Part shown: one piece after another, positions 1 through 41,962 of the stretch
Layout of the letters: every line of letters starts with the position of its first letter
Numbering within the stretch: position 1 is the stretch's first letter
Source: Candidatus Gastranaerophilales bacterium
GTDB taxonomy: Bacteria; Cyanobacteriota; Vampirovibrionia; Gastranaerophilales; Gastranaerophilaceae
Assembly: GCA_944323985.1 (NCBI GenBank)
Contig: CALUUP010000013.1
Coordinates: 1-41,962, forward strand
Direction of reading: 5' to 3'
Length of the DNA: 41,962 nucleotides
Notes under the pieces: generated by a model
The model's database searches: none
Seen by the model: the letters and a program-made list of their open reading frames with translations, nothing else
What the model was told of the DNA's origin: nothing
Program-made: the position numbers and the translations under genes

Positions 1-138
1 TATTATCAGAAAAGAAATGATACTGCTCATGAATATAATCTTGTAAAATCAAGAAAATTAATAGATTTGATTCCTAAATTTCTTGATGATGTTGAGTTTT
101 TTATCAAAAAAATTAAAGAGGACATAAATGCCGATTAA
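1..138 (+). CDS. HepT-like HEPN protein (NTase substrate-binding family), 3' end only
   Basis: This is the open C-terminal end of a gene entering from the left edge; it reads in frame from base 1 to a TAA at 136-138. The 45 visible residues contain RNDTAHEY, which fits the R-X4-H-X-Y signature of HEPN ribonucleases such as HepT, followed by an amphipathic helix ending in KIKEDINAD. The wording resembles the HI0074/PF08780 nucleotidyltransferase substrate-binding family. It overlaps the next gene, an MNT-type nucleotidyltransferase, by 11 bases, the usual order for this pair. In characterised type VII toxin-antitoxin systems HepT is an RNase toxin and MntA AMPylates its tyrosine. That this pair behaves so is inference; the missing N-terminus prevents a firm family call. 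Confidence 0.72.
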   Translation, partial: YYQKRNDTAHEYNLVKSRKLIDLIPKFLDDVEFFIKKIKEDINAD

Positions 139-418
139 GGGTGTTACATTTGAGGAAGAAAAGGTCATTCTTTCTATACTTGAACCTTATAAAAATAAAT
201 ATGATTTTTATTACTATGGTTCTCGTGTAAAAGGGAATTTTCGTCCTCTTTCGGATTTGGATATTTTATTAACTTCAAAAAATGATATCATAATAAATGA
301 TATTTATACACTCAAAGAAGCTTTTGATGAGAGTATTTTACCTTATGTAGTTAATATTTCTTACAATATAGATAAAAAATTTTATAATCTTATAAAAGAA
401 GAGTTGGTTAAAATATAA
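128..418 (+). CDS. MntA-like minimal nucleotidyltransferase (putative antitoxin)
   Basis: A 96-residue protein of the minimal nucleotidyltransferase fold. The motif begins GSRVKG and ends SDLD near residues 31-45, fitting the GS-X10-DXD signature of MntA/HI0073-type enzymes; the two Asp residues would bind metal. The length is typical. It starts inside the end of the HEPN gene (11-base overlap) with an AAAGAGG ribosome-binding site inside that gene, so the two are translationally coupled. In the type VII system the nucleotidyltransferase transfers AMP from ATP to the HEPN toxin and neutralises it. Family assignment is good; antitoxin function is inferred from motif and neighbour. The pair could instead be a harmless nucleotidyltransferase complex. 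Confidence 0.8.
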   Translation: MPIKGVTFEEEKVILSILEPYKNKYDFYYYGSRVKGNFRPLSDLDILLTSKNDIIINDIYTLKEAFDESILPYVVNISYNIDKKFYNLIKEELVKI

Positions 419-478
419 ATATAGATACTTATATATTAAGTAGGAGTAAATTTTTGCCTCTGTATCTTAATAATAAAA

Positions 479-513
479 ACGCACGGAGAGTTTTTATCTC
501 TCCGTACGTTTTG
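479..513. terminator. Bidirectional intrinsic terminator between mntA-like gene and pnp
   Basis: A 12-bp stem (arms 479-490 and 498-509) with a 7-base loop, flanked by T-rich runs on both strands. On the minus strand the single non-Watson-Crick position becomes a G-U wobble, so it fits best as the pnp terminator, but the plus-strand TTTTG tail would also serve the upstream pair. Confidence 0.85.
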
Positions 514-523
514 TTATTTAAAC

Positions 524-2665
524 TTAAGCATTTAAGTTAGCTTTTTCTTCTTCAGTAACGCCTTTAATTGTAAGGTTGATTCTTCCTTTGTCATCAATTT
601 TAATAACCTTAACAATAACTTCATCACCAATATTCAAGTGAGGTTCAATTGTTTCTATTCTTTCTTGACAAACTTGAGAAATATGAACCATACCATCTTT
701 ACCGCCGCCTAATTCTACAAAAGCTCCGATAGGTATAATTCTTACAACCTTGCCTTTTATTACCATTCCAACTTCAGGTCTGAATGTTAAATCGTTAATC
801 ATTTTTCTGGCAATTGCAGCTCCTTCTTGGTCGTTTGAAGTAATAGTTACTACACCATTATCTTGAATATCGATTTCAGCTCCTGAAGCTTCAATAATAG
901 CTCTAATTTGTTTTCCACCAGGTCCAATAACAGTTCCTATATCTTCTGTTGGAATAGTCATAGTGCTTATACTTGGTGCATAAGGAGATAATGTTTTAGC
1001 AGGTTCTGTTATAACTTTTCTCATTTCGCCTAAGATATGAAGTCTTCCTTCTTTAGCTTGAGCTAATGCTCTTCTCAAAGTATCATTAGCAATACCTTTT
1101 GCCTTCATATCCATTTGTAATGCTGTTATACCATCATCATTACCTGTAACTTTAAAGTCCATATCTCCTAAGAAGTCTTCAATACCTTGGATATCTGTAA
1201 GTACAACAGGTTCTTTACCTTCTTCAGTAATCATACCCATTGCTACACCACCAATCATACATTTTACAGGAACACCTGCGTTCATTAATGCCATTGATGA
1301 ACCGCAAGTAGAACCCATTGATGTTGAACCGTTAGATTCCAATACATCAGAAGTTACACGAATTGTATAACCGAATTCTTCTTGAGAAGGAAGAGCAGGA
1401 ACATTTGCTCTTTCTGCTAAATTTCCGTGTCCAACTTCTCTTCTTCCAGGACCTCTTAAAGGTTTTACTTCTCCTACTGAAAATCCTGGGAATATATACT
1501 TATGCATGTATGTTTTTTCTGTTTCTGGATCTACACCATCTAGTTCTTGTTTCATGCCAGGTCCTGCAAGAGTTGCAACTGAAAGGATTTGAGTTTGACC
1601 TCTTGTAAACACAGCAGAACCGTGAGCTCTAGGAATAACACCAACTTCACACCAAATTGGTCTTACTTCGTTTGGTTTTCTTCCGTCAGCTCTTACTCCT
1701 TCATCTAAAATCATTGTACGCATAACTTTCTTTTCTGCAGCTTTAAATTCTTCTGCAACAAAGTCTATACCGGTTTCTTCTATGATTTGATGAATATAAT
1801 GGTCTTCAGGAAGAGCTTCTACTTTTTCTTTTACAAGCTTTTTAGCTTCTTCTAATTTATTTTGTCTGTAAGTTCTATCGAAGTTATGATATGCATCAAA
1901 AATCATATCATAAGCAGTTTCGTGAATAAGATTTTTTAACTCTGTTGTGTCATATGGATTAACAAACTCTTCTTTAACAACACCACAAGCTTTAGCAAAT
2001 TCTACTTGAGCTTCACATTGTTTTCTGATTTCAACTTGAGCAAATTCTACAGCTTCCATAATATCGTCTTCTGTAACGAATTTACAACCAGCTTCAACCA
2101 TAATAACACTATCATGTGTACCTGCTACAACGATATCTAAATCTGATTTGTCAGCTTCTTGGTGAGTTGGGTTTGCGATAAGTTTTCCATCTAATTTTGA
2201 AACTCTAACAGCACCAATAGGACCTTCAAAAGGTGCTCCAGATAACATTAAAGCACAAGAAGCTCCTAACATTGCTAATGTGTCAGGTTGATTTTGTTGA
2301 TCATAGCTGAATAGTTGAGCTACGATTTGAATATCGTTTCTATATCCTTTTGGGAATAATGGTCTGATTGGTCTATCTATCAAACGAGAAACAAGGATTG
2401 CTTTATCACTTGCTTTTCCTTCTGAACGATTGTATCCGCCAGGAATACGTCCAATTGCAGACATTCTTTCTTCATAATCAATTAGTAATGGGAAAAAGTC
2501 GATTCCCACTCTTGGTTCTTTACTTACCACACAGTGTACAAATAACATTGTATCTCCACAACGTACTGTAACACTACCATTAGTTGATTGAGCGTATTTT
2601 CCTGTTTCTATAGTAACAGTTTTTCCGCCAATTTCCAGTTGAAAACTTTTTGTTTCCGGTACCAT
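524..2665 (-). CDS. pnp: Polynucleotide phosphorylase (PNPase)
   Basis: A 713-residue 3'-to-5' exoribonuclease that uses phosphate to degrade RNA to nucleoside diphosphates, normally cytoplasmic and part of RNA turnover complexes. The full family architecture is visible: first RNase PH domain (about 1-220), all-helical linker (about 240-310), second RNase PH domain (about 315-550, with RGPGRREVGHG and SNGSTSMGS, the phosphate/catalytic region), KH domain (about 555-615, with VIGPGGKQI) and S1 domain (about 622-690, with GAFVELGGGKDGMVH). The length matches the family. The ATG at 2665 follows a GAAGGA site. It is transcribed alone or after the small gene at 2774, and a promoter-like pair lies in the 108-base gap. 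No rpsO is adjacent in the window. Confidence is very high. Confidence 0.98.
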   Translation of the reverse strand: MVPETKSFQLEIGGKTVTIETGKYAQSTNGSVTVRCGDTMLFVHCVVSKEPRVGIDFFPLLIDYEERMSAIGRIPGGYNRSEGKASDKAILVSRLIDRPIRPLFPKGYRNDIQIVAQLFSYDQQNQPDTLAMLGASCALMLSGAPFEGPIGAVRVSKLDGKLIANPTHQEADKSDLDIVVAGTHDSVIMVEAGCKFVTEDDIMEAVEFAQVEIRKQCEAQVEFAKACGVVKEEFVNPYDTTELKNLIHETAYDMIFDAYHNFDRTYRQNKLEEAKKLVKEKVEALPEDHYIHQIIEETGIDFVAEEFKAAEKKVMRTMILDEGVRADGRKPNEVRPIWCEVGVIPRAHGSAVFTRGQTQILSVATLAGPGMKQELDGVDPETEKTYMHKYIFPGFSVGEVKPLRGPGRREVGHGNLAERANVPALPSQEEFGYTIRVTSDVLESNGSTSMGSTCGSSMALMNAGVPVKCMIGGVAMGMITEEGKEPVVLTDIQGIEDFLGDMDFKVTGNDDGITALQMDMKAKGIANDTLRRALAQAKEGRLHILGEMRKVITEPAKTLSPYAPSISTMTIPTEDIGTVIGPGGKQIRAIIEASGAEIDIQDNGVVTITSNDQEGAAIARKMINDLTFRPEVGMVIKGKVVRIIPIGAFVELGGGKDGMVHISQVCQERIETIEPHLNIGDEVIVKVIKIDDKGRINLTIKGVTEEEKANLNA

Positions 2666-2732
2666 TTTTCCTTCTTTCTCCGACTACTCGAAAGCCGGAT
2701 GCTTCCATTCTACTATATTTTATTTCTTCTAA

Positions 2733-2762
2733 ATTATAATATAAATATAGGAAACAAGTAAA
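2733..2762 (-). promoter_or_regulatory. pnp: Putative pnp promoter
   Basis: On the minus strand a perfect TATAAT -10 (2733-2738) follows a TTTACT -35-like hexamer (2757-2762) with an 18-base spacer. This gives a leader of roughly 60 bases before the pnp start. It was found by eye; the -35 overlaps the gap next to the 2774 gene stop. Confidence 0.45.
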
Positions 2763-2773
2763 GAAGCTATTTT

Positions 2774-3268
2774 TTATCTATGTTCTGTTGGTATCGCTTT
2801 TACATCAAGTTTTGAAAGTGTTCTGGTTGCTTTTATAAATTTAAACGTTCCTGGTGGTGTTGTTACAGCTAATGATGTTAAAAAGCCTGCTGACAAACCT
2901 GTTATTATTCCTGCGACTGTTGATATTATTTTTTTTATTGTAGATGTTGATTTTCTTGTTAAATATAATGGCAATGCAACACCTGCAATTCCTCCAACTG
3001 TTGTTATTGCTCTTGATATATTTCGTCTTCTCTTTATATCTTTTTCTGATGAATTATTAATACTAAATTCTTGTATTTTTGGTGCAGTTTCCATTATGTC
3101 TTTGTATGCTGTTTCAAATTTATCACTATCTTCACTTGGTAATGTGATTTTCCCAGCTTCTACTCCTTGTGAATCTATTATTCTATATACTGTTCTACCA
3201 TTTTGCATTTGACCAATCTTTTGAATATTACCATATGAATTAGAACTATAATTTACATTACTTACCAT
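2774..3268 (-). CDS. Small two-TM hypothetical protein
   Basis: Unrecognised protein of 164 residues using the ATG at 3268, preceded by TAGGTG at suitable spacing; an ATG five codons upstream lacks a good site. Residues 1-80 are soluble and polar. A basic stretch (KRRRN) precedes two hydrophobic glycine/alanine-rich segments (about 87-110 and 118-140) that look like a membrane hairpin, followed by a short basic tail. There is no signal peptide and no catalytic motif. It lies between the sigma factor gene and pnp, all on the minus strand. The design (soluble N-terminus, GA-rich hairpin) is loosely like the protein at 38131-38832, but I see no clear sequence identity. Function unknown. Confidence 0.7.
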   Translation of the reverse strand: MVSNVNYSSNSYGNIQKIGQMQNGRTVYRIIDSQGVEAGKITLPSEDSDKFETAYKDIMETAPKIQEFSINNSSEKDIKRRRNISRAITTVGGIAGVALPLYLTRKSTSTIKKIISTVAGIITGLSAGFLTSLAVTTPPGTFKFIKATRTLSKLDVKAIPTEHR

Positions 3269-3397
3269 ATAACACCTACACACTTTTACACATTATTTAT
3301 ATAACGTAAAAAATAACATTTTTTTGCTATTTTGTAAAGTAATGTAAATTAAATGAGTTTGCGGAAAAATTGACATTTTTCTCGCATCCTTAAATTT

Positions 3398-4297
3398 TTA
3401 ATCAGCATAACAAGCTAAAAATAAATTGTTTCTAAGTTTATTAATTGCTCTCATTTCAGTTTGTCTTATACATTCTTTTGTTACGCCAAATAATTTTCCA
3501 ATATCTTCAAGAGTAGTTTTTGCAAAATTTTCTAGTCCAAAACGCATTTTAATAACGGTTTGTTCTCTTTCTTTTAGAGTAGATACAACATTTGCAATTT
3601 CTCTTTTTAATTCTTCATATTCAATATTATCTTCTACATTAGTATTTGTATCTTCTAAAACATCTGCAACTTTTAATTCGCTGCCATTATTTGCATCAAA
3701 ATTTCCTTCAATAGAAATAGTTGTGTTATAAGCAGATAAATATGTTTCAATTTTTTCAGGTTCAATATCCATTTTTTCTGCAACGTCTTTATTGCTTACT
3801 TGACAGTTATAAGCTCTTTCCATTTCAGCTTTTACCTTTGAAAATTTTGATAAAGTTTCTTGTATATAAACAGGTATTTTCATACAGTATGATTGTTCTG
3901 AAATAGCTTTAAACATCGCTTGTTTTATCCACCAAGTTGCATATGTAGAAAATCTATAACCTAGTTCAGGATTAAATTTTTCAACTGCTACCATTAAACC
4001 TAAATTTCCTTCTTGAATTAAATCTACAACAGGAATTTTAGATACGTGAATAGCTTTTCTTGCAATTGTATAAACTAATTTTAAATTTGCTTGTACTAAT
4101 TTCTTTTTTGCTTCCTTATCGCCAGCTTTAATTTTTAGTGTGATTTCTTTTTCTTCTTCAGCACTAAGTGATGGATAGCTATTTGCTTTTTTTAAATATG
4201 CTCCTAGTTCTTCTGAACTTGAAGTAATTGCAAGATATCCGCTTTTTGCTGGATTTGTAGATGATACTTTTTTCATTTCAATCATTCTGTCTTTCAT
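3398..4297 (-). CDS. RpoD-family sigma-70 factor, divergent (group 2/3)
   Basis: A 299-residue sigma factor that would direct RNA polymerase to promoters. Visible in order: region 1.2 (about 30-60), region 2 with DLIQEGNLGLM and the -10-melting segment YRFSTYATWWIKQA (about 90-135), region 3, and region 4 with a helix-turn-helix around TLEDIGKLFGVTKECIRQTE (about 260-285). It lacks the long region 1.1 of primary sigmas. Residues after TWWI (KQAMFKAISEQSYCMKIP) and the 4.2 recognition helix (TKECIRQTE against the usual TRERIRQIE) deviate from housekeeping RpoD, so its promoter preference may differ. The start has AGGAG 11 bases upstream. The leader carries a perfect 9-bp hairpin and an AT-rich promoter-like motif. 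The family is certain; the subgroup is inferred. Confidence 0.93.
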   Translation of the reverse strand: MKDRMIEMKKVSSTNPAKSGYLAITSSSEELGAYLKKANSYPSLSAEEEKEITLKIKAGDKEAKKKLVQANLKLVYTIARKAIHVSKIPVVDLIQEGNLGLMVAVEKFNPELGYRFSTYATWWIKQAMFKAISEQSYCMKIPVYIQETLSKFSKVKAEMERAYNCQVSNKDVAEKMDIEPEKIETYLSAYNTTISIEGNFDANNGSELKVADVLEDTNTNVEDNIEYEELKREIANVVSTLKEREQTVIKMRFGLENFAKTTLEDIGKLFGVTKECIRQTEMRAINKLRNNLFLACYAD

Positions 4298-4339
4298 ACT
4301 GTTAAACTCCTATATTAAATTTTGCAATAAAAACTCACC

Positions 4340-4361
4340 TCAAATAAAAGTCTTTATTTGA
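4340..4361 (-). promoter_or_regulatory. Perfect hairpin in the sigma factor leader
   Basis: TCAAATAAA and TTTATTTGA form a perfect 9-bp stem with a 4-base loop, 43 to 64 bases upstream of the sigma start codon and outside its AGGAG site. No U-run follows directly on the minus strand, so it looks more like a leader structure or operator than a terminator. Confidence 0.4.
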
Positions 4362-4444
4362 CTTACACTTCATTTACGGGATAAATTTTTGAGATAAACC
4401 TTGTATTTTTAAAAAACGAAATAACACATTTCTTATATACTCAA

Positions 4445-4465
4445 TATATATCATTAGTATATAAA
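4445..4465 (-). promoter_or_regulatory. Candidate promoter of the sigma factor gene
   Basis: The minus strand reads ATACTAATGATATATATTG here, a weaker match to the ATACTTTATATATATA element found upstream of several hypothetical genes. TTGAAG lies just upstream. Further upstream, TTTTGTAA (4475-4482) and TTACAAAA (4490-4497) form an 8-bp inverted repeat with a 7-base spacer. The promoter call is by eye only. Confidence 0.3.
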
Positions 4466-4529
4466 CTTCAACCCTTTTGTAAAGAAATATTACAAAATAG
4501 TGTCTATTTTTAAGATATTGTTACATTTC

Positions 4530-5705
4530 TTAATTATTTTGTAAAAATAGTTTTAAGTCTGTAATCCTTGTATCTACTGTTATTATTGTATCTTTCATTA
4601 CAGCTTCTAGTCTTTTTGCTCCTTTAAAGCAATTATGGAAGAATAGAATTGTGTATGTTGATTTCATAAGGTCATTTTTAAGATCTACTATTTTTTGATA
4701 GATAATAGGGTCAATGATTTCTTTATTTTCACAAAGGAGAGTAAAGATATCTCCGAACCACCATTGAACTTCTTCTACATTATTAGATTTTAGCCCTTTT
4801 AAAGCTTTTTTTAGGTATGTAGAAATTCTTGGATAAATTTCTAATAGGTTTTGTTTTTTATTTGGAAGTGTAGTTTTGAAATAGTCCATTGTTTTTTTAT
4901 ACCCAATATCAATGAGTCTTCGTCTTTCTTCTTTATTCAAATTAAAATCTGCAAAAAATACATCACCGGTGTTAATATTTATATAATCATATCTGTCGTT
5001 TTGTCCATAAAGTTCTGTAACAAAATCAGTCGCAACGTCAGTAACACAACTGTAAATGGTGTTTATAAAAGAAATCGGATTTCTGTTATCTTCGCTATAA
5101 GCACCTTCTAGTCTAAATTCAAGGATTCTGCTTTCAGAATTTTTTAAAGAATTTGACAATCTCCACATAGGAGATGCTTTTTGTAAATCTCCATCTACTA
5201 AATAGGAGTCATTGTATTTATAAGGTGCCATAAAACCTGGCATTGTTGAAGATATTTTTATAGCTTGAGCTATTTCAAAATCCGGAGTTGTTTCTATTGA
5301 AAACTCTTGGTTTTTAAAATTTTTTATATCGGTTGTTATGATTACAAGTTTTTTTTCTAAATCTTTGAAAGTAGCTTTTCTTCCTTTTAAATTTGGTATT
5401 TTTTTGGATATGAGTTCGTTAAGCCAATCTTGAAAAATTTCACCTTTACTTAGGGCAAAATCTTTTCCGATACCTAAATGAATGTCTCTAAAGAGCTCAA
5501 AATTAACTTTCATAAATAGATTTTCTAATTCATATGATTTGTATCCACAAGCTAGAAGTGTCGCAAAAATTGATCCGACTGAAGATCCTCCGATTATATC
5601 ATATTCTATATTGAGCTCTTCTAGTGCTCTAATAGTTCCTATATAAGCCATTCCTCGAATAGCTCCGCCTCCTAGTAAACAAGTGTATTTTAGTGGATTT
5701 GTCAT
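4530..5705 (-). CDS. Patatin-like phospholipase family protein
   Basis: A 391-residue serine acyl hydrolase of the patatin family. The N-terminus carries the oxyanion loop GGGAIRG (12-18) and the nucleophile elbow GGSSVGS with Ser42 in the GXSXG motif. The catalytic Asp is in LVDGDL near residue 170, completing the Ser-Asp dyad. Typical substrates are phospholipids or acylglycerols; the actual one cannot be read. The C-terminal ~110 residues are helical and outside the core domain. There is no signal peptide, so it is probably cytoplasmic or membrane-associated. Its ATG overlaps the stop of the upstream membrane-protein gene by 4 bases and has an AGGAG site inside that gene, so the two are co-translated. 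Family confidence is high. Confidence 0.9.
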   Translation of the reverse strand: MTNPLKYTCLLGGGAIRGMAYIGTIRALEELNIEYDIIGGSSVGSIFATLLACGYKSYELENLFMKVNFELFRDIHLGIGKDFALSKGEIFQDWLNELISKKIPNLKGRKATFKDLEKKLVIITTDIKNFKNQEFSIETTPDFEIAQAIKISSTMPGFMAPYKYNDSYLVDGDLQKASPMWRLSNSLKNSESRILEFRLEGAYSEDNRNPISFINTIYSCVTDVATDFVTELYGQNDRYDYININTGDVFFADFNLNKEERRRLIDIGYKKTMDYFKTTLPNKKQNLLEIYPRISTYLKKALKGLKSNNVEEVQWWFGDIFTLLCENKEIIDPIIYQKIVDLKNDLMKSTYTILFFHNCFKGAKRLEAVMKDTIITVDTRITDLKLFLQNN

Positions 5706-7192
5706 TTGAAGCTCCTATGATTAAATATCGTTTTTTTATAATAATCTAAATCTTTATTTGGTTCTATATAACTATCTTTTACTTTTTCTTTTTTTATAAA
5801 AATACCACATTTTACTCCTGTATATATTTCTTGCCATTCTTTGCTTGTTTTTAAAAATTTATACACAGGAATTGTTTTATTAATCATTAATATTTCAGTT
5901 GGATAATTTTTTAACACATTATCCCAATTTTCTTCTACTAATTCAAAATATTTTAAGTTTAAAAATTCTTCATTGTTATAAACTTCTTCATAACGCCCAT
6001 CCATATATACTAAATTATTTGGATATAATTTATATGAGGTATAGCTTCCAAAACCAAATGAAGTTAATAAGTTACCATTTAGGTTATTAATTTTTATGAA
6101 TTCAACTTCTGTAAGTGGATATTTGTCACTACTAACTCTAGGGTATGTTGGAGAAAATAGTGGGATTGTGATTGATAAAATTAATATTACTAAATATAAG
6201 CTTTTTTCAAGCTTTTTCAAGATTGGTTTAAGTTTAGTAAATAATGAAAAAATTTCATTATAACAAAGTGCACTAACTGAAATTAATGAAATTGATAACA
6301 ATTTTACATGTATAAAACCTAATATAAGAGTTGTTATAAGTACGATTGTTTTAGTAATATTTATTTTTTTATTTAAAAAATTTAAAATAGTCCCTAATAT
6401 TACAAAAATACTTATAGGTAAGTAATAGTTCATATGGAATTTTGCCCAAACCGGCCACCATTCAGTTATGTATTTTCTTTGCATTGTAGTAGCTGAAAAT
6501 AAGAAGTTTAGATATTTGTAACCATATGGGTTTATGATAAGTAAAGGCGTTGATATTAGAAGTACAAGAAAATATTTTTTCCAAACTTTTTTTTCTAAAA
6601 TTGTTCCTACAAGGTACATGAAGACTAAACCTAAGCCTGACACAACTCCTCCATGTAAATTGTTCCATATTATAGTTAAAAATGGGATGAGCCATATAAG
6701 ATTAGATTTTTGATTAATTTTAGTTTTTTCTAAAATATACAGAAATAAACTAAAGAAGAAGAAACTGAACATTTGACATCTTATAAGTTCAGTGTTTAAT
6801 TTGTAAAATAAAATTAAAAAGATTGTCGTAAAAATTAAAGAATTTGGGAATGAGTGTCTTTGAAGTTTTTGAGTTTTAAGTACAAAAAATGTTGTAAAAA
6901 ACATTAATATAGCTTGTAAAAAAATAATTCCAAAAGGCCCGAAATATTTTAATACAAAATAAAAAACAACTCCTGAACCCCATTCGTGATCATACCAATT
7001 GTGAGTTGGAGTATAAGATAAAAAATCTTTAAAAGGAAGTATGTTGTATTCTAAAAATTTTTCACCGACAATTAGTCTTGCAAATAAGTCGTAATCATAG
7101 TTTATTGATAAACAGGATAGAAATATACATAGTAAAGATATTACTAATAAAAAAAATGAGTATTTTTTATTAATCTTTAAAACTTTACACAT
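5702..7192 (-). CDS. Polytopic membrane protein, GT-C glycosyltransferase-like
   Basis: A 496-residue protein with roughly ten or more hydrophobic segments through residue ~370, then a soluble tail of about 120 residues. The N-terminal periplasmic loop after TM1 has DYDLFARLIVGE and, further on, WYDHEW; acidic motifs in this position are typical of GT-C-fold, lipid-linked-sugar glycosyltransferases. The tail segment YMDGRYEEVY and a final beta-rich part resemble a widespread unnamed membrane family with DPDLWWHL...AHEW motifs that I recall from other bacteria. Acceptor and sugar are unknown. It starts at an ATG with GAGGAG upstream and overlaps the patatin gene by 4 bases. It is divergent from leuC. 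Function is inferred; it could be a non-enzymatic relative. Confidence 0.7.
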   Translation of the reverse strand: MCKVLKINKKYSFFLLVISLLCIFLSCLSINYDYDLFARLIVGEKFLEYNILPFKDFLSYTPTHNWYDHEWGSGVVFYFVLKYFGPFGIIFLQAILMFFTTFFVLKTQKLQRHSFPNSLIFTTIFLILFYKLNTELIRCQMFSFFFFSLFLYILEKTKINQKSNLIWLIPFLTIIWNNLHGGVVSGLGLVFMYLVGTILEKKVWKKYFLVLLISTPLLIINPYGYKYLNFLFSATTMQRKYITEWWPVWAKFHMNYYLPISIFVILGTILNFLNKKINITKTIVLITTLILGFIHVKLLSISLISVSALCYNEIFSLFTKLKPILKKLEKSLYLVILILSITIPLFSPTYPRVSSDKYPLTEVEFIKINNLNGNLLTSFGFGSYTSYKLYPNNLVYMDGRYEEVYNNEEFLNLKYFELVEENWDNVLKNYPTEILMINKTIPVYKFLKTSKEWQEIYTGVKCGIFIKKEKVKDSYIEPNKDLDYYKKTIFNHRSFK

Positions 7193-7226
7193 AGTCTCCT
7201 CTTATAAAAAATATATTACTATAAAA

Positions 7227-7255
7227 TCTTAAATTGTGATAGAATTAATTTAAGA
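7227..7255 (+). promoter_or_regulatory. leuC: leuC promoter: extended -10 inside a 9-bp inverted repeat
   Basis: TCTTAAATT (7227-7235) and AATTTAAGA (7247-7255) are perfect inverted arms with an 11-base spacer. The spacer holds TGATAGAAT, an extended -10 (TG-N-TAGAAT, -10 at 7240-7245). A GGGGGAAG ribosome site follows at about 7260. An operator straddling the -10 would suit repressor control; a short leader hairpin is the alternative. Confidence 0.45.
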
Positions 7256-7271
7256 TTAAAGGGGGAAGTTT

Positions 7272-8513
7272 ATGGGATTAACTTTAGTAGAAAAAATTAT
7301 TTCAGAACACGCAGGAAAACAAGTCCATGCCGGAGAATTAGTTATTGCAAAGGTTGATGTTACGGCTGTTCAAGATGGTACAGGACCTTTAACAGTTCAA
7401 GAATTCAAAAAAATTGGTAAAGATAAGTTATACAATCCCGAAAGAACTATATTATTCATAGACCATGCTTCTCCAAGTCCGAGAAAAGAATTATCAAATA
7501 CTCATATGGTATTAAGAGATTTTCATAAAGAGTACGGAGCTGTTTTATCTGATGTAGGGGCTGGGGTTTGTCATCAAAGATTAATTGAGACATTTGTAAA
7601 TCCTGGTGAAATTTTAGTAGGTGCTGATTCTCATACTTGCACCTCTGGAGCTTTAGGAACTTTTGCTACTGGCATGGGCTCTACTGATGTTGCAATAGCT
7701 ATGGCTTTAGGGAAAACTTGGCTAAAAGTTCCTGCTACTTTCAAAATTGTTGTTAATGGAAAATTTAGAGAAGGTATTTGCTCTAAAGACTTAATGTTAC
7801 ATTTAATAGGAATGATTGGAGCAGACGGTGCTACATACAAAGCTTTAGAATTTACCGGTGAAACTATAGAAAATATGTCTATGTCTGAAAGATTTACATT
7901 AGCTAATATGGCAGTTGAAGCTGGTGCTAAATGTGGGTTATTTATTGCGGATGATAAAACTAAAGAATTTTTAAAAGAACGTGGAAGAGAAGATAAATTT
8001 AGACAAATTCTTCCTGATAGTGATGCTGTTTATGAAAGAATTATTGAAATAAGAGCTGAAGATATTAAGCATACAGTTTCTTGTCCTCATACTGTTGATA
8101 ATACTAAAACTGTTGAAGAGTTGAAAGATGTTAAAGTAAATCAAGTTTTTGTTGGAACTTGTACTAATGGAAGAATTGAAGATTTAAGAGTTGTTGCTAA
8201 AATTTTAAAAGGTAAATCAGTTAATCCGGATGTTAGAATGTTAATTTCTCCAGCATCTAAAGATGTATTTAAACAAGCTTTAAAAGAGGGATTGATTGAT
8301 ATTTTTGTAGAAGCAAATGCTGCGATATTAGCTCCCGGTTGTGGCCCTTGTGTTGGTGTTCATGCCGGAATTTTAGGTGATGGAGAAGTTTGCCTTGCAA
8401 CACAAAATAGAAATTTTCAGGGTAGAATGGGAAATACTAAAGGGTTTATTTATTTAGCTTCTCCTTATGTAGCTGCTTACACTGCTCTAAATGGTTATAT
8501 TTCTGCAAAGTAG
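7272..8513 (+). CDS. leuC: 3-isopropylmalate dehydratase large subunit (LeuC/HacA-type)
   Basis: A 413-residue aconitase-family large subunit that isomerises 2- to 3-isopropylmalate in leucine synthesis. The [4Fe-4S] ligands are visible as Cys297 (GTCTNGR) and Cys357/Cys360 (GCGPC), with the usual 60-residue spacing. ADSHTCTSGALG and the IGADGATYKALE segment are also characteristic. The ~410-residue length is that of the short LeuC2/HacA type, so homoaconitase or a related 2,3-dialkylmalate substrate is possible. The small subunit gene leuD is not adjacent; the next genes are a membrane protein and mtnA. It is preceded by a strong GGGGGAAG site and an extended -10. The family is certain, substrate specificity less so. 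Confidence 0.92.
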   Translation: MGLTLVEKIISEHAGKQVHAGELVIAKVDVTAVQDGTGPLTVQEFKKIGKDKLYNPERTILFIDHASPSPRKELSNTHMVLRDFHKEYGAVLSDVGAGVCHQRLIETFVNPGEILVGADSHTCTSGALGTFATGMGSTDVAIAMALGKTWLKVPATFKIVVNGKFREGICSKDLMLHLIGMIGADGATYKALEFTGETIENMSMSERFTLANMAVEAGAKCGLFIADDKTKEFLKERGREDKFRQILPDSDAVYERIIEIRAEDIKHTVSCPHTVDNTKTVEELKDVKVNQVFVGTCTNGRIEDLRVVAKILKGKSVNPDVRMLISPASKDVFKQALKEGLIDIFVEANAAILAPGCGPCVGVHAGILGDGEVCLATQNRNFQGRMGNTKGFIYLASPYVAAYTALNGYISAK

Positions 8514-8525
8514 GAGGTATTTTTA

Positions 8526-9011
8526 ATGAATTTATTATTATTAAAACAATTATCAATATTAAGTGCTTTCGCAGGTGCGATTTTAGGGTTTATTACAGTG
8601 ATTCCTTATCTAAGTTTTATCAGCTTTATGATTCTAATTTTGTGTTTATCAGCTTTTGTTTTAGCTTATTTAAAACAAAACGATTTAATAGGTATCATAA
8701 GCGTAAGAGAAGGTTGTATTTTTGGAGCAGTAATTGGATTTGTTTCTTTTATTGCATTTTCAGTTGTTTATACTCCTATAAGTATGCTTTTAGGGTGGTT
8801 AATCCCTGCTTATACTCAAGGATTTTTAAGATTTTTCCTTACTAGTTTTGGTTCTTTTGTTGTAATGATTTTATTAATTATTCTTATGGCTGGAATTAGT
8901 GCTTTATTTAATGGTTTTGCAGGACTTGTTACTGCTTATGTTTATGAACTTGTTACAGGTATAAAAAAAGAAAATAATCAAAATTCAAGTGTAGATTTTG
9001 AAATAAAATAA
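8526..9011 (+). CDS. Four-TM hypothetical membrane protein
   Basis: A 161-residue hydrophobic protein with about four predicted membrane helices (roughly 8-30, 32-50, 65-95 and 105-148) and a short polar C-terminus (KKENNQNSSVDFEIK). It resembles small glycine-rich membrane families of unknown function of the DUF4199/DUF5518 kind, but I cannot assign it to one. It follows leuC by 12 bases with an AGGAGG site and precedes mtnA by 12 bases, so the three genes form one operon. No catalytic or ligand motifs are visible, and nothing ties it to leucine or methionine metabolism apart from position. Confidence 0.75.
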   Translation: MNLLLLKQLSILSAFAGAILGFITVIPYLSFISFMILILCLSAFVLAYLKQNDLIGIISVREGCIFGAVIGFVSFIAFSVVYTPISMLLGWLIPAYTQGFLRFFLTSFGSFVVMILLIILMAGISALFNGFAGLVTAYVYELVTGIKKENNQNSSVDFEIK

Positions 9012-9023
9012 GAAAGGTTTAAG

Positions 9024-10076
9024 ATGGAATTTAAGTCTAAAATTAAAACGATAGAATGGGTTGATACATATTCTAAAATGGTTGATCAAACTGTTATTCC
9101 GTATGAATATAAATTTGTTAACATTACATCTGGTGATGAAATGTTTAATGCAATACGAGATATGATAGTTAGAGGTGCTCCTGCGATTGGTATTGCTGGG
9201 GCACATGGTGTTATTTTATACGCTCAAGAACTTGCAAAACAAAACTTATCAAGAGAAGATTTTGTTTCAAAATTGGTAGAAAAAGCTGAATATATGAAAA
9301 CTTCTCGCCCAACGGCTGTAAATTTAATGTGGGCTTGTCAAAAACAAATTGAAGTGATTAAAAGTTCAAATTCTGATATTAATGGAATTATTGAAGAACT
9401 TAAATTTAATGGTATAAAGTTAGAAAATGAAGATATACAGATTAATAAAAAAATTGGTGATTTCGGAGCAGAAGTGGTTCCTAAAGGGGCAACAATTCTT
9501 ACTCATTGTAATGCTGGAGCTCTTGCTACAGTTGGTTATGGTACAGCTTTAGGAGTTGTTCGTTCAGCCTTTGCTAAGGATAATACTATACAAGTTTTTG
9601 CAGATGAAACAAGACCTAGACAACAAGGTGCAAGAATTACTACTTTTGAGCTTGCGATGGATGGAATTCCTGTTACATTAATTACTGATGGTATGTGTTC
9701 ATATTTTATGAAAAAAGGTATGATTGATATGGTAGTTGTTGGTGCGGATAGAATTGCCGCAAATGGTGATACTGCAAATAAAATTGGAACTTATACTGTA
9801 GCTATAGCTGCTAAATATCATAATATTCCATTCTATGTAGCGGCACCTCTTTCTACTATAGATATATCAATTAAATCTGGTGATGAAATTCCTATAGAAG
9901 AACGTTCTAGAGAAGAAGTTACTTACATTAATGGAAAACCTATATGTGCTTTAGATGGAGTAAATGTTATAAATCCAGGATTTGATGTAACTCCTAATGA
10001 ATTGATTTCTGGAATTATTACTGAAAAAGGTATTCTTAGACCAAATTATATAGAATCAATTAAAAGCTTGTTTTAA
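9024..10076 (+). CDS. mtnA: S-methyl-5-thioribose-1-phosphate isomerase
   Basis: A 350-residue enzyme that converts methylthioribose-1-phosphate to methylthioribulose-1-phosphate in methionine salvage. Hallmarks are the N-terminal MIVRGAPAIGIAGAHG, the catalytic-Cys segment THCNAGALATVGYG, ADETRPRQQGARIT and the catalytic-Asp segment VVGADRIAANGDTANKIGT. The length is normal. The start ATG has AAAGG upstream, 12 bases after the membrane-protein gene. No other salvage genes (mtnK, mtnB, mtnP) lie nearby, as in anaerobes that use a shortened pathway ending in dihydroxyacetone phosphate and ethanol-type products; that link is inference. Relatives include eIF2B-like and ribose-1,5-bisphosphate isomerases, but the motifs favour MtnA. 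Confidence 0.94.
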   Translation: MEFKSKIKTIEWVDTYSKMVDQTVIPYEYKFVNITSGDEMFNAIRDMIVRGAPAIGIAGAHGVILYAQELAKQNLSREDFVSKLVEKAEYMKTSRPTAVNLMWACQKQIEVIKSSNSDINGIIEELKFNGIKLENEDIQINKKIGDFGAEVVPKGATILTHCNAGALATVGYGTALGVVRSAFAKDNTIQVFADETRPRQQGARITTFELAMDGIPVTLITDGMCSYFMKKGMIDMVVVGADRIAANGDTANKIGTYTVAIAAKYHNIPFYVAAPLSTIDISIKSGDEIPIEERSREEVTYINGKPICALDGVNVINPGFDVTPNELISGIITEKGILRPNYIESIKSLF

Positions 10077-10096
10077 TTGATTTGTTTTGAAGCTTT

Positions 10097-10129
10097 AAAA
10101 ATCCCTGAATTTCTATTTGGGGATTTTTT
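10097..10129. terminator. Bidirectional terminator between mtnA and pdxA-like gene
   Basis: AAAAATCCC (10097-10105) pairs with GGGATTTTT (10120-10128) around a ~14-base loop, followed by T-runs on both strands. It serves the convergent mtnA and pdxA-like genes, and its right arm overlaps the pdxA-like stop codon. Confidence 0.8.
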
Positions 10130-11066
10130 AATATAAACAATATTTTATAGCTTCAATCATTGATTCAGGATTTGCTATATTTTTTCCTGCGATATCAAAA
10201 GCTGTTCCATGGCTAGGAGATGTTCTAATTATATCTAAGCCTATTGTCATATTAACAGTTTTCTCTGATGCAATTGATTTTATTGGAATTAAACCTTGAT
10301 CATGATAACAAGCTATGTAACAATCATAAGGTTGTTTTTCACCTCTTATATAATTCTGAATAGCCTTTATAAATAAAGTATCTGCAGGCAATGGGTTGGT
10401 AATATTTATACCTCTATTTCTAACTGCTTCTATTGCGGGAATAAATATTTTTTCTTCTTCATCTCCAATTAAACTGTTTTCTCCTGCGTGTGGATTTAAA
10501 GAACATAGTGCAAAAGATGGTTTTTTGATGAATAATTTATTTTGAAAATAATTCCTCAAACGTTCAGTTTTTTCTATAATTTTAGATTTTGTTATGTTTT
10601 TAGAAACATCTTTTAATGCACAATGTCGTGTTAATAATAAAACTCTAAAATCTTTTGATACAAACAACATTTCAGCTTTTTGTCCGTTTTGAGCAAGGAA
10701 ATATTCTAAAACTTCTGTTTGACCATTAAATTTATGACCAGCTAAATTCATTGCCTCTTTCGAAGTTGGAGCTGTAACAATGAATTTCGGTTTAATTTCA
10801 CAAGCTTTTTCCAAAAGTTTGAATGAAAAATCTCCCGCGTCAGGTGAAATTTCTCCTGGAATTATTTGTTTATTATAATTAATTTCAATTACTTCATAAT
10901 TGTTATTTAATTTCCCGTATGTATTAAGGACTTTTTTATTGGATATAATAACAATATCTTTTGAGGGAAGATTTAACAAGTTTAAGGCTTTAATTGTAAT
11001 TTCTGCCCCTATTCCGTTTGGATCTCCAGTTGTAATTGCAATTTTATTAGAATACTTATTGTTCAT
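10128..11066 (-). CDS. pdxA2: PdxA-family 4-phospho-acid dehydrogenase (PdxA/PdxA2)
   Basis: A 312-residue NAD-dependent dehydrogenase of the PdxA family. Visible are GDPNGIGAE at the N-terminus, APTSKEAMNLAGH, the metal-site histidines in GHKFNGQTE and YHDQGLIP, and RTSPSHGTAFDIAGK. Classical PdxA oxidises 4-phosphohydroxythreonine in vitamin B6 synthesis. Here the gene overlaps by 11 bases the end of a DUF1537 kinase gene, the known arrangement of PdxA2, which oxidises 4-phospho-D-threonate or 4-phospho-erythronate and releases dihydroxyacetone phosphate. I favour the catabolic role because of the kinase, but sequence alone does not exclude a B6 function. Translation is probably coupled to the kinase, as no strong ribosome site is visible. 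Confidence 0.85.
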   Translation of the reverse strand: MNNKYSNKIAITTGDPNGIGAEITIKALNLLNLPSKDIVIISNKKVLNTYGKLNNNYEVIEINYNKQIIPGEISPDAGDFSFKLLEKACEIKPKFIVTAPTSKEAMNLAGHKFNGQTEVLEYFLAQNGQKAEMLFVSKDFRVLLLTRHCALKDVSKNITKSKIIEKTERLRNYFQNKLFIKKPSFALCSLNPHAGENSLIGDEEEKIFIPAIEAVRNRGINITNPLPADTLFIKAIQNYIRGEKQPYDCYIACYHDQGLIPIKSIASEKTVNMTIGLDIIRTSPSHGTAFDIAGKNIANPESMIEAIKYCLY

Positions 11067-12366
11067 GATTTTTTAAATAATTTAAAATTTCTATTAAAGT
11101 TTTTGTATTACCTAAATTTCCGGATTTAGTAATTATCCATCTTTTATTATTGTCATAACAAAGTGATATAGCAGGAGCTACCTCATCTGTTAATTTTAAT
11201 TCATTAGAATTAATCGCTTTACAACATTTATAGGAAGTTTCGCCTCCTAGTGTTATTAATATAACATTTATTTGTTCTAAAACTTTTTTCGTTAATTCAG
11301 ATAAATAATCTGTAATCATAAAAGAAAGTTTTTCTTTTGTAAGTTCTGCATTAAGTGAGTCATCTGAAAAACCGTCAAAATTTGTTATTAAATGAGATGT
11401 ATGAACTACTACTGTAACACCGCTTTTCAAATTAGTAATAATTCTTTCTGTTAAATCTTCATTAACTCCTGAAAGAATATCTTTTGTATCAAGTGGGATT
11501 ATATTTACATTATCAAAGTCATCAGATTGTTCTAATTTATCAATTTGTTCCGCAGAAATTTTTGTTGCAGAACCTGATACTATAAATTTAGGTAGTTTTT
11601 CTAGCTTTATTGAATTGTTTTCTTTTTCAATGCCAGCTAACCAATATTTAGAAAGAGCATTTGCAGCAGCAGCAGTACCGGTTGGTAAAAGCTTTTTATC
11701 ACTTTTATTTATTGCTAAAGCAATTTGTTCAATATCTGTTATAGAAGCTGAATCAACGATAATAAGTTTTTTGCCGTTATTAATTAATTCATTCATTCTA
11801 ATTAATATTGGTCCAGCTCCATTCATAACTGTCTTTAAATCAATTGTTCCAATTAATTCTTTTTGTTTATCTTCTAATTGAGAAGCTAATAATGTTGGAA
11901 TATGTGATTCTAAAATCGGAGAGTGAGGATCCATAGCAATTTCGGTTCTACCAATAGGTATTCCTTTTAATAAGTGATATCCTCCAACTGTAATACGTCC
12001 TTCTTGAGGGAATGCTGGAATTATGATAGCTGCATCATAATCTAATAATTCCAACATTGTAAGAGTTTCTATTGCAATATGCCCTCTTAATGTTGAATCA
12101 ATTTTTTTATAGTAATGATCAAAAGAAAAATTTTCCGTAAAAAATTTAACAGAATTTTCAACTTTAGAAATTGCATCCCATTTTTCTTCAACATTTCTTG
12201 ATTCTGTCGATATAGCGCAAACTTCTGTTTCGTCTTTGTTAAGTATAGGACTATTATAATCGAGTACTATTTTAGTATTAGCACCTTTTAAATGGAATTG
12301 AAGAGCAGTGTCATTTGCTCCGGTTAAATCATCTGCAACTATTCCTACAATATCAGATAATATCAT
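11056..12366 (-). CDS. Four-carbon acid sugar kinase (DUF1537 family)
   Basis: A 436-residue kinase with the two-domain DUF1537 layout. The N-terminal domain opens GIVADDLTGANDTALQF, where the Asp pair is the substrate/metal site. The C-terminal nucleotide-binding domain has SGSATKISAEQ (about 265-275) and LGGETSYKCC (about 370-380). Characterised members (DtnK, OtnK, DenK) phosphorylate D-threonate or D-/L-erythronate at C4 with ATP, feeding a PdxA2 dehydrogenase. The downstream overlapping PdxA-family gene supports that route. Its ATG shares one base with the ssb stop (TAATG), so it is translationally coupled to ssb. The exact acid sugar and stereochemistry cannot be read from sequence. Confidence 0.87.
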   Translation of the reverse strand: MILSDIVGIVADDLTGANDTALQFHLKGANTKIVLDYNSPILNKDETEVCAISTESRNVEEKWDAISKVENSVKFFTENFSFDHYYKKIDSTLRGHIAIETLTMLELLDYDAAIIIPAFPQEGRITVGGYHLLKGIPIGRTEIAMDPHSPILESHIPTLLASQLEDKQKELIGTIDLKTVMNGAGPILIRMNELINNGKKLIIVDSASITDIEQIALAINKSDKKLLPTGTAAAANALSKYWLAGIEKENNSIKLEKLPKFIVSGSATKISAEQIDKLEQSDDFDNVNIIPLDTKDILSGVNEDLTERIITNLKSGVTVVVHTSHLITNFDGFSDDSLNAELTKEKLSFMITDYLSELTKKVLEQINVILITLGGETSYKCCKAINSNELKLTDEVAPAISLCYDNNKRWIITKSGNLGNTKTLIEILNYLKNHEQ

Positions 12367-12692
12367 TATTCAGCGTCTCTTTTTGAACCTAATAATCTTA
12401 CATTATTTGCTACAATTAAGAATCTTTCTCTTTCTTCTCCGGTCTGATCAGTCCATTTGCTTATAGAAATTCTACCATCAACAACAACTTGACGACCTTT
12501 TTTTATATATTCTCCGGCAAATTCTGCTTGTTTATCCCAAACTTCGATATTATACCAATCTGTTACTTCTTCTTTAGTTTTTGAATCCCATCTATTTACG
12601 GCTAAAGAAAAATTTGTTTTTACTTTTCCTGATTCAAAATATTTTATTTCAGCATCTTGTCCTGCTCGTCCTATTATTGTTGCTGTATTCAT
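12366..12692 (-). CDS. ssb: Single-stranded DNA-binding protein, short form
   Basis: A 108-residue single OB-fold SSB. Typical segments are MNTATIIGRAGQDAEIKY at the N-terminus, TDWYNIEVWDKQAE in the middle and KKGRQVVVDGRISI. Bacterial SSBs usually have a Gly/Pro/Gln-rich linker and an acidic tip ending DDDIPF that recruits partner proteins. This one stops shortly after the fold at GSKRDAE and so lacks both. It heads an operon with the acid-sugar kinase and the PdxA-like gene, coupled through TAATG. A short SSB can be a paralogue with a special role or the normal form in this lineage; another ssb outside the window cannot be checked. The start has AGGAG nearby and a good promoter upstream. 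Confidence 0.93.
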   Translation of the reverse strand: MNTATIIGRAGQDAEIKYFESGKVKTNFSLAVNRWDSKTKEEVTDWYNIEVWDKQAEFAGEYIKKGRQVVVDGRISISKWTDQTGEERERFLIVANNVRLLGSKRDAE

Positions 12693-12721
12693 TAAATTTC
12701 TCCTATAATTTACTTGATTTA

Positions 12722-12749
12722 ATTATAGCATATAAACTTATTAGTTTAA
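12722..12749 (-). promoter_or_regulatory. ssb: ssb operon promoter
   Basis: On the minus strand TATAAT (12722-12727) is preceded by TGC, an extended -10, and by TTAAAC (12744-12749) with a 16-base spacer. The leader to the ssb ATG is about 25 bases and contains AGGAG. This is among the clearest promoters in the window. Confidence 0.65.
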
Positions 12750-12848
12750 TTTCTATTAATAAATGTAAATATTTTTATATACTTTAACAAAAATAATTGT
12801 TATTAGTTTTATGATAAGTGTTATAGCATTGAGTGTGGGAGAATAAGT

Positions 12849-15812
12849 GTGATAACAAAAATAAGTCAATCAAATAGTATAGCATATATAAATGAAAATT
12901 TAATAAAGAATAATAAAGTGGATAAGCAACAAAAAGTTACTAATCCAGTAAATTCTTCTGTTAGTCTTATAGGTGTTCCTAGAAGTTATGTTTCTTTTAG
13001 AGGGAAGTCTACTTCTGATTTAAGTTTAAAAGATGATGCAAAAAAATTAATGTCTGTTGCAGAGAATATTGCAAAAAATATGGGACATACAGAAATTACG
13101 CCTTATCACGTTATACAGGCTGCAATAAATGAATCGGAGGAAAATCTCGCTGTTTTATCTTCACAAATTTTAGATACTGGTGTTATAGAATCAGTTTCTA
13201 CGTTGAATAAATTAGCTAATCATTATGCAAAAGAAAATATGATTTCTTCTGCAGAAAATAGAGAATATTTTATTTCTTCTTTGGAGGATTTAAATGAACA
13301 AAATACTCAGCTATTGAGTTCAATACCAAAATCTGATAAAGAAATTGATCAAAAGAAAGCTTTAGAATTTTCAGAGGATTATTTTCAATATATTGATAAA
13401 AATAAAAAAGATTTGCCAGTGATTGATTCCTATAATCTTATTGGTATTACGATAAATTATTTAACATCAAATTCTGTAATGTATACAAGTGACTTTTTGA
13501 AGGATTTTTTAACTTTAACTTATTATAAGAAAGATTCTGATATGGCTAATAATTATATGAAAGAATATAATCAAAGAGCTGTAGATGTTTGGAATAAGTT
13601 GGCTTTAGGTTCGAATTTATTTGTTACATATTCAAATGAAAAAGAAGCTGAACGTTTAGCTTCAAGTATAGTTAATACAATAAATGCTGATAAGTATGGT
13701 GATGTTAATAGTGAAAATACTGTTATATATAACTTTTCAGATAGTATAAATGCAGAGGATCTAGCTTCGCAGATATTGTCGATTAATTCGACTGTGCCTG
13801 ACAAGCAAAAGTTGTTTATGGTAAATTTGAATTCTTTACTTTTAAATTCAATTAAATCTGATAATGATCCTATTTATGGGACAGAAGTTTTAGCTTTGCC
13901 TGCTTTGTTATCAAATAAATCTCGTTTAATATTGTTTCAACATGAAAATGATAATTACGAAGCTATGAATAATCCAGTAATTAAGAAGAGTTTCAGTAAT
14001 TTTATAACTTATTCAATACCTCCTGTTAGAACTTATGAGGCAATGAACATAATAAATAATAATAAAATATTGTTAAAAAATATTAAAACGCCTTTTTCGA
14101 AAGAAGCAAGAGAAAGAGCAATATATTATTCAGATAAATTAGATGGTGTTTTGCCAGATAAAGCTGTAGATTTAATGCGAAGAATTGCATCGTATTATGG
14201 TGATAAAAAGAAAAAAATATCATTAAAAGATGTTGATGAATTTGCAAAAGTAGGCTATGAATTATTTAATGATGACGATTCAGTACAAAAAATAATTTAT
14301 AATACAGGGAAGAATTTTTCAAATTTATATGGTAAAGAGACTATAAAAAAAGATTTAGACGCAATAGCTTACCAAATAAGAAATGGAAAAATTGGGACAA
14401 AGGGAATTATTATTACTTCTAAAGATGAAGAAGCCGGTTCTGGTAGAAAATATGCTATTGAAGCTTTAGCCGGAGAAGTTAAAATTCCTTTTGTAGAAAT
14501 TAATACAACTGATTTTGCAAGAGGTGAACTGGAAGAAGATTCGAAGCAGATAACACAACCAAAGCAGGCTATGAGTAAAGTGTTTGCGAATGCCAAGAAA
14601 GCTGCAGTTCAAAATAGTTATAAATCTGCAATAATTTATATTAATAATTTTGAAGAATTTGCTTTTTCGAGTCCTTACTTACCTGGTTATAAACAAGCAA
14701 TGTTACAGTTAGAAAAAGAAATGGAAAAAGCGGAACAAGAAAATTTGAATATCATAGTAGTAGGCTCTACAAATGAATATTATGCGGATGCGATTCCAGC
14801 ATTTGTGAGAAATTTTAATCAACATTTAAGTGTTGATTCTCCTGCTTTTGATAAAAAATCAAGAAGGGATATTATAGAAAATCGTATTAGGGAAAAGAAT
14901 ATTCCTTTGTCTTATAGAACAAAAGTTGAAAAAGAGAATTTGCTTGATAAAATTGCTAAATTGTCAGAATATATGTCATTTGTGCAAATAAAAACAATGA
15001 TAGATAAGACAGAACAAATTATGATAGAACGTAATAAAAAACGTGCTTCTATTGGTGATTTTATAGAATCATATTTACAGTTAGTGACAGGAAGAACATC
15101 TCATCCTGAGATGCCGGATTATAATAAAAAGGCAACTACATCTCATGAATGTGGTCATGCTACAAATTTAGAAGTAATGACGGATTTATTAAAAAGAAAA
15201 GGTAAGCCTTGGCATTTATCAAGAGATGTAAACTTTATAACATTGGATCCAAGAGGTGATTTTTTAGGAGCTGTTTTCCAAAGAAGAACTGAAAATGCCG
15301 ATTATCCGTTTGAAGCTTTATTTACTGATTTGGTATGTTCATATGGTGGGCATTCTTGTGAAAAAATGTTTTTTGATATGGATGGTTCCAGTGGAATTTC
15401 ACAAGATCTGGCGCAAGCTACTGCGGCAGCAAAAAGGGGTATTGAGTATTTTGGTTTAGGTTTTAATACCGGCAAAATTTCTAATGCTGCTAAAATTGCT
15501 TCTGCTAAATACAACGAATCTGTATTTAAGGATATGGAAGTTATTTTAACTAATGCTCAAATCGTTTCTGATTTAATAACAGAATGTTATAAAGAGTTTA
15601 ATGAATGGTTTACGCAAAAGTATTCTAAATTGATAGGTACAGATGATTGTATGGTAGATGGAGATACTTTTAGAAAATCTTTATTCTCTTGGAAAAAAGC
15701 TTTACCTGATAGCAAAAAGCAAGAATTAGAGATTATGGATGATATGATTTTAGATGTTATAAAGGCATCTAAAAATGGTAAAATTTATTCTCAAGTAAAG
15801 AAAATTGTATAG
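12849..15812 (+). CDS. Clp_N / degenerate AAA / degenerate AAA / M41 metalloprotease fusion
   Basis: A 987-residue soluble protein starting at GTG with GGGAG upstream. Residues 48-52 read VSFRG. Residues ~60-110 look like a Clp_N repeat (GHTEITPYHVIQAA). Residues ~250-455 resemble a Clp-type AAA module ending in LPDKAVDLMRRIA, without a recognisable P-loop. Residues ~510-690 align with the FtsH AAA module, but Walker A is EEAGSGRK (527-534) instead of GPPGTGKT, Walker B has N599/N600 for D/E, the FVG pore loop is missing, and RPGRFDR is reduced to RNFNQ (654-658). The C-terminal M41 peptidase keeps H766-E-C-G-H770 and the third ligand Asp853 (SQDLAQAT). No N-terminal TM helices are seen. It is probably a zinc protease with a non-hydrolysing AAA scaffold; substrate unknown. 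Confidence 0.88.
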   Translation: MITKISQSNSIAYINENLIKNNKVDKQQKVTNPVNSSVSLIGVPRSYVSFRGKSTSDLSLKDDAKKLMSVAENIAKNMGHTEITPYHVIQAAINESEENLAVLSSQILDTGVIESVSTLNKLANHYAKENMISSAENREYFISSLEDLNEQNTQLLSSIPKSDKEIDQKKALEFSEDYFQYIDKNKKDLPVIDSYNLIGITINYLTSNSVMYTSDFLKDFLTLTYYKKDSDMANNYMKEYNQRAVDVWNKLALGSNLFVTYSNEKEAERLASSIVNTINADKYGDVNSENTVIYNFSDSINAEDLASQILSINSTVPDKQKLFMVNLNSLLLNSIKSDNDPIYGTEVLALPALLSNKSRLILFQHENDNYEAMNNPVIKKSFSNFITYSIPPVRTYEAMNIINNNKILLKNIKTPFSKEARERAIYYSDKLDGVLPDKAVDLMRRIASYYGDKKKKISLKDVDEFAKVGYELFNDDDSVQKIIYNTGKNFSNLYGKETIKKDLDAIAYQIRNGKIGTKGIIITSKDEEAGSGRKYAIEALAGEVKIPFVEINTTDFARGELEEDSKQITQPKQAMSKVFANAKKAAVQNSYKSAIIYINNFEEFAFSSPYLPGYKQAMLQLEKEMEKAEQENLNIIVVGSTNEYYADAIPAFVRNFNQHLSVDSPAFDKKSRRDIIENRIREKNIPLSYRTKVEKENLLDKIAKLSEYMSFVQIKTMIDKTEQIMIERNKKRASIGDFIESYLQLVTGRTSHPEMPDYNKKATTSHECGHATNLEVMTDLLKRKGKPWHLSRDVNFITLDPRGDFLGAVFQRRTENADYPFEALFTDLVCSYGGHSCEKMFFDMDGSSGISQDLAQATAAAKRGIEYFGLGFNTGKISNAAKIASAKYNESVFKDMEVILTNAQIVSDLITECYKEFNEWFTQKYSKLIGTDDCMVDGDTFRKSLFSWKKALPDSKKQELEIMDDMILDVIKASKNGKIYSQVKKIV

Positions 15813-15830
15813 TAAACGTTTTTATTAATA

Positions 15831-15868
15831 ACAAAAGGACTTTTCTTTAAGAAAAGTCCTTTTGTTTT
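15831..15868. terminator. Strong intrinsic terminator after the M41 fusion gene
   Basis: A perfect 15-bp stem (15831-15845 with 15851-15865) and a 5-base loop, followed on the plus strand by TTTATTT. It lies between convergent genes and may also act for the minus-strand prsA-like gene, whose stop is just downstream. Confidence 0.9.
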
Positions 15869-15886
15869 ATTTAAAATCTTATGATT

Positions 15887-16993
15887 TTATTTTTTAGTTT
15901 GCTCTTTTACAGGTTCTGTTTTAATTTTCAAGTTGTTTTTTGGATTAAAATTTTCATTTAAATATTCAATTTTAGCAGATTTCATTAATCCATCTGTTAA
16001 ATTTTTTAGAACTTCTATTTGTTTTTGAGTCTCTAAATAAAATTTGATTTCATCTTTGACTTTCACAAATGGTGTTGTGCCAGCCTCCATTCTATCTGTT
16101 ACTTTTATAATATGGAAACCATAAGGAGATTTGACTAGTGTTTCGCTTATTGTATTAGGTTTCATTGAAAAAGCTGCATTTGCAAATTCTGGAACCATTG
16201 CTTCTTTTGGGAAGAATCCTAGCTCTCCACCTCTTTCTCCGCTGGCTTTATCATCTGATTTTTTTTGAGCTATTTTTTCAAAATTATCTGGATTTTGCTT
16301 TACTTCTGCTAAAATAGACTCGGCTTTAGCTTTTTGTTCTGCGATTTTTTCATCTACTTTTGTATTTAAATCGGTTGGATTTAAGTTTGGATTTTTTTCT
16401 TTTATTTGTTGTATTAATTCTATTGTGTTTGCAGATATTAATATGTGTGATGCTCTTACTTGCTCTCCGTGTGTAAATTCGTTTTTATGTGTATTATAGT
16501 ATTTTTCTGCATCCTTGTCTGTTATATTTATTTTTTCAATTGAATTAACTAATTTTTTAATTCTGATTTGAGTTTTTAAATCTTCTGTAAATTGCTGGTT
16601 AGTAATTTCTCTCTGTTTTAGTATTTTATTTAGTTCTTCTTTTGAACCTACTTTGTCTATTATTGACTTTAATTCTGCTTGTACGTCGTCTTGGCTGACT
16701 GTTATTTTTCTTTTAGCAATTTCTTCATCTAGGAGGGTTTTTACGATTAATTCGTTTGTAACCTTGTCTTTAAAAATATTGTATATAGGGTTTTTTTCGT
16801 CTTTTAGGAAATTTTTAGAGCCTCCGAATGATTTTAAGAATGATTTGTCAACACTTTTATCAAATGCTTTATCGAAATCTTGTTGCGTAATAATCGTATC
16901 ATTAACTTTTACTATTCCTTCTGATTTATTGATAAGATTACATCCCGATAATAAAACACTTGATAGTGCCAAACATACTAATATTTTTTTCAT
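15887..16993 (-). CDS. prsA: PrsA/SurA-like parvulin peptidyl-prolyl isomerase, lipoprotein
   Basis: A 368-residue extracytoplasmic foldase. The N-terminus is a lipoprotein signal peptide with lipobox LLSGC (Cys18), followed by Asn19, so it should be lipid-anchored to a membrane. Residues ~30-165 form a helical SurA_N-like chaperone region. The parvulin domain (about 175-310) includes VRASHILI, then GGELGFFPKEAMVPEFANA and SPYGFHIIKV, all standard for PpiC enzymes, with a charged helical insertion (about 195-235). The tail is Lys/Glu-rich. The start has GAGGAG upstream. Such proteins help exported proteins fold. It stands alone on the minus strand between two plus-strand genes. PrsA and SurA/PpiD differ mainly by anchoring; the lipobox favours PrsA. 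Confidence 0.92.
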   Translation of the reverse strand: MKKILVCLALSSVLLSGCNLINKSEGIVKVNDTIITQQDFDKAFDKSVDKSFLKSFGGSKNFLKDEKNPIYNIFKDKVTNELIVKTLLDEEIAKRKITVSQDDVQAELKSIIDKVGSKEELNKILKQREITNQQFTEDLKTQIRIKKLVNSIEKINITDKDAEKYYNTHKNEFTHGEQVRASHILISANTIELIQQIKEKNPNLNPTDLNTKVDEKIAEQKAKAESILAEVKQNPDNFEKIAQKKSDDKASGERGGELGFFPKEAMVPEFANAAFSMKPNTISETLVKSPYGFHIIKVTDRMEAGTTPFVKVKDEIKFYLETQKQIEVLKNLTDGLMKSAKIEYLNENFNPKNNLKIKTEPVKEQTKK

Positions 16994-17129
16994 ATAAAAC
17001 TCCTCAATTTATAATGATTTCTTATTAATCATAAATCAAATAAATATGTTTGTTAATCCTTTCGTTACTATTCTTAATATTATTAAATTTTTAAGAATTG
17101 TAAATAAATGTAAAGATTTTGAAAAGGGC

Positions 17130-17168
17130 TGAAATTTATTGATTTATATATATTTTATATATATGAGG
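17130..17168 (+). promoter_or_regulatory. AT-rich promoter element upstream of the 17177 gene
   Basis: A run of alternating T/A around 17141-17164 (TTTATATATATTTTATATA) directly precedes the GAGG ribosome site. It is a looser version of the ATACTTTATATATATA element found before other hypothetical genes. The exact -10 cannot be fixed. Confidence 0.3.
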
Positions 17169-17176
17169 TATTTAAG

Positions 17177-18949
17177 ATGGTAAATGTAAGTAATGCAATT
17201 ACAACTGAATATTCTTACCAACAAGTAGACTCTTCTGTGTCTAAACCATCTGCTGATTATAAAAATTCTGTAATGACTGGTATAGTTAATTCTTCTGAAG
17301 GTTATGATAGTAATTTAAATTATTCAGAAGTTAAAACAAGATTAGTAGAATTAGTAAAAAAATATAATTTAAATCTTGAAGAAATTTTTAAATGTCAAAT
17401 TGAAAATTTAGATGATAAATCTTGTGAACGTATAATTAAATCAATAGAAGCTGCTTTAAATGATTTATCAAATTCAAAAAATGGAAAAATTAACAATAAG
17501 CAATTAGGAGAACTTGCTCAAAAATATAATATAGGTTTATTAACCGGATGGAGTATAGAAGGATTCAGAAATGCACAAAACGGAAAACAAGAATCAATAC
17601 AAGAACGTTTAAAAAGAGCTGTATCAGCTGATAGTGTTGAAGAAGCTTTAGATAAATATTATAATGAATATTTTGAAAAAAATATTGAAAAAAAATTAGC
17701 AAATGTTACTGATCCTGCTGAACGTGAAAAAATAATTAAAAAAGAACAACTTAGACAATTACAAGATTTTGGTCGTTTATTAGCAAATACTTCAGAGGAA
17801 GAAAGAGCAATTTTTGTACAAGCTGCTAAATCATTGTATGCTGATAATAGACTTCCTGGTTTAAAAGCTGCTTTTGAAACTTTAAATATTGAACAAAAAA
17901 CTGAAGAAGCGAACAAAATTTCTGCAGAATGGATTGTAGAATTAGCTCAAAAAGTTGATCAATTTGGTAATGTTTCAGAAAGTGAAGAAATTCAAGGTAT
18001 TTCAAGATTAGTTAATAAATATAAAGATGCTAATCATTCTAAAGAATTTTGGGATGATACTTTTAAAACTATAGAAGAATTCAATCAAGCTTATGATGAT
18101 TTAAAACAAAAAAAAGCTAATGGTCAAATTTCTGAAGAGGAAGAAAAGCTTCTTCAAAAATATGAAATTTATAAGAATGTAATAAGTGGTGGTACTGTTG
18201 GTACTGCTGAAAATAAAATAATTTCAAATAATGAAAAAGTTATAATTCTAAAAGATATTAATACTAAAACAGAAGCTATATCTTCAGATTTTTATAAAGA
18301 AACATTAGATAAAATTGTCGAATATGTAGAAAATAATGAAAATTCTTTAGATATATCAAGAGATAATTTTGATAAAATTTTAACTGAAAGTTTTGGGGAC
18401 AAATATACTGAAGCTGTTAATAATTATCAAAAAGAAACTGAACAAAAAGTTTTAGAAAATTCTTCAAATAGTGAATTAGGTTTTAGTATTAAGCAACCTA
18501 TAATTAATAACACTAGAGTAGAAGAATTAAAACAAGAAATAATTACAACTTCTAACAAAGATTCTTATTTTATTATTGAGAATAAAAATAATAAACAAGA
18601 AGCTAATAAATTAACATCCGCAGAGGTTTATACGCTTAAAAATAATGCATTTAGAAGTGCTGCAAATATTGTTACGTATTTAAAAGAAACAGGAGAATCA
18701 AAATTTACTTTTGCTACAGACGTATTTAAAAAATTTGGTGAAATGGGTTCTACAACACAAAATTGGGCGATGAATTATTTTTCAAATGCTTCTTCAACAG
18801 TGCAAAATTTGTTTTTAAATAAGATAACAGGATCTGTTGAAGGTATGGTTGCGGCTGCAAAAGAAGTTGATTTATCAAAATTTAATTTAATTGGAGTTTC
18901 TGTTACAACTCAAAAACAAATTGATAAAATTGAAAAACAAAGAGTTTAA
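17177..18949 (+). CDS. Long helical hypothetical protein
   Basis: Unrecognised 590-residue protein starting at ATG with GAGG nine bases upstream. It has no signal peptide and no clear membrane helix. It is almost entirely Lys/Glu/Asn-rich helix with coiled-coil-like stretches, for example ~145-240 and ~290-335. Residues ~160-225 (FEKNIEKKLANV, then charged helices to SLYADN) weakly resemble residues ~195-260 of the next protein (FEEYLQSQLKNV, then LLSSND), suggesting a divergent paralogue pair. It is followed 81 bases later by that gene, in the same direction. A scaffold, cytoskeleton-like or effector protein would fit the composition, but no function can be assigned. Confidence 0.75.
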   Translation: MVNVSNAITTEYSYQQVDSSVSKPSADYKNSVMTGIVNSSEGYDSNLNYSEVKTRLVELVKKYNLNLEEIFKCQIENLDDKSCERIIKSIEAALNDLSNSKNGKINNKQLGELAQKYNIGLLTGWSIEGFRNAQNGKQESIQERLKRAVSADSVEEALDKYYNEYFEKNIEKKLANVTDPAEREKIIKKEQLRQLQDFGRLLANTSEEERAIFVQAAKSLYADNRLPGLKAAFETLNIEQKTEEANKISAEWIVELAQKVDQFGNVSESEEIQGISRLVNKYKDANHSKEFWDDTFKTIEEFNQAYDDLKQKKANGQISEEEEKLLQKYEIYKNVISGGTVGTAENKIISNNEKVIILKDINTKTEAISSDFYKETLDKIVEYVENNENSLDISRDNFDKILTESFGDKYTEAVNNYQKETEQKVLENSSNSELGFSIKQPIINNTRVEELKQEIITTSNKDSYFIIENKNNKQEANKLTSAEVYTLKNNAFRSAANIVTYLKETGESKFTFATDVFKKFGEMGSTTQNWAMNYFSNASSTVQNLFLNKITGSVEGMVAAAKEVDLSKFNLIGVSVTTQKQIDKIEKQRV

Positions 18950-18965
18950 CCTATAATTTTTATTA

Positions 18966-19018
18966 CAAATTGTAACAAAAAAACAATTTTTACAAAGATA
19001 AATACTTTATAAATATAT
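18966..19018 (+). promoter_or_regulatory. Palindrome and AT-rich promoter element of the 19031 gene
   Basis: TTACAAATTGTAA and the overlapping TTGTAACAA (18970-18978) are perfect palindromes. An ATACTTTATAAATATAT element follows at 19002-19018, directly before GAGGGA and the ATG at 19031. The same arrangement (TTGTWACAA, then an AT element, then the gene) occurs at 22302 and 29580, and a TATAAT follows the palindrome at 35158. Confidence 0.45.
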
Positions 19019-19030
19019 CGAGGGATTTTT

Positions 19031-20818
19031 ATGAGTATTTTATCAGTAATTAAAGATTTTACTTATGATATTTTGGGTATCAAAGATGATACTCAAGTAA
19101 AACCAGTTACTACAAAAAATGAAAATAAAAATATTCCTATTATAAGTTATGATATAAAAGAAGGTAATGTTGATAAATTTGAATCTCAACAAACGCCAAC
19201 AACAGAAACTAAGCAAGATAATACTAATATTGGTCAAATAAAACAATCTATTGAAAATAAATGTTTAGCAAATGGAATAGATTATATTGGCTTATTGAAA
19301 AATATAGGAGAAGTTGCAGGTATAACTAAAGCACAGTTTGATGCTTTATCAAAGGATGAACAAAAAGAAATTTTAAATATTGTTAGTACAGTTATTGATA
19401 AATCGATAGAACAAAAAAAGAAATATGGAATTTCTTCAAATGTTAATGAATCAGAGATAATTAAAAGCGATGCAAAAAACATTTATGAAGCTATTAAATT
19501 TGGTGCTATTGCAACGGTAAAAGAATTATATGATCAAATTGGTGATGTAAATAAAGAAATAGGTAAAGATTTCAAAAAATTATCTATTGTAGAGCAAAGA
19601 GTTAAGTTAGAAAATTATAGAACAGCAAAAAAACAAGAATTCGAAGAATATTTACAATCTCAATTAAAAAATGTTCCAAAAGAAAAACGAAGTGAAATAG
19701 AGAAAAAACTTAGAAGTAGACAAAAATTTGTTGAAAGAGGACGTTTTAATGATGTTTTAAGAACTCAGTCTTCAGAAATCGCATTGAATTCTATAGTATT
19801 ATTATCTTCTAATGACATAGATTATGGCGCAAAAGCAATTATGTCTACTAGAATAAATAATGCAGAAAAAATTCGAACTGCTGATATGGCTGATTTTGAA
19901 TTTTTTGAAGGTTTAGCAAAAAGTTTTTATTCATTTGATGAACAATTAGATGGAAGTTCTGTAAAAAGTTACACGGCTACAATGACATCAAATATGTCTA
20001 AAAAAGCTTTATCACAATACCAAGAAGATTATGTAGAAGTACGTTCAAAAATTGAAAATGGAGAAGTTGATGCTCCATATTTTTCACAAGAAGTTTTGTC
20101 AAATACTTCTATTGGAATTGGAGTTGGTGCTAATTTCAACGTTAATATGACAACTTTAGAAAAGGCTAAATTTTTAAATAAATGGGAAGAAGATGCAAAA
20201 CAATTTAATGATTATCAATATGTTGTATCGCAAACTAATAACGCAATTGAAGAATATTTAGAAAAATATCCGGAAAGAAGAAATGAAATAAATGTAATAT
20301 TAAATAAAAAAGAAGAACTTAAAATTTTAAAAACTATTGATGTTAAAATTGTTGAAGAAGTTTCATGTAAGAATTCTACTGCTACTTTACAAAATATAAG
20401 TTCTGAAATTAGTATTCCAACTACTGATGAAAAACAAGTTAAAGAGATTGATACTAAAAAACAAGTTGTAACAAATCCTATTTTAAAGAATACTAATGCA
20501 AATCAGATAGAAATAAAAAAATCATTAACTAAAATTGGGGTTAATGAATCAATAAAAACATATGGTATAAAAAACACAATAAATACAATATTAGAAGATA
20601 AAAGTCTTAATCACTTACGCCCACAACTTATACCGGTAATAAAATCATTAGATTTAAATAGCCTAAAAGAAATATGTAAAGATTCTTCTGATAGTACTTT
20701 TGTCTTTATTTGCAAAATTGTTAATAATGATTTTATAGAAGATTTAAAGAAATCTCGTTCGTCACTTTGTTATAATGCTAAAAAAGAAATAGAAAATATG
20801 GAGAAAAATGTTGCTTAA
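19031..20818 (+). CDS. Long helical hypothetical protein, possible paralogue of 17177
   Basis: Unrecognised 595-residue protein with a GAGGGA site. Residues 1-75 are polar and probably disordered. Most of the remainder is helical; a Lys/Glu/Arg-rich segment ~185-230 (KNVPKEKRSEIEKKLR) is predicted to be coiled. There is a small Gly/Asn patch near ~360 (SIGIGVGANFNVNMT), then a polar linker and a C-terminal helical domain (~490-595) with a repeated-leucine pattern. No signal peptide, TM or catalytic motif is seen. The similarity to the preceding protein is weak and judged by eye. Its last 11 bases overlap the next gene, so both are in one operon. Confidence 0.75.
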   Translation: MSILSVIKDFTYDILGIKDDTQVKPVTTKNENKNIPIISYDIKEGNVDKFESQQTPTTETKQDNTNIGQIKQSIENKCLANGIDYIGLLKNIGEVAGITKAQFDALSKDEQKEILNIVSTVIDKSIEQKKKYGISSNVNESEIIKSDAKNIYEAIKFGAIATVKELYDQIGDVNKEIGKDFKKLSIVEQRVKLENYRTAKKQEFEEYLQSQLKNVPKEKRSEIEKKLRSRQKFVERGRFNDVLRTQSSEIALNSIVLLSSNDIDYGAKAIMSTRINNAEKIRTADMADFEFFEGLAKSFYSFDEQLDGSSVKSYTATMTSNMSKKALSQYQEDYVEVRSKIENGEVDAPYFSQEVLSNTSIGIGVGANFNVNMTTLEKAKFLNKWEEDAKQFNDYQYVVSQTNNAIEEYLEKYPERRNEINVILNKKEELKILKTIDVKIVEEVSCKNSTATLQNISSEISIPTTDEKQVKEIDTKKQVVTNPILKNTNANQIEIKKSLTKIGVNESIKTYGIKNTINTILEDKSLNHLRPQLIPVIKSLDLNSLKEICKDSSDSTFVFICKIVNNDFIEDLKKSRSSLCYNAKKEIENMEKNVA

Positions 20819-21500
20819 AAGTATAATTTATAAAATATTATCAATTCAAGAAAAGATTTTACGTTTTCAACTCTCTAAGACAATTGGAGCTAAAAATTTA
20901 TCAAAAAGAAAACGTCATTTTGCAAATGGATGTATGCTTGACTTAAATACTCTTGCTGATACTGAAAAAAGTAAGCTTGAAGAAGAATTGATATTGATTT
21001 TGAAAAAATATCATTATGAGCCAATGAAAATTCTTGAATATATCCAATCACAAGGTACAAATGTTTATTTTATTGATAATGCAGATAAAATTTTAAATCC
21101 AATTGGTGAAAATGAAGGTTTTATCTATCCTGCTAAAGGGGCTAAAGCATTATATTTAGCATTCAGTACTGATAAAAAGTTTTTATTAAAGACAAAAGAA
21201 ATGTTTATTTTAAAAAAAGGTGAAATAAATAAATATTATTTTATTTATAATTTTTATAATTGGTATGCTTTTAAACATAACATAGCTGGTATGGATAGAG
21301 AATCTCAAGATCTTTTGAAAAAATATTTATTTGAAGAAGCTGATACAAAGAAACTTCAATTATCAGAAATATACAAGCTAAAAGATGCTATAAGACAAGA
21401 TAAAGCCTCTATTGAATTTGTAATAAAGTTATGTAGAAACTATGATGGTGTAAAATCTGCACTAGAAAAATTAAAAAGTGAAAATGGCGCAAATCTTTAA
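20808..21500 (+). CDS. Hypothetical protein co-translated with 19031
   Basis: A 230-residue protein of unknown function. The ATG at 20808 lies inside the end of the previous gene, with GGAG at 20800-20803, so translation is coupled. The N-terminus is basic (QLSKTIGAKNLSKRKRH). A mixed alpha/beta region (about 80-150) includes YFIDNADKILNPIGENEGF and repeated aromatic residues (YYFIYNFYNWYAF). The last 60 residues are charged helix. I see no signal peptide, TM helix or known motif. The overlapping arrangement suggests it works with the 595-residue helical protein. It converges with the alpha/beta hydrolase gene, leaving only 5 bases between stops. Confidence 0.75.
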   Translation: MLLKSIIYKILSIQEKILRFQLSKTIGAKNLSKRKRHFANGCMLDLNTLADTEKSKLEEELILILKKYHYEPMKILEYIQSQGTNVYFIDNADKILNPIGENEGFIYPAKGAKALYLAFSTDKKFLLKTKEMFILKKGEINKYYFIYNFYNWYAFKHNIAGMDRESQDLLKKYLFEEADTKKLQLSEIYKLKDAIRQDKASIEFVIKLCRNYDGVKSALEKLKSENGANL

Positions 21501-21505
21501 TTTAT

Positions 21506-22270
21506 TTATCTTGGTAAATATGTCGTTAACCAAGTGCTTATAATTTTATTTAAAGAATTATCATGTTTAAACAATAGCATACCATTAGATTTTGACTCTG
21601 ATATATAAGTTGCAAACTCTGCTTGAGCAAATTTTTTAAGATATTCTTGAGACTTAACTCCTGCGGCATCTCCAGTACCAGAAATAGAAAGAAAATCAAC
21701 CATTGTTAAATTTGCGAGTTTAACAGGCACATATAATCCTCTGATATCAACGGTAGGAGATAATAGGATAATTGTTTTAGGCTTATATTCTATTTTATCT
21801 GCAACTAGAATAGCAGTATTTCCTCCAATATCAGAACCTATAATAGCCCAATCTTTGAAGAAATCTTTTTTTACATTATCCTTTTTTATTTTATTTAAAA
21901 CAGCGATAACATCATCCGGATATTTTGCAAATGAAGAATTCTTCATATTCTTCCAAGATGTTCTTACTAATTTTGAATTATAAATACTCTTTCCATGTCC
22001 TCTTAAATCGATTTTTATAACAGCATAACCTTGATCTAATAAATCTTGAGGTAATTCTCCCCACCATTGAGAGCTATAACCAAGAGAATGTAATAAAACA
22101 ACTGTGGAATATTGTTTTTTAGCTTTTATTTTTGGATATTCCAAAGTGGCTTTTATTCCGAAACCATCAGAGGATGGTACTAATATCTCTTTTTTTATTG
22201 TTAATGTTTTTGCATTAGCAATATTTATAAATATTAAAAAAAATGTTAAAATTAATAAAAATCTTTTCAT
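21506..22270 (-). CDS. Exported alpha/beta hydrolase with Asp at the nucleophile elbow
   Basis: Taking the ATG at 22270, the 254-residue protein starts with a clean signal peptide (MKRFLLILTFFLIFINIANA). A start seven codons earlier would place the -10 inside the coding sequence and spoil the signal. The alpha/beta-hydrolase core shows VVLLHSLGYSSQWW (oxyanion loop), IDLRGHGKS, and the elbow IIGSDIGGN. The usual G-X-S-X-G serine is Asp147, as in haloalkane dehalogenases or epoxide hydrolases, although related families with GASIGAN carry Ser there. The candidate acid is Asp in GTGDAAG and the His in LFKHDN. Either an Asp-nucleophile hydrolase or an inactive relative is possible. No ribosome site is obvious; the TATAAT only 9 bases upstream suggests a leaderless mRNA. 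Confidence 0.82.
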   Translation of the reverse strand: MKRFLLILTFFLIFINIANAKTLTIKKEILVPSSDGFGIKATLEYPKIKAKKQYSTVVLLHSLGYSSQWWGELPQDLLDQGYAVIKIDLRGHGKSIYNSKLVRTSWKNMKNSSFAKYPDDVIAVLNKIKKDNVKKDFFKDWAIIGSDIGGNTAILVADKIEYKPKTIILLSPTVDIRGLYVPVKLANLTMVDFLSISGTGDAAGVKSQEYLKKFAQAEFATYISESKSNGMLLFKHDNSLNKIISTWLTTYLPR

Positions 22271-22279
22271 AACATAATA

Positions 22280-22312
22280 ATTATAACACATATTTAAAAA
22301 CTTTGTAACAAA
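22280..22312 (-). promoter_or_regulatory. Promoter of the alpha/beta hydrolase gene, with shared TTTGTAACAAA palindrome
   Basis: On the minus strand TTACAA is followed after 17 bases by a perfect TATAAT (22280-22285). The -35 lies within the perfect palindrome TTTGTAACAAA (22302-22312). The expected start of transcription is within a few bases of the ATG at 22270. The palindrome also sits about 70 bases upstream of the divergent 22384 gene and could control both. Confidence 0.5.
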
Positions 22313-22344
22313 ACTTAATAAAAAAGCAATTATTTAACAATAAT

Positions 22345-22362
22345 ATACTTTATATATATAAG
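22345..22362 (+). promoter_or_regulatory. AT-rich promoter element of the 22384 gene
   Basis: ATACTTTATATATATA (22345-22360) runs into TATAAG; TTTAAC 18 bases upstream of TATAAG could be the -35. An AAGGAGAG ribosome site follows. This is the best match to the element seen upstream of several hypothetical genes here. Confidence 0.4.
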
Positions 22363-22383
22363 ATAGATATTTAAGGAGAGATA

Positions 22384-23292
22384 ATGCCTGTAGTTTTAGA
22401 CACAAATATGAAATTATTTGCAGAAAGGATGCATATAACCTCATCCAGAATGATTCAGGATTATGGTCTAAAAACTGTTGATGAAATAATAGAGGCGGAG
22501 GCTGCACAAGGTAATACTCATGCAATAAATTATGCAAGAGAGATGTATAATTCTCCTGCAAAATTAATAAAGATCTTTAAATTAACTGATGTTGAAAATA
22601 AATTTGTAATTCTTCATAATATGGATGATAGAACTCGTCAGATGATCTTACCTCTTTTAGATCAAGAAGATTTAGTAATGGGCTTATATTTCTTTACGCA
22701 AGATAAACTATTAGAAATGCTAAAAGAAGTAGATATAGAAGAATTAGTTAGAGTCGTTTTGGGTGCTTTTGCATTAGAAGATATTGTTATGATGTTTACA
22801 GAGGATGATTTAGCAGCGTTTTTTCAAAACGAAGATTTAGAAAAATATGATGTAATAGAACAATTAAAAAGTTTACCTCCGGAAGTTATGATAAAATTTG
22901 TTGAAGGAGTGACCGGAAGACCTTCAGAAGAGACAAATCCAATGGATTTAATAAAAAGTATTGAAAGTTTACCGATTGATAAATACAGAGATTTTATGTC
23001 TGCAATTGATCCTGATGTTCAAAGACAATTGACATTTCAATTAACAAAAACAAAACCTAAATATCTACAATTATTTGAGAATGACACATATATCAATATG
23101 CTATCAACATTAATGAAACCTGAAATGGTGAAACCAATGATAGCTTTGAATAAAGAATCATTAGTTAATATGATAACAGAATTACCGGAAGATTTGATGT
23201 CAATAGTTGGAGCACAAATCGATACAAAAGTATTTGCAGAATTCTTATTAGACGGCCATTTAGAGATTCTTGAAGGTTCATTAATGATTTAG
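22384..23292 (+). CDS. Helical-repeat protein, MgtE_N/FliG-like
   Basis: A 302-residue, entirely helical acidic protein with an AAGGAG site. The chain is built from short units such as 'LLDQEDLVMGLYF', 'LKEVDIEELVRVVLGAF' and 'ITELPEDLMSIVG', reminiscent of the superhelical MgtE N domain and of FliG. There are no transmembrane helices, so it is not itself an MgtE transporter. No enzyme motif is visible. Such repeats usually form protein-binding scaffolds. It is transcribed alone from a shared-type promoter and overlaps the convergent HEAT-like gene by 12 bases. The fold assignment is by eye and tentative. Confidence 0.7.
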   Translation: MPVVLDTNMKLFAERMHITSSRMIQDYGLKTVDEIIEAEAAQGNTHAINYAREMYNSPAKLIKIFKLTDVENKFVILHNMDDRTRQMILPLLDQEDLVMGLYFFTQDKLLEMLKEVDIEELVRVVLGAFALEDIVMMFTEDDLAAFFQNEDLEKYDVIEQLKSLPPEVMIKFVEGVTGRPSEETNPMDLIKSIESLPIDKYRDFMSAIDPDVQRQLTFQLTKTKPKYLQLFENDTYINMLSTLMKPEMVKPMIALNKESLVNMITELPEDLMSIVGAQIDTKVFAEFLLDGHLEILEGSLMI

Positions 23293-23988
23293 TAGGGCAA
23301 ATTTTACATAATAATTTTCGTCTTTTTGCAAATTATTATATAAATCAGGGAATTTACCTGAAATATTTAAGATTTCAGCAACTTTTTCTCTAATAGTGTA
23401 TTCTGTTTGCAAACTAGATTTAGTTAAAATTTCTTCTAAAACACTGTTTTCAATATAGTTGTAAAAATATTTTATGGCTTCTAAACACCAATAAAGTTTG
23501 AATAATTGTTTATTAATTATGTATTTTTTATCTTTAAAGATAAAATTATCCAGTTCTTGTAATGCTTCGTAAGAAAATTTTATAATTTTTTTTGTATATA
23601 GTTCAGAAAAATTAGTAAAATCTTTTAAGAAAGTTGCATTTTCTACACAAAGTCTACAAATGTTTCCATTAATATCAATAGTAGCATCTGCTAAAATTTC
23701 AGGAAAATTAAAAAAATCAAAGGCGCAGTTTTTATTTCTTAACAATTGATTAATTTTTAATGCAACAGCTTCTCTTATTTTCCCATCACATCCAGTTAAG
23801 TTAGAAAATAAAATTTTTGCATCTTCTTTATTTAATAAAGTATCTAATTTAAGTGCTGCAATTTGTTTTTGTGGAATATTTCCGCAATTGAGCATATTAA
23901 TAAGCTCGCTATGAGAAAAATTTTTTTCTGCTAATTCATAAGCAATTTCAAAATTTGTATCTAAATCTTTATAAAAACCGTTATTCAA
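23281..23988 (-). CDS. HEAT-like helical-repeat protein
   Basis: A 235-residue protein beginning at TTG (23988), preceded by AAAAGGAT; no ATG with a site lies in frame. It is helical, with units such as IPQKQIAALKLDTLL, DGKIREAVALKINQLL and TIREKVAEILNISG, typical of HEAT-type repeats. Several cysteines (CDGK, CRLC) are scattered and do not form an obvious metal site. There is no signal peptide or TM. Its 3' end overlaps that of the neighbouring helical-repeat gene by 12 bases on the opposite strand. HEAT proteins mediate protein contacts or modify phycobilin-type substrates in cyanobacterial relatives; no such role can be assigned here. Confidence 0.72.
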   Translation of the reverse strand: MNNGFYKDLDTNFEIAYELAEKNFSHSELINMLNCGNIPQKQIAALKLDTLLNKEDAKILFSNLTGCDGKIREAVALKINQLLRNKNCAFDFFNFPEILADATIDINGNICRLCVENATFLKDFTNFSELYTKKIIKFSYEALQELDNFIFKDKKYIINKQLFKLYWCLEAIKYFYNYIENSVLEEILTKSSLQTEYTIREKVAEILNISGKFPDLYNNLQKDENYYVKFALLNH

Positions 23989-24087
23989 ATTTAAACATCC
24001 TTTTGTTTATGATAGTATCTTAACACAATGTATAATGAATTTATAATAAAAAATAGTTTTAATAAATGATAAGTAAAAAATAAAAAG

Positions 24088-24102
24088 CTGTATAATATAC
24101 AG
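24088..24102 (+). promoter_or_regulatory. Perfect 15-bp palindrome over the -10 of the small gene
   Basis: CTGTATAATATACAG is a perfect palindrome around one central A and contains the TATAAT -10 (24091-24096). The AAAGGAG ribosome site begins immediately after. A repressor bound here would block the promoter. The half-sites CTGTATA and TATACAG recur at 34921-34950 beside the XRE regulator gene. Confidence 0.55.
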
Positions 24103-24116
24103 TAAAGGAGACTATC

Positions 24117-24281
24117 ATGAATTTATTAGAAACGTTAATGAAAAAAATATTAATATTTGAAAAAGAACCTCAAAGAATCGGCTTATCTCAATTAAAGACA
24201 GATGCTGTTAAAAAGAAGTCTGAACCGTCAATAAAAAATAAGGATGTAAAACTTTCAGATTTAATGAGAAGAGCCAGTTAA
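24117..24281 (+). CDS. Small basic protein, 54 residues
   Basis: A short gene with its own TATAAT promoter and a strong AAAGGAG site. The product begins MNLLETLMKKILIFEKEP, has a Lys/Ser-rich middle and ends KLSDLMRRAS. It is very basic apart from the amphipathic N-terminal helix, with no Cys and no clear TM. Codon use resembles its neighbours. It precedes prs by 97 bases without overlap. I do not recognise it. A small DNA- or membrane-associated peptide or regulatory subunit is possible. The evidence for coding is the ribosome site, promoter and uninterrupted plausible peptide. Confidence 0.6.
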   Translation: MNLLETLMKKILIFEKEPQRIGLSQLKTDAVKKKSEPSIKNKDVKLSDLMRRAS

Positions 24282-24378
24282 AAAGAGTACTTAATATTTC
24301 GTAAAAAAAGCTTTTGAAAAATCCATTTTAGGTATACAATAGAGATACTCTCATTATACATTAAGAAAGGATTTTCAT

Positions 24379-25389
24379 ATGGTACTTGAAATGACTTACC
24401 CACAACTCGAAAGAGCTGTAAACCCAACTCACGATATAAAACTTTTTGCGGGAAGATCAAATCCAAAATTAGCTCAAGAAATTGCTGATTACTTAGGTAC
24501 AACAATTGGACCGATGGTAGTGAAGAATTTTGCTGATGGTGAAATTTATGTTCAAGTTAAAGAAAGTATAAGAGGGGATGATGTTTTTATTATCCAGCCT
24601 TTATGTAATCCTGTAAATGAAAATTTAATGGAATTGTTAATAATAATAGATGCCTTCAAACGTGCCAGTGCTAAAACAATAACAGCTGTAATTCCTTATT
24701 ATGGTTATGCAAGACAGGATAGAAAAACTTCAGGTAGAGAAGCAATTACCGCTAAACTTGTAGCTGACTTGTTGACTACAGCTGGAGCAAACAGAGTTTT
24801 AGCTGTTGACTTACATACTGGTCAAATACAAGGTTTCTTTAATATTTTAGTAGACCATATTTTTGCAACACCGATTTTAGTGGATTATGTAAAGAGTTTA
24901 AATTTAAATCCTGAGGAATTGGTTGTTGTAAGTCCTGATATGGGTGGTGCAAATAGAACAAGACATTTTGCGAAGAAATTAGATTGTCCTATCGCGATAA
25001 TTGATAAACGTAGAGATAAACATAATGAAGCAATTGCTGCACATATTATAGGAGATGTTGAAAATAAAGTTTGCTTAATGTTCGATGATATAATTGATAC
25101 AGCCGGAACAATTTGTGAGGCAGCAAAATTACTTAAAAGTAAAGGTGCTAAAGCTGTATATGTAGGAGCAACTCATGCGGTATTCTCAGGTCCTGCAAGA
25201 GAAAGATTGGAAAATGCTCCAATAGAAGAGTGTATTGTTACAAATACTATTCCTTGGAATGAGAAGGATTTACCAAGTAAAGTAAAACAATTATCAATAG
25301 CTCCATTGCTTGGTCAAGCAATATCAAGGATTCATGATGATGAATCAGTAAGTTCTTTATTTGGTTTTGAAAAAGAAATGAAAGTTTAA
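24379..25389 (+). CDS. prs: Ribose-phosphate pyrophosphokinase
   Basis: A 336-residue enzyme that makes PRPP from ribose-5-phosphate and ATP, feeding purine, pyrimidine, NAD, His and Trp synthesis in the cytoplasm. Hallmarks are KLFAGRSNPKLA, FADGEIYVQ, the ATP-site YYGYARQDRK, the metal-site AVDLHTGQIQGFF, and the PRPP loop LMFDDIIDTAGT. The flexible-loop segment reads DKRRDKHNEA. The 'SPDMGGANRTR' segment differs slightly from the common SPDVGGVARAR. The N-terminus is about 15-20 residues longer than in E. coli. An AAAGGA site precedes the ATG, and a strong terminator follows. Confidence is very high. Confidence 0.97.
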   Translation: MVLEMTYPQLERAVNPTHDIKLFAGRSNPKLAQEIADYLGTTIGPMVVKNFADGEIYVQVKESIRGDDVFIIQPLCNPVNENLMELLIIIDAFKRASAKTITAVIPYYGYARQDRKTSGREAITAKLVADLLTTAGANRVLAVDLHTGQIQGFFNILVDHIFATPILVDYVKSLNLNPEELVVVSPDMGGANRTRHFAKKLDCPIAIIDKRRDKHNEAIAAHIIGDVENKVCLMFDDIIDTAGTICEAAKLLKSKGAKAVYVGATHAVFSGPARERLENAPIEECIVTNTIPWNEKDLPSKVKQLSIAPLLGQAISRIHDDESVSSLFGFEKEMKV

Positions 25390-25413
25390 TGATAAGAATA
25401 TGAAATTTTCTTT

Positions 25414-25446
25414 AAAAAGGAAGCCACTACGAAGGCTTCCTTTTTT
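25414..25446 (+). terminator. prs: prs intrinsic terminator
   Basis: AAAAAGGAAGCC (25414-25425) pairs perfectly with GGCTTCCTTTTT (25434-25445) around an 8-base loop and ends in a T-run. It is a classic terminator for prs. Confidence 0.92.
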
Positions 25447-25452
25447 ATATAT

Positions 25453-25540
25453 AAGAGTGGACTGAGCCACTCTTTACCATATATAGCCTCAAAGAGATTC
25501 TCTCATATAAACTTGTTATAACAAGTGGGCTTCAATGGTG
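25453..25540 (+). ncRNA. Candidate structured RNA between prs and the matrixin-like gene
   Basis: Unusually structured non-coding stretch between two terminators. Hairpin A: AAGAGTGG (25453-25460) with CCACTCTT (25467-25474). Then an outer helix ACCAT (25476-25480) with ATGGT (25535-25539), and a second helix AGCCT (25485-25489) with GGGCT (25527-25531). This encloses two hairpins, GAGA/TCTC (25494-25504) and ACTTGT/ACAAGT (25511-25526, TATA loop). The U-G wobbles at 25489/25527 and 25475/25540 fit plus-strand RNA. I match it to no known family. It may be an independent small RNA or a leader read from either strand. Confidence 0.4.
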
Positions 25541-25597
25541 AATATTTATTTAATTAACACTTATAATATATAATTGTTTAATTAAAAATTCATTAGA

Positions 25598-25636
25598 AAA
25601 AAAGGTAATATCTATAATTATGATATTACCTTTTTT
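25598..25636. terminator. Bidirectional terminator after the matrixin-like gene
   Basis: GGTAATATC (25604-25612) pairs with GATATTACC (25622-25630), extended by A/T pairs to about 15 bp, with a 9-base loop and T-runs on both strands. It terminates the minus-strand gene at 25659 and would also end any plus-strand RNA from 25453. Confidence 0.88.
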
Positions 25637-25658
25637 AATTAATTATATTTATTAATGA

Positions 25659-26900
25659 TTATTCAGCATCTTCTACAACACCGGCAGTTTTTCCATATCT
25701 TTTAATTGTTGAATTTAAAAGATTTTCGTGATGTTTTTCTCTATAAATTTGACATAATAATTTATAAGCGTGTTTATTATAAGGATTTTGACTTAAAATG
25801 GTTTCAAGTTGTTCAACTGCTGAATTTGAACGTTTCATATAATAATCAATGAGTGCTGATAAAGTATCAGTTAAATCATTCATATCAGTTGCACAAGCAA
25901 TTTCAGCACAACTTTTCGCTTTATCAAACTCTTCCGCATCTAAATACATAACTGCAACTTCATAATACACTTCAGACTTACTTCTCCTATCTTCTTTCAT
26001 TTGAGCTACAGCTTGATATTCTTCAGCAGCTTTGTCATATAAAGCTTTTTTACGATATTGTTCAGCTAATGCTAAATGTGTAGCAATATCAGTTGCAACT
26101 ACTTCATCTGTGTTAGTGGAATCATCTACTGGAACTTTTAGTGTATTTAAAATATCTGCAACTGTAAATAATTGAGCTTTTTCTTCTTGTGTTAATTCTT
26201 GATTTGTAACATCAGGAATTACAGAATATAATAGCGCTAAAGTTTTTAAATCTCTTGCGGTTAATTCTGTATTAAATTTAGTTCCAATAGGATACATAAC
26301 ATCATAAATGCTTGGACTTTTTCCATTTAGTCCTAAAGAATGTCCGATTTCTTGTAGTGCTGCAGAAAATAACTGTTTAGAATCGTGATTATGATTTTTC
26401 TTATCATTTGGTTTAAATGTTATGGTAGAGTCAATAATTTTATTTCCATTTAAGCTAAAAGATTGAGAAGCTATAGCTACACTATCATTATTAATATCTT
26501 TGAAGAGACATTTCATATCGGCTTCTTCAGGAGTTTCGACAAATTCAAATCTTACTAAACCTTCGCTGGCTCTTTGCCAAGTTTGATAAGCACTCATAAT
26601 AACTTCTCTATAGTAGCCTGGAACTTCTGGAGTATCTTGTATATAAACTTTTAATGGGAATGTTGATTTGTTCCATCTAACAATCTTCCCGTTAGCTGCA
26701 ACTTCTCTAAAGTAGCTGTCAATTACAGCTGCTTTTATTGTTTTTTCTCCCATAGATTTATCATACCCTAAGGTTATATTATAAGAATTCTTTAATAAAA
26801 ACTCCGGTTTATATCTATTATTGTCAATTTGATTATCTACATTAGACAAAAGAAAAAAGCTTGCAGTTACTGCCAATACTGAAAATAAAATCTTTTTCAT
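25659..26900 (-). CDS. Matrixin (M10)-like protein with lost zinc site, plus TPR repeats
   Basis: A 413-residue exported protein: signal peptide or anchor at residues ~1-22, a matrixin-like metzincin domain (about 60-225) and a helical TPR-like region (about 265-400, e.g. YDKAAEEYQAVAQ and FDKAKSCAEIACA). The zinc motif HEXXHXXGXXH is altered: residues 183-193 read QEIGHSLGLNG, so two of three His ligands (183, 193) are Gln and Gly, though Glu184, His187 and the Met-turn DVMYP remain. It is therefore likely a non-catalytic binding protein or has changed chemistry. An AGAGG site precedes the ATG. It is transcribed away from the 26956 gene's end by 55 bases and possibly shares its transcript. 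Confidence 0.85.
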   Translation of the reverse strand: MKKILFSVLAVTASFFLLSNVDNQIDNNRYKPEFLLKNSYNITLGYDKSMGEKTIKAAVIDSYFREVAANGKIVRWNKSTFPLKVYIQDTPEVPGYYREVIMSAYQTWQRASEGLVRFEFVETPEEADMKCLFKDINNDSVAIASQSFSLNGNKIIDSTITFKPNDKKNHNHDSKQLFSAALQEIGHSLGLNGKSPSIYDVMYPIGTKFNTELTARDLKTLALLYSVIPDVTNQELTQEEKAQLFTVADILNTLKVPVDDSTNTDEVVATDIATHLALAEQYRKKALYDKAAEEYQAVAQMKEDRRSKSEVYYEVAVMYLDAEEFDKAKSCAEIACATDMNDLTDTLSALIDYYMKRSNSAVEQLETILSQNPYNKHAYKLLCQIYREKHHENLLNSTIKRYGKTAGVVEDAE

Positions 26901-26955
26901 TTTGAAACCTCTTATAAATTTTACACTATTACATTATACACTAAAAACCGTAAAT

Positions 26956-27555
26956 CTAAATTTTTGCGTTTACAAAATTATTTTTATTATTTTCTATTAG
27001 AGAGGCTGTAACAGAATAAGATTTCATTGCACCGTAAATTTTAATGGCATTACCAGTAGAAATTCCTAAATTTTTCATATTATCAATAAAATTTTTTGCA
27101 TTAATTTTTTCATCTGTTTTACCGCCTAAATAATTTTTTAAAAAAGAAGGTAACTTATCAGTTGAATTACCGTTTAGTAGATTATTCGTTAATGTTTCAT
27201 AAGACTTTAAAGATGTGTAATTTTCTAATGTTATTTCATATTTATCATTACTTGTTAAATTTTCAGAATCAGTTTTGTTATTTGTTTTATCTTTTTTTTC
27301 AGAATTGTTGTTAAGGGTTATTTTGAAATTTTTTTCGTCATCAAAGAAAGTCCTCATTTGGACTTTGTATGAATTCATTTTATTGAAATCTTCCAGAGTT
27401 ATATTATATTCCCCGTTCGCAATAGCTCTTGCCATTTCTAAATCAATTTTGATAGTAGAATTTTTTAAGACTAAGTCCGCAGGGTTATCTGACATTTTAT
27501 CTTTATAAAATGAAAATATTAATGAATTGTTATCAACATTCTCGATATTAGACAT
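26956..27555 (-). CDS. Small hypothetical protein with an internal repeat
   Basis: A 199-residue polar protein, ATG with AGGATTAGGG upstream and a good promoter (TTGTAA, 17 bases, TATAAT). It contains a degenerate repeat: YNITLEDFNKMNSY (about 50-63) and YEITLENYTSLKSY (about 106-119), separated by an Asn/Lys/Ser-rich linker. The C-terminal ~60 residues are helical with a glycine turn (LGISTGNAIKIYG). There is no signal peptide, TM or known motif. The N-terminus MSNIEN is similar in style to the EF-hand protein at 33813. It lies upstream of the matrixin-like gene on the same strand. Function unknown. Confidence 0.7.
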   Translation of the reverse strand: MSNIENVDNNSLIFSFYKDKMSDNPADLVLKNSTIKIDLEMARAIANGEYNITLEDFNKMNSYKVQMRTFFDDEKNFKITLNNNSEKKDKTNNKTDSENLTSNDKYEITLENYTSLKSYETLTNNLLNGNSTDKLPSFLKNYLGGKTDEKINAKNFIDNMKNLGISTGNAIKIYGAMKSYSVTASLIENNKNNFVNAKI

Positions 27556-27585
27556 ACCCTAATCCTATATTACTTTTATTATTAT

Positions 27586-27614
27586 ATTATACTATATTTT
27601 AAGTTATTTTACAA
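27586..27614 (-). promoter_or_regulatory. Promoter of the 27555 gene
   Basis: On the minus strand TTGTAA (27609-27614), a 17-base spacer and TATAAT (27586-27591) precede the gene by about 30 bases. It is divergent from the promoter at 27621. Confidence 0.55.
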
Positions 27615-27620
27615 TCGTTC

Positions 27621-27649
27621 TTGAAAGTTTTATGATTTTAATGTAAACT
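27621..27649 (+). promoter_or_regulatory. Promoter of the 27670-29563 operon
   Basis: TTGAAA (27621-27626), a 17-base spacer and TAAACT (27644-27649) lie directly upstream of the AAGGAGG ribosome site of the 40-residue gene. This promoter could drive the small gene, its larger relative and mnmA. Confidence 0.5.
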
Positions 27650-27669
27650 TAACTCATTAAGGAGGTTTT

Positions 27670-27792
27670 ATGCACGAATATGTATTTAAAATGAAAAAAG
27701 GGGATATAGAGATAGAATTAAAATCTGATGATTTAGAATTTGTAGAAGAGCAATTAAATAAATGGAGAGAAGAATTACTTCAAGATAAGTAA
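27670..27792 (+). CDS. 40-residue protein, stand-alone version of the next gene's N-terminal domain
   Basis: A tiny gene with a near-perfect AAGGAGG site. The product starts MHEYVFKMKKGDIEIELKSD and ends EELLQDK. Aligned without gaps to residues 1-36 of the next protein (MSIYSFKITKGKYQLSL...), about one third of positions are identical, including Tyr4, Phe6, Lys7, Gly11, Leu17, Asp21, Val25, Glu27, Gln28 and Trp32. It therefore looks like a real domain of two beta strands and a helix, present once alone and once fused. The function of the domain is unknown. The repetition and ribosome site make coding likely despite the size. Confidence 0.72.
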   Translation: MHEYVFKMKKGDIEIELKSDDLEFVEEQLNKWREELLQDK

Positions 27793-27813
27793 TGATTAAT
27801 TTAAGGATGTGCG

Positions 27814-28533
27814 ATGTCAATTTATTCGTTTAAAATAACAAAGGGTAAGTATCAGCTGTCACTAACTACAACAGATAAAGATATAGTGACAGAACAGTTT
27901 GCATTGTGGGTAAAAAAAGCTGCTGAATATACTCAAAAGCGCAAAGTAAAAGAATGCAAAGAAATGGTTTCTAATCAAATAAATACAGAAAAAGAAATTA
28001 CTCAACAGAAAATAGAGGAACAGTTAAAGAGGCATCAAAAAATAGAAGAAAAACCTATAGAAGAAGTAAAAAATGACACTAAAAAAAGTTTAGATATTTT
28101 TTATTCCCCTCCACGTGAAGAAATTTTACAAGAAGAACCTCTAATTCAACCTCAGTCTTCTGAAGGTTTTGAAAATATACTTGAGAATTCAATGAACATT
28201 CCTCAAACAGAGTTGTCGTTCAAGCCAAGTCCAAGTATAAAGAAAGATAATGCATTTTTAAATTATATAGGTAATCGTAAAATTGATAGAAAGATAGATT
28301 ATTTATTATTAACTGCTTATTATTTTACTCAATATGAACAAAAGCCAAGATTTACTTTGAAGCAATTAAACGCGAAGTTGATGCAAAATATTGCTGTAAT
28401 AATAGATCACAGTGTATTACAAGAAGCTATTAATAGGGATTATATCGAATGTTTGCCTGATTTAACTGGTTTAGTAGGGGCTTCTGAATATAGATTGACG
28501 GCATATGGCGAGAAGGTTTTATTAGATGAGTAG
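27814..28533 (+). CDS. Hypothetical protein: small N-terminal domain, linker, winged-helix-like C-terminus
   Basis: A 239-residue protein, 21 bases after the 40-residue gene. Residues 1-36 match that small protein. Residues ~45-140 are a charged, probably disordered Glu/Lys/Gln/Pro-rich linker. Residues ~145-238 look like a compact winged-helix-type domain (DYLLLTAYYFTQYE, FTLKQLNAKL, then LTAYGEKVLLDE), the kind found in DNA- or protein-binding modules. No catalytic motif is visible. Its stop lies inside mnmA (8-base overlap), so translation is coupled with a tRNA-modification enzyme. A regulator or adaptor role is speculation. Confidence 0.72.
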   Translation: MSIYSFKITKGKYQLSLTTTDKDIVTEQFALWVKKAAEYTQKRKVKECKEMVSNQINTEKEITQQKIEEQLKRHQKIEEKPIEEVKNDTKKSLDIFYSPPREEILQEEPLIQPQSSEGFENILENSMNIPQTELSFKPSPSIKKDNAFLNYIGNRKIDRKIDYLLLTAYYFTQYEQKPRFTLKQLNAKLMQNIAVIIDHSVLQEAINRDYIECLPDLTGLVGASEYRLTAYGEKVLLDE

Positions 28534-29563
28534 ACGTGTTGCGGTCGCTTTATCTGGAGGAGTTGATAGTAGTGTTACAGCTTTATTGTTAAAACAGCAA
28601 GGATATGATGTTGTTGGGTTTACAGCTAGAACTACAAATTCTAGAGAAGCCGTTGAAGTTGTAAGTAATGCTAAACAAGTAGCTCAAAAATTAGAAATTC
28701 CTTTTTATGAATTAGATGTAACGAGTACTTTTAAAGAAAAGGTAATAAATTATTTTGAAGGTTCATATAAAAGAGGTGAAACTCCTAATCCTTGTATAAT
28801 GTGTAATAAATATATAAAATGGGGTGAGCTTTATGATTATGCGATAAATGAATTAAAGGCTGATTATATAGCAACAGGTCATTATGCAAATATTGAAGAA
28901 CTTAATGGTATTTATAAATTATATCCAGCTTCAGATGAACACAAAGATCAATTATATTTTTTATTTTTACTTAATCAAGAACAATTAAAGAGAACATTAT
29001 TTCCGCTTTCAAAATATAAAAAAGAGGATGTTAGAAAAATAGCTATTGAAAACGATTTACCAAGTAAATCATCTAAAGAAAGTCAAGATATATGTTTTAT
29101 AAAGCATCCGATGACAACTAAGAAGTATTTAAATAATATTTTAGAACCTAAAAAAGGCTTGTTTATAGAAAAAAGAACCGGTAAAAAATTAGGTGAACAT
29201 AGTGGTTATTGGCAATATACAATCGGTCAAAGAAAAGGTATAGGTCTTGCAGCTCCGGAAGCTTTATATGTTATAGAAATAGATGCTATAACTAATACTG
29301 TTTATGTTGGTTATAAAAACGAACTATATTCAAAAGAGTTAAAATTAAAAGATATTAATTGGTGCTATCCTATACTAAATAGCGAATTTGATGTAAATGT
29401 AAAAATCAGATATAATATGAAGGCTGTTTTTGCAAAATTAAAAATCAATGGTAGTGAAAATCTAATACAATTTGATACTCCAGTTTCTGCAATAGCAAAA
29501 GGTCAAGCTTGCGTTTTATATGATAAAGAAGACGGACATCTTATAGGTGGAGCATTTATTTAA
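28526..29563 (+). CDS. mnmA: tRNA-specific 2-thiouridylase
   Basis: A 345-residue enzyme that thiolates U34 of Lys, Glu and Gln tRNAs using a persulfide sulfur. The N-terminal PP-loop SGGVDSS binds ATP; the two catalytic cysteines are in NPCIMCNKYIKWG (near residue 90) and SQDICFI (near 190). YIATGHYAN, KDQLYFLF and GQRKGIG are further family motifs, and the C-terminal beta-barrel segment is present. It is slightly shorter than E. coli MnmA (368). The gene overlaps the previous one by 8 bases. It has no visible terminator before the next gene. The assignment is secure. Confidence 0.96.
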   Translation: MSRRVAVALSGGVDSSVTALLLKQQGYDVVGFTARTTNSREAVEVVSNAKQVAQKLEIPFYELDVTSTFKEKVINYFEGSYKRGETPNPCIMCNKYIKWGELYDYAINELKADYIATGHYANIEELNGIYKLYPASDEHKDQLYFLFLLNQEQLKRTLFPLSKYKKEDVRKIAIENDLPSKSSKESQDICFIKHPMTTKKYLNNILEPKKGLFIEKRTGKKLGEHSGYWQYTIGQRKGIGLAAPEALYVIEIDAITNTVYVGYKNELYSKELKLKDINWCYPILNSEFDVNVKIRYNMKAVFAKLKINGSENLIQFDTPVSAIAKGQACVLYDKEDGHLIGGAFI

Positions 29564-29579
29564 CATTAAATGTAAACTT

Positions 29580-29637
29580 TTGTAACAATTATTAAAAGCC
29601 TTGAAATTAGGTAATTTTTCAATACTTTTTATATATA
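29580..29637 (+). promoter_or_regulatory. Palindrome and AT-rich promoter element of the 29666 gene
   Basis: TTGTAACAA (29580-29588) is a perfect palindrome about 80 bases upstream of the start. ATACTTTTTATATATA (29622-29637) follows, the same pair of elements as at 18970/19002 and 22302/22345. Confidence 0.42.
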
Positions 29638-29665
29638 GATGGTATTATAAGAAAGATTAAGTAAG

Positions 29666-30901
29666 ATGGGCGTTGGTACAAATACAGATTTACAAGCGAT
29701 ATTAAATCAAGCAATGAACCAATTAGGTTCATTAAATACCTCTTCTGGTTCTAATGTAAGTGGTTCATCTTCAAATTATATTAATTGTGTATGGGATTTA
29801 ACTCAACAAGGACAAACCGCAATTAATGGTGGTGAAACGGAAAAAGCACAAGCAATTACAAAAATGGTTCAAAATTTGCTTGGAATGTTATCAAGCTTAG
29901 GTACAAATGAAAGTAGTAAGGCAAATAAAGAAGTAAGTAAAAATAATAAAGCAGCTTCAGACGTAGAAAATGGTGCAAAAGAAGTTGCAGATAAAACACA
30001 AGCTGAAATTGATTCAATTAAAAACGATATTAAAAACAACAACATAGATATTAAAACAGCTTTAGCTAAAATTGAAGAATTAAGTGGTAATCAAGAAGAT
30101 ATTACAAAGGCACAAGAAGAAGTCAAGGAACAAATAGATATTATTGATAAAAACTTAAGAATTTTGAATAATGATACTTCTAATCAAGGAGAAAAGGCTA
30201 ATGCTTTAAATGCTATTAAAACAGCATCTGAAACTATCAGTAATATTACATCTACAATTGTTTTTCTAACAAAAGAAAATCAAGATGCTATCCAAGAACA
30301 AACTAATATTGTTGAAAATGCTGCAAATAATATAGTTTCATTAGTTGAAAAATCCGTATCAACAATTTCAAATGGAACAGTTGATTTACAATCTTATATC
30401 CAAAGTGCTGGACAACAAATTGTAACTAATACTACAAGCAGTACGACAGGAGCTTCTAATGAAATTGTTGGAGCAAAAGCTACTGCAATAGGTTCAATGC
30501 CATTTAACGTAGCTGGTGCTAAATTCCTTCAAATAGGTGCCGATCAAACAATGGCTGGTGGTATAAGAATTGCAGGAGCTACAAAAAATATTTCAACATT
30601 AACAAAAGCTATTGGAACAATGGGGTCTGATATTACAAATATAATCGGTTCAACTGAAAATATACAAGGTGTTGGAGCCGGTGCTACAGAACTTGTAGGA
30701 CAATATCAAACAAAATTAAATTCAATAATTACAGCAACTGGTTCTTGGTCACAAATAGTTGAGGTTAATAATGAGTTAACTGAAGCAATTTCAACTTATG
30801 AAAGCTCAATGGAAGAAACATCAAAAGAAAATGAAGAAGATCAAAATAATAGAAAATTAGAATTTGATACTCAAAAATTTAAAAAAGCTTTTGGAATTTA
30901 A
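29666..30901 (+). CDS. Coiled-coil hypothetical protein
   Basis: A 411-residue protein without recognised domains. Residues 1-50 are Ser/Asn/Gly-rich. Residues ~90-250 form long charged helices with coiled-coil character (e.g. QAEIDSIKNDIKNN, TKAQEEVKEQIDIIDK), somewhat like the cytoplasmic hairpin of chemoreceptors but without their conserved tip. Residues ~275-370 are Ala/Gly/Thr/Ile-rich, and the end is acidic. There is no signal peptide or confident TM. The ribosome site is weak (GAAAG). It carries the same upstream elements as the helical proteins at 19031 and 22384. A structural or secreted-effector role is possible; none is supported. Confidence 0.72.
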   Translation: MGVGTNTDLQAILNQAMNQLGSLNTSSGSNVSGSSSNYINCVWDLTQQGQTAINGGETEKAQAITKMVQNLLGMLSSLGTNESSKANKEVSKNNKAASDVENGAKEVADKTQAEIDSIKNDIKNNNIDIKTALAKIEELSGNQEDITKAQEEVKEQIDIIDKNLRILNNDTSNQGEKANALNAIKTASETISNITSTIVFLTKENQDAIQEQTNIVENAANNIVSLVEKSVSTISNGTVDLQSYIQSAGQQIVTNTTSSTTGASNEIVGAKATAIGSMPFNVAGAKFLQIGADQTMAGGIRIAGATKNISTLTKAIGTMGSDITNIIGSTENIQGVGAGATELVGQYQTKLNSIITATGSWSQIVEVNNELTEAISTYESSMEETSKENEEDQNNRKLEFDTQKFKKAFGI

Positions 30902-30925
30902 AATATAAAGAATTTATTAAGTTTT

Positions 30926-30964
30926 TTTAGCGAGTGTAAATATTACACTCGCTAAATTGCTTTT
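30926..30964 (+). terminator. Terminator-like 14-bp inverted repeat after the 29666 gene
   Basis: TTTAGCGAGTGTAA and TTACACTCGCTAAA form a perfect 14-bp stem with a 3-base loop (30926-30956). The following TTGCTTTT is a weak U-tract, so it is an imperfect terminator or a stable mRNA 3' end. Confidence 0.7.
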
Positions 30965-31026
30965 GCTATCTATTATTTGGGTAATTGTATATAAATTTTG
31001 AATACAAAATACCCTGTACGCTTTTA

Positions 31027-31074
31027 TTGACAATAATTTCCCTTTGTGTTGCAATATTGTAGTACACTAGTACT
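31027..31074 (+). promoter_or_regulatory. adhE: adhE promoter region with a LexA-box-like inverted repeat
   Basis: TTGACA (31027-31032) is a perfect -35; the -10 is unclear (TGCAAT with 17 bases, or CAATAT with 19). Downstream, AGTACACTAGTACT (31061-31074) is AGTAC-ACTA-GTACT, an inverted repeat that fits the cyanobacterial LexA consensus RGTACNNNDGTWCB as I recall it. It sits just upstream of the AAAGGAG site. Confidence 0.45.
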
Positions 31075-31092
31075 CAAAAAGGAGATTTTAAA

Positions 31093-33744
31093 ATGACAAC
31101 AAAAACAAAAAAAGATGTTGAAGCTTTAGAAAAATCTCTAAATGCATCCAATGTTGTAGAAACATTGGATCAATTAGAAAGCTTGATTTCTAGAGTTCAC
31201 AAAGCACAGAAAATTTTCCAAACTTTTTCTCAAGAAAAAGTAGATGCTATTTTTAAAGCAGCTGCAACTGCTGCTGATAAAGCTCGTATTCCTTTAGCAA
31301 GAATGGCTGTGGAAGAAACTGGAATGGGTGTATTAGAAGATAAGATTATTAAAAATCACTTTGCATCTGAATACATTTATAACAAGCATAAAAATGCAAA
31401 AACTTGTGGAATTATAAAAGAAGATAAAATTAATGGTACAAAAATTGTAGCAGAACCTTTAGGTGTTTTAGCAGGTATCGTTCCAACTACAAACCCAACA
31501 TCTACTGCAATTTTCAAATCATTAATTGCATTAAAAACAAGAAATGGTATTATCTTTTCACCACACCCTAGAGCTAAAAAATGTACAATAGAAGCTGCAA
31601 GAATTGTTTTAGAAGCAGCTGTAAAAGCAGGTGCTCCAGAAGATATTATTGGATGGATTGATGTACCTTCTATTGAATTATCAAGCGCTTTAATGAATCA
31701 CCCTAATATAGATTGTATTTTAGCAACAGGTGGTCCTGGCATGGTTAAGGCTGCTTATTCATCAGGAAACCCAGCTTTAGGTGTAGGCCCTGGTAATACA
31801 TCAGCTGTTATTGATGAAACTGCTGATATTAAAATGGCTGTATCATCAATTTTAATGTCAAAAACTTTTGACAATGGTATGATTTGTGCTTCTGAACAAT
31901 CTGTAGTTGTTGTAGACAGTATCTATGAAGAAGTTAAAAAAGAATTCCAATATAGAGGTGCATACTTAGTTAATGAAGCAGAACAAAAGAAATTAGTTGA
32001 CCTTCCTCTTATCGATCCAAAAAGAGGAACTGCTCATCCAGACGTAGTAGGTCAAAAACCTCATAGAATTGCAGAACTTGCAGGATTTAGTGTTCCTGAA
32101 GATGCTAAGATTTTATTAGTTGAAAGACCAGAAGTTGATTGGGAAGATCCTTTCTCAAGAGAAAAATTATCACCAGTATTAACAATGTACAGAGCTAGCG
32201 ATTTTGAAGATGCTGCAGAAAAAGCTTATACATTGGTAAGCAAAGGTGGTGCTGGTCATACTTCAGTTTTATATACAGATGAAAGACATAAAGAAAGAAT
32301 TGATAAATACGCTGAAATGATGCCAACTTGCAGAGTTCTTATTAACTCTCCATCATCACAAGGTGGTATTGGTGATTTATTCAACTTTAAACTTGAACCA
32401 TCTCTAACATTAGGCTGTGGTTCTTGGGGCGGCAACGCAGTTTCTGGTAACGTTGGCGTTGAAAACTTATTGAACTACAAGACTGTTGCTGAAAGGAGAG
32501 AAAATATGTTATGGTTTAAAGTTCCTGCAAAAGTTTACTTCAAAAGAGGTGCTGTAGACTTAGCTCTTCGTGAACTTCAAGGTAAAAAACGTGCATTTAT
32601 CGTTACTGATAGATTCTTATTCGATTCAGGTGCTGTAAATGCAATTGTTAATGTATTAGATGAAATCGGTATTGAATATCAAATCTTCTTTGATGTTAAA
32701 CCAGATCCAACATTATCTACAATTAATCAAGCAATGGCTATGGTTAAAACTTTTGAACCTGATGTATTCATTTCATTAGGTGGTGGTTCTCCAATGGACG
32801 CAGCAAAAATTATGTGGTTAATGTATGAACAACCTGATACAAACTTTGAAGATATTTCTATGAGATTTATGGATATCAGAAAGAGAATCTGCTCTATCCC
32901 TGAATTAGGTAAGAAAGCTACTATGGTTGCTATTCCTACTACATCAGGTACAGGTTCTGAAGTAACACCATTTGCGATTATTACTGATGATGAAACTCAC
33001 GTTAAGTATGCAATTGCAGATTATGCGTTAACTCCAAATATGGCTATTATTGATCCTAACTTTGTTGATGGTATGCCAAAAGGATTAACAGCTGCTTCTG
33101 GTATTGATGCTTTAGTACACGCTATTGAAGCTTATGTATCTTGTATGGCTACTAACTTCACTAATTCTAATGCATTAGAAGCTACTAAGTTAATCTTCAG
33201 ATACTTAGAAAGAAGCTATAATGAAGGTGCTAATGATCCAATGGCTAGAGAAAAAATGCACTATGCTGCAACAATTGCAGGTATGGCATTTGCTAACTCT
33301 TTCTTAGGATTGTGCCACTCTATGGCACACAAATTAGGTGCTATGTACCACGTACCTCACGGTGTTGCTAATGCTTTATTAATTAGACAAGTAATTAAGT
33401 ACAACGCATCTGATGCACCTCATAAACAAGCAATCTTCCCTCAATATAAATTCCCATGTGCGAAGATGAAATATGGTCAAATCGCAGATGAATTGAACTT
33501 GGGTGGTAAGAATGATGATGAAAAAGTTGAATTACTTCTAAATGCAGTAGATGGATTAATGAAGAAAGTTAACTTACCAAATTCAATTAAAGACTTTGGT
33601 GTTGATGAACAAACATTCATGAACAACTTAGATGAATTAGTTGAATTAGCATTTGACGATCAATGTACAGGTGCTAACCCAGCATATCCATTGATGGAAG
33701 ATATCAAGAAAATCTATATTGATGCTTACTACGGTAATGTGTAA
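31093..33744 (+). CDS. adhE: Bifunctional acetaldehyde-CoA/alcohol dehydrogenase
   Basis: An 883-residue fusion that reduces acetyl-CoA through acetaldehyde to ethanol, recycling two NADH; AdhE forms cytoplasmic spirosomes. The N-terminal CoA-acylating aldehyde dehydrogenase (about 1-440) has the catalytic Cys265 in NGMICASEQ and GVGPGNTS. The C-terminal iron alcohol dehydrogenase (about 460-880) has SLGGGSPMDAAK, TTSGTGSE and the iron-site histidines in CHSMAHKLG and HVPHG. The length matches the family. It is monocistronic with an AAAGGAG site, a TTGACA and a downstream terminator. Codon choice appears richer in C-ending codons than in neighbouring genes, as expected for high expression. 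It marks a fermentative lifestyle. Confidence 0.98.
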   Translation: MTTKTKKDVEALEKSLNASNVVETLDQLESLISRVHKAQKIFQTFSQEKVDAIFKAAATAADKARIPLARMAVEETGMGVLEDKIIKNHFASEYIYNKHKNAKTCGIIKEDKINGTKIVAEPLGVLAGIVPTTNPTSTAIFKSLIALKTRNGIIFSPHPRAKKCTIEAARIVLEAAVKAGAPEDIIGWIDVPSIELSSALMNHPNIDCILATGGPGMVKAAYSSGNPALGVGPGNTSAVIDETADIKMAVSSILMSKTFDNGMICASEQSVVVVDSIYEEVKKEFQYRGAYLVNEAEQKKLVDLPLIDPKRGTAHPDVVGQKPHRIAELAGFSVPEDAKILLVERPEVDWEDPFSREKLSPVLTMYRASDFEDAAEKAYTLVSKGGAGHTSVLYTDERHKERIDKYAEMMPTCRVLINSPSSQGGIGDLFNFKLEPSLTLGCGSWGGNAVSGNVGVENLLNYKTVAERRENMLWFKVPAKVYFKRGAVDLALRELQGKKRAFIVTDRFLFDSGAVNAIVNVLDEIGIEYQIFFDVKPDPTLSTINQAMAMVKTFEPDVFISLGGGSPMDAAKIMWLMYEQPDTNFEDISMRFMDIRKRICSIPELGKKATMVAIPTTSGTGSEVTPFAIITDDETHVKYAIADYALTPNMAIIDPNFVDGMPKGLTAASGIDALVHAIEAYVSCMATNFTNSNALEATKLIFRYLERSYNEGANDPMAREKMHYAATIAGMAFANSFLGLCHSMAHKLGAMYHVPHGVANALLIRQVIKYNASDAPHKQAIFPQYKFPCAKMKYGQIADELNLGGKNDDEKVELLLNAVDGLMKKVNLPNSIKDFGVDEQTFMNNLDELVELAFDDQCTGANPAYPLMEDIKKIYIDAYYGNV

Positions 33745-33766
33745 ATATTACGATAAAATAACAAAC

Positions 33767-33802
33767 CAAAAGAGGCTTGAAAATTTTTCAAGTCTCTTTT
33801 TG
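33767..33802 (+). terminator. adhE: adhE intrinsic terminator
   Basis: AAAAGAGGCTTGAAAA and TTTTCAAGTCTCTTTT pair with one G-U wobble around a short loop, followed by T-rich sequence. It lies just before the convergent EF-hand gene stop. Confidence 0.85.
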
Positions 33803-33812
33803 TTGAATTTAA

Positions 33813-34220
33813 TTATTCATATTCAGTAAAATCAATATCTTTGCACCATGCAGCTCGGGCATCTTCAACAAAGTCATTGGCCCATTCTAAAGGAAGCTTT
33901 CTTAAATCAATAATTTTACCATTTTTAACTCTTGTACGAGTATTTAAATCAACTTTTCCGTCACCATCTAAGTCTGCCTCCTCTCTTATTATTGTTATAG
34001 TTTCACCTTTTGTTGACGTATAAGCGGAGTATTTTTTAATGTTAGATATCTCATTCTCTGTAATATAACCATCATTATTAAAATCTTTGTATGTTACAAC
34101 CATTGAATCAAATTGTTTAGTAAAAATACTGCCTTGATTCTTTTCCTCTTCTGATAACTTGTGTAATGTTCTATATTTTTGATTTTCACCTGACAATTTA
34201 ATTTCATTAATATTAGACAT
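33813..34220 (-). CDS. EF-hand calcium-binding protein
   Basis: A 135-residue protein with an AAAGGAG site. Two EF-hand loops are visible: D46-F-N-N-D-G-Y-I-T-E-N-E57, with all canonical ligands, and D83-L-D-G-D-G-K-V-D-L-N-T94, lacking the usual Glu at position 12 and therefore probably weaker. They are separated by a 25-residue linker rather than the tight pairing of calmodulin. There is no signal peptide or TM, so it would act in the cytoplasm, or be exported by a non-Sec route. The C-terminal 35 residues are acidic with one Cys and aromatic residues. It is transcribed alone from a promoter containing the ATACTTTATGTATATATA element. Confidence 0.83.
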   Translation of the reverse strand: MSNINEIKLSGENQKYRTLHKLSEEEKNQGSIFTKQFDSMVVTYKDFNNDGYITENEISNIKKYSAYTSTKGETITIIREEADLDGDGKVDLNTRTRVKNGKIIDLRKLPLEWANDFVEDARAAWCKDIDFTEYE

Positions 34221-34309
34221 GATAAATTCTCCTTTTCTTAATTTTCTATACGTGCTCTTTTTCTTAATGTGCTTGTCATAATTTTTGATTGCAATCTCGT
34301 ATTTTTCTT

Positions 34310-34327
34310 TATATATACATAAAGTAT
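34310..34327 (-). promoter_or_regulatory. AT-rich promoter element of the EF-hand gene
   Basis: The minus strand reads ATACTTTATGTATATATA, one insertion and one change from the element at 22345. It lies about 90 bases upstream of the EF-hand ATG. The rest of the 271-base gap (34221-34491) is AT-rich with nothing else I can name; the XRE promoter must lie in its right half. Confidence 0.4.
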
Positions 34328-34491
34328 TTTTCTATTAAAAAATTGCGCAATTTATCTATTTTTTATATTGAAATATAATAAAAACTAATCATTATGCATA
34401 GTTTCAGCGTTACATAACTTAATATATCATAATCATTAAAGACGGAATTTGTTTAAATTTTCAATTTGAGATAGCCAACACAAGGGTAAAC

Positions 34492-34818
34492 ATGAATATA
34501 AAAAAAGCTTTTGGAGAAAAAGTAAAACGTTTAAGAAACAAAAGAAGGTTGACACAAGAACAGTTAGCTGAGATTATAGAAATATCTCCTAAAAATTTGA
34601 GTAAAATTGAAGTCGGAGTAAGCTTTGTATCTTCAGAAACTTTAGAAAAATTGCTGATTGCATTGAATGTTACAGCAGAAGAATTGTTTGCTAATGATTA
34701 CATAAGGACTCGGGAAGAACTGATTGAGCTTATCTATAAAAAAATTGATAGTATAAAGAAGGACCAACAAAAACTCGAAATTGTCTATAAAATGTTAGAT
34801 TTTATTATTAATTTGTAA
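34492..34818 (+). CDS. XRE-family helix-turn-helix regulator
   Basis: A 108-residue DNA-binding protein. Residues ~7-62 form a classic Cro/CI-type HTH: FGEKVKRLRNKRRLTQEQLA, then IIEISPKNLSKIEVG with the recognition helix. The remaining ~45 residues (REELIELIYKKIDSIKKDQQ) are a charged helix suitable for dimerisation. There is no ligand-binding domain, so it may be an autoregulated switch or phage/toxin-type regulator. The ribosome site AAGGG is moderate. The palindrome-rich gap downstream and the perfect palindrome at 24088 share CTGTATA half-sites and are candidate targets, which is inference. Confidence 0.9.
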   Translation: MNIKKAFGEKVKRLRNKRRLTQEQLAEIIEISPKNLSKIEVGVSFVSSETLEKLLIALNVTAEELFANDYIRTREELIELIYKKIDSIKKDQQKLEIVYKMLDFIINL

Positions 34819-35239
34819 TTTATTAGCCCGTAAATCAGACAATGTAAAACTACAGACTTTCAAGTTTCCCCTCTTTAGAGAAAATGGAACAGTCGGCAGA
34901 GTGCAGTGCACAAAGCCCCTCTGTATAAATTGTATTAATACAGTATACAGAAATACAGACTATTCAGTATAGAGATTCATATCAATATGAACAATACTTT
35001 TATTCCCACTCTGCAACATTTTCTTAAGAACCATCTCTGGCATAGAATTTTATACATGCTTTAGAATTTGTAAAAACTAGAAGAACTACATTGCGTGTCA
35101 AATTAATAATCTTACTTACCATATATTTAATAAAGATAAATATCTTAAAATTTGCCATTTTGTTACAAAATGTTTACTAATTATTTTATTTTTGATACCT
35201 TATAATTAATAGAGATTAGAGTTTTTAAGGATTTATATT
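34819..35239 (+). other. 421-base intergenic region with palindromes and tyrS promoter
   Basis: No convincing ORF. GCAGAGTG (34896-34903) pairs perfectly with CACTCTGC (35007-35014), GC-rich for this genome. Between them lie CTGTATA/TATACAG (34921-34950), TGTATTAATACA (34931-34942) and TTCATAT/ATATGAA (34976-34991). TACAG recurs at 34939, 34946 and 34954; TACAGACT occurs at both ~34850 and 34954. The right part (35060-35150) shows nothing I can name. The last part holds the tyrS control elements. The left half may be an RNA gene or operator cluster. Confidence 0.45.
35158..35206 (+). promoter_or_regulatory. tyrS: tyrS promoter with TTTTGTTACAAAA palindrome
   Basis: A perfect palindrome TTTTGTTACAAAA (35158-35170) precedes a perfect TATAAT (35201-35206). 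No good -35 is seen at 16-18 bases, so an activator at the palindrome could help the promoter. AAGGA and the ATG at 35240 follow. Confidence 0.5.
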
Positions 35240-36460
35240 ATGGTAGAAATAAGACAAGAATTTATTGAACAAGCTATGCAGCTTACAAGAAATGCAGAGG
35301 TATTACCTGGTGGAGTAAATGAATTAGCTATTAAATTACAGCACGCAGCAGATACAAATACTCCATTAAGAATTAAATTAGGTATGGATCCTACAAGACC
35401 TGATTTACACTTAGGACACACTGTGGTTATGAGAAAGCTTAAAGAGTTTCAAAAATTAGGTCATAAAATTGTTCTTTTAGTTGGTGGTGCTACTGCAATG
35501 ATTGGAGATCCTTCAGGTAAATCTGAAACAAGACCAGCTTTAACAAAAGAGCAAGTAGAAGAAAATGCTAAGACTTATTTTGAACAAATGTCTAAAGTTT
35601 TAGATATTTCGGATGCCGAAGTTGTAAATAACGCTGATTGGCTTCATAAAATGAGTTTTTCAGAACTTTTACAACTTGCAGGTAAAGTAACCGTTGCTCA
35701 GATGATGACAAGAGATGATTTTGCAAAAAGATATGCAGAAGGTAAGCCTATTGCTATTCATGAATTTTTCTATCCATTAATGCAAGCTTATGATTCAGTA
35801 GCTATTGATGCGGATATTGAATTAGGCGGAACTGATCAACGTTTCAACACTCTTTTAGGTCGTGATATACAAGCTGCATATGGTAAAAAATATCCGCAAT
35901 TAGTTATGATGTTACCTCTTTTAGAAGGCACTGATGGTGTTGTTAAGATGTCTAAAACATATCCAGAGCACTGTATTTCTCTTACGGACAGTGCTAAGGA
36001 TATGTTTGGAAAACTAATGAGTATCCCTGATACTTTAATTACTCGTTACTATTCCCTTTTAACAGATGTTTCTCAAGCTGAATTAGTAAAAATGGATAAA
36101 GATATAGAATCAAATTCAATTAATCCTCGCGATATTAAAATGAAATTGGCACATATGATTACAGAAGAATATCATGGAAAAGAAGGTGCAGATAAAGCTC
36201 AAGAAGAATTTATAAATGTTGTATCCAACAAGGGAATACCGGAAGATATAGAAAGCGTTAAAATTGAATCTGACACAAATATATTAGACTTATTAGTAAA
36301 TTTGAAATTTGTGCAGTCAAAGGGTGAAGCAAAAAGACTTATCCAAGGTGGCGGCGTTAAAATCGATGGCGAAAAGATTTCTGACATGACATTAATAATT
36401 ACTCCTAATATGGATAAAGTTCTTCAAGCTGGTAAAAGAAAATTTGCTAAATTAGTATAA
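35240..36460 (+). CDS. tyrS: Tyrosyl-tRNA synthetase
   Basis: A 406-residue class I aminoacyl-tRNA synthetase that charges tRNA-Tyr. The HIGH motif reads HLGH in DLHLGHTVVM (about 55), and KMSKS reads KMSKT (236-240). TDQRFN and the IELGG segment contact tyrosine. A C-terminal S4-like RNA-binding domain (about 345-400, SKGEAKRLIQGGGVKIDG) completes the enzyme. The layout fits the TyrZ/second bacterial subgroup. It starts at ATG with AAGGA, 421 bases after the XRE gene; no T-box leader is present. It is followed by cysK after 24 bases in the same direction. The assignment is secure. Confidence 0.96.
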   Translation: MVEIRQEFIEQAMQLTRNAEVLPGGVNELAIKLQHAADTNTPLRIKLGMDPTRPDLHLGHTVVMRKLKEFQKLGHKIVLLVGGATAMIGDPSGKSETRPALTKEQVEENAKTYFEQMSKVLDISDAEVVNNADWLHKMSFSELLQLAGKVTVAQMMTRDDFAKRYAEGKPIAIHEFFYPLMQAYDSVAIDADIELGGTDQRFNTLLGRDIQAAYGKKYPQLVMMLPLLEGTDGVVKMSKTYPEHCISLTDSAKDMFGKLMSIPDTLITRYYSLLTDVSQAELVKMDKDIESNSINPRDIKMKLAHMITEEYHGKEGADKAQEEFINVVSNKGIPEDIESVKIESDTNILDLLVNLKFVQSKGEAKRLIQGGGVKIDGEKISDMTLIITPNMDKVLQAGKRKFAKLV

Positions 36461-36484
36461 TTATATTTGAGCAAGAGGTGTTAA

Positions 36485-37351
36485 ATGATTTATGAGAGTA
36501 TTTTAGATACTATTGGCAATACGCCTATGGTTTATTACAGCGAAAATATTTGGCTAAAATTAGAAAGTTTTAACCCCTCTGGTTCAATTAAAGATAGAGC
36601 TGCGTATTCTATGGTAGAAAATGCACTTGAAAGAGGTGATATTGATAAAGATACTGTTATTATAGAGCCTACTAGTGGGAATACTGGTATTGGTTTGGCA
36701 ATGGTATGTGCGGCTTTGGGGTTAAAATTAATAATTTGTATGCCGGAAAATATGTCAGAAGAACGTAAAAAGAGCATTTCAGCTTATGGTGCTGAACTAG
36801 TTTTAACTCCTAAAGAAGACGGTATGAAGGGAGCTGTTGATAAAGCTTTTGAGTTGAAAGATAAGTATTCAAATAGTTGGATTCCAATGCAATTTTCTAA
36901 TATTGATAATGCAAGTGCTCATGCAATTACAGCAGATGAAATTCTTGATGATACAGGAAATACTGTTGATATTGTTGTTGCAGGTATTGGTACAGGCGGG
37001 ACTGCTTTTGGATTAAAAAAGTATCTAAAAAATCAAATGGTCTTTGGAGTTGAACCAGCAGAGAGTCCTTTATTTACAGAAGGTAAGGCTGCCCCTCATA
37101 AAATACAAGGTATTGGTGCTAATTTTATACCAGAAATTTCAAATATAACAGAACTTGATGGAATACTTACTGTAAAGGGTGATGACGCAATTAATGAAGC
37201 AAAGAGTTTAGCAAAAGAAAAAGGAATTTTTTGTGGAATTTCATCAGGCGCAAATTTATATGCGGCAAAAGAATTAGCAAAAAAATATCCTGAGAAATTG
37301 ATTGTAGCAATTATGCCTGATGGTGGTGATAGATATTTATCCGTTTGGTAG
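36485..37351 (+). CDS. cysK: Cysteine synthase (O-acetylserine sulfhydrylase)
   Basis: A 288-residue PLP enzyme that replaces the acetyl group of O-acetylserine with sulfide to give cysteine. The PLP lysine is in NPSGSIKDRAA (about residue 36); EPTSGNTGIGLA and GIGTGGTAFG form the substrate and phosphate loops. It is 20-30 residues shorter than E. coli CysK, mostly at loops and ends. The start has AGAGGTG upstream. It lies 24 bases after tyrS and 49 bases before cysE, which makes its substrate, so both probably share a transcript. Cystathionine beta-synthase-like activity is a less likely alternative. Confidence 0.94.
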   Translation: MIYESILDTIGNTPMVYYSENIWLKLESFNPSGSIKDRAAYSMVENALERGDIDKDTVIIEPTSGNTGIGLAMVCAALGLKLIICMPENMSEERKKSISAYGAELVLTPKEDGMKGAVDKAFELKDKYSNSWIPMQFSNIDNASAHAITADEILDDTGNTVDIVVAGIGTGGTAFGLKKYLKNQMVFGVEPAESPLFTEGKAAPHKIQGIGANFIPEISNITELDGILTVKGDDAINEAKSLAKEKGIFCGISSGANLYAAKELAKKYPEKLIVAIMPDGGDRYLSVW

Positions 37352-37364
37352 AGGTAACTAAAGG

Positions 37365-37380
37365 GTACTTTAGGGAATTT
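37365..37380 (+). repeat. Small hairpin between cysK and cysE
   Basis: CTAAAG-GGTA-CTTTAG gives a perfect 6-bp stem with a 4-base loop at about 37358-37373, without a U-run. It may modulate the mRNA between the two cysteine genes or be chance; the AGGAG of cysE lies beyond it. Confidence 0.25.
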
Positions 37381-37400
37381 TATACAGGAGTTTTGAAATA

Positions 37401-38042
37401 ATGTTATTAAGAGCATTAAAAAAAATAAAAGAGGATATAAAGGTTATTTATGACAAGGATCCTGCTGCGAATAATATTTTAGAAGTTTTGTTTTGTTATC
37501 CTGGTTTACAGGCTCTTATATCTCATAGAATAGCTCATAAGCTTGCTTACTGGAAAATCCCATTTATTCCAAGATTAATTTCCTATTGGACGAGAATTTT
37601 TACAGGAATTGAAATTCATCCAAAAGCTAGGATTGGAAATAGGTTCTTTATAGACCACGGAGAAGGGGTTGTAATTGGTGAGACTACAATTATTGGTGAT
37701 GATGTTCTTATTTATCAACAAGTGACATTAGGAGGAACTGGTAATGAGCATGGTAAACGTCATCCGACCATTGGTAATAATGTAATTATAGGTGCTGGGG
37801 CAAAAATTCTAGGTAATATTACAATAGGTGATAATACAAGAATAGGAGCAGGTTCAGTTGTTGTAGATAATGTCCCAGAACACTGTACTGTTGTAGGGAT
37901 TCCCGGTAGAATTGTACAACAAAAATTTGTAAATCATGAAGGAATTTTAATGCACAATAGAATTCCTGATCCCATAAAATGTGAACTTAATCGTATGAAA
38001 TACGAACTTCAAGATTTAAAAGAAAAAGTTGAAAAACTTTAA
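37401..38042 (+). CDS. cysE: Serine O-acetyltransferase
   Basis: A 213-residue hexapeptide-repeat acetyltransferase that makes O-acetylserine from serine and acetyl-CoA. The helical N-terminal part (1-60) includes YPGLQALISHRIAHKL, and the left-handed beta-helix (about 70-170) shows IHPKARIGNRFFIDHGEGVVIGE with the catalytic Asp-His (DHGEG) and IYQQVTLGGTG. The C-terminal tail is helical rather than ending in the usual Ile-rich feedback segment. It is the short type seen in many non-enteric bacteria. AGGAG precedes the ATG. It lies downstream of cysK, so the cysteine synthase complex partners are encoded together. Confidence 0.95.
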   Translation: MLLRALKKIKEDIKVIYDKDPAANNILEVLFCYPGLQALISHRIAHKLAYWKIPFIPRLISYWTRIFTGIEIHPKARIGNRFFIDHGEGVVIGETTIIGDDVLIYQQVTLGGTGNEHGKRHPTIGNNVIIGAGAKILGNITIGDNTRIGAGSVVVDNVPEHCTVVGIPGRIVQQKFVNHEGILMHNRIPDPIKCELNRMKYELQDLKEKVEKL

Positions 38043-38130
38043 GTTTTGTAAATTTTTTACTTTTATTTTAGCAATTAGATTTGTTTATAAACATTATCGT
38101 ATATGTGTAGTAAAAGGAAAGGTTTTATAT

Positions 38131-38832
38131 ATGAGTTTAGCTGTTAACCCCGTTGTTAATCAAATTAATAATCAAGCGACTTTTAAAGGTAAATGGGAGA
38201 AAACAGATAATGGGACCCCCTATTATAAATCAAATTCTGCAACAATTGCCGGCGGAGTAATGGCTATTCCAGCAGCGTTGACTTGGCTTGTTAATATAAA
38301 TAAAAAAGATTTAGCTCAAGATAAAAATATAGAAGAAGTGACTAAAAACCCAGAAATGAAAAAACAAGCAGACTCTTTTCTTAAAATGTTTGGAATAGAA
38401 AATTCTTTTGAAGAAGTTTTAAAAGAGGAAAATAAAAGAAATCAGCGATTAAAAAAATATGCAATACCTTTTACTATAATAGCCTCCGGTTTAACTCTTG
38501 GATGTGGGATTTTGGTTGATCATTTAAGAAACAAAAAAGCTCAAGAAACAGCTGAACAGGTAAGACAAATAGGGTTAAAGAGAACTTTAATTGCGCAAGA
38601 TAGAGTTGCTATTTCTAATAAAGGAAGAGCTTATTATGAATCAAATCAAGGGCATAAGTGGGGGGCTTTATTAGGTGCTGGCTGCGGTATTGCTGCAACT
38701 CTAATGAAAAATGGAAAAAAAACTAACTTTGCACATATACTTACCGGTGCTGCAACTTATGCTTTTGGTGGTTGGATAATGGGAGTTATAGCTGATCATA
38801 ATACCAACAAAAATGCACGAATTCATTCATAA
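38131..38832 (+). CDS. Hypothetical membrane protein with N-terminal FKG tag
   Basis: A 233-residue protein using the ATG at 38131 with AAAGGAAAGG upstream; the reading frame is open further left into cysE, but that extension is basic, atypical and lacks a site. The N-terminus MSLAVNPVVNQINNQATFKG contains an FKG tag like the VSFRG of the M41 fusion. About four hydrophobic segments follow (about 35-60, 108-130, 180-200 and 205-225), Gly/Ala-rich, interrupted by charged helices. There are no catalytic motifs. It is followed by a strong terminator and is probably co-transcribed with cysE. I do not recognise it outside the presumed lineage. Confidence 0.75.
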   Translation: MSLAVNPVVNQINNQATFKGKWEKTDNGTPYYKSNSATIAGGVMAIPAALTWLVNINKKDLAQDKNIEEVTKNPEMKKQADSFLKMFGIENSFEEVLKEENKRNQRLKKYAIPFTIIASGLTLGCGILVDHLRNKKAQETAEQVRQIGLKRTLIAQDRVAISNKGRAYYESNQGHKWGALLGAGCGIAATLMKNGKKTNFAHILTGAATYAFGGWIMGVIADHNTNKNARIHS

Positions 38833-38880
38833 ATTTCTAACTATTGCATTTTTTTATAAGTTGTATTATAATTCAAATGT

Positions 38881-38908
38881 AGAGTTGAGTTTCAACTCTA
38901 AGTTTTTT
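38881..38908 (+). terminator. Intrinsic terminator after the FKG membrane-protein gene
   Basis: AGAGTTGA (38881-38888) pairs with TCAACTCT (38892-38899) around GTT, followed by AAGTTTTTT. It separates the cys operon from the zinc-ribbon gene. Confidence 0.82.
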
Positions 38909-38993
38909 GATTAAATCTCATATTTATTTATTGATAGGAATATTTTATAGTAGTGAATTTTTTATTATTTAATTTGGTTAAGAGGCTTTTATT

Positions 38994-39989
38994 ATGTATG
39001 TAAACAAGTGCATTAAGTGTGGTGCGGAGTTTGAAACTAAGAACCCTAAAAGAGTGATTTGTCCTAATTGTCTGTATGCAGACAAAGGAAGTGAATCTAC
39101 TGATGGAAAACCTATGCAAAGCTATAGTTCTTATAGCTCATATTCTACAGAATCACGTCCTAGAAGTTATGATAGACCTCAACAAGGTGGATATAGAACA
39201 AATAACTACCAACAACGTAGAGATAATAACAGACCTCAACAAGGTGGTGGCTACCAAAGAAGAGATAATAGAAGCGGTTATCCTCAAAGACGAAATGATA
39301 ACCAAAGAGGAGGTTTTAAAAATAATTATGCTTCTGCAAGACCTCAACAAAGACGTCCTATGCAGAAAAAAGCTTCTAAACCTGCTAGACCATTACTTGT
39401 AAGTAAAGAACAATTGGAACAAATTGAAGTATTATATAAATTAATGCTTCCGCTTCCTAATCCCGATGCTCACGAAGTAATTGGAGCAAAATTAGGTCTT
39501 GAACCTCAAAAAGTGTTTTTCGGAATAAATTTAGTACGTCAAAAGTTGATGTTACCTAAATTACCATTCCCTAAGAGAAAATTAGCGATTTCACCTGACC
39601 AAATGATGGCAATAAAAGCTTTATATGAACCATTATTACCATTGCCTCCTATAGGTTGTCATAAAATCATTGCAGCACAATTAAAAATGGATGAATGGAG
39701 AGTTCACGTTGGTATTAAATTAATTCGTGCTCAAATGGGCTTAGATAGATGGAATGAAGATAGAGCTGATAAGCCTGCTGATTACATGATTGCTAAGCAT
39801 ACAAAACCTTCTAATGAAGAGAAAGTTCCTGTAGCAGTAAAAGCTGACACAAAAACTGAAACTGTCGATGAAGATTCTAAAGTTTCTTCTTCAGAAGAAA
39901 TTCTTAATAATTCTGAAGAAGCTCCTGTTGTAGAAGAAAAACCTAAGCGTGGAAGAAAGCCTAAGAAAAAAGAAAATGAAGAAGAATAA
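38994..39989 (+). CDS. Zinc-ribbon / RG-rich / tandem-repeat nucleic-acid-binding candidate
   Basis: A 331-residue protein of unusual build. Residues 1-30 form a Cys4 zinc ribbon (C6-X2-C9, C23-X2-C26). Residues ~40-125 are low-complexity Arg/Gly/Gln/Asn/Tyr (e.g. RPQQGGYRTNNYQQRRDN), like RNA-binding RGG regions. Residues ~135-255 hold two copies of a ~60-residue helical repeat, SKEQLEQIEVLYKLMLPLP and SPDQMMAIKALYEPLLPLP, each followed by a GI-L-R helix. The tail is acidic and ends with an AT-hook-like KRGRKPKKK. No known family fits. It overlaps the rimM start by 14 bases, so it is co-translated with ribosome-maturation and tRNA-methylation genes; an RNA- or ribosome-linked role is inferred. 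Confidence 0.85.
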   Translation: MYVNKCIKCGAEFETKNPKRVICPNCLYADKGSESTDGKPMQSYSSYSSYSTESRPRSYDRPQQGGYRTNNYQQRRDNNRPQQGGGYQRRDNRSGYPQRRNDNQRGGFKNNYASARPQQRRPMQKKASKPARPLLVSKEQLEQIEVLYKLMLPLPNPDAHEVIGAKLGLEPQKVFFGINLVRQKLMLPKLPFPKRKLAISPDQMMAIKALYEPLLPLPPIGCHKIIAAQLKMDEWRVHVGIKLIRAQMGLDRWNEDRADKPADYMIAKHTKPSNEEKVPVAVKADTKTETVDEDSKVSSSEEILNNSEEAPVVEEKPKRGRKPKKKENEEE

Positions 39990-40491
39990 TTTTGTTTCTG
40001 TTGGGAAAATTATTAATTTCCATGGTGTTCATGGAGAAGCAAAACTTGGTTATTCTAAAAATAGAGAAGATTTTTTAGCTCATTTAAAAGAAGTTTATGT
40101 TTTTATTGATAATGAATATAAGCTTTTGGAGATTGTGAGAATAAGATTTACTCCTAAATGCGGTATTATAAAATTCAAAAACATAGATTCTTTAAATGAT
40201 ATATTAGTTTATAAAAATTGCTTATTATTTGTGACAGAAGATACTGCAAGGGAATTTTTAGAAGAGGATGAGTTTTTAATTGATGAACTTGTTGGACTAG
40301 ATGTTTTTGATGGGGAAACTAAAGTAGGTTCTGTAGTTGGAGTATCAAATAATGGTGCTAGTGATTTACTTTCTGTTAAAAATTTAGATAAAAAAATTTG
40401 CTTAGTACCTTTTGTTAAAGCTATTGTACTATCAGTTGATATAAAAGAAAGAAAAATTCAAATAAATAATTTAGAAGGTCTTTTATCATGA
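39976..40491 (+). CDS. rimM: Ribosome maturation factor RimM
   Basis: A 171-residue 30S assembly factor that binds S19 and helps process 16S rRNA. The N-terminal beta-barrel starts FVSVGKIINFHGVHGEAKL, and the C-terminal PRC-barrel includes LVGLDVFDGETKVGSVVG and VPFVKAIVLSVD. I place the start at the ATG at 39976; an in-frame GTG at 39949 would add nine residues (MEESLRKKK) without a better ribosome site. The stop overlaps the trmD start by 4 bases (ATGA). rimM-trmD is a classical pair; the usual rpsP and rplS neighbours are absent here. Confidence 0.95.
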   Translation: MKKNNFVSVGKIINFHGVHGEAKLGYSKNREDFLAHLKEVYVFIDNEYKLLEIVRIRFTPKCGIIKFKNIDSLNDILVYKNCLLFVTEDTAREFLEEDEFLIDELVGLDVFDGETKVGSVVGVSNNGASDLLSVKNLDKKICLVPFVKAIVLSVDIKERKIQINNLEGLLS

Positions 40492-41180
40492 GATTTGATG
40501 TTTTAACATTATTTCCTGAACTAATCCAATCCCATATGGATTTTAGTATAATGAAGCGCGCAAAAGAAGAGGGAATAATTGAAGTTGAGGCCATAAATCC
40601 TAGAGATTACACATTAGATAAACATAAAAAAGTTGATGATACCCCATATGGTGGTGGTGCTGGGATGGTTTTAATGCCACAACCTTATATTGATGCTTAT
40701 GAAGGGGTAAATAAACTTAAAAATAGCATTACTCTTATGATGACACCTCAGGGGGAACCATTTTCAGATAAAATGTCAAATGAACTAGCACAAAAGGATC
40801 AAATAATTATTTTATGCGGTCATTATGAAGGTTTTGATGAAAGAATAAGAGAAATTATAAAACCTAAAGAAGTTTCTATAGGAGATTTTGTTTTAACAGG
40901 TGGTGAATTACCAGCTCTTTGTTTAATAGATAGTGTTTCCAGAAAGCTTGAAGGTACCTTAGGTAAAATTGAGTCTGCTCATGATGATAGTTTTTCTGAT
41001 GGTCTATTAGAATATCCTCAATACACAAAGCCACGAGAATACAGAGGCTTATGCGTACCTGAAGTTCTTCTAAATGGAAATCATAAGTTAATTGAAGAAT
41101 ATAGACTTTCTCAAAAAATTGAAAGAACTAAAATAAGACGCCCTGATTTGTATCAAAAGTGGTTAGAAAATAATAAATAA
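40488..41180 (+). CDS. trmD: tRNA (guanine-37-N1)-methyltransferase
   Basis: A 230-residue SPOUT-class enzyme that methylates G37 of tRNAs with S-adenosylmethionine and so prevents frameshifting. Motifs: MRFDVLTLFPELI at the start, YGGGAGMVLMPQP, LCGHYEGFDERI (the trefoil-knot AdoMet loop) and SIGDFVLTGGELPAL; the C-terminal domain has PQYTKPREYRG and the catalytic Asp region. The length is typical for the short form. It is coupled to rimM by a 4-base overlap and converges with the kinase gene 3 bases beyond its stop. Confidence is very high. Confidence 0.97.
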   Translation: MRFDVLTLFPELIQSHMDFSIMKRAKEEGIIEVEAINPRDYTLDKHKKVDDTPYGGGAGMVLMPQPYIDAYEGVNKLKNSITLMMTPQGEPFSDKMSNELAQKDQIIILCGHYEGFDERIREIIKPKEVSIGDFVLTGGELPALCLIDSVSRKLEGTLGKIESAHDDSFSDGLLEYPQYTKPREYRGLCVPEVLLNGNHKLIEEYRLSQKIERTKIRRPDLYQKWLENNK

Positions 41181-41182
41181 AT

Positions 41183-41962
41183 TTATGCCGGATAGTATAT
41201 TTCATGAATTATTTCAATAATTTTATTTAAGAAATTCTTATATTTTATTCTGTCAGCAGATCCAGAAAGAACAATATCAGCATGTTCTTTGCAAGGTCTT
41301 ATATGAATTGCAGCTTTTTCATTTGCGTTTTTATAAATAAAATCTGCAGAATCTCCTAAACCTCTTTCTTTGGCACGAATATAAAATCTTTCTTTTTTTA
41401 TGTCTTCATCTATATCAACATAAATTTTAAAGTTAAAAGCATCTTTTACTTTTTCAGTAAGAGTAAATAAACCTTCTGAAATAATAATTTTAGAAGGTTT
41501 TGCAAGTGTATAATTATCATGACGAATAGCAGTGCCACTCATGTCATATTTTGGAAGATAAGTTTCCTTACCAGATAATAATTCCATAATATGTTTGCTC
41601 ATAAGTTCAAGCTCTAGAGCTTGAGGAACATCTAAGTCGTAATTTTTTGCAAATTCTGAAAAACTTCCTGCAGCTCTTACCATATCAGAACGATCATAAT
41701 AATAATCATCTGTATTAACACGAGTTATTGCATCTTCTATATTAAACTCTGTAGCAAAAGATTCTATAGTATCAATTAAATCTTTTGTAATTGTAGATTT
41801 TCCACTAGCTGTTTCTCCGGCAATTCCAATTGATGCGGGCATATTTATTCTACCTGATAAATATGCAGCTATTTTCTTTAAAACAAAAGGACTATAACTA
41901 ATAAGTATTGAGTCCTTTTCTTTCATTTCTTTTTCAAATATAAATTCTAAATAACGCTCTAT
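41183..41962 (-). CDS. Uridine kinase-like P-loop protein (5' end probably outside the window)
   Basis: A P-loop kinase of the uridine kinase/phosphoribulokinase family. From the ATG at 41926 it is 247 residues, but the frame stays open through 12 further codons to the window edge (reading ERYLEFIFEKE), and that ATG has no clear ribosome site, so the true start may be beyond. Walker A is GIAGETASGKST. DDYYYDRSDM (the substrate region), YDLDVPQALE and KPSKIIISEGLF are like uridine kinases. The C-terminal part has IYVDIDEDIKKERFYIRA. It would phosphorylate a nucleoside such as uridine or a related sugar. Exact substrate unknown. Confidence 0.85.
   Translation of the reverse strand: MERYLEFIFEKEMKEKDSILISYSPFVLKKIAAYLSGRINMPASIGIAGETASGKSTITKDLIDTIESFATEFNIEDAITRVNTDDYYYDRSDMVRAAGSFSEFAKNYDLDVPQALELELMSKHIMELLSGKETYLPKYDMSGTAIRHDNYTLAKPSKIIISEGLFTLTEKVKDAFNFKIYVDIDEDIKKERFYIRAKERGLGDSADFIYKNANEKAAIHIRPCKEHADIVLSGSADRIKYKNFLNKIIEIIHEIYYPA

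Follow-up and report, generated by a model that had tools for sequence, protein, structure and literature searches.

Unfolding driven by ATP is the defining trait of AAA+ proteases. Can a protease built on this plan persist once its ATPase is lost? The question is raised by a gene in a 41,962-nucleotide stretch of contig CALUUP010000013.1 from Candidatus Gastranaerophilales bacterium (hereafter, the window), in which an intact M41 zinc site follows two AAA modules stripped of their hydrolysis motifs. The source genome is a 1.86-Mb assembly of 97% completeness. Among named genomes it is closest to Candidatus Gastranaerophilales MAGs, and elsewhere it encodes a canonical 644-aa FtsH. Homologues were gathered from the named genome contigs and from 286 genomes of the order, and were read from fetched stretches. 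Motif counts are based on 72 full-length homologues, all distinct, that come from many Gastranaerophilales genera.

An intact zinc site beside an altered ATPase

The gene is a single open frame (12849-15812, + strand) with a GTG start and a product of 987 aa (Table 1). Pfam M41 matches residues 756-928 (6.3e-14, 52.7 bits against a cut-off of 29.9) and was matched by all 34 family members scanned at E 0.001. A preliminary description of this DNA had proposed a complete zinc site, and H766-E-C-G-H770 and D853 are both found. Pfam AAA matches residues 530-660 above its gathering score (2.6e-8). The same description considered the FtsH-like ATPase ruined. In agreement with this, E527-E-A-G-S-G-R-K534 occupies the Walker A place and N599-N600 that of Walker B, RNFNQ stands where RPGRFDR is expected, and the FVG pore loop is absent. 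The FtsH model TIGR01241 is matched at 4e-21 with 75.3 bits, far under its equivalog cut-off of 600 bits. No transmembrane segment was found in the window protein, as had been claimed: the maximum 19-residue hydropathy is 1.0, compared with 2.7 in the genome's own FtsH. Across the 72 members, hydropathy exceeds 1.6 in just one, close to its predicted N-terminus.

Table 1 Features of the protease gene and of the genes on either side of it, with positions in the window
Feature	Position	Strand	Basis
ssb, flanking gene	12366-12692	-	Pfam SSB
Leader, residues 1-58, low-complexity, YVSFRG at its end	12849-13022	+	Family comparison
Clp_N-like half repeat, ~residues 62-115	13032-13193	+	Family profile against PDB; fold matches
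Degenerate ClpA/B/C-type D1 AAA module, residues 234-473, without P-loop	13548-14267	+	Fold, motif
Degenerate FtsH-type AAA module, residues 482-746	14292-15086	+	Pfam AAA, fold
Ruined Walker A EEAGSGRK, residues 527-534, Lys replaced by Arg533	14427-14450	+	Motif across family
Ruined Walker B, Asn599-Asn600 for Asp-Glu	14643-14648	+	Motif across family
Peptidase M41 domain, ~residues 753-930, zinc site intact	15105-15638	+	Pfam M41
Zinc-binding HECGH, residues 766-770	15144-15158	+	HExxH across family
Third zinc ligand Asp853	15405-15407	+	Asp across family
C-terminal tail (Cys934, Trp948) and stop codon	15639-15812	+	Family conservation
SurA-like PPIase lipoprotein, opposite flank	15887-16993	-	Pfam Rotamase_3, SurA_N_3

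The N-terminal half resembles Clp proteins

On the single window sequence, Pfam Clp_N scores below threshold (13 against 20.7 bits), so the Clp_N and ClpA/B-D1 assignments depend on profile searches and fold prediction. When 53 homologues were combined into a profile and searched against the PDB, ClpC was matched at E 8.7e-10, both in its Clp_N repeats and in its D1 lid, and AAA_lid_9 gives weak matches in 8 of 53 members. The Clp_N-like N-terminus of the preliminary description is supported by family profile and fold matches, with the single-sequence Pfam score below its cut-off. An AF2 model of residues 52-490 was built from an alignment of 9 sequences (pLDDT 75, pTM 0.49). Its best 40 Foldseek matches are all ClpC, ClpA, ClpB or Hsp104 chains, and VIA-align superimposes the D1 module on ClpA D1 (7uiz) with a Z of 13.3 and an rmsd of 3.7 over 221 residues, as expected for the ClpA/B-style first AAA segment that had been suggested. 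The predicted model places a D1 AAA fold with an AAA_lid_9-type lid in the window protein. Profile similarity to Clp_N, D1 and AAA is therefore present outside the M41 domain. Elsewhere in the genome, a 449-aa open frame (G000:C10:49148-50425) carries five Clp_N matches in a tandem array.

The FtsH-type AAA module, in an AF2 model, matches the FtsH ATPase fold 1iy0 (Z 18.2, rmsd 3.3 over 229 residues). In the predicted models, the FtsH and ClpA folds are thus both kept despite dead nucleotide sites. The AF2 model of the whole protein (9 sequences, pTM 0.29) renders M41 poorly, and its inter-domain geometry is too poor for use. Because the models are this shallow (9 sequences), we infer a ring rather than read one from them.

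Loss of the ATPase and retention of the protease across the family

The altered state is shared by the whole family. The Walker A Lys position is Arg in 72/72 members and Lys in 14/14 relatives, HExxH and the third zinc ligand Asp are each present in 72/72, and these counts represent one loss and its retention rather than 72 events because the dead clade has a single origin. The Walker A Thr is kept by a single member of the 72, with a basic residue in most, and the catalytic Walker B Glu by none (N in 65, K in 5, H in 2). At the pore-loop Phe, Glu or Asp is found in the majority of the 72, and the second SRH Arg is retained in 3/72. A motif search recovered a P-loop in the D1 module of 0/72 members. 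In the C-terminal tail, Cys934 is kept in 99% and Trp948 in 100% of the members.

Whole-gene dN/dS is 0.05-0.16 in 14 pairs. By domain, it is ~0-0.13 for the dead FtsH-type AAA module and 0.04-0.19 for M41; the leader evolves fast, with values up to ~0.7 in comparisons with the window. The two domains are equally conserved, with mean column entropies of 1.58 bits (dead AAA) and 1.59 bits (M41). At the level of sequence, these comparisons show that the M41 catalytic site is under strict purifying selection while both AAA modules lost their hydrolysis elements.

Relatives with a live ATPase

In a tree of AAA-M41 regions, all dead members group together in a single clade (SH-aLRT 100), nested among soluble relatives and apart from canonical FtsH. 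Three of these relatives (L080, L081 and L084) combine a similar leader and a D1-like module without a P-loop (profile E 1e-20 to 1e-11) with a live FtsH-type AAA. Two more are half-decayed: L082 and L088 have GSGKT and a FIDD-type DD at Walker B, lack the pore loop and the Arg finger, and are placed beside the dead clade in the tree (support 87). The live-ATPase relatives and the two intermediates together give the direction of change. From these few sequences, the decay would have begun with D1, continued with the pore loop and Arg fingers, and ended with the Walker motifs.

Other soluble relatives (L085-L087 and L089-L093, 725-778 aa) have a different N-domain with a live FtsH-type AAA and M41; several of them share a genome with a dead-ATPase copy. 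Copies in two genus-mates, L059 (G259) and L057 (G268), are ~34% identical to that of the window. The tree places L059 among copies from other genera, a position suggestive of horizontal transfer or replacement.

Distribution and genomic context

At E 1e-60, the full-length family was detected in 67 of 289 genomes of the class, a few of them through live-ATPase relatives alone and all from an uneven genome sampling. Its occurrence is patchy inside genera. When the full-length profile was run against the phylum and the class, the matches listed from outside Gastranaerophilales were just FtsH of canonical length.

In five genus-mates without the gene (L226, L227, L230, L232 and L234), ssb adjoins the SurA-like PPIase gene. 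This clean empty site indicates that the gene was gained or lost alone. Clustering of the flanks of 73 loci found no conserved neighbour beyond genus-level housekeeping synteny. Single-gene gain or loss and the lack of a conserved neighbour both speak against an operon partner on which the gene would depend.

A putative ATP-independent zinc protease

The reading that we prefer, with a probability of about 0.5, is that the protein arose from an AAA+ protease and acts as a soluble zinc endopeptidase that needs no ATP, its dead AAA modules kept as a ring scaffold and gate. At the same even odds, the lineage switched off both ATPase rings, which then remained as a conserved pseudo-ATPase framework supporting a compartmental zinc protease that works without ATP. 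The sequences show that a gene combining a ClpA/B/C-type D1 with an FtsH-type AAA-M41 lost every hydrolysis element in both AAA modules. The retained modules would still assemble a ring and gate the M41 chamber, with a substrate or an adaptor captured by the Clp_N-like head. Protein unfolding is not expected on this reading, since the pore-loop aromatic is missing and ATP would not be used. The substrates would be tails that are already flexible or partially unfolded proteins, cleaved probably in the cytosol. For the window protein itself, we infer M41 protease activity, assembly and a cytosolic location. Among the functions offered by the preliminary description, an ATP-independent protease fits best, a nucleotide sensor is possible and nothing directly supports a secreted effector.

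Unfolding could instead be supplied from outside by a division of labor, in which the window protein is the protease of a mixed ring or stacked complex that a second, live AAA protein drives. Plant FtsH12/FtsHi complexes do mix subunits whose protease site works with others in which it does not (PMC8197885). Candidate motors include P0002, which shares the leader, and a canonical FtsH or ClpC; we consider the arrangement, with either kind of motor, unlikely. P0002 (L132, G000:C4:4228-5745) is a live AAA-only protein of 506 aa with no protease and a similar leader, encoded in the genome of the window. Among genomes that carry the dead family, 48 of 87 encode P0002, as do 60 of 199 among those that lack the family (odds ratio 2.9, uncorrected for relatedness). 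P0002 is absent at E 1e-60 from the other 39 of the 87 carrier genomes, and no conserved neighbor lies beside the protease gene. This co-occurrence is too loose for an obligate partner; P0002 is a possible motor, not an obligate one.

Equally doubtful is a nucleotide or metabolite sensor, in which the altered pocket (GxGR, with Asn for the Walker B Glu) would bind a ligand without hydrolysing it and so switch the protease. G530, G532 and Arg533 are invariant and 90% of members have Asn in place of the Walker B Glu, so the pocket looks fixed in a new form rather than drifting. Set against a sensor, the Walker A Thr position is basic in most members, sensor 1 and the Arg-finger positions drift more than the pocket residues, as does the pore loop, and a ligand for the altered pocket is not known.

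Less probable still is an exported effector or a surface protease directed by the leader. Leaders of this 'SFxG' type occur on nearly all family members. The genome also encodes unrelated proteins with similar leaders, among them an amylase-like protein, and an ART-PolyVal-like protein adjoining one family member has such a leader too. The leader is also present on helicase, HD and AAA proteins of cytosolic appearance, however, the window protein has no recognised signal peptide, transmembrane segment or hydrophobic signal-like stretch, and secretion genes were not recognised beside the gene.

Further observations concern the leader itself. In 838 kb of this genome, the pattern M[KR]I..I...[SNT]F[KRST][GA] picks out about ten otherwise unrelated open reading frames that look genuine by eye, and loose matches number 18 in 674 ORFs against 5 in 1467 internal windows. 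Such leaders may serve for sorting or processing in a way peculiar to the order. Leader-bearing frames lie at L130:7602, L132:4225, L138:6318, L138:7221, L179:8553, L183:13251, L185:6001 and L190:2957, and at 38029-38832 in the window. The ART-PolyVal-like protein (L066:1112-1906) has an NFKG leader and matches at 1.3e-5, below the cut-off.

A decaying pseudogene or lineage-specific wreck, which the ruin of all ATPase motifs in the window copy might suggest, is ruled out by the same ruined state in 72 distinct homologues with full-length frames and by a dN/dS far under 1 in each structured domain; no full-length orthologue has a P-loop and HExxH is conserved, contrary to what the decay of a single copy would predict.

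Relation to known proteases

The window protein resembles FtsH in having an FtsH-type AAA fold followed by M41 with HExxH and Asp. In contrast to FtsH, it lacks a membrane anchor, its ATPase is dead, and Clp_N-like and D1 modules are added. The Walker A and Walker B motifs, the SRH arginines and the FVG pore loop of FtsH are all altered across the family, and the elements that a review gives as typical of FtsH are those missing here (PMC9020784). With ClpA, ClpB and ClpC (HSP100), the protein shares the D1 fold and the D1 lid, and its head is Clp_N-like by family profile and fold matches. Unlike theirs, its D1 has no P-loop, and its second module is FtsH-type in sequence and fold, with its own protease, instead of a Clp D2.

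The preliminary description stated that known FtsH variants usually lose the protease and keep the ATPase. This holds for the plant FtsHi pseudo-proteases, which have lost the zinc site and kept the AAA (PMC8197885). They too are FtsH relatives that lost one of two activities while the gene was retained, although the loss is the reverse: the window family keeps the zinc site and loses the AAA activity. VIRESCENT3 (VIR3) of the Arabidopsis chloroplast, in contrast, is described as a member of a metalloprotease superfamily with HEAGH and without an ATP-binding domain (PMC9166295). As described, VIR3 sets a precedent for proteases of this type that work without ATP, and the window family differs from it in keeping two dead AAA folds under purifying selection. 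A live M41 joined to dead but conserved AAA rings was not described in the open-licence papers searched, and the window family was not found in such papers on M41 with an inactive ATPase, Gastranaerophilales proteases or Melainabacteria FtsH.

The window family is a mirror image of the plant FtsHi pseudo-proteases. If the preferred reading of an ATP-independent protease is true, the family would test the roles of the ring (assembly, gating and substrate capture) apart from the use of ATP. Relatives with live motors and intermediates persist within the same bacterial order, and the live and half-decayed forms would constitute a natural series from an ATP-dependent to an ATP-independent protease.
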